Made by a program: the position numbers and the translations under genes. A DNA stretch of 30,138 nucleotides from a virus. Below the pieces are notes generated by a model. That model searched no databases and had not been told where the DNA came from. It saw only the letters and a list, made by a program, of their open reading frames with translations. The stretch covers positions 1 through 30,138 of the IMG/VR virus record IMGVR_UViG_3300042861_000590, one strand, 5' to 3'. Positions 1-30,138 of the stretch are shown piece by piece; position 1 is the first letter of the stretch; the number at the start of each line of letters is the position of its first letter.

Positions 1-25
1 ACCCGAGTCGCTTAGATACACCCAC

Positions 26-40
26 CACACACACAAGGGA
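26..40 (+). promoter_or_regulatory. CA tract plus Shine-Dalgarno leader
   Basis: A (CA)5 run at 26-35 leads directly into the Shine-Dalgarno AAGGGA (35-40), 11 bases before the ATG at 52. Comparable CA runs precede the starts at 380 and 2935. Unstructured CA-rich leaders are known to help ribosome loading, so this is probably a translation-enhancing leader (inference). Confidence 0.4.
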
Positions 41-51
41 AGTACCCTCAC

Positions 52-270
52 ATGAAACTCACAGACTGTGACCTTACCCGTCCTTTCACTCACCCGGGCT
101 TCTTCGGCGCGTTCTGCATCATCGACGGCAGTTTCTGGATTCACCGGGATAACCCGGAAGACTTCAAGGACGAGGCTTTCATCCGAGAGCATTGCTCCCC
201 GGTGAAGCGGCACATTGATGACCTCACGGCCTTCGACCTGCTGCGCACGGACTGGTATAACGTGGATTAA
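52..270 (+). CDS. Hypothetical protein, 72 aa
   Basis: Small soluble protein that I do not recognise. It has an aromatic, hydrophobic middle (GFFGAFCIIDGSFWIHR) followed by an acidic and His-containing C-terminal half, with no signal peptide or membrane segment. The ATG at 52 is preceded by an AAGGGA Shine-Dalgarno at a workable distance, which supports this start. It is the first complete gene in the window and is separated from the next by a 109-base leader with hairpins and a CA tract, so it may end a transcription or processing unit. Confidence 0.6.
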   Translation: MKLTDCDLTRPFTHPGFFGAFCIIDGSFWIHRDNPEDFKDEAFIREHCSPVKRHIDDLTAFDLLRTDWYNVD

Positions 271-281
271 GCCGCTTAGAT

Positions 282-340
282 ACGCAACCTTAGTTTACAC
301 TTCCAGGGTTGCGTTTCTAGGTTGCTCCGTGAGAACCTAG
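282..340 (+). other. Two tandem hairpins in the leader of the 380 gene
   Basis: ACGCAACC (282-289) pairs perfectly with GGTTGCGT (307-314), and immediately after it CTAGGTT (317-323) pairs with AACCTAG (334-340). Neither is followed by a T tract, so they are not typical intrinsic terminators. Placed just before a long CA tract and a ribosome binding site, they look like mRNA processing or stabilising hairpins. A 10-base match to the first arm (ATACGCAACC) reappears near 29532, after the last + strand gene. Confidence 0.5.
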
Positions 341-341
341 C

Positions 342-370
342 CACACACACACACACACACACACTAAGGA
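342..370 (+). promoter_or_regulatory. Long CA tract plus Shine-Dalgarno
   Basis: Eleven CA dinucleotides (342-363) run straight into CTAAGGA, giving an AAGGA ribosome binding site at 366-370, nine bases before the ATG at 380. This is the longest of three CA tracts in the window that sit in exactly this position. It is likely to be an unstructured translation leader and, as a dinucleotide repeat, may vary in length between isolates (inference). Confidence 0.45.
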
Positions 371-379
371 ACCTTCGCC

Positions 380-781
380 ATGCCCATCGTCCGCACCATC
401 CAAAGCTTCAACGAGTTTGCCGAGTCCTTCCGTTCTATGGGGCGTGGGGGCCAGTTCCAGAACCTTGAGTGGCTTTATGACTATCTCGAAGAATACTCCG
501 ACAGTTGTGGCGAGCCTGTCGAGCTCGACGTAATCGCTCTGTGCTGCGAGTACACGGAGGACGCCTACGATTCCATCGCGGACAGTTATACGGACTGCGC
601 TTCCTACTTCCCCGACCCGGCTGACTACTCCGACATTGACGAGGGTGGCGAAGTCATCGACGGTACGCTTGACGAAGAAGCCTTCACCGAAGCCCGACGT
701 GAGGCGATCCTTGAGTATCTTCGGGATAACACTTCCGTGTGTGGGTACGATGACGAGACGGTGTTGTATGCCCAGTTTTAA
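380..781 (+). CDS. Very acidic small phage protein, 133 aa
   Basis: About a quarter of the residues are Asp or Glu (roughly 33 of 133) against few Lys or Arg, so the net charge is strongly negative. The segment around residues 30-55 (LYDYLEEYSDSCGEP, then VELDVIALCCEY) matches, from memory, a small protein common in tailed phages with no assigned function. The acidity and early position would fit a DNA mimic or inhibitor of a host DNA-binding enzyme, but that is inference. No signal peptide or membrane segment is visible. The start is fixed by a good AAGGA site after the CA tract. Confidence 0.7.
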   Translation: MPIVRTIQSFNEFAESFRSMGRGGQFQNLEWLYDYLEEYSDSCGEPVELDVIALCCEYTEDAYDSIADSYTDCASYFPDPADYSDIDEGGEVIDGTLDEEAFTEARREAILEYLRDNTSVCGYDDETVLYAQF

Positions 782-800
782 CCGAAAGGAGACAACCAAA

Positions 801-1619
801 ATGATTACCACTAAAAACCCGAAGTGCGTTTACTTACTCCGCGTAAACGACCCGGAGAACAAGTCCCGCAACAAAACCTTTCAGTACCCGAAGAAGGGCA
901 CCGTGACCGCTCCCGATTGGATTCCCGACCGCGTGTGTGGTCGTGGTCTGCACGGGTGGGAGAATGGTGAAGGTGATTACTCGGCGGCAGATTGGCACGA
1001 AGACGGGGTTTGGCTTGTTCTCAGAGTGCTTGAATCTGACCTTGTGCGGCTTAACGGTAAAGTGAAGTTCAAGACCGGCACTGTCGCCCACGCTGGCACC
1101 AGAGAAAGCGCAACGCGCTACATTTGGGAGAAGACAAAGGCTCCCCGTATTATTGGGTTGGTTCTCACGGGTGGGGATTACTCCACCCTCACGGGTGGGT
1201 ATCGCTCCACCCTCACGGGTGGGTATCGCTCCACCCTCACGGGTGGGTATCGCTCCACCCTCACGGGTGGGGATGGCTCCACCCTCACGGGTGGGGATGG
1301 TTCCACCCTCACGGGTGGGTATCGCTCCACCCTCACGGGTGGGTATCGCTCCACCCTCACGGGTGGGGATGAATCCACCCTCACGGGTGGGTATCGCTCC
1401 ACCCTCACGGGTGGGTATCGCTCCACCCTCACGGGTGGGCATCGCTCCACCCTCACGGGTGGGGATGGTTCCACCCTCACGGGTGGGGATGAATCCGTAC
1501 TCTGTTGGCGCGTATGGGATGGTCAACGCCACCGCCAGCACGTCCGCTATACCGGCGAAGGCGGTATCGAATCAAATAAGGCATATCGGTTTGTAAATGG
1601 TGAAGTGGTGGTTGTGTGA
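801..1619 (+). CDS. Octapeptide-repeat (ice-nucleation-like solenoid) protein, 272 aa
   Basis: Three parts are visible. Residues 1-120 form a globular domain containing VCGRGLHGW and VKFKTGTVAH; proteins with a related GLHG-type N-terminus and Gly/Thr-rich repeats occur in other phages (memory, no function known). Residues 122-233 are 14 units of L-T-G-G-x-x-S-T, where x-x is YR, DG, DE, DY or HR. Residues 234-272 are a short C-terminal cap. Read from the Gly pair the unit is GGYRSTLT, close to the AGYGSTLT octad of bacterial ice-nucleation proteins, which stack as a beta solenoid. An AAAGGAGA site (784-791) supports the ATG at 801 over a longer in-frame start at 636 inside the previous gene. 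No signal peptide, so it acts in the cytoplasm or in the virion. Confidence 0.8.
   Translation: MITTKNPKCVYLLRVNDPENKSRNKTFQYPKKGTVTAPDWIPDRVCGRGLHGWENGEGDYSAADWHEDGVWLVLRVLESDLVRLNGKVKFKTGTVAHAGTRESATRYIWEKTKAPRIIGLVLTGGDYSTLTGGYRSTLTGGYRSTLTGGYRSTLTGGDGSTLTGGDGSTLTGGYRSTLTGGYRSTLTGGDESTLTGGYRSTLTGGYRSTLTGGHRSTLTGGDGSTLTGGDESVLCWRVWDGQRHRQHVRYTGEGGIESNKAYRFVNGEVVVV
1164..1499 (+). repeat. 14 tandem 24-bp repeats with hairpin-forming core
   Basis: Fourteen 24-base units lie in phase with the reading frame. Thirteen copies of the 18-base core TCCACCCTCACGGGTGGG, starting at 1182 and every 24 bases to 1470, are identical. The core contains CCACCC-TCAC-GGGTGG, a perfect 6-bp stem with a 4-base loop. 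Only the 6-base linkers vary: GATTAC, TATCGC, GATGGC, GATGGT, GATGAA, CATCGC. Because 24 is divisible by 3, other frames on both strands stay open here and give spurious long ORFs. Confidence 0.95.
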
Positions 1620-1873
1620 GAGAACACCAAGAACCGGCTACCGCATCCGCTCGCGATGGAGCGTGCGATCTAGCTAAAGCTTCCGTCTGCGCAAATGACG
1701 CCTTGCGCGAACTCTTCGCAGTATTCATCCCCTCCCGGGGTGATATTCCCCCGGTGTCCCTTACCACAGCCCGAGGCGCTATAGGTTTGTGCAAAGCCCT
1801 TCACGAACTAGGACACACGGATGCGGATTACTATCGGTACACGTGCGAACACTCAGACGGTTTCGACCACTAG
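1616..1873 (+). CDS. Hypothetical protein, 85 aa
   Basis: Starts at a GTG that overlaps the stop of the repeat-protein gene (GTGA), so it is probably translated by coupling. The sequence has an Ala-rich helical N-terminal part, a Pro/Ser turn near residues 38-46, and an ending with TTARGAIGLCKALHELGH followed by several His, Asp and Tyr. No membrane segment or known motif is seen. The overlap and clean end before the next ribosome binding site argue that it is real, but the function is unknown. Confidence 0.6.
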   Translation: MREHQEPATASARDGACDLAKASVCANDALRELFAVFIPSRGDIPPVSLTTARGAIGLCKALHELGHTDADYYRYTCEHSDGFDH

Positions 1874-1892
1874 CAATAAAGGAGCGCACAAC

Positions 1893-2177
1893 ATGACTAC
1901 CGAAAGCCGCCCGTGGAAGAAGGATGTAACGAAAGGGGAGTGGATCGCAGACTTTGGTAGTCATCTTTTGTCCCCTTCTAGCTTGAGACTAATTGCCGTC
2001 GTACAGCACGGACCATCCCAAGCAGCGGACGTGATTTTTATCAAAGAAGCGTCTAAAGTATTCCACCAAACCGGAATGACCCCCGGAGAACTCGCGGAGC
2101 GGGTTAGGGAGTTGAAGTTTGAGTTGGAAGATGCACTAGAAGAACTCAAGTCACTACGATTCAGCAGAGGACTCTAA
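1893..2177 (+). CDS. Hypothetical protein with C-terminal coiled coil, 94 aa
   Basis: The ATG at 1893 has a strong AAAGGAG site (1878-1884), preferred over an upstream in-frame ATG at 1821 that lies inside the previous gene. Residues 1-50 look like a small beta-rich domain (EWIADFG, LRLIAVVQHG). Residues 62-90 are a charged heptad-like helix (LAERVRELKFELEDALEEL), predicted coiled coil, so it may oligomerise. No catalytic motif is visible and the function is unknown. Confidence 0.7.
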   Translation: MTTESRPWKKDVTKGEWIADFGSHLLSPSSLRLIAVVQHGPSQAADVIFIKEASKVFHQTGMTPGELAERVRELKFELEDALEELKSLRFSRGL

Positions 2178-2178
2178 C

Positions 2179-2376
2179 ATGCCCCACATGCTAGTAAGCC
2201 TAGGCAAAGACGTTTTCTCTCTCGTCTACGCCATCCACCCCAAACCATCCGTTATCCGAAAGGCGATTGAACTAGCCTTTCCTATTGCCCCCGGCTTGGC
2301 TGTATCGTACCGGGATCAGGCTTCCGGGGCTTGGTATCGTTGCACTAAACTGACAGAAGAGGACAAGAACCAATGA
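2179..2376 (+). CDS. Hypothetical protein, 65 aa
   Basis: Begins one base after the previous stop (TAACATG) and ends in an ATGA overlap with the next gene, so it sits inside a coupled run. Small soluble protein with a hydrophobic core (VFSLVYAIH, ELAFPIAPGLAVSY) and a charged tail ending TEEDKNQ. I do not recognise a family. The start could also be the ATG four codons on; the first is kept because of the tight spacing. Confidence 0.6.
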   Translation: MPHMLVSLGKDVFSLVYAIHPKPSVIRKAIELAFPIAPGLAVSYRDQASGAWYRCTKLTEEDKNQ

Positions 2377-2693
2377 ACAATTCCCCCAAGCACACGCCGG
2401 GTCCGTGGGTGTGGGTGTTTGACGGTTACTATACTCAGCTTCTAGATGCGAACGGGGAAGTCGTCATGGATGATGGGTCAGCCGGGGGTGAGTATGCTCC
2501 GGTTATTGAACCTGACTCAGCCAACGCCCGCTTGATCGCCGCCGCGCCAGAATTGCTTTCCGCCATTAAAGCTTTGATGAATCGAGCCCTGAAAGACGCT
2601 GAACATTATGCGCCAGAAGGAAACGAGCCAATATGGGCTTTTATTGCTGACGCATCCGACGCCATCGCCAAAGCCACAGGCGGTGCCGCATGA
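2373..2693 (+). CDS. HTPGPW-type phage protein, 106 aa
   Basis: Carries the hallmark of a very common phage family of unknown function: an N-terminal HTPGPWVW, a central DANGEVV strand region, and NARLIAAAPELLSAIKAL in the middle, here residues 6-13, 24-30 and 50-67. The family is found in many siphophages and prophages of proteobacteria and never has an assigned role, which limits the call to family level. ATGA overlaps at both ends tie it to its neighbours. Confidence 0.8.
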   Translation: MNNSPKHTPGPWVWVFDGYYTQLLDANGEVVMDDGSAGGEYAPVIEPDSANARLIAAAPELLSAIKALMNRALKDAEHYAPEGNEPIWAFIADASDAIAKATGGAA

Positions 2694-2905
2694 CCAACCC
2701 CCTTACATGGTGGATCATAACTTGTGGATTGTTCACAGCGTGGATGATCCTTCGAGCAGAAATAAAGATGGCTGAACACAGCGCTAAGGTGTGGGACGAT
2801 CCCTCCGAGAATCTAAAGCCGATGTGGTACACTGTGGAAACCCTACTACCAGTGGGCTACGTGGTCACAGCATCGGTTACGTGGTTGGCTTGGTGGATTG
2901 GGTAA
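2690..2905 (+). CDS. Small membrane protein, two helices, 71 aa
   Basis: Two hydrophobic stretches flank a charged loop: residues 5-21 (WWIITCGLFTAWMIL) and about 50-70 (VETLLPVGYVVTASV then TWLAWWIG), separated by a segment rich in Lys, Glu and Asp. This gives a helical hairpin in the inner membrane. Start overlaps the preceding stop (ATGA). The function is unknown; a holin is formally possible from topology, but the gene lies far from the spanins. Confidence 0.65.
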   Translation: MTNPLTWWIITCGLFTAWMILRAEIKMAEHSAKVWDDPSENLKPMWYTVETLLPVGYVVTASVTWLAWWIG

Positions 2906-2924
2906 CACACACACACACTAGGAG
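2905..2924 (+). promoter_or_regulatory. CA tract plus Shine-Dalgarno
   Basis: Seven CA repeats (2905-2918) follow the stop of the membrane protein gene and lead into TAGGAG (2919-2924), ten bases ahead of the ATG at 2935. This is the third copy of the CA tract and ribosome site arrangement seen before 52 and 380. Confidence 0.45.
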
Positions 2925-2934
2925 ATAGCAAGAA

Positions 2935-3204
2935 ATGCAATCATGGCAATCGATTGAGACGGCGCCGAAGGATGGAACCATCGTAGATTTGTGGGCTCAG
3001 GCGATGGGGATAATTGACAGGGACTCAGACAAAGAAATTCCTTTGGTTGAATTCCGTGTAACTGACGCGTATTGGGATGGCGGCAAATGGAAGGACAAGG
3101 ATGGTCGCCCCCATGAATCTATTGCATGGATCAGTAACCCAAGAATCACCCACTGGATGCCCCTTCCGCCGCCACCCTCGCAAATCAACAGGGGACACGA
3201 ATGA
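2935..3204 (+). CDS. DUF551-like phage protein, 89 aa
   Basis: The ends match the DUF551 pattern: an N-terminal W-Q-S-I-E-T-A-P-K-D-G (residues 4-14) and a C-terminal ITHWMPLPPPP (residues 71-81), with a central VTDAYWDGGKW strand pair. DUF551 proteins are small phage and prophage proteins of unknown function. The start has a TAGGAG site after a CA tract. The 3' end overlaps the next gene (ATGA). Confidence 0.8.
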   Translation: MQSWQSIETAPKDGTIVDLWAQAMGIIDRDSDKEIPLVEFRVTDAYWDGGKWKDKDGRPHESIAWISNPRITHWMPLPPPPSQINRGHE

Positions 3205-3506
3205 CCACGACAAACGACGGCGGCCCGGCCCACCCGATGGTGATGAAGGCGGCGGACGTTATTTGTGAAATCGAGTCGTACTCCAGCATCCTGCCAAAAG
3301 AAAAACTGTGGGGTATGAACTCGCTAAAATACACACACGAGGCCAAGAAAATCCTCACTGAATGCGGGGCGCTGGAGTGTTTGAAGGCGTTGATACACGT
3401 CCATGATAACTTGGGCGGCGGCGGGGCGGACGAGTGGGTTGTAATGGAAGACTTCGATGTCCAAATTGTGGAGGACGCGATCAATTCAGCGGGCATAGAG
3501 ATATGA
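3201..3506 (+). CDS. Hypothetical protein, 101 aa
   Basis: Soluble, mostly helical protein with a Gly-rich turn (NLGGGGADEW, around residues 70-79). The N-terminal NDGGPAHP resembles the start of another common phage family (small proteins opening with DGGPAFP-like motifs), which is a memory-based hint only. Start and stop both form ATGA overlaps with neighbours. No catalytic motif is visible. Confidence 0.65.
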   Translation: MTTTNDGGPAHPMVMKAADVICEIESYSSILPKEKLWGMNSLKYTHEAKKILTECGALECLKALIHVHDNLGGGGADEWVVMEDFDVQIVEDAINSAGIEI

Positions 3507-3880
3507 ATGAATCATTTAAGTTCGTGCTATCAACTGGGCTAGGGTCTCAGCGAGGCGGGCTGGAGTTTTTCATGAAAGACATGTCCGGGAATAACTGTGG
3601 GTTGCTGGCTTCTTCTTTTTCACCAGCGCCAAGGGGAAGATTTTCATCTTATGCAGAAAGGCCAGGCTATCTAAGAGGCAAGGCATCCGTGTGGCTGCCA
3701 GAGGGAAATAGCGTCGTAGTGCAAGAAATGCCAATGCAAGAGCACTATTACAGGAAAGATGCAGACAAGGCTTTCAGGGAGTGGGTTCGTGATAACGAAA
3801 TCAAAGACAAGATGGTTGATGGATTTGTCAGGTTGCGCCTTGAATCAATCGCCAACGTCTACGGAGGCGCGCCAGGATGA
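3503..3880 (+). CDS. Hypothetical protein, 125 aa
   Basis: The ATG at 3503 overlaps the previous stop (ATGA) and is preferred over an earlier in-frame ATG at 3434 that lies inside the previous gene. The protein has a beta-rich N-terminal half (FKFVLSTGLG, GGLEFFMKDMSG) and a helical C-terminal half with many charged residues. No motif is recognised. Codon choice is a little more A-rich than in the replication genes, like its neighbours from 2935 to 4451. Confidence 0.65.
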   Translation: MNESFKFVLSTGLGSQRGGLEFFMKDMSGNNCGLLASSFSPAPRGRFSSYAERPGYLRGKASVWLPEGNSVVVQEMPMQEHYYRKDADKAFREWVRDNEIKDKMVDGFVRLRLESIANVYGGAPG

Positions 3881-4221
3881 GCTTTGAAATGATGCTTATT
3901 GCGCTCATTGGTGCGCATGCATTCTTTGACTACGCCGGACAAGGCGACTTCATGTCGAAGGCGAAGAACAGAGCATCCCCAATTCCTGGCGTGCCGTGGT
4001 GTAGCGTGCTTGCCGCTCATTCATCCATTCACGGGGCTGCTGTTGCGCTGATAACCGGGATTTGGTGGCTGTTCGTACTTGAGTCTGTAATTCACTTCTT
4101 AACCGACGACGCAAAGTGTAATGGCAGAATTTCATTCAACGAAGACCAGCTAATACATGTTCTTTGCAAGGTGCTGTGGTGCGCGATCGCTACCTATCTC
4201 CAACAAGGATTAACACCATGA
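3877..4221 (+). CDS. DUF3307-family membrane protein, 114 aa
   Basis: The spaced polar residues of DUF3307 are all present: H14 and D18 in the first helix, K27-K29 after it, H47-S-S-I-H51 in the second, E69 and H73 in the third, D76-D77-x-K79 after it, and D90-Q-L-I-H94 in the last. DUF3307 proteins are small polytopic membrane proteins of phages and bacteria with no known activity; the conserved His, Asp and Glu suggest a metal site within the membrane. About four helices. ATGA overlap with the gene upstream. Confidence 0.8.
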   Translation: MSFEMMLIALIGAHAFFDYAGQGDFMSKAKNRASPIPGVPWCSVLAAHSSIHGAAVALITGIWWLFVLESVIHFLTDDAKCNGRISFNEDQLIHVLCKVLWCAIATYLQQGLTP

Positions 4222-4451
4222 CTGAACCAACCAACGCGAAGAGAGAAGTAGCCAAGTACCGACTTCGAGTCATTGAACAAACCGAAGCTTGGGTAGCTGG
4301 TCAACCTAGGCACAATATGATCGATGACGAGTGCTGCCCGGACTTCTCATGCTGCTGTCCTGATCTATTTGAAGCAGACAGAGGAAAGCGATTCGAGTAT
4401 TTACAGGAGCTGCGAATGAAGTACGGGTACAAGCGGAGGACGGACGCATGA
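4218..4451 (+). CDS. Cys-cluster phage protein (CCPDFSC type), 77 aa
   Basis: The core CCPDFSCCCPDL (residues 39-50) is typical of a small phage family with no known role; five closely spaced Cys suggest metal binding. The C-terminal part is a basic helix ending YGYKRRTDA. The ATG at 4218 follows an AAGGA site (4205-4209) and overlaps the DUF3307 stop, and is better than an in-frame ATG at 4164. The first codons share a 16-base exact repeat with the start of the next gene. Confidence 0.75.
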   Translation: MTEPTNAKREVAKYRLRVIEQTEAWVAGQPRHNMIDDECCPDFSCCCPDLFEADRGKRFEYLQELRMKYGYKRRTDA

Positions 4452-4476
4452 ACACTGACGCCAACGCGAAGAGAGA
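4231..4476 (+). repeat. 16-base exact direct repeat at two gene starts
   Basis: CCAACGCGAAGAGAGA occurs at 4231-4246 and 4461-4476, coding for N-A-K-R-E/D at residues 6-10 of both adjacent proteins. Sharing sequence at the same distance from two start codons suggests that one gene start was copied or recombined from the other. See the finding on this region. Confidence 0.85.
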
Positions 4477-5431
4477 TAAAGTGGAGTTTGCCCTTCGAGA
4501 CGCCGGCTTTGATTATGACGATGCTGCACGAATCGCGATGCTGGCGCATCCTATTGTTTCCACCAACGCGGGGCCGGTGTTGCCGGAGCTTACTTACATG
4601 CTCGGATTGCTGACCACTGGACAACACGAACGCATTCATGAATGGGGCCGCCAGTGCTGGAACGCCTGCGACGAACAGGTGGCGGGGCCGCTGCGGCAGG
4701 CACTGAGCGAGTGCGCGACAGCAGTCGGCGCCGGGGCGGCGCCGGATTGCAGCGTCGAGTTCCTGCGCCAGGTCCCTCGCGAGGTCGAGCTTGTCGTGGC
4801 AAGGCTGCGCGAGCGGGTCGCGGAGCTGGAGCGGCTTGTCGAGCTGTACCGGGTGCAATGGGTTGAGCGGGACAACTGCGCTTGGCTTGCGATGCAAGCG
4901 GAGTGCGAGGCTAGGGGCGCTGAACTCGACCGCCTCCGCGCCGAGAACGAGTCGCTGCGGGATTTGCTTTGCAGTGCGCACGCTGGAATGCGGGCCTATC
5001 GAGACGATGGCGAAATGCAGGACAACACCGCGCATCCATCCATCGACTTCAAGCGAGACGCGCCAGAACAGATTCGGGCCGCGCTACAGCGCAGGTCGGA
5101 CGCCGCACGCGCAGAGTTAGAGCGGGAGTGGATGAAGCACCCACAGACGATCGAGGCAAAGGCTCAGTGGGATGCTGTCGCTTCCGCACTTGGCGCTGAC
5201 AAGAACTGCCCGGACTCTGTTCTCTCTGCTGCCCACCGCCTCCGCGCCGAGAACGAGGCGCTGCGGGCGGATGCGGAGCGCGCGCGCTGGGTGATTGCGA
5301 ACGCAGAGTGGCACCGCTCCGAAGATCGAACGTACATGGCGATTCTGGTCCCGCGCGGGAGTGACCTTTCTTGCGTGGCGTTTCGCCGAGACGCCATCGA
5401 CGCCGCACGCGCGGCGAGGGAGGGGAAGTGA
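4448..5431 (+). CDS. GC-rich coiled-coil protein, 327 aa
   Basis: After a short N-terminal domain (residues 1-60, with a DDAARIAMLAHP helix) most of the protein is a long Ala, Glu and Arg-rich helix with heptad character, predicted coiled coil. Two internal segments are near copies: RLRAENESLR around residues 163-172 and RLRAENEALR around 265-274, conserved at DNA level over about 30 bases (4931-4961 and 5237-5267). DAARAE and DAARAA (5099 and 5399) form a second repeated pair. GC content is clearly higher than in the flanking genes, with CGC, GCG and CTG codons dominating. It looks like a mosaic or imported gene. ATGA overlap upstream and GTGA downstream. Function unknown. Confidence 0.75.
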   Translation: MNTDANAKRDKVEFALRDAGFDYDDAARIAMLAHPIVSTNAGPVLPELTYMLGLLTTGQHERIHEWGRQCWNACDEQVAGPLRQALSECATAVGAGAAPDCSVEFLRQVPREVELVVARLRERVAELERLVELYRVQWVERDNCAWLAMQAECEARGAELDRLRAENESLRDLLCSAHAGMRAYRDDGEMQDNTAHPSIDFKRDAPEQIRAALQRRSDAARAELEREWMKHPQTIEAKAQWDAVASALGADKNCPDSVLSAAHRLRAENEALRADAERARWVIANAEWHRSEDRTYMAILVPRGSDLSCVAFRRDAIDAARAAREGK

Positions 5432-5673
5432 AAACTCATGTAGTTTACAGATTGAACATGTATGGAAAGAAGTGCGTAGCCCCGTTCATAAATGAGTGGA
5501 ATGTAGGAGACATTCCGGTAAAGGAATGGACACCCGCTGTGCAACAGGCTGTCCGTCACGCTTATGAGTTGGGCATCATTCACACAAAGAAACAAATGTC
5601 GGAGTGCATCCGCGATATTCGGCACTTCTTACCGAAACAAGGGTTGTGGGAAGATGAGGAAACCTCTAAATGA
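5428..5673 (+). CDS. Hypothetical protein, 81 aa
   Basis: The GTG at 5428 overlaps the previous stop (GTGA) and has GGGGAAG just upstream; a longer in-frame reading from 5371 would run through the coiled-coil gene and is less likely. Small soluble protein with a beta start (THVVYRLNMYG), a segment with the Trp pair EWNVGDIPVKEW, and a C-terminal helix with Lys, Cys and Arg. Base composition returns to the phage average. Unknown function. Confidence 0.65.
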   Translation: MKTHVVYRLNMYGKKCVAPFINEWNVGDIPVKEWTPAVQQAVRHAYELGIIHTKKQMSECIRDIRHFLPKQGLWEDEETSK

Positions 5674-5882
5674 ACTCCCTCTCCCTAGACTACACCCGCT
5701 GTTCCAGCGACTCGTGTATCCTCCGGGCCAGGTGTCTGCGGTGGACGGACCGGCCCCAACAACACCCCGTGTGGATGGAGCGCAATCGCTACGTCAGTTG
5801 GACCGATCTCACCGACGAGTGCGAGAAAGCCGAAGGCGGTAACTACTTCATTTTGGATGAAAGGAAGCAACCTAGTGACTAA
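5670..5882 (+). CDS. Small Cys-containing protein, 70 aa
   Basis: Three Cys near the N-terminus (C11, C16, C22 in RCSSDSCILRARCLRW) could bind a metal together with a later Cys (C50) in DECEKAEGG, so a small zinc-binding fold is possible but unproven. ATGA overlap with the gene before; the last eight bases overlap the next gene's GTG start. Function unknown. Confidence 0.6.
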   Translation: MNSLSLDYTRCSSDSCILRARCLRWTDRPQQHPVWMERNRYVSWTDLTDECEKAEGGNYFILDERKQPSD

Positions 5883-6369
5883 TCGAACCCTCTACGGAGA
5901 AACGTGGACTCCCGTCGATACTCGCAACATCCTCCGGCTAGCAGCTCAGTGCGATGGGCTCCCTTCCTACCGAGTAGACTTTGACATCAACGGGAAGCCA
6001 CTTCTAAGCTTCGGTAAGGAGCATGTAAGGCCGGGGGAATACCTGCCTAGCGGCACTATCTGTCCGTCGCTCCTAGAGGCTGACGGGTGGTCGGGGAGAG
6101 ATTCCCTCTACGGGGTACTGACCCGCACGGATGTGCGTGGTGTGACGTGGGATGCAGTGCAAGGCACTGGCCGAGGAGAACACTTGCGGTTCTCGTTCCG
6201 AGACGTAAACAATCCTTACAAGCGTAGCCCCTTGATTCTGTTGGGAAGAGCTGGATATTTCTACCTGTTCCGAGGGATCGGTACGCTTCCCGGTAGGCTC
6301 AAGGCTACGCTCCTTCAGCTTGGGTACATCTTGGAACCGCATAGTACGCCCTCGGCGGCTAGTTGTTAA
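5875..6369 (+). CDS. Hypothetical protein, 164 aa
   Basis: I place the start at the GTG at 5875, eight bases after AGGAAG (5861-5866); an ATG at 5857 is in frame but has no ribosome site. The protein is beta-rich with many Gly and aromatic residues (PSYRVDFDINGKPLLSFG, GYFYLFRGIGTLPG), and ends in a Ser/Ala tail. No signal peptide, membrane segment or catalytic motif recognised. It is the last gene before a leader with two hairpins (6370-6447), so it may close a transcript segment. Confidence 0.7.
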   Translation: MTNRTLYGETWTPVDTRNILRLAAQCDGLPSYRVDFDINGKPLLSFGKEHVRPGEYLPSGTICPSLLEADGWSGRDSLYGVLTRTDVRGVTWDAVQGTGRGEHLRFSFRDVNNPYKRSPLILLGRAGYFYLFRGIGTLPGRLKATLLQLGYILEPHSTPSAASC

Positions 6370-6384
6370 AGATAAACTCTTTCC

Positions 6385-6423
6385 AGTGCGAAGCACTAGG
6401 TTGTAACTCTTCAAGAGTAACAA
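6385..6423 (+). other. Two hairpins before the 6448 gene
   Basis: AGTGC-GAA-GCACT (6385-6397) is a perfect 5-bp hairpin, followed by TTGTAACTCTT / AAGAGTAACAA (6401-6423), an 11-bp near-perfect inverted repeat with one mismatch and a single-base loop. An A/C-rich unpaired stretch and an AGAGAG site come next. No T tract follows, so these are more likely processing, operator or stability elements than terminators. The layout mirrors that at 282-370. Confidence 0.5.
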
Positions 6424-6447
6424 ACAAACCAACTAAGAGAGAAAGAT

Positions 6448-6747
6448 ATGTATTTCAAAACCACTAGTCTAGAAGTAACTAACAATCTTCTTGAGTTGTT
6501 GATTGAAGGGGATTGGAGTGTTAATTCTCTAGATGATAAGCTAGTACAATCATTGCTTCGCAATCTGCTGTACAATCTCATCCTATCGGATGATCCCAAG
6601 TCACACTTCCCGCTCGAAGAGCGTGTTGATCTAGTGCTTCGCACTGTGTTCAACGAAGTCGAGCAGATCACACACGATGGTTTGTGTGATGGTCTTCCTC
6701 AGTACGTCCACGACATCATTGATTCCTACAAGACGGAGAACCCCTGA
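6448..6747 (+). CDS. Hypothetical helical protein, 99 aa
   Basis: Leu-rich, acidic, apparently all-helical protein (NNLLELLIEGDW, SLLRNLLYNLILSD, EVEQITHDGLCDGL). The gene is more A/T-rich at its start than the surrounding sequence. It has its own 78-base leader with two hairpins and a Shine-Dalgarno-like AGAGAGAAAG, and ends in a TGATG overlap with the next gene. At 6633-6645 it carries the exact reverse complement of the leader hairpin at 6385-6397. Function unknown. Confidence 0.7.
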   Translation: MYFKTTSLEVTNNLLELLIEGDWSVNSLDDKLVQSLLRNLLYNLILSDDPKSHFPLEERVDLVLRTVFNEVEQITHDGLCDGLPQYVHDIIDSYKTENP

Positions 6748-7013
6748 TGGCTGGTGATCGTCCTATTGACCCCCAAACTGATCCACTGGATAGCTTCATC
6801 GAAGAGGCAGAGGCACGGTGGGATAGTGCAATGACGGATTACGATGGGCCGTGGAGATACATGTTACCTATCATTGTCCAGCGCCTGATGACTGAAGGCT
6901 TCTCCCACAAGATTCTCGAAGACGCCATCATTGACCAGTGTGACAAGCTTATCCAAGACCTAGCCGAACGATTGTACGAGAAGGCACAAGACCGAGCGAA
7001 GGGGTACGATTGA
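6747..7013 (+). CDS. Hypothetical helical protein, 88 aa
   Basis: Starts inside the stop of the previous gene (TGATG), so it is translationally coupled. Acidic and helical (FIEEAEARWDSAM, ILEDAIIDQCDKLIQDLAERLYEKAQ) with similar size, charge and helix content to the protein upstream; the two may work together or be distant relatives, though I cannot align them convincingly. Function unknown. Confidence 0.7.
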   Translation: MAGDRPIDPQTDPLDSFIEEAEARWDSAMTDYDGPWRYMLPIIVQRLMTEGFSHKILEDAIIDQCDKLIQDLAERLYEKAQDRAKGYD

Positions 7014-7014
7014 G

Positions 7015-7371
7015 ATGACTACCGAAACGAAGTTCGAGGTTGGGAAATACTACAAGCGTGGTGACGGTGAGCTTATCCGGGTGGTGTGTGTTGATGCTCC
7101 GTGTACTTACCCGGTGATTGGTCACATACAGGACGGGACGCCGTGTAACTTCACGTTGGAAGGGAGAGAGCTAGGAAACGAACCAAGTCCTACTCGCGAC
7201 CTCATCCCCACCCCCATCGAACCGAAGAAGAAAGGGGTTGTGTGGGTGAATGTATACGATGACGGCACGAGGGCCGGGGTCGGGCAGACACGGCAGGACG
7301 CTGACATGTGGTCGAAGTACGCCATCGCCCGTATCCGGGTGAGCTGGGAAGAGGGGAGGTTTGATGAGTAA
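7015..7371 (+). CDS. Hypothetical protein, 118 aa
   Basis: Two-part protein. Residues 1-60 are beta-rich (VGKYYKRGDGELIRVVCVD, a fold seen in small phage proteins that begin VGKYYRxRDG). A Pro and Lys-rich linker (PTPIEPKKKG) follows, and residues 75-118 form a small alpha/beta part (VVWVNVYDDGTRAGVG) that resembles a short phage motif of the form WVNVY..G. Functions of such proteins are unknown. Start lies one base after the previous stop. Confidence 0.65.
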   Translation: MTTETKFEVGKYYKRGDGELIRVVCVDAPCTYPVIGHIQDGTPCNFTLEGRELGNEPSPTRDLIPTPIEPKKKGVVWVNVYDDGTRAGVGQTRQDADMWSKYAIARIRVSWEEGRFDE

Positions 7372-7561
7372 TCCATCGCTGGAAGATGGTGTGTGGGAAA
7401 CACCTCCATTGTACGAACTGGTGTACGGTCTGGGGACAGCAGTAATCTCTGCGCAGGTAGTACTGGGCATGATCTCACCGGAGAACACCCACGACCAATG
7501 GCGTTTGTTCAAATTGATCTCCGATATGCGTGACATCATCAACAACCCACCAAAGGTGTAA
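7364..7561 (+). CDS. Hypothetical protein, 65 aa
   Basis: The ATG at 7364 has GGGGAGG four bases upstream and overlaps the end of the previous gene by eight bases; a TTG at 7361 is possible but too near the ribosome site. Hydrophobic middle (YELVYGLGTAVISAQVVLGMIS), which could be one weak membrane helix or a buried helix, then a soluble C-terminal part. Unknown function. Confidence 0.6.
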   Translation: MSNPSLEDGVWETPPLYELVYGLGTAVISAQVVLGMISPENTHDQWRLFKLISDMRDIINNPPKV

Positions 7562-7567
7562 GACGAT

Positions 7568-7885
7568 ATGACGACTACCGAACGTAAACCCCACCCCCAT
7601 GCGGAAGTGATTAAGGCGTATGCTGATGGGTATGAGATTGAGTGGATGCACCCTGCAACAGAGGACTGGCTGTTTCTGAGGGAACCGGCTTTTGAACCAA
7701 CCCAAAAGTACCGTATTAAACCCGAACCCAAGAAGCCCCCTACGACTTGGTATCAGGTGGTGTATCGTAATGAGCTTGGCGACGCCGACATAAGTGACAT
7801 CTTGTGGAAGGAGTGCGAAGCCAAGGACACCTACGGTTCTCGTCTTCTCAAGCTCATCCCCATTTATACCGAGGAGAGTGAGTAA
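7568..7885 (+). CDS. Phage protein of the HAEVIKAYADG type, 105 aa
   Basis: The pattern HAEVIKAYADGYEIEW (residues 11-26), a W-x-F strand, then PAFEPTQKYRIKPEP (residues 40-54) marks a small family frequent in proteobacterial phages and prophages, with no known activity. A Lys/Pro linker joins it to a C-terminal beta-rich extension (TTWYQVVYRNELG). Its own weak ribosome site lies in the six-base gap after the previous gene. Confidence 0.7.
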   Translation: MTTTERKPHPHAEVIKAYADGYEIEWMHPATEDWLFLREPAFEPTQKYRIKPEPKKPPTTWYQVVYRNELGDADISDILWKECEAKDTYGSRLLKLIPIYTEESE

Positions 7886-8227
7886 GTGCCTTTGATGACA
7901 AGTGCGGATATTGATGGTCTTGGAAGGGTTTTATCGATCCTTCGGGCTGTTCACAGGTGGGCACTTAGCCCGACAGTATTCTCAGAGCTAACTGATGTTG
8001 CGGAGACTTGCCAAGAGATCGGCAGGTCTTTCAAACAACACCAACCCAGTACATTGTACATGGTTGGTTTCAACAAGAACGAACAGGCGTGGCCTGTTCA
8101 GCGAAAGGAACTGGCGGGTACAAAAGAAGCTTTGCTTCTGTACCTCCGGTTGATTGCAAGGTTGGAGGAGTATATGGACAAGCACTACATTAAGCGCGAA
8201 TACGACACTGAGGGGAATGTGGAATGA
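7886..8227 (+). CDS. Hypothetical protein, 113 aa
   Basis: The GTG at 7886 follows GAGGAG (7871-7876) at nine bases, which favours it over an ATG three codons later. Soluble and mostly helical, with a central strand region (STLYMVGFNKNEQAWPV) and a C-terminal amphipathic helix (TKEALLLYLRLIARLEEYM). No motif recognised. The gene after it starts in an ATGA overlap. Confidence 0.65.
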   Translation: MPLMTSADIDGLGRVLSILRAVHRWALSPTVFSELTDVAETCQEIGRSFKQHQPSTLYMVGFNKNEQAWPVQRKELAGTKEALLLYLRLIARLEEYMDKHYIKREYDTEGNVE

Positions 8228-8601
8228 TTACCCCGTTTGAAGTGTACCTCGTGATGCAGTTGGATACGATCACGACAGCAGCAGGGCTGTTTGGGTTTGC
8301 AGCTACCTGTGTTGGTGGCTTCGTGATGGTAGTGGGATTCTGCGAAGATGAGACTTGGGCAAAGTGGCTGGGGTCCACGGTTTTTTCCCTCGGATTGTTC
8401 TGCTTGCTGCTTGCAACCTTCCTCCCCTCCACTAAGACCGCAGCCGCTATGATCGTCCTCCCAGCCATCACCTCTGACGAGGTGGTAAAGCCCCTTGGAG
8501 ACGAAGCCCGTGGGTTGTACGACCTTGCGAAGCAAGCCTTGAAGAAGGCTGTAGATGCGCCTGTGACCGAACCGAAGGTGGAGAAGAGCGATGATGAGTA
8601 A
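8224..8601 (+). CDS. Two-helix membrane protein, 125 aa
   Basis: Two clear transmembrane helices, residues 18-39 (AAGLFGFAATCVGGFVMVVG) and 50-68 (GSTVFSLGLFCLLLATFL), are followed by PSTKTAAAMIVLPAI and a soluble acidic tail with an amphipathic helix (LYDLAKQALKKAV). The PSTKTAAAMIVLPAI segment is typical of a recurring phage membrane protein family of unknown role. ATGA overlap upstream. Topology alone would permit a holin, but the long soluble tail and distance from the spanins argue against it. Confidence 0.7.
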   Translation: MITPFEVYLVMQLDTITTAAGLFGFAATCVGGFVMVVGFCEDETWAKWLGSTVFSLGLFCLLLATFLPSTKTAAAMIVLPAITSDEVVKPLGDEARGLYDLAKQALKKAVDAPVTEPKVEKSDDE

Positions 8602-8767
8602 CCGAGAAGTAAAGAATTTCTTTGAGGAGGTGGGTCAACGTGAGCTTCTTGTGGCGTCTCGCTCATGGGACGATAAGGAACCAGTTGAGCTTGGCCATGA
8701 CATCGAGGACTTCTACCAGATGTTCAAGGCCCGTATCAAGCTAGAAGAGGAGGGGCGATATGACTAA
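8591..8767 (+). CDS. Hypothetical protein, 58 aa
   Basis: Small gene between two membrane/soluble neighbours. The ATG at 8591 lies seven bases after GGAG (8580-8583) and overlaps the previous gene by 11 bases; the immediately following ATG (8594) is an alternative. The peptide (MMSNREVKNFFEEVGQRELL, then a D/E-rich helix) is acidic and helical. Its last eight bases overlap the next ATG. The tiling supports it as real; function unknown. Confidence 0.65.
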   Translation: MMSNREVKNFFEEVGQRELLVASRSWDDKEPVELGHDIEDFYQMFKARIKLEEEGRYD

Positions 8768-9083
8768 CGACCGAGAAGCACACCTCCTAGATCGTGTTCG
8801 GGAAACCGCGAAGCGGTGTATCGATCTAGGTGTGAGGGTGGATATCCCGGGACACAACTTCACAGGGAAAGTGGCTTGGGATGCTTACCGGGATTTCTGT
8901 GATGCGACTGACGCCGCCCTATTCCAACTGGCTGAGGTAGCGGGTAGCGGGGATGCGGTGTATACGGAGGAGGATGTGGAAGCTAGCTACTCCGAGGGCT
9001 ATTCGGATGGAAAAGTTGAAGGTTATGAGGAAGGCTTCGATGACGGCTACCGGGACGGGGTAGAAGCAAGTGCCCCTGAGTAA
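8760..9083 (+). CDS. Protein with C-terminal GX3 repeats, 107 aa
   Basis: Residues 1-60 are helical and unremarkable (AHLLDRVRETAKRCIDLG). Residues 79-100 contain Gly every fourth position (EGYSDGKVEGYEEGFDDGYRDG), six GX3 units, a pattern known from Yae1/Lto1-type and FliH-type helices, where it mediates helix packing with a partner. So this is probably a small adaptor, with the partner unknown. GAGGAGGGG upstream supports the start. The 3' end overlaps the primase-helicase start by 14 bases, which links it in expression to the replisome. Confidence 0.7.
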   Translation: MTNDREAHLLDRVRETAKRCIDLGVRVDIPGHNFTGKVAWDAYRDFCDATDAALFQLAEVAGSGDAVYTEEDVEASYSEGYSDGKVEGYEEGFDDGYRDGVEASAPE

Positions 9084-10737
9084 CAAGCGTATCGCTTGCC
9101 CTCTGTGCCGAGCGGAGGGAAAGGACAGCACAGGCAACCACCTTCGGTTGTTTGAGGATGGTACGGGGGGATACTGCTATCAAGGCGGGCACGGTAAGGT
9201 GATGTTGGATGGAGGTGATAGTGGGATGGAGTACAACCGATCTAGTAGCCGAGGACCAAGCAACGAAGCTCTTTCCCTGAGTGTAGTCAACACGTACCCC
9301 ATCCGTCCATACCCGGGTCGGAAGATCAGTCAAGCAACAATGGATCGGTACGGAGTACGGTGTGAGGTAGACACAAGCACGGGGGAACCCGCTGCTCTGT
9401 ACTACCCGTATCACTCTGAGGATGGAAGCACCACCGGGTACAAGAAGCGACGGTTGGATGACAAGTCCTTCATGTTCGTGGGTAAGGGCAAAGGGCTATT
9501 CGGTCAGAAGGCTTGTAAGACGAACGCTAAGTTCGTGATTATTGTGGAAGGAGAGCACGATGTACTGGCAGCGTGGGAACTTCTCCAAGCGAAGGGAAAG
9601 GATTGGAACGTAGTCTCCATTCCCAACGGAGCCAATGAAGAAGGTGTCCTCGACAAGCAGACTCTAAGCTCTCTGGAGTGGATCGCATCCCATCCCGGTG
9701 TGTGCCTAGCCCTCGATGCTGACAAGCCCGGAAAGGCCACGGCAAAGGCTCTAGCGGAGGCGCTCGTCTCCCAGACGGAAGTCAAGATTGCCAACCTCTC
9801 TCCTCGTAAAGACACAGCAGACTACTGGGAAGCGGGTGATGTAGCTGGGTGGTTCAAGGCTATCAATGGCGCACAGACCTACAGACCGGAGGCCGTTGTC
9901 GAGGGGTGTGACATTGATGTCGAAGTGTTAATGACTCCGAAGGAGCCGGGGATTGAGCTGCCTTACCCTAAGCTCCAGCGGATGACGTGGGGGTTGAGAA
10001 AGGGAGAGATTACTCTCCTGACTGCCGGGTCGGGGATTGGTAAGAGTACATGGGTACGTGAGCTGTCGTACAACCTAGCCTTGAACAGACACAAGGTTGC
10101 AATGATCGCTCTCGAAACCCAGATGGAAGATGTGGCCCGTATGTTCGTGGCTATGGATAACAACGTACCAGCGCACAAGCTGATGTTTAATCCGAAGTGC
10201 ATTCCTCGCGAGCAGTATATCGCTTCCACTGATAAGCTGTTCAAGAGTAACCAAATGCACTTCTTCAAACACTGGGGTAGTATCCAAGCAGCGGTGCTGC
10301 GCCAGAAGATGCACTACTTTGCCAAGGTCTTGGGTGTTGACTTCATCATACTCGATCACGTTTCCATGACGGTAGCAGGCACAGATACTAACGACGAGAG
10401 AAAGGACATCGACGTTCTCTTCGAGGGCATGACACAGGTTGTTAACGAGACAGGTGTCGGTATCCTTCCGATCATCCACTTGAAGCGTGTCCAAGGCAAG
10501 AAGTTCAACAAGGGTGACGAGGTAGAGCTTACCGATCTTCGTGGAAGCGCTGGCGCCGAGCAAATGTCCTTTAACGTATGGGCACTTGAGCGTAACCAGC
10601 AAGGCGAGACAAAGGACTTGGTGAAGATTCGGGTGTTGAAGAACCGGCTCCTTGGTTTTACCGGAGAAGCCGACACCCTCCGCTACGACCACGACACTGG
10701 TCGTCTGCTGTTACACACAATACAGGAATTCGACTAA
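9070..10737 (+). CDS. T7 gp4-like primase-helicase, 555 aa
   Basis: Unwinds the fork and primes the lagging strand. In order: a putative zinc site (C10, C13, C36, H41); a TOPRIM domain with E160-G-E162 and D216-A-D218; and a RecA-like helicase with Walker A G320-S-G-I-G-K-S-T327 and Walker B IILDH (D429). T7 gp4 has the same order and nearly the same length (566 aa). The zinc site differs from the four-Cys T7 site, so primase activity is likely but not certain. GTG start overlapping the previous gene; the following gene starts on its stop codon. It opens the replication block and should work with the split DNA polymerase downstream. Confidence 0.93.
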   Translation: MPLSNKRIACPLCRAEGKDSTGNHLRLFEDGTGGYCYQGGHGKVMLDGGDSGMEYNRSSSRGPSNEALSLSVVNTYPIRPYPGRKISQATMDRYGVRCEVDTSTGEPAALYYPYHSEDGSTTGYKKRRLDDKSFMFVGKGKGLFGQKACKTNAKFVIIVEGEHDVLAAWELLQAKGKDWNVVSIPNGANEEGVLDKQTLSSLEWIASHPGVCLALDADKPGKATAKALAEALVSQTEVKIANLSPRKDTADYWEAGDVAGWFKAINGAQTYRPEAVVEGCDIDVEVLMTPKEPGIELPYPKLQRMTWGLRKGEITLLTAGSGIGKSTWVRELSYNLALNRHKVAMIALETQMEDVARMFVAMDNNVPAHKLMFNPKCIPREQYIASTDKLFKSNQMHFFKHWGSIQAAVLRQKMHYFAKVLGVDFIILDHVSMTVAGTDTNDERKDIDVLFEGMTQVVNETGVGILPIIHLKRVQGKKFNKGDEVELTDLRGSAGAEQMSFNVWALERNQQGETKDLVKIRVLKNRLLGFTGEADTLRYDHDTGRLLLHTIQEFD

Positions 10738-10976
10738 TGTGGAAACAAACCATCACAGCTACCGCTGTGGCTGCTCTGATAGTAGCGTGTAACTTCTACA
10801 CGTACTCCCGAGGTGTATCAATCCAACGAGAGATCAGCGTTCGAGACTGTGAGCTCACCGGAGTTCACATTATCGACCGTGATACTGTCCTTGTGTGTGG
10901 TGTGGTCAAAAGGGAACAGCCGGGAGCGAACGAGCCGAAGGCGAGTGAGCGGAGGAAAGGGGAGTACGATCTATGA
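10737..10976 (+). CDS. Small membrane-anchored or lipoprotein, 79 aa
   Basis: The N-terminus is a short hydrophobic segment after one Lys, ending in a lipobox-like L-I-V-A-C (Cys at residue 18), so it may be a lipoprotein or a signal-anchored protein facing the periplasm. The rest is polar, with two more Cys (residues 38 and 54) that could form a disulfide there, and a charged tail. TAATG overlap with the primase-helicase, ATGA overlap with the next gene. Function unknown. Confidence 0.6.
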   Translation: MWKQTITATAVAALIVACNFYTYSRGVSIQREISVRDCELTGVHIIDRDTVLVCGVVKREQPGANEPKASERRKGEYDL

Positions 10977-11320
10977 GCGAGACTGACCGCGAACTGTTGG
11001 AGTACGCCGCGAAGGCGGCTGGTGTTGAATTGAAGTACGACACTTTTGGACAAGGGCCCAACGCGGCTCGTGAGTATTGTTACTGGAACCCCCTCACCGA
11101 CGACGGCGATGCGTTTCGGTTGAGCGTCAGCCTTCGGCTTCCTGTGGTGTATTTTCACAACTACCCGCCTCATGAACCATCTCGTGTTGTTATTTCGAGA
11201 GGTAAAGGCGTTGTGGAGAATGTAGAAGACGGTGATTGGATGAGGTCCACCCGCCGCGCAATCGTCCGAGCAGCCGCCGAGATCGGCCGGAGGATGGAGT
11301 CCGACGAGAAAGATCAGTGA
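10973..11320 (+). CDS. Phage protein of the WNPLTDDGDA type, 115 aa
   Basis: The sequence LLEYAAKAAGVEL (residues 8-20), YWNPLTDDGDAFRL (38-51) and a C-terminal RRAIVRAAAEIGRRM (91-105) are signatures of a small protein found in many phages of Pseudomonas, Burkholderia and related hosts, with no assigned function. Predicted alpha/beta and soluble. ATGA overlap upstream; a 22-base gap with a ribosome site follows. Confidence 0.75.
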   Translation: MSETDRELLEYAAKAAGVELKYDTFGQGPNAAREYCYWNPLTDDGDAFRLSVSLRLPVVYFHNYPPHEPSRVVISRGKGVVENVEDGDWMRSTRRAIVRAAAEIGRRMESDEKDQ

Positions 11321-11342
11321 AGCCTCGCAATCGGAGATTGCT

Positions 11343-11528
11343 GTGAGCCGCATTAAAACCTACCGCACAAGTAACTTCGACACAGCTTGCCTTACGTGCC
11401 GAGAGAAGCTTAACCTCGGGACACAATTCTCTGTTGAGTACGATCACTCCGGAAAGGAGTGGTTGATATCGTACCCGCTCCCTGAGCGAGACGATCTTCC
11501 TCCGACTAAACCAACTGAGGTGGTGTGA
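11343..11528 (+). CDS. Hypothetical protein with CxxC, 61 aa
   Basis: The GTG at 11343 lies six bases after TCGGAG. One CxxC (residues 16-19, ACLTCREKL) could be half of a metal site, possibly completed in a dimer or by His35. Rest is a small beta-rich domain (FSVEYDHSGKEWLISYP) and a Pro-rich tail. Function unknown; the gene is one base away from the next start. Confidence 0.6.
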   Translation: MSRIKTYRTSNFDTACLTCREKLNLGTQFSVEYDHSGKEWLISYPLPERDDLPPTKPTEVV

Positions 11529-11529
11529 C

Positions 11530-11814
11530 ATGACGTACAACGAACAGATCGAAGACATCCTTGAGAACTTTGATTGGGAAAGGTTCCTCAAGCTGTACCA
11601 CTTCGACCAAGGTGACACCACGTTTAGACGTGTGTTCCCTGACCGGGTTGATAGTTGCCGACGGCTTGCCCGTGAGCTACTTGAGTCTGTTGCAAAGATG
11701 GCACCTCTTGGTGATGAGGTTGCTTGCACTAGCACAGCATGTCTCACTGCCTACAACTGGTACGGTCGTCTCCGGTTGTGTGCTGAGTTTTGTGATTGGG
11801 ATACAACGGAGTAA
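11530..11814 (+). CDS. Hypothetical protein, 94 aa
   Basis: Acidic helical protein (NEQIEDILENFDWERFLKLY, CRRLARELLESVAKM) with four Cys in the C-terminal half (residues 66, 70, 83 and 87), so a bound metal is possible. Starts directly after the previous gene and ends six bases before the exonuclease gene, so it belongs to the replication transcript. No known family. Confidence 0.6.
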   Translation: MTYNEQIEDILENFDWERFLKLYHFDQGDTTFRRVFPDRVDSCRRLARELLESVAKMAPLGDEVACTSTACLTAYNWYGRLRLCAEFCDWDTTE

Positions 11815-11820
11815 ACTAGA

Positions 11821-12306
11821 ATGACCACCCTCACCCTTGACATCGAGTCGGATGGGCTCATCCCCCTCATCCAGAACATATGGGTCGTGTGCACAAAGGT
11901 GGTTGAGACGGGAGATAAGCGGTCGTTTAGATCGCGCGAGGATTTCCAGCAGTACGTGTCCGATCTAAACCCAACCTTAGTTGTGGGACACAACATAGCG
12001 GGTTTTGACCTCGAAGCTCTCCGTTTTGTGTGGGGTATCGAATACAAGTGGGACACGAAAGGGTGTTCGTTCAACGGTAAGCCGGTACGGTTTCTTGATA
12101 CGCTTCAGTTGTCACAATTTTTAAATGCTGACCGACAACCCGGACATTCGCTGGAAGCCTTTGGTGAGAAGCTCGGTTTGGAGAAGGTCGCCCACGAAGA
12201 CTGGTCGGTGTATTCAGAAGAGATGTTGATGCGTTGTGACCGGGACGTTGACCTGACTGAGTTGGTGTTTAAGCGCCTCATCAAGGAGTTGGCAGATTAT
12301 GAGTGA
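11821..12306 (+). CDS. DNA polymerase, separate 3'-5' proofreading exonuclease subunit, 161 aa
   Basis: Equivalent to the N-terminal exonuclease domain of T7 gp5. Exo I is D7-I-E9, Exo II is G56-H-N58 to D63, and Exo III is the D142 in RCDRDVDLT. The domain ends there with its own stop, and the polymerase part is a different gene beginning 250 bases on. In Exo III the usual Tyr four residues before the Asp is Arg138, so proofreading may be altered. Expected to associate non-covalently with the 517-aa polymerase protein. Ribosome site is weak (ACGGAGTAAACTAGA). Its last eight bases overlap the inserted 82-aa gene. Confidence 0.85.
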   Translation: MTTLTLDIESDGLIPLIQNIWVVCTKVVETGDKRSFRSREDFQQYVSDLNPTLVVGHNIAGFDLEALRFVWGIEYKWDTKGCSFNGKPVRFLDTLQLSQFLNADRQPGHSLEAFGEKLGLEKVAHEDWSVYSEEMLMRCDRDVDLTELVFKRLIKELADYE

Positions 12307-12547
12307 CTACGAAGATGAGCGGAGCAAGATCGTATCCTTTCTCCGCAGTGTTGGTACAGCAAAACCGAGCGACTTCGACGAGCTTCTCTCTGGTCCCGCC
12401 GATAACGTGCTCCAAGTCTTTCTGAGCTGGAGGGCCTACGATGAGTCCAACTATCCCTATGCACTAGGAGAGTTGGTTGAGGAAGGTGTCGTGGAGTTCT
12501 GGCAAGATGAAGAGGGCACTTGCTTCTACAAACTGAAAGAGACTTGA
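12299..12547 (+). CDS. Winged-helix-like small protein between the polymerase halves, 82 aa
   Basis: Lies exactly between the exonuclease and polymerase genes. A helix (KIVSFLRSVG), a second (KPSDFDELL), then LGELVEEGVVEFWQDEEGTCFYKL, where a helix is followed by a beta hairpin, resembles a winged-helix domain. It has no HNH, GIY-YIG or LAGLIDADG motif, so it is not a recognisable homing endonuclease. It may bind DNA or bridge the two polymerase parts, which is inference. ATG overlaps the exonuclease stop by eight bases; the polymerase start follows after nine bases. Confidence 0.65.
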   Translation: MSDYEDERSKIVSFLRSVGTAKPSDFDELLSGPADNVLQVFLSWRAYDESNYPYALGELVEEGVVEFWQDEEGTCFYKLKET

Positions 12548-12556
12548 GGAGTACGG

Positions 12557-14110
12557 ATGACGTTAAACGAGCTTCTTGAGTGGAAGCCTTACATTTGCTT
12601 CTCGATGGATTCGTATCTCACCTCGGTTCGTGGGTTCACGGGTATCGGGTTCAACAAAGAACGCGCTGAAGGGTTGCTTGTCCGGATCGAAGGAGAGATG
12701 ACGGAGATTGAGCAAACCATCGAGCCACAACTACCTCCCCGGCCTTTGAACAAAGGAGAGCTAGACAAGTATCGGTTCCCAGCCAAGCCGTTTAAGAAGG
12801 ACGGGTCGCTGTCCAGTTCGATGGTGAACTGGATGGAACGTCTCGGAGCAAAGCTCCACACGGAGCGGGACATCTTGTTGGAAGGTAACGTGTACCCGAT
12901 CAAAGGAGGCGAGCCAACCATCATCACTGGACCTATGCGCCTAGCTAATCAGGATGATCTCAAGAACTTCCTTATCGCTGAGGGCTGGGTGCCAACCCTT
13001 TTCAATTTCAAGCGGGACGAACGAGGAAAGCCAGCCCGTGACGAAAAAGGAAACATCATCCTCACTACCCCTAAACTCCAAGAGAACGGTCGCCTATGTC
13101 CGAACCTTGAAGAGATGGCAGGTGATATGGTACGTCCTGTGGTTCGTTGGCTTAGCCTACGCAACCGCAAGTCTGTGATTGAAGGGTGGCTCGGGAACGA
13201 GCGGCTTGCGTACGACGGCCGGTTGAGTGCTGGTGCTAGTGGGTACACACCTACGTTTCGGAAGAGACACAGCACGGTGGTCAATCTCCCTCGCGCTGAT
13301 GGCAAAACTATTTACGGCGCTGAGATTCGTTCTTTGTTTTACACACCACGACCGGGTTATGTTCTTGTGGGGTATGATGCCTCCGGGCTGGAAGCCCGAG
13401 TGGAGGCTCACTACACGAAAGGCTACCCCGGAGGTGAAGCCTACGCTTACGACTTGATTGAAGGGGACATTCACACCAACACAGCGGTCAAGATGTTCTC
13501 GGACAAGCTGGCTCACCTCAAACCAGAAGAGATTCACAAGGAACACCCGGATGTTAAGCCACTGCGTAACAAAGCGAAGACGCTGAAGTACGCGGCAAGT
13601 TACGGTGCATCTGCCAAGAAGATAGCATCTACCTTGGGTGTGTCTCAAGCCGAAGGCGAGGCCATCTTCCAAGCGTTTTGGGATGCGGCAGCGCCGTTGG
13701 CTACGTTGCGGGACAGACTCACCCAGCACTGGGAGCAGAACGGTAAGACAAAGATTCGTGGGCTGGACAAGCGGTGGATCATGACGCGTATGAAGCACGC
13801 CTTGGTGAACAGCGCTCAGCAAAGTGCGGGAGCGGTCATCTTCCAGTACGCCACTTTGTTTATGCACAAGTGGCTCAACGGATTGGTAGTTGACAACGAC
13901 AACGTCCTGGCGTACAATTTCAAATCCCGGTTTGTGTACCCCGTGGCTGAGATGCACGATGAAGCCCTGTGGGAAGTCCCAAAAGAACTAGCCGACGAGT
14001 TCAGGGAACTCGGGGAGAGGTCACTCACGGAGGCAGGTAAGTACCTCAAGGTCAAGGTGCCCATCCTTGGCGAAGGTAAGGTCGGAGATACATGGGCGAG
14101 CGTCCACTAA
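12557..14110 (+). CDS. Family A DNA polymerase, polymerase subunit (T7 gp5-like), 517 aa
   Basis: Template-directed DNA synthesis. Family A motifs are intact: motif A D274-A-S-G-L-E (catalytic D274), motif B R-N-K-A-K-T-L-K-Y with K341 and Y345, ending YGAS, and motif C H467-D468-E469. The segment NFLIAEGWVPT matches the T7 thumb region (KLQEAGWVPT), and HSTVVNLPRAD corresponds to the T7 region before the palm. The N-terminus lacks any exonuclease motif; with the 161-aa exonuclease protein the total (678) is close to T7 gp5 (704). The ATG follows GAGGAG (12546-12551). Whether it uses thioredoxin or another processivity factor cannot be seen. Confidence 0.93.
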   Translation: MTLNELLEWKPYICFSMDSYLTSVRGFTGIGFNKERAEGLLVRIEGEMTEIEQTIEPQLPPRPLNKGELDKYRFPAKPFKKDGSLSSSMVNWMERLGAKLHTERDILLEGNVYPIKGGEPTIITGPMRLANQDDLKNFLIAEGWVPTLFNFKRDERGKPARDEKGNIILTTPKLQENGRLCPNLEEMAGDMVRPVVRWLSLRNRKSVIEGWLGNERLAYDGRLSAGASGYTPTFRKRHSTVVNLPRADGKTIYGAEIRSLFYTPRPGYVLVGYDASGLEARVEAHYTKGYPGGEAYAYDLIEGDIHTNTAVKMFSDKLAHLKPEEIHKEHPDVKPLRNKAKTLKYAASYGASAKKIASTLGVSQAEGEAIFQAFWDAAAPLATLRDRLTQHWEQNGKTKIRGLDKRWIMTRMKHALVNSAQQSAGAVIFQYATLFMHKWLNGLVVDNDNVLAYNFKSRFVYPVAEMHDEALWEVPKELADEFRELGERSLTEAGKYLKVKVPILGEGKVGDTWASVH

Positions 14111-14132
14111 ACCAAACGGAAGAACACACCAA

Positions 14133-14342
14133 ATGAAGATCATCAACAAGAGCGGTAACGAATGTTGTGATTCAGAGGACACCTTTTATGTCGTATTGTA
14201 CAAACAATACGATGACTACTGGGAAGGGGGTTCGTTCCGTTGTTCCGCGGACATGAAGTACGCTACCGAAGAGGTGGCTATCTCGTATGCCGATCCGGGC
14301 GGGGTAGTTGCCAAAGTAACCCTCGTCGCTAAGATTGTTTAA
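14133..14342 (+). CDS. Hypothetical protein, 69 aa
   Basis: The ATG at 14133 has ACGGAAG upstream; an in-frame ATG at 14067 falls inside the polymerase gene and is unlikely. Small beta-rich protein (TFYVVLYKQYDDYWEGGSF, GVVAKVTLVAKI) with two Cys at residues 9-10. Placed between the polymerase and the ssDNA-binding protein, so it is presumably replication-linked, but no motif shows how. Confidence 0.65.
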   Translation: MKIINKSGNECCDSEDTFYVVLYKQYDDYWEGGSFRCSADMKYATEEVAISYADPGGVVAKVTLVAKIV

Positions 14343-14365
14343 CCAACACTAGGAACCAAACACAA

Positions 14366-15376
14366 ATGTCATTCACGTTCACGCCAGTCAAGACTAACAA
14401 CACCACCACCTCCGGCGACAACTCAGACCGACCGAAGGTCGATTACAATGAAGTCAACGCCCACGTTATTGAACGTGCTGGCACGGCTACCAAGGCCCGC
14501 TCTATCCCCGGTTACATTTCTTCCATCGTGGACCTTGGTGTCCAGCCTCGTACTGTCGAGACGGAAGTGAAGCCGGGCGAAGAGTACCCCGAGGATGCCG
14601 AGTATTACACCGGCCAGTGGGGAGACCAGAAGGGTAAGCCCTGTGTTCGGTTCACCGTTCCTGCGAAGCAGGCGATTGCCATTACTGTGGATTTCCCACA
14701 GATCATGGTGGACAAGGGCCAGTTCTTCGGTGACAGCCACGAGCTTCCGCTCCGTCTGATCCTCAACGGTGAGCGCCTTGTCCAGAACGACGAGGGTAAG
14801 TGGCAGCCGCAAGTCCAGAAGCTGATCTACCTGTCGGAGAAGAAGCACGAAGATGGTACGTGGGCTGTGGCTAAGAACGCACTGCTCCACAACCTTGCCG
14901 CTGCGGCTGGTATCCTTGATGCACAGGGCTACTTCAACGTCAACCGTATCGGTGAGCTGCTGGGTCAGTGCCTCCAGTTCCAGTTCCGTGTGTACATGAA
15001 GCCGGGCAAGAATGGCAAGTCGTACTACACCGAGGAGATCAAGCTGGCAGGTATTGTCCCCGAGGGTGTCAGTGCCCCGGCTATGCCTGAGGGTGTGGTC
15101 AACGGTATTGTGTGGTCGGATGGAACCAAGCCCGATGCTGATGATGTGAGTAAGCTACGCCTCTCCATCCGCAACACGATCCGTAACGCCACCAACTTCA
15201 AGGGCTCAACCATCGAGAATCTCCTTGACAAGCCCCGCGAACAGAACGACAATAGTCGTCCCGTTAACCCTTCTACTGAAGTAACCAAGCCGAAGGCTGC
15301 GGCTAAGACAGCTCCCGCGAAAGCGGTGAGTTGGGGGGATGATGAACCCGAGGATGTCGATAGCCCGTTCGGTTGA
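14366..15376 (+). CDS. Probable single-stranded DNA-binding protein, 336 aa
   Basis: Protects ssDNA at the fork. Evidence: position right after the polymerase, a large beta-rich central domain (residues 50-230, with ARSIPGYISSIVDLG, VRFTVPAKQAIAITVDFP and QCLQFQFRVYM), a disordered Lys/Ala/Pro linker (residues 285-322), and an acidic tail ending GDDEPEDVDSPFG. An acidic tail with a near-terminal Phe is the hallmark of SSB and T7 gp2.5, used to contact partner enzymes. It is longer than gp2.5 (232 aa) and I cannot align the core, so the call rests on architecture and context. Start has TAGGAA in an A/C-rich leader (CCAACACTAGGAACC). Confidence 0.7.
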   Translation: MSFTFTPVKTNNTTTSGDNSDRPKVDYNEVNAHVIERAGTATKARSIPGYISSIVDLGVQPRTVETEVKPGEEYPEDAEYYTGQWGDQKGKPCVRFTVPAKQAIAITVDFPQIMVDKGQFFGDSHELPLRLILNGERLVQNDEGKWQPQVQKLIYLSEKKHEDGTWAVAKNALLHNLAAAAGILDAQGYFNVNRIGELLGQCLQFQFRVYMKPGKNGKSYYTEEIKLAGIVPEGVSAPAMPEGVVNGIVWSDGTKPDADDVSKLRLSIRNTIRNATNFKGSTIENLLDKPREQNDNSRPVNPSTEVTKPKAAAKTAPAKAVSWGDDEPEDVDSPFG

Positions 15377-15386
15377 GGAGTGAGTT

Positions 15387-15566
15387 GTGACCAATGAGCG
15401 AAAGACTCTCACTGAGTTGGAGTATCTCCGCTTGTTCTTCCGCTTTGCGGATTGGGATTCCCTCACCAAGACATCGCGTGAGTGGATTAACTGGTCAATC
15501 GAAGAGTCCACCAGTAAGCGTGTTCCATCCAAGTACCGAATCACCGAAGAGGAAAACACCAAGTGA
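15387..15566 (+). CDS. Hypothetical protein, 59 aa
   Basis: GTG at 15387 preceded by GAGGAG (15375-15380). Small helical protein rich in Trp, Arg and Glu (YLRLFFRFADWDSLTKTS, WINWSIEE). It tiles exactly between the SSB stop and the GTGA overlap with the next gene, which argues that it is real. Function unknown. Confidence 0.6.
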   Translation: MTNERKTLTELEYLRLFFRFADWDSLTKTSREWINWSIEESTSKRVPSKYRITEEENTK

Positions 15567-15970
15567 CCACGCCTGCTGTTGGTGATGTAGTTTTGGTCAG
15601 GTGCATTGTCACCGGAACCGGAGTAATGTGTTTTTCAAACGACCCGGTGCTTGATGTCTATGTCGATGGCAGGAAGCACGTGAGCTTCTCTGTTATCCCC
15701 GGTGTACATACCCACGTAACCGACGCTAACGAAGAAGAGGAATCTAACGGAATGACCACCACCACGTTCACCATCCACCGAAATAACCGTCGTTTCAATG
15801 CGAAGAAATTCTCCCGATATGAGGAGGCTCGGTCGTATGTACGGAAGTGGATTCGGAAGAACACCGAATCACTTCCCATCGGAGCCAGTGTGTTTGACTA
15901 CTCGAATAACGAGTACCGCAACCCTTCAGTCAGCCGATACGGGTTCTCGATTAAGCGGGTGGAGGGTTAA
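15563..15970 (+). CDS. Hypothetical two-part protein, 135 aa
   Basis: GTG start overlapping the previous stop (GTGA). Residues 1-55 form a small beta domain (GDVVLVRCIVTGTGVM, GRKHVSFSVIPG), followed by an acidic linker. From M64 onward (TTTTFTIHRNNRRFNAKKF) it reads like a separate small protein. An AGAGG site 11 bases before that codon (15752) suggests a second, in-frame internal start giving a 72-aa form. Function of either part unknown. Confidence 0.65.
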   Translation: MTTPAVGDVVLVRCIVTGTGVMCFSNDPVLDVYVDGRKHVSFSVIPGVHTHVTDANEEEESNGMTTTTFTIHRNNRRFNAKKFSRYEEARSYVRKWIRKNTESLPIGASVFDYSNNEYRNPSVSRYGFSIKRVEG

Positions 15971-16177
15971 GTGCTTACTGTTGGGCGTTTGGTAGAGATT
16001 TTGCAAAAGTGTGACCAGTCTCTTCCCGTAGCTTACAGGTGCTTCAGCGAATTCTGTCTGATGGAGGAGTTCCAAGTGGGTGTCGACACTCTTTCCCTTG
16101 CACGCGAAGACGGGTGGGTGCCTCGATCACGTCCAGACAAAGAGACAACGGAGTATTTCCTCTTTCCCGGCAACTAA
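15971..16177 (+). CDS. Phage protein of the LTVGRLVEIL type, 68 aa
   Basis: GTG start five bases after GGAGG. The N-terminus (LTVGRLVEILQKCDQSLPVAY) matches a frequent small phage motif in which a TV-x-x-L-I-E-x-L helix is followed by DLPV and a strand; function unknown. Last protein gene before the tRNA region; its stop codon lies within the left arm of the hairpin at 16176-16197. Confidence 0.65.
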   Translation: MLTVGRLVEILQKCDQSLPVAYRCFSEFCLMEEFQVGVDTLSLAREDGWVPRSRPDKETTEYFLFPGN

Positions 16178-16197
16178 TTATGCAACTCCGCATAATT
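16176..16197 (+). other. Hairpin upstream of the tRNA
   Basis: AATTATGC (16176-16183) and GCATAATT (16190-16197) form a perfect 8-bp stem with a 6-base loop. It overlaps the stop codon of the preceding gene and lies 28 bases before the tRNA. No T tract follows, so a processing site for release of the tRNA is more likely than termination (inference). Confidence 0.55.
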
Positions 16198-16224
16198 GAT
16201 GATAATTTCACATAAGCAAGATGA

Positions 16225-16301
16225 TGCGGGTTAACTCAACTGGTTAGAGTGCCAGCCTTTGAAGCTGGAAGTTGTGAGTTCGAGTCTCACACCCGCTGCC
16301 A
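16225..16301 (+). tRNA. tRNA-Gln, anticodon TTG
   Basis: Folds as a full cloverleaf: acceptor TGCGGGT/ACCCGCT, D stem ACTC/GAGT, anticodon stem CCAGC/GCTGG with loop CTTTGAA (anticodon TTG at 16259-16261), variable loop AAGTT, T stem GTGAG/CTCAC with loop TTCGAGT, discriminator G, and an encoded CCA (16299-16301). The first acceptor pair is a T-T mismatch; a weak first pair is known to help glutaminyl-tRNA synthetase recognise tRNA-Gln. It reads CAA codons, which this phage uses often. Not inside any gene. Confidence 0.93.
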
Positions 16302-16304
16302 CAT

Positions 16305-16431
16305 ACAAGGTGAAATGCGCAGTGGCGATGCGCAGCAAGTCAGTTAGCCGCAGTGAGAGAGCCCGGCCGTTAGGTTCGGACTGCAACCGGAGCCACTCAG
16401 GTTAAGCCGGGATCGCTTCCGGTCACCTTGT
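16305..16431 (+). ncRNA. Unidentified folded RNA next to the tRNA
   Basis: ACAAGGTGA (16305-16313) pairs perfectly with TCACCTTGT (16423-16431), closing a 127-base domain. Inside are TGCGCA-GTGGCGA-TGCGCA (6-bp stem, D-arm-like loop with GG), GGTTCGG-ACTGCAA-CCGGAGCC (7 bp with one bulge and a 7-base loop like an anticodon arm), and GCCGG/CCGGT near the end like a T arm. So it looks like an enlarged or degenerate tRNA, but the loop has C instead of T before the would-be anticodon, the T loop is not canonical, there is no CCA, and about 37 bases are extra. No reading frame of note. Identity unresolved. Confidence 0.5.
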
Positions 16432-16475
16432 TCTATCTCGGTCATACGATTGGACCAAAACTAATCTTACTTACC

Positions 16476-16512
16476 GCCCCGGTGCTTTCCTAGACCGGGG
16501 CTTTTCTTTCTT
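16476..16512 (+). terminator. Intrinsic terminator after the RNA genes
   Basis: GCCCCGGT (16476-16483) pairs perfectly with ACCGGGGC (16494-16501), 10-base loop, followed by TTTTCTTTCTT. A textbook rho-independent terminator for transcripts carrying the SSB operon end and the tRNA region. The next gene starts 17 bases later without an obvious promoter, so read-through is likely. Confidence 0.85.
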
Positions 16513-16528
16513 CAGATCACGGGGACAA

Positions 16529-16720
16529 ATGAAAGCCGTCTGGGTTTGCACATTGTTTGACGATGAAAAGACACGAGAGGCGTGTGGCCTTCTAAACCGA
16601 ATGGAGGCGGCTTGGGACGACGCTCGTAATACTTGCCCACCCGAGCTAGAGTTTTTCACCGAGCACCTTCCTTTCGGATCGGTAGTGAAGGTGACATTTG
16701 AATTGGTTGATCCGGAGTGA
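16529..16720 (+). CDS. Hypothetical protein, 63 aa
   Basis: First gene after the terminator, with GGGGA just ahead of the ATG. Small alpha/beta protein: strand KAVWVCTLF, helix KTREACGLLNRMEAAWDDA, then strand VVKVTFELV. The motif resembles no family I can name. The next gene begins four bases before its stop (GTGA). Confidence 0.65.
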   Translation: MKAVWVCTLFDDEKTREACGLLNRMEAAWDDARNTCPPELEFFTEHLPFGSVVKVTFELVDPE

Positions 16721-17142
16721 CCACCCACCAGAAACTTGAGCGTCTTTTAGCGCAACAAAGGCGAGCGCGAGATGCTCTTAAAGAGGCGGAAATCTCTCGT
16801 GGCTCTGGGACACGAGCGTCAAAGTTGCGAGTACAAGCGACTCATTCCACACTCACTGACATCAAGAAGCGGATTGAAGAAGTTAAAGGCGAGCTGCAAG
16901 TAGAGAAGATTCTTCGGAAAGAACAAGAACGAGAAGAGAAAGAAAAGCAGCGGAGTCTTGTAAAGAAGTTGAAAGAAGACATCGGCTACACAGAAGAACC
17001 ACCCGAGTCTTGTGCCACTTGTGTGCACTTTAAACCTGAGATTTCAAGAGGCGGTGAGCACTTCAATCCAAGGTGCTCCCTGTACCAATTGAAAGTGAAA
17101 CCCAACGGCTACTGCAATAGCTTTGCAGTCAAAACCAGTTAA
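16717..17142 (+). CDS. Coiled coil plus C-terminal four-Cys domain, 141 aa
   Basis: Residues 1-90 are a long charged helix (RRARDALKEAE, then KEQEREEKEKQRSLVKKLKE), predicted coiled coil. The C-terminus holds C99-x2-C102, C120 and C133 in the pattern CxxCxHF...CSLY..KVKPNGYCNSF. That arrangement resembles small high-potential iron-sulfur-like or zinc modules that occur at the ends of other phage proteins. So probably a metal-binding oligomer of unknown role. GTG start overlaps the previous gene; an A/C-rich gap follows before nrdB. Confidence 0.7.
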   Translation: MTTHQKLERLLAQQRRARDALKEAEISRGSGTRASKLRVQATHSTLTDIKKRIEEVKGELQVEKILRKEQEREEKEKQRSLVKKLKEDIGYTEEPPESCATCVHFKPEISRGGEHFNPRCSLYQLKVKPNGYCNSFAVKTS

Positions 17143-17189
17143 CCACAACAATCCACTTAACAACGAACACGGAGGTTCGAGAGAAGAGA

Positions 17190-18164
17190 ATGACGAGGAT
17201 CATGCAGCCAAAGTCAACGTACACAGTCGACTACCCCGAGGCAATCGAGTTCACTAACAAGCAGGTGTCTATCTTCTGGCCACCTGATGAGATCAAGGTT
17301 GAAAAGGATGTCCACGACATCCGTGTTGAGATGACTGAGGCTGAGCGTCACGGTGTCTTGAGTACGCTCAAGCTGTTTACCATGTACGAGTTGATTGTGG
17401 GTGGTGAGTATTGGGGCGAGAAAGTGTTCAACATGTTCCCTCGCCCTGACATTCAGCGTATGGCTAATTGCTTTTCCTTTTACGAGTTGAACATCCACGC
17501 CCCGTTCTACGCCAAGATCAACGAGGCTTTGAACCTAGCCAACGACGAGTTCTACACCGACTACCTGAAAGACCCGGTATTGAAGGAGCGGATCGAGCAG
17601 CTAGAAGAGGCGGCTGGAATGACCAACCCGGCGTTGTTTCTTGTGGTTCTCGGTATCACCGAGGGTGTGATCCTGTACTCGTCGTTCGCATTCCTTAAGC
17701 ACTTCCAAGCCAAGGGGAAGAACAAGCTGCTGAACATTGTCCGAGGGATCAACTTCTCGGCACGAGATGAGGCACTCCACTCCGAAGCATCGGCTTGGTT
17801 GTTCCGCACTTTGTGCAAGGAAGAGGGTATCAGTCCGGTCGATCTTACCCGTCTAGCACATCCGTTGGTGGAGGCTGCTGTTGAGCACGAGAAGAGGATT
17901 GCCGCTAAGATTTTCGAGAAGGGAGAGATCGACGGTATCACCCAGAAGCAGCTTGAGAACTTCATCGAGAGCCGTGCTGACGTGGTGCTGCGTAACTTCG
18001 GGATGGCTCCTCTCTACAACGTAGAGTACAACCCCATTGGCGAGTGGTTCTATCGGGGGATCAACGGGTACATGGCTAATGACTTCTTCACCGGAATGGG
18101 TCGAGAGTACACCCGCTCATGGGATGCAAGCAGCTTTAAGTGGGAGGCACAAGAACAAGAATGA
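17190..18164 (+). CDS. nrdB: Class I ribonucleotide reductase beta subunit, 324 aa
   Basis: Generates the radical for ribonucleotide reduction. Candidate metal ligands are E67, E99, H103, E158, E194 and H197 (RDEALH at 192-197), and the radical Tyr is Y107, four residues after H103 as in E. coli NrdB (H118, Y122). Spacing between ligands is otherwise close to E. coli (residues 84, 115, 118, 204, 238, 241). The odd point is E99-L-N-I-H103, with three residues between Glu and His where E. coli has two. The C-terminal end (KWEAQEQE) should dock on NrdA. Start has GGAGG-type sites in an A/C-rich leader; the stop overlaps the nrdA ATG. Confidence 0.93.
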   Translation: MTRIMQPKSTYTVDYPEAIEFTNKQVSIFWPPDEIKVEKDVHDIRVEMTEAERHGVLSTLKLFTMYELIVGGEYWGEKVFNMFPRPDIQRMANCFSFYELNIHAPFYAKINEALNLANDEFYTDYLKDPVLKERIEQLEEAAGMTNPALFLVVLGITEGVILYSSFAFLKHFQAKGKNKLLNIVRGINFSARDEALHSEASAWLFRTLCKEEGISPVDLTRLAHPLVEAAVEHEKRIAAKIFEKGEIDGITQKQLENFIESRADVVLRNFGMAPLYNVEYNPIGEWFYRGINGYMANDFFTGMGREYTRSWDASSFKWEAQEQE

Positions 18165-19849
18165 GCGGGCACTACGACGCAACCAAACAAGAGAAGAAGA
18201 AGATGCAAGGGCTGGGTCTTGTCCCTGAGTGGATGAGTACTCCCGGCTACCAGTTGTTCAAGTCGAAGTATCTTCACCACAAGGACAACTTCTACGGCCA
18301 AGCTCGTCTGATCGCACAGACTCTTGCCAAGCACAGCCCTGACTACCACTACTACGCGGAGGAGTTCTTCCAGCTTATTTGGAAGGGATGGTTGTCTTGC
18401 TCCACTCCTGTGCTAGCTAACACGGGAACTGATCGTGGTCTTCCGGTTTCGTGCTCAGGTCAGTATGTGCCTGACTCTATCGAAGGGTTCTATGAGTCCC
18501 GCAAGGAAGCTGCCATCCTGACCAAGCACGGGTTCGGTACGTCAGGCTACCTTGGCGATATCCGTCCACGAGGCGCTCCAATCTCCGTAGGAGGCAAGGC
18601 AAGCGGAACCCTACCCGAGATCAAGGGTTTCGTGCAAGTCTCCCGTGATGTCTCTCAGGGCGGTGTACGTCGAGGTTCGTTTGCCTCGTACCTCCCGATG
18701 GACCACGGCGACTTCTGGGAAGTGGTGCATCACCTTGAGAGCAACCCCGATGACTTGAACCTTGGGTGGAACATCTCTGATAGTTTCCTCAAGAGGCTCC
18801 GTTCTGGTGAACCTGAGGCAGTGGCACGCTATCAGGAAGCCTTGAAGGTCAAGATGATTACGGGCAAGGGGTACTTCTTCTTTCCCGACAAGGCTAATCG
18901 CCGGCTGCCTGAACCGTACAAGAAGTTCCACAAGAAGGTTCACGCCTCTAACCTTTGTTCCGAGATCATCCTTCCAAGTGATGAACAACACACGTTTACG
19001 TGTGTCCTTAGCTCGATGAACCTTAGCCGGTGGGATGAGTGGAAGGATACTAACGCAGTCCAAATTGCCACGGTGTTCCTTGATTGTGTGGCGTCTGAGT
19101 TCATCGCTAAGGCCAAGAACATCACGGGTCTTGACCGGGCTGTGGCCTTCACGGAGAAGGCGCGTGCCCTTGGCTTGGGTGCTTGCGGGTTCCACACGTA
19201 CCTGCAAATGAAGGGCGTTCCGTTCGAGAGTCTTGACGCGATGTACCTTAACCACGACTTCTTCTCGCACATCAAGCAAGAGTCGGACAAGGCTACGCGG
19301 TACTTGGCGGAAGAGCTTGGTGAGCCAGAGTGGTGCAAAGGGTTTGGTGTTCGTAACGCTTCGCTTCGTGCAGTAGCTCCTACCAAGAGCACTGCTCTTA
19401 TCATGGGCGGTATTTCGGAGGGTATCAACCCTGACCCAGCGATGATTTACAATCAGGCTACGGCAGCGGGCGAGGTTGATCGAATCAACCCGGTGCTGTA
19501 CGAGATGATGAAGGAGCGTGGTGTCTACAACAAGCGAGAGATCAACAAGGTCATTGACGACTTCGGTTCGGTGAAGGGTGTTGACTGGCTGAGTGACTCC
19601 GAGAAGGAGGTGTTCAAGACTGCCTTCGAGATCGGGCAAGGTAGTGTGGTACGTCTGGCCTCCAGCCGTGCTCGTTATCTTGACCAGTGGCAAAGTGTCA
19701 ACCTGTTCTTTGCAGGCAACGCACCTCCGGAGTACATCTCGCAAGTTCACCAGATGGCGTTCGAGGATGAGAACATGTTGGCGCTGTACTACGTGTATTC
19801 ATCTTCAGGTGTAGGTGCCTCGAAGGATGAATGTGTTGCGTGTATGTAA
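18161..19849 (+). CDS. nrdA: Class I ribonucleotide reductase alpha subunit, short form, 562 aa
   Basis: Reduces ribonucleotides to deoxyribonucleotides for phage DNA. All catalytic residues are identifiable: C98 and C281 (redox pair, E. coli C225 and C462), N264-L-C266-S-E268 (thiyl radical C266), Y543-Y544 (radical transfer), and C558-x2-C561 at the extreme C-terminus. APTKSTALIMGGISEGI matches the phosphate-binding loop region. At 562 residues it lacks about 200 found in E. coli NrdA (761), including the N-terminal ATP cone, so dATP feedback inhibition is probably absent. ATG at 18161 overlaps the nrdB stop (ATGA); an earlier in-frame ATG at 18140 is inside nrdB. A thioredoxin or glutaredoxin gene is not seen nearby. 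Confidence 0.95.
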   Translation: MSGHYDATKQEKKKMQGLGLVPEWMSTPGYQLFKSKYLHHKDNFYGQARLIAQTLAKHSPDYHYYAEEFFQLIWKGWLSCSTPVLANTGTDRGLPVSCSGQYVPDSIEGFYESRKEAAILTKHGFGTSGYLGDIRPRGAPISVGGKASGTLPEIKGFVQVSRDVSQGGVRRGSFASYLPMDHGDFWEVVHHLESNPDDLNLGWNISDSFLKRLRSGEPEAVARYQEALKVKMITGKGYFFFPDKANRRLPEPYKKFHKKVHASNLCSEIILPSDEQHTFTCVLSSMNLSRWDEWKDTNAVQIATVFLDCVASEFIAKAKNITGLDRAVAFTEKARALGLGACGFHTYLQMKGVPFESLDAMYLNHDFFSHIKQESDKATRYLAEELGEPEWCKGFGVRNASLRAVAPTKSTALIMGGISEGINPDPAMIYNQATAAGEVDRINPVLYEMMKERGVYNKREINKVIDDFGSVKGVDWLSDSEKEVFKTAFEIGQGSVVRLASSRARYLDQWQSVNLFFAGNAPPEYISQVHQMAFEDENMLALYYVYSSSGVGASKDECVACM

Positions 19850-19857
19850 CGCTCTTC

Positions 19858-19871
19858 GCCCCTAGCGGGGC
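19858..19871 (+). other. Hairpin after nrdA
   Basis: GCCCC-TAGC-GGGGC, a perfect 5-bp stem with a 4-base loop eight bases after the nrdA stop. It lacks a T tract, so termination is uncertain; it may stabilise the nrdBA mRNA 3' end. It abuts the TTGACA box of the next promoter. Confidence 0.5.
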
Positions 19872-19900
19872 TTGACACACCCCTGTTAACTGAGTAAAGT
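19872..19900 (+). promoter_or_regulatory. Sigma70-like promoter
   Basis: Perfect -35 box TTGACA (19872-19877), a 17-base spacer, and a -10 box TAAAGT (19895-19900; four of six consensus bases). I found no other noncoding copy of TTGACA in the window. Transcription would start near 19907 and enter the structured gene-free region, so it probably drives a noncoding RNA using the host polymerase. Confidence 0.6.
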
Positions 19901-19906
19901 GTTTTC

Positions 19907-20220
19907 CGAAGCACCGAGGTGATGTGCATTTTAAGGGGCTGTTCTCATACCTCTTTCACTTAGCCCTTGGTAAAAGGGCGGGAACGTTGAGACTGGCTGG
20001 GCGTACCCGGCTGGACGCGCACTCAACAAGTACCGCCCTGCTTCACCTATCGGGTCTGGGCTGGCATACCCCAAGGATTACCCGTCCGAGCAATCCCTCA
20101 CCAAGAGCGAGGGTTGTGTCTAGGGGCCGAACGTATGCCACATCTGTTTTCACTGCCTCGCCCTGCCGTCTCAGCTAAGGCTCAAGCTTACGCTTGGGAC
20201 ATTGAGCGGTGGGGTTTTTT
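19907..20220 (+). ncRNA. Candidate structured noncoding RNA, about 310 nt
   Basis: Between the promoter and a terminator-like end there are many perfectly complementary pairs: GAGGT/ACCTC (19916-19920, 19949-19953), GCCCTT/AAGGGC (19963-19979), GGGCGG/CCGCCC (19976-19981, 20033-20038), GTTGAG/CTCAAC (19986-19991, 20022-20027) enclosing a CTGGG/CCCGG hairpin, GGCATAC/GTATGCC (20063-20069, 20133-20139) enclosing CCCTC/GAGGG (20095-20099, 20109-20113). CGGGT/ACCCG (20051-20055, 20080-20084) would form a pseudoknot or alternative. The GCCCTT/AAGGGC and GGGCGG/CCGCCC stems exclude each other. I see none of the landmarks of RNase P RNA, tmRNA or 6S RNA. The start and end are inferred. Confidence 0.55.
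20161..20220 (+). terminator. Terminator-like end of the candidate RNA
   Basis: CCCTGCCG (20161-20168) can pair with CGGTGGGG (20207-20214) through six Watson-Crick and two G-T pairs, enclosing GCTCAA/TTGAGC (20180-20185, 20202-20207), and six T residues follow (20215-20220). A GC-rich stem directly before a T run fits an intrinsic terminator, though the loop is long and the inner stem shares one base. Confidence 0.5.
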
Positions 20221-20226
20221 AGATGG

Positions 20227-20265
20227 CCCACCCCTCTTTCCCCGCTAGGATACGGGTGGGTTTTT
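20227..20265 (+). terminator. Intrinsic terminator
   Basis: CCCACCC (20227-20233) pairs perfectly with GGGTGGG (20254-20260), followed by TTTTT (20261-20265). The 20-base loop is longer than usual. Together with the element just upstream it makes a double terminator at the end of the first structured segment. Confidence 0.65.
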
Positions 20266-20278
20266 AATGCCCCGGATT

Positions 20279-20386
20279 GATTGACTCCGCGTATATCACG
20301 GCGCAGTAGTAACCCTAGTTCCCCACTGGACATGAGCGCTGGTGGGATTGTTTCTAGGCCGAGCCTGTGGGGCACTAACGTCAATC
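20279..20386 (+). ncRNA. Second structured RNA domain
   Basis: GATTGAC (20279-20285) pairs with GTCAATC (20380-20386), closing 94 bases that contain CCTAG/CTAGG (20313-20317, 20354-20358) enclosing CCCAC/GTGGG (20322-20326, 20341-20345), plus CCG/CGG and GCC/GGC minor stems. It ends in GCTTTT. It may be a separate small RNA, or the 5' leader of the gene at 20447. A weak promoter-like pair (TTTACT, 16 bases, TATTCT) and an ATCCCC-TACC-GGGGAT hairpin (20397-20412) follow before that gene. Confidence 0.4.
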
Positions 20387-20446
20387 GCTTTTACTCATCC
20401 CCTACCGGGGATATTCTTAACATACACCCTTAAAGGGATGCGTGAT

Positions 20447-20647
20447 ATGGAAAAGCCGAAGGCACCGCAAGAACGTGAATCGGGTAATCTGAGCACGAAT
20501 CTCGGGCTTTGTGGGATTTACATTTACACAAGAGCTTTAGACAGTGTCCCTGTCCGCTCCATCGAAGAAGCCGAAATGCTTGTGTTTGCACTCTCCGAGT
20601 GGATCGAGTACAAGCGTCAGCTTGAGTTGTGGGAGCAGAGCGAATGA
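20447..20647 (+). CDS. Hypothetical protein, 66 aa
   Basis: The ATG at 20447 has AAGGG nine bases upstream; an ATG nine bases earlier (20438) touches that site and is less likely, and a longer reading from 20342 would cross the structured RNA. Protein: polar N-terminus, strand LGLCGIYIYTRALD, then a helix SIEEAEMLVFALSEWIEY with a charged end. First gene after the noncoding block and head of the next coupled run. Unknown function. Confidence 0.65.
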   Translation: MEKPKAPQERESGNLSTNLGLCGIYIYTRALDSVPVRSIEEAEMLVFALSEWIEYKRQLELWEQSE

Positions 20648-20754
20648 GCGCCTTGGTGATGAGCTACATCTTGGACTTCGAGCCCACCATGACCTATGAA
20701 GATTACATGGGGTGGTGGCTACACACTGGAGGAGATGCTTGGTATGCTGATTGA
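20644..20754 (+). CDS. Small ORF, 36 aa
   Basis: ATGA overlap with the gene before, and the stop overlaps the next gene by 11 bases, so it fills an otherwise empty slot in a run where every junction overlaps. The peptide is rich in Tyr, Trp, Met and Asp (DFEPTMTYEDYMGWWLHTGG). Tiling is the only evidence; no family is recognised. Confidence 0.45.
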   Translation: MSALVMSYILDFEPTMTYEDYMGWWLHTGGDAWYAD

Positions 20755-20950
20755 ACTCATGTTTATGGTAGCAACCCTACCACCCTACCTTGTCACCAAC
20801 CAAGGTGATCTTCGAGTTACCACCCCTACCGGGGTGCTTATCACCATCCCGGAAGGGAGTGAGTGGAACACTAACAATGTAAATGTTAGATTGGATGCTC
20901 GTGTTATCACTCTTGATAACACACGTATTTTTGGAGATGGGTTCGAGTGA
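20744..20950 (+). CDS. Hypothetical beta-rich protein, 68 aa
   Basis: I prefer the ATG at 20744, nine to eleven bases after GGAGGAG (20728-20734), over in-frame ATGs at 20735 (too close to that site) and 20696 (deep inside the 36-aa gene). A hydrophobic helix (LIELMFMVATLPPYLV) is followed by strands with Thr and Val (GDLRVTTPTGVLITIP, VNVRLDARVITLDNT), suggesting a small beta sandwich or hairpin protein. The end overlaps the next gene (GTGA). Confidence 0.55.
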   Translation: MLIELMFMVATLPPYLVTNQGDLRVTTPTGVLITIPEGSEWNTNNVNVRLDARVITLDNTRIFGDGFE

Positions 20951-21135
20951 GTCTTAAAGAGTTGTGCTACCAGTTCTGGGATGACCGACGTCCCAAGACA
21001 TTCCGACAAGCTCGGGCTTGTGTTGAGCACTACAACATCCAAGAGAGCACGCTGATGGTTTACTTCACCCACTGGCGTAAGAAGGAGGGCCTGAGTAAGC
21101 CAAGGCCGCATCGCAGGAAGCACCAAGATGAGTGA
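20947..21135 (+). CDS. Small helix-turn-helix-like basic protein, 62 aa
   Basis: GTG start overlapping the previous stop. Residues 18-45 (TFRQARACVEHYNIQE, then STLMVYFTHWRKKEG) have the spacing of a helix-turn-helix, with a following basic tail (KPRPHRRKHQDE). This suggests a DNA-binding protein, perhaps a small regulator, but no specific family is assigned. Next gene begins eight bases before its stop. Confidence 0.6.
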   Translation: MSLKELCYQFWDDRRPKTFRQARACVEHYNIQESTLMVYFTHWRKKEGLSKPRPHRRKHQDE

Positions 21136-21361
21136 CTACGAGATTGTTGCCGAACGTCTTCGGTGGGAGTACCACTCCGGAGATAATCTGTTGACCCACC
21201 CTTGGTACTTGGAGTACGCCGAGAGGCGTCTTGACCCTACATTCCGAATGGCTACCTACGCGGAGCGGTTGTGTGCTGCTGCTTACGGCCTGAATAAGCG
21301 TTGGCACGAAGACGAGAAGTGGATTGAAGAACTAGAGCGGACGGCTAACGAGTATGAATAA
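21128..21361 (+). CDS. Hypothetical protein, 77 aa
   Basis: Acidic helical protein rich in Trp, Tyr and Glu (AERLRWEYHSGDN, HPWYLEYAERRLD, KWIEELERTANEYE). Both ends overlap neighbours by eight bases. No motif recognised. Confidence 0.65.
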   Translation: MSDYEIVAERLRWEYHSGDNLLTHPWYLEYAERRLDPTFRMATYAERLCAAAYGLNKRWHEDEKWIEELERTANEYE

Positions 21362-21596
21362 CCTAGACAAGTGGTACTACTTTGTGGAGCCTGCTGCAAT
21401 GGACTTTAAAGGAGCAACAGCCACCCGGCACATCTTTATGAAGGGCACACACATCGTGAAGATGGTGCGCTCACAGGGCATACGTTACGAGGAGCACACT
21501 GATCTAGAGGTTCTTCGGGATTTTGTAGATGTCCATTGGGCATCGGAAGCTCTCGATCCGGGGCACAGCATACCGGGGTGGAAGGGCGATGAGTGA
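21354..21596 (+). CDS. Hypothetical protein, 80 aa
   Basis: Alpha/beta protein with strand WYYFVEPAAMDFKG, strand HIVKMVRSQGIRY, helix LEVLRDFVDVHW and a Gly/Pro tail. No catalytic motif. It lies directly upstream of the 5'-3' exonuclease and overlaps its start by eight bases, so it is probably co-translated with it. Confidence 0.65.
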   Translation: MNNLDKWYYFVEPAAMDFKGATATRHIFMKGTHIVKMVRSQGIRYEEHTDLEVLRDFVDVHWASEALDPGHSIPGWKGDE

Positions 21597-22395
21597 AATC
21601 GTAGCCTCCTACGTACCGTCTAAGACGGCTCATCTCCTACCTTTGATCGACGCCGATAGTCTTGTGTACCGAGCGGGCTTTTCGGGAGTTGAACGAGACG
21701 AAGAAGGCAAGCCACAGCACACCCCGCTAGCACATAGCCTATCCAACCTACGGACGATCATGGATAATATCCTTGACAAGTTCCCACGCAGAGAAGGAGA
21801 GCATGTGTTCCTCACCCCCAGCGGGGGGTTTCGGTACAAGGTAGCAAAGATTCGCGAATACAAGGGCAACCGCAAGGCAAGCAAACCCGAACATTTTACG
21901 GCTATGCGTGAGTACCTCCAAAAGAAGTACGGTGCTATCGTTGTAGACGAAGACCTACCTGAAGACCAGCGCCGGGAAGCGGATGACTTCTGCGGCATGT
22001 ACCAGTGGGCGAAGCCCGATAAGTCTACATGTGTGGTCAGCGGTGATAAGGATTTGAAGCAAATCCCCGGTTGGTTGTACAACCCACAGAAGGACACGTT
22101 TGAGATGCGCACCCTTCGAGACGCAGACCTTTTCTTCTGGTATCAGATGTGCGTAGGCGATTCTGTTGACAACGTAGCGGGTCTGAAGGGCATGGGTCCG
22201 AAGAAGACCGAAGGGCTGCTTGAGTCATGTAGTCGTAAGCCAGTGCGTGTAATGAAGGCAGTGGCTACGTTGTATAAGAAAGAATTTTCCGGTCGGTGGA
22301 AGGATGCGTTGGATGAGAATGCACAGCTCCTCTTTATCCATCGACAGGAAGGTAAAGACTGGAAGGAATATTTCGGAGGAGTCCTCGACCTATGA
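21589..22395 (+). CDS. 5'-3' exonuclease (T7 gp6 / FEN family), 268 aa
   Basis: Removes RNA primers and degrades DNA from 5' ends. Acidic metal-site motifs of the family are visible: D21-A-D23, E130-A-D132-D133, S151-G-D153-K-D155, and G190-D-S-V-D194-N, followed by the helix-hairpin-helix GLKGMGPKKTEGLL (198-211) that grips duplex DNA. YKGNRKASKP (91-100) is the basic part of the helical arch. Length is close to T7 gp6 (300 aa). Start at the ATG at 21589, which overlaps the previous stop and follows AAGGG; a longer in-frame ATG at 21529 is less likely. Overlaps the next gene (ATGA). Confidence 0.92.
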   Translation: MSEIVASYVPSKTAHLLPLIDADSLVYRAGFSGVERDEEGKPQHTPLAHSLSNLRTIMDNILDKFPRREGEHVFLTPSGGFRYKVAKIREYKGNRKASKPEHFTAMREYLQKKYGAIVVDEDLPEDQRREADDFCGMYQWAKPDKSTCVVSGDKDLKQIPGWLYNPQKDTFEMRTLRDADLFFWYQMCVGDSVDNVAGLKGMGPKKTEGLLESCSRKPVRVMKAVATLYKKEFSGRWKDALDENAQLLFIHRQEGKDWKEYFGGVLDL

Positions 22396-22574
22396 GCGCA
22401 TGTCGTGATCCGTTTGAAGATGTCGAAGAGAACATCCGGCAAGGAATGAGCTGGGGGGCAGCCTACACCGTTGTGCTTGAGAAGTGGATCGGAGAGGCTG
22501 CTTGCAGTCTAATCGAGAGACGATTCGATGAAATCTGGAATGAAGTGAAAGGACACAACACCAGTGACACTTAA
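22392..22574 (+). CDS. Hypothetical protein, 60 aa
   Basis: Acidic helical protein (EDVEENIRQGMSWGAAYTVV, LIERRFDEIWNEVKG) starting in an ATGA overlap with the exonuclease and ending 11 bases into dut. No motif recognised; position suggests co-expression with DNA metabolism genes. Confidence 0.6.
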   Translation: MSACRDPFEDVEENIRQGMSWGAAYTVVLEKWIGEAACSLIERRFDEIWNEVKGHNTSDT

Positions 22575-22998
22575 CCTAGAAATCAAAAAGCTCCACCCCG
22601 AAGCAAACCTCCCCACCAAAGCTAACCCAGCGGATGCTGGGCTGGACCTTTACGCCTTGGATGTGACTGAAGTCCCGGCATGGGGCTCTAGGCTTGTCTC
22701 TACGGGCATCGCAGTAAGCATCCCAGAGGGATGGTGCGGGGTCATCAAGAGCCGCTCCAGCGTGGCTCTCAAGCAGTCTCTGGAGGTGGGTGCTGGAGTC
22801 ATTGATTCCGGTTACACCGGGGAGGTTAAGGTGCTTCTTCGTAACCACTCGGAGAAGATCAAGTGGTTGAACCAAGGTGACCGTATCGCCCAGCTACTCT
22901 TGGTCCCGGTTCCCAAGGTCAACGTAGTTGAGGTGAAGGAGTTCACCACGGTAGTGGGTGAGCGGGGTGATGGTGGGTGGGGGAGTAGTGGACGATGA
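22564..22998 (+). CDS. dut: dUTPase, trimeric type, 144 aa
   Basis: Hydrolyses dUTP to dUMP and pyrophosphate, keeping uracil out of DNA and supplying ThyX. All five motifs are present: DAGLDLYA (24-31), KSRSSVALK (62-70), GVIDSGYTGEVKVLLRN (78-94, catalytic D81), GDRIAQLLL (105-113), and RGDGGWGSSG (134-143, with Trp where Phe is usual). Length is typical. GTG start, with AAAGGA about nine bases upstream, overlapping the previous gene by 11 bases; its end overlaps the next gene (ATGA). Confidence 0.95.
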   Translation: MTLNLEIKKLHPEANLPTKANPADAGLDLYALDVTEVPAWGSRLVSTGIAVSIPEGWCGVIKSRSSVALKQSLEVGAGVIDSGYTGEVKVLLRNHSEKIKWLNQGDRIAQLLLVPVPKVNVVEVKEFTTVVGERGDGGWGSSGR

Positions 22999-23312
22999 AA
23001 CGGTACTGGCTGATTGCTTACGATTATCACGGTGCTTGTGGAGGTTTTGAGGACATCGTCCTAGACACGGATGATAAGGAGCAAGCTGTAACCGAGGCCG
23101 GGGAGTTTTATAAACAATACGATCGGACTTACTTGTGGGACTCTGTTAACCACGAGTATGTTGAGTTCGTCAAATACGTACCTCCACCGGAAACTCCCGA
23201 GGAAAGGGCCTACCGAGAGAAGACCAACAAGGAGTGGATCACTACTCGGGGCGGAACGTCTGTGGTTTACAACATCAAGGAAGCCAAGATTGAACATCGA
23301 TCCCCGATTTGA
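22995..23312 (+). CDS. Hypothetical protein, 105 aa
   Basis: Alpha/beta protein with strand RYWLIAYDYHGACGGFEDIV, helix KEQAVTEAGEFYKQY, strand YVEFVKYV, and a charged C-terminal part with a Pro-rich turn. The order resembles small phage proteins that begin with a beta-alpha-beta unit, but I cannot name a family. ATGA overlap with dut; the last 23 bases overlap the next gene. Confidence 0.65.
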   Translation: MKRYWLIAYDYHGACGGFEDIVLDTDDKEQAVTEAGEFYKQYDRTYLWDSVNHEYVEFVKYVPPPETPEERAYREKTNKEWITTRGGTSVVYNIKEAKIEHRSPI

Positions 23313-23613
23313 ACAACAGTTCCAAGAGATGACCGAAGCTGATCGAGCGGTTATTCTTCAGTGTGGCCGTCTGTACGCCTACAAAATCCTCACCCCTATC
23401 GGGATGGTAAAGCGAGACTACTTGAGTCCTGACGAGTACCTTAACCTAGCAGCTATTCACGACCGCTTTGGACTTAACATCCCGAACGTAGTTCTCCAAG
23501 CGGCTACGACCTATGCCCTTGCTGAGTTGATCTCGGTGGGGTTGGCTGAGCCGGAGGCTATTGGAAACATTGAACGGTTCTTTGTTGACTTGATTAAAGC
23601 GGAAGGGGGTTGA
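23290..23613 (+). CDS. Hypothetical helical protein, 107 aa
   Basis: No ATG fits well. The TTG at 23290 has AAGGAAG (23277-23283) six bases upstream and gives an N-terminus LNIDPRFEQQFQEM. The first in-frame ATG (23329) would lose that part and has only a weak site. Mostly helical (TEADRAVILQCGRLYAYKIL, EAIGNIERFFVDLIKAEGG) with a central Asn/Pro loop. Overlaps the previous gene by 23 bases. Function unknown. Confidence 0.6.
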   Translation: MNIDPRFEQQFQEMTEADRAVILQCGRLYAYKILTPIGMVKRDYLSPDEYLNLAAIHDRFGLNIPNVVLQAATTYALAELISVGLAEPEAIGNIERFFVDLIKAEGG

Positions 23614-23614
23614 T

Positions 23615-23809
23615 ATGAAGCTCTCTGATTTGTCTGATGAGGATTTCATGACTCTATACCAAGACTACTGGGATTGCATGCGGTGGGGTTTCTCTGGGGT
23701 CACGCTTCCTCCTGAGCACCCCCGGTACAAAGGGGCCAAAATAACCGGACCATCTTCTTGGCCTGACCTTGTTGATGAGGCTATTCGACGTGAGAAGGAG
23801 TTTAGTTGA
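23615..23809 (+). CDS. Hypothetical protein, 64 aa
   Basis: Begins one base after the previous stop (TGATATG). Acidic N-terminal helix (LSDLSDEDFMTLYQDYWDCM), then an aromatic/Pro loop (LPPEHPRYKG) and a helix ending in REKEFS. No motif recognised. Confidence 0.6.
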   Translation: MKLSDLSDEDFMTLYQDYWDCMRWGFSGVTLPPEHPRYKGAKITGPSSWPDLVDEAIRREKEFS

Positions 23810-23810
23810 G

Positions 23811-24191
23811 ATGAGTGTTATTGCTAAGGGTCCGCCGTATATGACGGAGGACGAGGCACTGTTCTACAAGGGGTTCGGTGTATACAACCCACCTATGCCA
23901 GAAGTAGAGAAGCGTCACGATGAAGCCCTCGCCAAACTTCTCAAGCAAGAGGCCCCTTGGGAAAAGAAGCACCAAGTCGGAGGCACCCACTACTCCGATC
24001 TCTCCATCCAACCTTGGGATGCTATGCGAGCGTGGTTTACCCCGGCCGAGTATGCATCGTACCACATCGGTACAGTGATTGGGTATCTCTCCCGCCATCG
24101 GCGGAAGGGTGGGTTGAACGACATCAAGAAAGCTCACCACCACTTGAGTGAGTTGATCCGGTACTTTGAAGAGGAAGAGGAGTATGAGTGA
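23811..24191 (+). CDS. DUF3310 protein (T7 gp1.7-like), 126 aa
   Basis: The DUF3310 core runs from residue 59 to about 120: HQVGGTHYSDLSIQPWD, then YASYHIGTVIGYLSRHRRKG and DIKKAHHHLSELIRYF. T7 gp1.7, which carries this domain, is a nucleotide kinase that makes dTDP and dGDP, so a nucleotide-metabolism role is likely given the neighbours dut, thyX and nrdAB, but no classical P-loop is seen and the activity here is inferred. The N-terminal 55 residues are a phage-specific extension. ATG at 23811 chosen over an in-frame ATG at 23769 inside the previous gene. Confidence 0.85.
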   Translation: MSVIAKGPPYMTEDEALFYKGFGVYNPPMPEVEKRHDEALAKLLKQEAPWEKKHQVGGTHYSDLSIQPWDAMRAWFTPAEYASYHIGTVIGYLSRHRRKGGLNDIKKAHHHLSELIRYFEEEEEYE

Positions 24192-24399
24192 TCGCTTGTG
24201 TCTCAAGCCGGACAACGGTTCTAACAACATCTGGCTAATCGTCCACCCGGTGACGGGTGCTGTGGATGCCACTTTCATGAAGGTTCGGGACAAGTGTGAG
24301 ATGAAGCTGCACTCTCATGTAGGTACTACCTACTGGACATCTTCAGCTTTTGATTGCATCACAGATAAGTGGGTTGAGTTCAAGGAGGTTCATAAGTGA
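24184..24399 (+). CDS. Hypothetical protein, 71 aa
   Basis: Starts eight bases before the DUF3310 stop. Small beta-rich protein (NIWLIVHPVTGAVDATFM, TYWTSSAFDCITDKWVEF) with two Cys (residues 5 and 37) and several His. No recognised family. Ends in a GTGA overlap with the next gene. Confidence 0.6.
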   Translation: MSDRLCLKPDNGSNNIWLIVHPVTGAVDATFMKVRDKCEMKLHSHVGTTYWTSSAFDCITDKWVEFKEVHK

Positions 24400-24692
24400 A
24401 GCGTAACAACAAGGACGTAACCGAGGACAACGATAAGTTCGCCCTAGCTGTCGAGAAGTTCAATCGAGCTAAGCGTCGGAGTACCCAAGACAAGACCAAG
24501 GGTAACAAGCGAGCCGAGGCTAAGATCACCGAGCTAACCGATGAGGTGGGTCGTCTTAGCCAACGGTTGAAGATGGCTACAACGCTATTGCGTTGGTTGG
24601 TGAAGCACATGCCGGAAAGTGTTCGTACGGAGTATGAGTTGTATCGTGCGGCTATTAACAGTGGGGATGTTGATGACGTTCACCCCGAGTAA
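24396..24692 (+). CDS. Basic coiled-coil protein, 98 aa
   Basis: GTG start overlapping the previous stop. Very rich in Lys, Arg and Asp/Glu, with a helix running from about residue 14 to 80 (FALAVEKFNRAKRRS, ITELTDEVGRLSQRLKMA) that has heptad spacing, so a coiled-coil dimer is likely. Basic N-terminal part could touch nucleic acid. Its end overlaps endonuclease I by 20 bases. Function unknown. Confidence 0.6.
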   Translation: MKRNNKDVTEDNDKFALAVEKFNRAKRRSTQDKTKGNKRAEAKITELTDEVGRLSQRLKMATTLLRWLVKHMPESVRTEYELYRAAINSGDVDDVHPE

Positions 24693-25113
24693 GATCAAGC
24701 GAGTCAAGAAGACTGACGAGAAGAGGGTCAAGCTACGCTCTGGGTTTGAAGCCAAGGTCAAGAAGTCCCTTGAAGCCCGTGGTGTGGAGTTTGAGTACGA
24801 GTCGGAACGACTGCCGTATACGGTCCCTGAGAGTCGGCACAACTACACACCGGACTTCGTTCTCGTCACCGAGAAGGGCACTAAGGTGTACGTGGAAAGT
24901 AAGGGAAATTTCACCGCAGCAGATCGAAAGAAGATGCTTCTCGTAGTCCAGCAACACCCGGAGCTTGACATCAGGTTGCTCTTCATGCGTCAAAACAAGA
25001 TTCAACGTAACTCTAAAACTACGTACGGCGCTTGGTGTGATAAGCACGGTATCCCGTGGGCCGTATCCGCCACAGGTTTTGTACCCGATAGTTGGATTCG
25101 AGGGGATGAATGA
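24673..25113 (+). CDS. T7 endonuclease I-like Holliday junction resolvase, 146 aa
   Basis: Resolves branched DNA and, in T7, helps break down host DNA. Alignment to T7 gp3 is clear over most of its length: RSGFEAKV, GVEFEYESERLPYTVP, HNYTPDFVL, VYVESKG, QQHPELDIRLLF and YGAWCDKHGI. Catalytic residues equivalent to T7 E20, D55, E65 and K67 are E26, D61, E75 and K77. Size is near that of T7 gp3 (149 aa). The ATG at 24673 is six bases after GTGGGG and is preferred to ATGs at 24667 and 24619. Overlaps thyX (ATGA). Confidence 0.93.
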   Translation: MTFTPSKIKRVKKTDEKRVKLRSGFEAKVKKSLEARGVEFEYESERLPYTVPESRHNYTPDFVLVTEKGTKVYVESKGNFTAADRKKMLLVVQQHPELDIRLLFMRQNKIQRNSKTTYGAWCDKHGIPWAVSATGFVPDSWIRGDE

Positions 25114-25799
25114 AGTACGCTGACGAAGCAATCACCGTAACGCCTATCGCTATGACCACGCCGATTGTAGACTTCATCTCAAACGGGGATGATCTCACTG
25201 CGTACATGGCCCGTGTCAGCAACCCGTCAAACCAGACCAACTTCAAGACGGCAGACAAGCTCCTCAAGCATTGTGCGGAGGAAGGCCACTGGTCTGTGTT
25301 CGATATGGTGGATGTGATTTTTGAGATCGAGGCTCCCCGAGATATCTCTCGTCAGGTACTTCGCCACTACAGTATGCGATTCCAAGAGTTCTCCCAGCGT
25401 TACGCGGATGTCACAGACGAGATGTTTGTACTTCGCGAACTGCGAATGCAAGACACAAAGAACCGTCAGAATTCTTTGCCGTGCGAGAACGAGGAACTGA
25501 AAGAGGAGTGGGAACTTGATCTTCGCAACTTGATTTCCCGTGTAACTGCGTTCCAAAAGAAGTACCGGGATGCAGGGGCGGCGAAGGAGTGTGTACGTGT
25601 CATGTTCCCCGAGGGACTCACGATGTCACGGATGTATGCGAAGATTCCTCTCCGCACTCTGACCCACTACATCAAGACGCGGGGGCACGAGTCTACACAG
25701 AGAGAGCACCGCTTGGTTGTAGAGAAGATGCTTCCGTACATCCCGCAGTTGTTCCCGTTGTCCTACAAGTTTCTACTTCCCGAGGAAACAACCCTATGA
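25110..25799 (+). CDS. thyX: Flavin-dependent thymidylate synthase, 229 aa
   Basis: Makes dTMP from dUMP using FAD, NADPH and methylenetetrahydrofolate. The signature R85-H-Y-x7-S95 (RHYSMRFQEFSQRY) matches the ThyX motif RHRx7S except that the third residue is Tyr instead of Arg. LTMSRMYAKIPLRTLTHYI and TRGHESTQREHR (190-201) match the C-terminal dUMP-binding region. Length is typical. Works after dut and nrdAB in thymidine supply. ATGA overlaps at both ends. Confidence 0.92.
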   Translation: MKYADEAITVTPIAMTTPIVDFISNGDDLTAYMARVSNPSNQTNFKTADKLLKHCAEEGHWSVFDMVDVIFEIEAPRDISRQVLRHYSMRFQEFSQRYADVTDEMFVLRELRMQDTKNRQNSLPCENEELKEEWELDLRNLISRVTAFQKKYRDAGAAKECVRVMFPEGLTMSRMYAKIPLRTLTHYIKTRGHESTQREHRLVVEKMLPYIPQLFPLSYKFLLPEETTL

Positions 25800-25978
25800 T
25801 CTACTTCTGGACTGTCGTCCTTGGCTTCTATCTCCTTGGTGTGTTGGTGTCTATGACAGCCCTTGAGAGTCGTCCTCGTCCTTCTTGGAAGGACTTCCTC
25901 CGGTCCCTTGGCCTTAGCCTCGTGTGGCCTTTCGTACTCATCCTTGGCTTGATCCAAGCCTACCGAGCCGAGAAGTAA
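25796..25978 (+). CDS. Membrane microprotein 1 of 3, 60 aa
   Basis: Two transmembrane helices, residues 1-20 (IYFWTVVLGFYLLGVLVSM) and about 37-53 (LGLSLVWPFVLILGLI), joined by a basic loop and ended by AYRAEK. The second helix contains W-P, as in the next two proteins, which suggests that all three derive from a common ancestor. ATGA overlap with thyX. Located in the inner membrane, role unknown. Confidence 0.65.
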   Translation: MIYFWTVVLGFYLLGVLVSMTALESRPRPSWKDFLRSLGLSLVWPFVLILGLIQAYRAEK

Positions 25979-25982
25979 CCCA

Positions 25983-26156
25983 ATGCTAGCTATCTACATT
26001 GTTGTGTCGTTTCTCTGTTTCTTGTTCCTCTTTAGAATCACAGGCGCGTTCTTCGGGTCTGCTGTTCTAGGTGCCATCTGGCCTTTTACTGGACTAGTCA
26101 TACTAGCCGCTCTTGCAGCGGATGGCTACTACTTCAACTTCCGTCATAAGGATTAA
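25983..26156 (+). CDS. Membrane microprotein 2 of 3, 57 aa
   Basis: Starts four bases after the previous stop. Residues 2-17 (LAIYIVVSFLCFLFLF) and 26-46 (SAVLGAIWPFTGLVILAALA) are hydrophobic helices; the end is FNFRHKD. W-P falls near the start of helix 2, as in its neighbours. No visible Shine-Dalgarno, so it relies on coupling. Function unknown. Confidence 0.6.
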   Translation: MLAIYIVVSFLCFLFLFRITGAFFGSAVLGAIWPFTGLVILAALAADGYYFNFRHKD

Positions 26157-26161
26157 CCCAC

Positions 26162-26326
26162 ATGCTAGCCCTCTATCTGTACGTTGTTGCCTGTGTTCAC
26201 TTCTACTGGCTTGAGTCCGATGAGCCCAATGCCAATGACCCGATGCACCTAGCCGAGATCATTTTCTGGCCGGTGCTTTATCCGCTTTACTTGGTAACTC
26301 TTTGGTACAAGAACCGGAAGGGGTAG
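26162..26326 (+). CDS. Membrane microprotein 3 of 3, 54 aa
   Basis: Starts five bases after the previous stop with nearly the same N-terminus as microprotein 2 (MLALYLYVV against MLAIYIVV). Helix 1 covers residues 2-16, an acidic loop follows (LESDEPNANDP), and helix 2 covers 30-48 (LAEIIFWPVLYPLYLVTLW) with W-P again, then KNRKG. Probably inner membrane, role unknown. Confidence 0.6.
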   Translation: MLALYLYVVACVHFYWLESDEPNANDPMHLAEIIFWPVLYPLYLVTLWYKNRKG

Positions 26327-26331
26327 TCTTG

Positions 26332-26526
26332 GTGGTCAAGTTCTATATGTGGTGGTGGGCTTTCCGGCGAAAGCACCTGTGTAGTCGAGGGTATCACGGC
26401 TTCCCGTTGTCCTCGCTCGATGGCTCCATAGTTCATCATTCGTATCACACGAAAAGGAACCAGCAAGTGTTTGAGCGACGATGTTCTGTGTGTGGTGGTC
26501 GCGAGGAGATTATCCGGCATGGTTAA
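26332..26526 (+). CDS. Small zinc-ribbon-like protein, 64 aa
   Basis: The GTG at 26332 is eight bases after AGGGG; a longer in-frame reading from 26302 lies in the previous gene. The pattern LCSRGYHG (Cys17, His22) near the start and RRCSVCGGREE (Cys52, Cys55) near the end resembles DUF1660-type phage proteins, in which a C..H and a CxxC form one zinc site. Basic and aromatic N-terminus (FYMWWWAFRRKH). Function unknown. Its end overlaps the exonuclease gene by eight bases. Confidence 0.55.
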   Translation: MVKFYMWWWAFRRKHLCSRGYHGFPLSSLDGSIVHHSYHTKRNQQVFERRCSVCGGREEIIRHG

Positions 26527-27292
26527 GATGCTTTTCCTAGATATTGAGACACTCCCCCATCACGCTGCGGTGTGGGGTTTGTGGGGCCAGAACGTAGGTA
26601 TCAAGCAGATTATCAAGCCCGGTCGTACTACGTGTGCTGCTTGGAAGTGGTTGGGGGCTAAGAAGATTGGGTTTGCTGCCGAGTGGCATCCGATCAAGGA
26701 GCAAGAGAGTTGGTTCTGCTACAAGGAGTTCCTTACTCGTCTTCACGAGGTTCTTGACGGAGCTGACGTAGTTGTCACCTACAACGGAAAGCGTTTCGAC
26801 ATCCCAACGCTGTACAAAGAGTTCGTCCTGTACGATCTCCCACCCCCGTCTCCGTTCCACCACATTGATTTGTACCAAACAGTGAAGCGCCAGTTCCGGT
26901 GGGCTAGCAACAAGCTCGACTTCGTTTGTCAACAGCTCGGCCTCGGTGCTAAGGTACATCACAAAGGTCAAGAACTATGGACGGATGTTGAGGCTGGTTG
27001 CCCCAAGGCACAGAAGGTCATGGAACGGTACAACCGTGGTGATGTCACCCTGCTTGAGAAGCTGTACAACCGTCTGAAGCCGTGGATAAAATCGCACCCC
27101 AACCTCGCTCTCCTAGAGGAGAAGTCCGGTATCGTCTGCCCCACCTGCGGTTCCGATGACATTGAGTTCCGTGGTTATAGATATACGAAGACTCGCCGGT
27201 ATCGTAGGATGGTTTGCAATTCTTGCCATAGCTGGTCATCGGTAACAGCTTCCGATAAGGAAGTGGTTGGTGAGACAGGCTCGTGTTCGTAG
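26519..27292 (+). CDS. DEDDy-type exonuclease with C-terminal zinc ribbon, 257 aa
   Basis: Predicted 3'-5' exonuclease of the RNase H-like DnaQ/YprB group. D8-I-E10 is motif I, Y88-N89-G-K-R-F-D94 is motif II, and Y171-N-R-G-D175 is motif III with the Tyr that marks the DEDDy class. Unlike the polymerase-linked exonuclease at 11821 it keeps that Tyr. A zinc ribbon follows: C207-x2-C210 and C233-x2-C236, with many Arg and Lys between, probably for nucleic acid binding. So this is a second exonuclease of unknown substrate. GAGGAG upstream supports the ATG at 26519; the next gene overlaps its end by ten bases. Confidence 0.85.
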   Translation: MVKMLFLDIETLPHHAAVWGLWGQNVGIKQIIKPGRTTCAAWKWLGAKKIGFAAEWHPIKEQESWFCYKEFLTRLHEVLDGADVVVTYNGKRFDIPTLYKEFVLYDLPPPSPFHHIDLYQTVKRQFRWASNKLDFVCQQLGLGAKVHHKGQELWTDVEAGCPKAQKVMERYNRGDVTLLEKLYNRLKPWIKSHPNLALLEEKSGIVCPTCGSDDIEFRGYRYTKTRRYRRMVCNSCHSWSSVTASDKEVVGETGSCS

Positions 27293-27783
27293 CTGCTCGC
27301 GGAGCAATCCTTGAAGACCGTGACTTCGTAGACTTCCTCGGTCATTGTTGGAGATACTCGGAGTTGGACACTCAGATAATGACGGAAGTCATTGCTAAGT
27401 GTGGGTACGGTCTGTGCTTCGTCCAACCGGAACCTGTCCCTGTTGACACACCCCTCCTGCTGGAGTACGATGGCTTCACGACTAACACCAACACGGAGGT
27501 TGAACCACCAATCACTATGGACGATTTCATTCAAACTTGTAACACTTACGGGACGTACCGCGCTTTGGACCAACTAGACTACATCATTGATATTGTGGAC
27601 CGATGCAGTCCCCACCACGATGATCCTGAAGACCTTTACCAAGCTCTCCAAGAGATTCGTCGCCTAGCTGTAGAGGCTATCATGTGGGGTGAGATGACCA
27701 CCGAAGATAACGACGAGGAACCTTCCGACGAGGATGGGTTGTTCGATTACGACCGAGACGGGGAAGACGATAATGACCGATGA
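27283..27783 (+). CDS. Hypothetical protein with acidic tail, 166 aa
   Basis: GTG start overlapping the exonuclease gene. Residues 1-130 are a soluble alpha/beta part (FVDFLGHCWRYSELDT, YRALDQLDYIIDIVDRC), and residues 134-166 are almost entirely Asp and Glu with a few other residues (EDNDEEPSDEDG), a disordered acidic tail. Such tails often recruit partners in DNA-binding or polymerase complexes. No family recognised. Confidence 0.6.
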   Translation: MFVAARGAILEDRDFVDFLGHCWRYSELDTQIMTEVIAKCGYGLCFVQPEPVPVDTPLLLEYDGFTTNTNTEVEPPITMDDFIQTCNTYGTYRALDQLDYIIDIVDRCSPHHDDPEDLYQALQEIRRLAVEAIMWGEMTTEDNDEEPSDEDGLFDYDRDGEDDNDR

Positions 27784-28189
27784 CCCTCGCATCCTAGTGA
27801 TGCGTGCTCCCGGCAAAGAGTACGTCCTAGCAGCCTACGCCTCTAAGCCACCACATGCCGAGGCATCTGTTAAACTGTATCAGTCCTACTCCGAGATGGA
27901 CCGTACCAAGGATTGTTTTCTGTTTCGACTAGACAAGTGCTGCGTTTCTGGTCTCTGGGGGTTTGCTGAACACAATACCCTTCTCGGACCAATCATCTTC
28001 GATTCGGGCAGGAGCGCACCTTGCCCTTTCGTTATGAGCGATGCTCTCGCTCTGGCTAAGCACACTGTCTATTGGCTTGAGAACGACTTCGATGAAACTA
28101 TCTCTCGGTACGGAAGCGTGACGCTGGTCAATATTAACGGTAAGCTTTTTGATGTAAAGGTATCCGAACAACGAGGTCCAAACCTATGA
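27773..28189 (+). CDS. Hypothetical protein, 138 aa
   Basis: ATG at 27773 overlaps the end of the previous gene by 11 bases. Beta-rich protein with strand ILVMRAPGKEYVLAAYA, Cys pair DKCCVSG and a C-terminal VTLVNINGKLFDVKV strand pair. No signal peptide or membrane segment. Unknown. ATGA overlap with the next gene. Confidence 0.65.
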   Translation: MTDDPRILVMRAPGKEYVLAAYASKPPHAEASVKLYQSYSEMDRTKDCFLFRLDKCCVSGLWGFAEHNTLLGPIIFDSGRSAPCPFVMSDALALAKHTVYWLENDFDETISRYGSVTLVNINGKLFDVKVSEQRGPNL

Positions 28190-28512
28190 CCGATGAAACC
28201 GACATCCCCGTAGATGACGACGAAGACTTGGAGATCGTAGCCAAGGAATCCGGAGGACTACTCCAAGTCCACGGGAGCAATACCGTCTTGATGCTCAAGG
28301 GTCCATCTCCGTTTCCTACTCCGTTTGATTACATCAAGGATTGTTGTGGAATGGAAGTGCGGATGTCCTCCAACCCGGCTAAGCCGGATGAGTATTGGTA
28401 CTTGGTTATGGTCCAAGATTCTTTTGAGTGGCGAGAGATCGAGGCGTGTATCAACGCCATGTCCGAGAAAGAGTACGAGAAGACCCAGCGTAATTTCAGG
28501 ACGGTGAATTGA
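28186..28512 (+). CDS. Hypothetical protein, 108 aa
   Basis: Very acidic N-terminus (DDDEDLEIVAKE) followed by a beta-rich part (LLQVHGSNTVLMLKGP, YWYLVMVQDSFEW) and a basic helix end. ATGA overlap upstream and GAGGAG of the next gene just at its stop. No family recognised. Confidence 0.65.
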   Translation: MTDETDIPVDDDEDLEIVAKESGGLLQVHGSNTVLMLKGPSPFPTPFDYIKDCCGMEVRMSSNPAKPDEYWYLVMVQDSFEWREIEACINAMSEKEYEKTQRNFRTVN

Positions 28513-28521
28513 GGAGTATAC

Positions 28522-28665
28522 ATGTACGACCGTTTAGGTGATGCAATTGTTGGCGGATTTATTGTTATGCTTCTAGTTGGTATTGCTATCGGAGCATTTC
28601 TGTTTTGGCTTTTGCCTCTTCTGTGGACTTGGGTGAAGCCTTGGATACACGCAATCACAGGGTGA
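28522..28665 (+). CDS. Single-helix membrane protein, 47 aa
   Basis: Good GAGGAG site before the ATG. After a polar start (MYDRLGDA) there is one long hydrophobic stretch, about residues 9-36 (IVGGFIVMLLVGIAIGAFLF, then WLLPLLW), with GG and G-x3-G packing motifs, and a short C-terminal part WVKPWIHAITG. One-helix phage proteins of this size include pinholins and inhibitors, and it lies about 1 kb from the spanins, but the lysis role is only a possibility. Confidence 0.6.
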   Translation: MYDRLGDAIVGGFIVMLLVGIAIGAFLFWLLPLLWTWVKPWIHAITG

Positions 28666-28671
28666 ATTGAA

Positions 28672-28869
28672 GTGGATGTTGGAGATGTGCTAGAAAAGCG
28701 TCATGCTCTCTACTGGAGAAAGAATCTTTCTCACAGAAAGAAAGTACAGTTGCGGAGGAAGAAGGAAGAGTTCCGCCGGAAGGTCCAGAAACTTCGCGAT
28801 CTTCTAGGTAAGGACGTTGCTCGTCTGAAAGACAGGGTTGCGTATGAGTGCTTATCAGGGATGAATTGA
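28672..28869 (+). CDS. Very basic helical protein, 65 aa
   Basis: GTG start with a weak site six bases after the previous stop. About one third of the residues are Lys or Arg (WRKNLSHRKKVQLRRKKEEF, KVQKLRDLLGKDVARLKDR). Likely a helical nucleic-acid-binding or coiled-coil protein. No other motif. The following gene starts four bases later. Confidence 0.55.
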   Translation: MDVGDVLEKRHALYWRKNLSHRKKVQLRRKKEEFRRKVQKLRDLLGKDVARLKDRVAYECLSGMN

Positions 28870-28872
28870 GAG

Positions 28873-29100
28873 ATGACCAAGTGTGATGCTTGCAATGCCG
28901 AGGCTGTTCTCCATGCCAAGTGGGGAACTCAGGGTCAAGAAGGGAATCTGTGCTTAACCCATGCCAGTGAGATGCACGAGAGCACCAAGGGTGCAGTAGC
29001 CAAGCAGCTACTTCCTTCGCCGACGTACATTCCGGTGGATGTGTACCTTCGCAGCAAAGCTGCTGTGAGGGATGATCGCGCAGCGATGAGGGGTATTTGA
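28873..29100 (+). CDS. Small zinc-finger-like protein, 75 aa
   Basis: C4-x2-C7 and C27-x2-H30 (KCDACNAEA, NLCLTHASE) form a plausible single zinc site, a C2CH arrangement like small phage zinc fingers. The C-terminal part is a linker and a helix with several Arg. Start has GAGAG; the stop precedes the next ATG by one base. Could bind nucleic acid or protein; not known. Confidence 0.65.
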   Translation: MTKCDACNAEAVLHAKWGTQGQEGNLCLTHASEMHESTKGAVAKQLLPSPTYIPVDVYLRSKAAVRDDRAAMRGI

Positions 29101-29101
29101 G

Positions 29102-29530
29102 ATGGCTATTCGAAGAAAGACGGTGGAAGACTACCGACGTGAATTGAAGGCGTACATCCTGAGCCTCTTCAGGAAAGAGTGGGATAACAAGAAGACTATA
29201 GTCACTACTAACTGGACGGACATGCTTGAGGTGATGTGGCCGTCTGGTGACGACATGTGGGTCTTCTTCCGCAAGGAAGACTCCTCTCCAATCGGTATAG
29301 AGTTCAACGGAGTCAACATCCGTAAGTCTGAGATTGATGACGATGAGTTCTGGATCGCGATGTCCTCTACCTTTGAGATGCGCAAGTACGAGCTAGAGGA
29401 GGGCAAGCTCCGAAGAGCGTTGGATCGTCAGTATAAGGCGGTAAAGACCCCTCCAGCCAGAGCCGAGTTCATCCTTGCGCTCTGTATCATGCTCGTCTTC
29501 GCCATATTCATAGCACCATTCATTAAGTAA
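29102..29530 (+). CDS. Tail-anchored membrane protein, 142 aa
   Basis: Last + strand gene. Residues 1-120 are a charged soluble domain (TVEDYRRELKAYILSLFRKEW, DDDEFWIAMSSTF), followed by one C-terminal membrane helix (residues 123-141, FILALCIMLVFAIFIAPFI) with a single Lys at the end, so it is probably anchored in the inner membrane with the domain in the cytoplasm. No family recognised. It ends before the convergent terminator. Confidence 0.65.
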   Translation: MAIRRKTVEDYRRELKAYILSLFRKEWDNKKTIVTTNWTDMLEVMWPSGDDMWVFFRKEDSSPIGIEFNGVNIRKSEIDDDEFWIAMSSTFEMRKYELEEGKLRRALDRQYKAVKTPPARAEFILALCIMLVFAIFIAPFIK

Positions 29531-29547
29531 AATACGCAACCCAAAAG

Positions 29548-29602
29548 AAAGGGGCCGGCTGGAAAGGAGGATCAAATCTCCCAACTAGCTCGGCCCCTTT
29601 TT
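29548..29602. terminator. Bidirectional intrinsic terminator
   Basis: AAAGGGGCCG (29548-29557) pairs perfectly with CGGCCCCTTT (29591-29600), with T residues on the 3' side for + transcripts and A residues on the 5' side that become T for - transcripts. Smaller pairings such as GGAG/CTCC lie in the loop. It lies between the + strand block and the convergent spanin genes and should stop both. Confidence 0.9.
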
Positions 29603-29605
29603 CGT

Positions 29606-29878
29606 TTAAGGCTTTTCAGTTTTAGAGGTGGCACACCTAACCAGCACTTCGTGCTTGAGCGCACACAGTTCGTACCGAAGCATCACATCTACCGTGTATT
29701 CTCCGATAGGTTGTGTCTCTCCTAGCTGTGGTAACTTGTCGCACGAAGTCTTTGCCTCTGGTATACACAAATCAACCGGGTGGGTTGGCTTGTCCTTGAG
29801 GCTCCACCAGCCCACGGATGAACATCCGCTGATCCCCAGAGACGCAATTAACAGGATCGACTTCGCTAGGTTCGACAC
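29606..29878 (-). CDS. Outer-membrane spanin lipoprotein (Rz1-like), 90 aa
   Basis: Lysis protein that joins the inner-membrane spanin to disrupt the outer membrane. The N-terminus is a short lipoprotein signal: SNLAKSILLIASLGISGC with lipobox I-S-G-C, lipidated Cys at residue 19. The mature part has Pro and further Cys (residues 38, 46, 72 and 82). I choose the GTG at 29878, seven bases after AGGAG; a GTG at 29908 would add ten polar residues. The first 107 bases lie inside the i-spanin gene in another frame, the nested layout typical of Rz/Rz1. Confidence 0.85.
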   Translation of the reverse strand: MSNLAKSILLIASLGISGCSSVGWWSLKDKPTHPVDLCIPEAKTSCDKLPQLGETQPIGEYTVDVMLRYELCALKHEVLVRCATSKTEKP

Positions 29879-30131
29879 GCTTGTACTCCTCTCTTTTGTT
29901 GGAGCCACGGGAATCCTCCTGAGAGAGCCTACGAGCGTCTTCCTGCGCTCTCTCTAGGGCCTGCTTGTGTGTGGCTCGCTCTTCCTCTAGGGCCTTCTCA
30001 AGCGCCTTAGCGCGGGCCTCGCTTTGAGACTCATACCCGCGATAGTAGCCCCACAGGTGCACAACCCCAAACAGTAGAAGCACACCCACCCACTTCGCTA
30101 GCGTAGCTTGGGGTATGGTAGGCAGCTTCAT
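29772..30131 (-). CDS. Inner-membrane spanin (Rz-like), 119 aa
   Basis: One N-terminal transmembrane helix (about residues 14-29, WVGVLLLFGVVHLWGYY) followed by a charged periplasmic coiled coil (residues 35-75, ARAKALEKALEEERATHKQA) and a polar C-terminus. This is the i-spanin layout; with the overlapping o-spanin lipoprotein it spans the periplasm at the last step of lysis. Start at 30131 has CCGGA just upstream, near the window edge. Holin and endolysin genes would be expected nearby beyond base 30138, but none is visible here. Confidence 0.88.
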   Translation of the reverse strand: MKLPTIPQATLAKWVGVLLLFGVVHLWGYYRGYESQSEARAKALEKALEEERATHKQALERAQEDARRLSQEDSRGSNKREEYKRVEPSEVDPVNCVSGDQRMFIRGLVEPQGQANPPG

Positions 30132-30138
30132 TCCGGTG

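Follow-up and report, generated by a model that had tools for sequence, protein, structure and literature searches.

The stretch of DNA analyzed here (the window) spans a complete IMG/VR record (30,138 bases), and it raises the question of what is encoded in the 588 nt that separate the stop of a ribonucleotide reductase (RNR) large-subunit gene, at 19849, from the start of the next gene, at 20438. A first-pass annotation had read positions 19872 to 20220 of this gap as one promoter-driven, heavily structured noncoding RNA of ~310 nt, following the RNR genes and possibly able to switch between two stems. We compared the gap with its homologues and asked which parts of this description are conserved.

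Protein and pattern searches of IMG/VR identified homologues in six further records (L002, L003, L004, L021, L022, and L024), all from the same narrow phage group as the window. Alignment of the seven records revealed a constant core of 136 to 149 nt, which we call D1, followed by mosaic sequence. A covariance model of this core (R1) finds exactly one copy per record, and the set amounts to five distinct sequences plus one 1-nt variant, 66 to 97% identical. The gap is indeed noncoding at this point, as no reading frame is open through D1 in every variant and the length differences are not multiples of three. A short leader peptide within the P2 arm was also considered and was rejected, being absent from L004.

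The sigma-70-type promoter named at first pass (TTGACA, 17-nt spacer, TAAAGT) is present, and its 29-bp block is conserved in six other contigs, identically in five and with one mismatch in the sixth (L024). Matches to the promoter consensus across the region do not exceed the number expected by chance (4 found versus 4.9 expected). In the window, D1 begins 7 nt past the -10 element, at the predicted +1. Coordinates of these and the other features are collected in Table 1.

Table 1. Features of the window at and around the D1 locus, with the evidence or remarks for each.
Feature	Positions	Strand	Evidence or remarks
RNR small subunit	17190-18164		
RNR large subunit	18140-19849		
Sigma-70-type promoter	19872-19900	+	TTGACA 19872-19877, 17-nt spacer, TAAAGT 19895-19900
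D1, conserved three-way-junction RNA	19907-20045	+	Folds of 6 sequences agree; covariation; column-shuffle z -5.9; model R1
P1 5' strand, GAAGC	19908-19912	+	Pairs with 20040-20044; invariant in all variants
P2 5' strand, ACCGAG	19913-19918	+	Pairs with 19966-19971; G-U, A-U, or G-C at one pair
P2 3' strand, CUUGGU	19966-19971	+	Arm carries variable loop
P3 5' strand, GGGCGG	19976-19981	+	Pairs with 20033-20038; C-G to U-G in L003
Loop-E-type internal loop, GAAC side	19982-19985	+	Opposite 20028-20032; invariant columns
P4 5' strand, GUUGAG	19986-19991	+	Pairs with 20022-20027; 3 two-sided pair changes
P5 5' strand, CUGGCUGGG	19993-20001	+	Pairs with 20006-20014; 3 two-sided pair changes
ACGCGCA bulge between P5 and P4	20015-20021	+	Conserved as A[C/U]GCGCA in alignment
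Loop-E-type internal loop, AAGUA side	20028-20032	+	AGUA invariant; AAGUA or UAGUA across variants
P3 3' strand (20033-20038) and P1 3' strand (20040-20044)	20033-20044	+	Folds; pair changes
D2, exchangeable 105-nt block holding GGCATAC/GTATGCC	20046-20150	+	Sequence comparison
T1, intrinsic terminator	20160-20220	+	Hairpin -29 kcal/mol, T6; window and L002 only
T2, second intrinsic terminator	20226-20265	+	-17 kcal/mol, T5; window and L002 only
D4, conserved block	20269-20386	+	Alignment; common to window, L002, and L004
Next gene, 69 aa, no known family	20438-20647	+	Present after D1 in all records

When folded singly, each of the D1 sequences (n = 6) gives the same three-way junction, and all of the pair cells in the alignment (186/186) hold standard pairs. 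Compensatory changes in homologues, the test that the first-pass annotation had itself put forward, are present: both partners have changed at 6 of the 31 pairs, three in P4 and three in P5, compared with 0 to 1 after partners were slid by 1 to 3 columns and 2.2 on average after letters were shuffled. RNAalifold recovers the core unaided, with nine two-sided-changed pairs in its own consensus, and the consensus energy has a z-score of -5.9 against column-shuffled alignments, none of 500 being as stable. Single-sequence z-scores are modest (-1.5 to -2.6). The excess folding that had been expected over the entire stretch is slight (z = -1.5 for the whole 314 nt) and is better for D1 alone (z = -2.55). 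Because the scored G-U pairs fit the + strand only, we place the RNA on the promoter strand. D1 defines a new structured RNA family in phages, one whose fold is conserved while its sequence changes. The idea of a promoter-linked structured RNA at this locus, with transcription predicted from that promoter, is thus upheld by a fold kept in every homologue.

The layout of D1 consists of a closing stem, P1, from which extend a P2 arm with a variable tip and an arm formed by P3, P4, and P5. The tips of P2 and P5 vary freely while the core is fixed; in L024, P5 is a 13-bp stem of largely different sequence. The GAA/AGUA of the loop-E-type internal loop is invariant among D1 variants. All of the stems named at first pass exist, and two of them, GGGCGG/CCGCCC and GTTGAG/CTCAAC, are P3 and P4 and are kept in every homologue, but GGCATAC/GTATGCC lies outside the RNA in the separate D2 block. 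The proposed switch did not survive comparison, as the alternative stem GCCCTT/AAGGGC is interrupted or absent in L003, L004, L021, and L024. Compared among the window, L024, L003, and L021, the P2 tip (19919-19965 in the window) occurs as discrete types. That of the window is exactly that of L024, yet the P5 stems of the two differ, which suggests recombination inside the D1 RNA gene.

Behind D1, conservation is of a different kind. D2 is identical at 105 of 105 positions in the window, L003, L021, and L022 and is absent from L002, L004, and L024. This identity holds despite a difference of ~30% between the D1 of the window and those of L003, L021, and L022, and D2 is missing from L002 although the flanks there are ~99% identical to those of the window; we therefore regard D2 as a module that has been exchanged among these phages, with its junction at the 3' edge of D1. 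It holds an 8-bp inverted repeat, TGGCATAC/GTATGCCA, and may represent a small module that is mobile or swappable. We rejected D2 as part of the structured RNA, since it folds no better than shuffles (z = +0.4), its copies are identical, and it has no covariation. The GC stem and T6 described as the end of the RNA do form a strong terminator, T1 (fold z = -3.6), but only in two of the seven records. Over the 5.5 kb that follow the promoter in the window, the only strong terminators detected are T1 and T2, directly behind D1. In the other five records (L003, L004, L021, L022, and L024), D1 leads to the downstream gene without a terminator, and L024 lacks D2, T1, T2, and D4 altogether, so that D1 ends about 60 nt before the next gene. 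D4, whose counterpart in L004 is 6907-7003, could form an H-type pseudoknot, to judge from its letters (GCCCC/GGGGC plus GATTGAY/GTCAATC around a length-variable hairpin). Neither energy nor covariation supports this pseudoknot; without it, the D4 fold has a z-score of about 0, and one one-sided pair change is the only change seen. The single ~310-nt RNA thus gives way to a conserved RNA of 136 to 149 nt followed by sequence that is exchanged between near-identical phages, and the interval 19872 to 20220, while containing D1, merges it with the swappable D2 and with terminators of two records.

The gene neighborhood bears on the supposed tie to the RNR genes. Upstream of D1, the window, L002, L003, and L004 carry a class I RNR. 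L021 and L022 have an adenosylcobalamin-dependent RNR (RTPR) in its place, and L024 has another such enzyme, 28% identical to theirs. Downstream, the gene order is kept: a shared set of small genes is followed by a 5'-3' exonuclease and dUTPase, and by ThyX in those records that extend far enough. Because three RNRs alternate on one side and the other is constant, D1 goes with its promoter and the downstream genes and not with a particular RNR. The functional tie to the RNR genes is not sustained, these having been swapped for unrelated ones, and on the sequence evidence the link is positional only. Distant RNR relatives (L005 to L016) have no D1 behind the RNR.

Several features of this region deserve mention in their own right. 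One narrow phage group has filled one RNR locus with three solutions, either a two-gene class I enzyme or one of two B12-dependent RTPRs (for example, 17190-19849 in the window, 8080-10104 in L119, and 6748-8820 on the - strand in L117); the right-hand neighbors are the same in each case, and the left-hand ones are similar. The class I large-subunit protein is 99 to 100% identical among the window (18140-19849), L002, L003, and L004, compared with regional DNA identity down to 91%, a sign of very strong purifying selection. In addition, the hairpin CCCCTA[G/C]CGGGG occurs in three copies within 1 kb (19859-19870, 20399-20410, and 20823-20834; 0 expected in shuffles), the first just ahead of the D1 promoter and the second just ahead of a gene start.

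Searches for relatives returned nothing beyond this phage group. Rfam 15 has no match to D1, D2, or D4 of the window up to E = 10, in agreement with the earlier statement that the RNA is not RNase P RNA, tmRNA, or 6S RNA, and for the other D1 variants its only matches were two weak ones that lie outside D1. By blastn, no D1 relative was found in 50,697 phage records or 72,556 plasmids. Exact core patterns matched in IMG/VR within the D1 phage group only, and looser patterns, run over IMG/VR and GTDB genomes, gave no match that folds according to model R1, the 61 pattern matches in GTDB being about our estimate for chance. The best outside matches to R1 itself reach 14 bits (E = 0.36), and none of the other loci searched contains a credible copy.

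Among known phage RNAs, two invite comparison. The phi29-type packaging RNA (pRNA; RF00044) is also a phage RNA with a three-way junction and is similar in size to D1. Unlike pRNA, D1 lies among replication and nucleotide genes and not beside packaging genes, and it has no match to the RF00044 covariance model. The put RNA of phage HK022 is a suppressor of termination that binds the beta' zinc-binding domain. It measures about 73 nt, is built of two stem-loops and a triplex, and needs no dedicated protein factors; putL heads its transcript immediately after the PL promoter and has a -10-like NANNAT at +23 to +28 (PMC9378689). D1 resembles put in its predicted placement, as a structured phage RNA with which a transcript from a host sigma-70 promoter opens, and also in cis action on polymerase, which for D1 is a proposal only. 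It differs in being a three-way junction of 136 to 149 nt with a loop-E motif, and NANNAT at +23 to +28 is not a conserved feature of it, the corresponding stretch of D1 being the variable, nonconserved P2 arm. D1 may thus operate in the manner of put, yet it lacks the put features that could be checked and falls outside the put family. Like the orphan RNA families from phages and metagenomes in Rfam, none of which matches it, D1 is known by comparative genomics only.

What D1 does is less certain than what it is. Our preferred reading, which we hold tentatively and at somewhat less than an even chance, is that D1 represents a new family of phage leader RNAs that act in cis, perhaps by enabling polymerase to read through terminators. 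Host RNA polymerase would start a transcript between the RNR cassette and the downstream gene block, and D1, at the extreme 5' end of this transcript, would adopt its three-way junction immediately upon synthesis. A search for an N4-like virion polymerase gave no significant match. D1 would then most likely act in cis on the transcript it heads. This is argued by the five records in which no terminator separates it from the same downstream gene, ~60 nt away in L024, and by a downstream gene order that is kept while the upstream RNR is replaced.

The likeliest readout would be the polymerase itself, D1 allowing it to pass downstream terminators as HK022 put RNA does. Two points favor this proposal. 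In the window and L002, a polymerase arriving at T1 and T2 comes fresh from transcribing D1, and a consensus scan turned up no other good promoter ahead of the downstream genes. Taken alone, antitermination is nonetheless the weakest link in our analysis, and we consider it doubtful. With no strong terminator right after D1 in five of the seven records, antitermination there would have nothing near to overcome, and the downstream genes could have a promoter that a consensus scan misses.

The main rival to the leader reading is a stand-alone RNA ending at T1, which would make it about 310 nt long in the window and about 220 nt long in L002, with processing supplying the end in other phages. D1 would then be the body of a trans-acting regulator, sponge, or protein-binding decoy, as would befit an RNA with its own strong promoter, elaborate conserved internal loops, freely varying P2 and P5 tips on a fixed core, and, in two records (the window and L002), a strong terminator downstream. 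Against such an RNA count a length that is not conserved and the five records that read from D1 into the same gene with no terminator between, and we regard it as rather unlikely, if still a serious contender. A ligand- or protein-sensing leader, riboswitch-like or autoregulatory and controlling attenuation or translation through exchangeable platforms (D2, T1-T2, and D4), would also be at home here, given a constant compact core with an invariant loop-E motif and a conserved bulge, followed by variable 3' modules that include terminators. It is improbable, however, as D1 matches no Rfam riboswitch family and the one alternative pairing seen in a nonexhaustive search, GCCCTT/AAGGGC, is not conserved.

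It is also conceivable that D1 mainly protects the phage mRNA against decay at its 5' end, with a stable 5' stem and almost no single-stranded leader, and P1 does begin at the predicted transcription start. A simple hairpin would suffice for this, and the invariant loop-E motif and the A[C/U]GCGCA bulge would be left unexplained, so we give the idea little credence. Least probable is conservation at the level of DNA, in which D1 would be a recombination joint or replication origin for module exchange and its fold incidental. Homology between the phages does break at the promoter-D1 edges, and three different RNRs lie to the left of D1, but two-sided compensatory changes and G-U pairs are what selection for RNA structure leaves. 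A replication origin at D1 was also considered separately and rejected, no GC-skew switch lying nearby.

D1 is small and well defined, with strong covariation, and sits directly on a conserved promoter, which places both its structure and its cis or trans role within reach of a reporter assay; natural variants with and without terminators behind D1 make the antitermination idea directly testable. To our knowledge, few phage-encoded structured RNAs are known, and we know of very few examples of factor-free RNA control of transcription. Should D1 act on polymerase in this manner, which we think unlikely at present, it would be a second, structurally unrelated phage RNA that alone makes host RNA polymerase resistant to terminators, having evolved independently of put.
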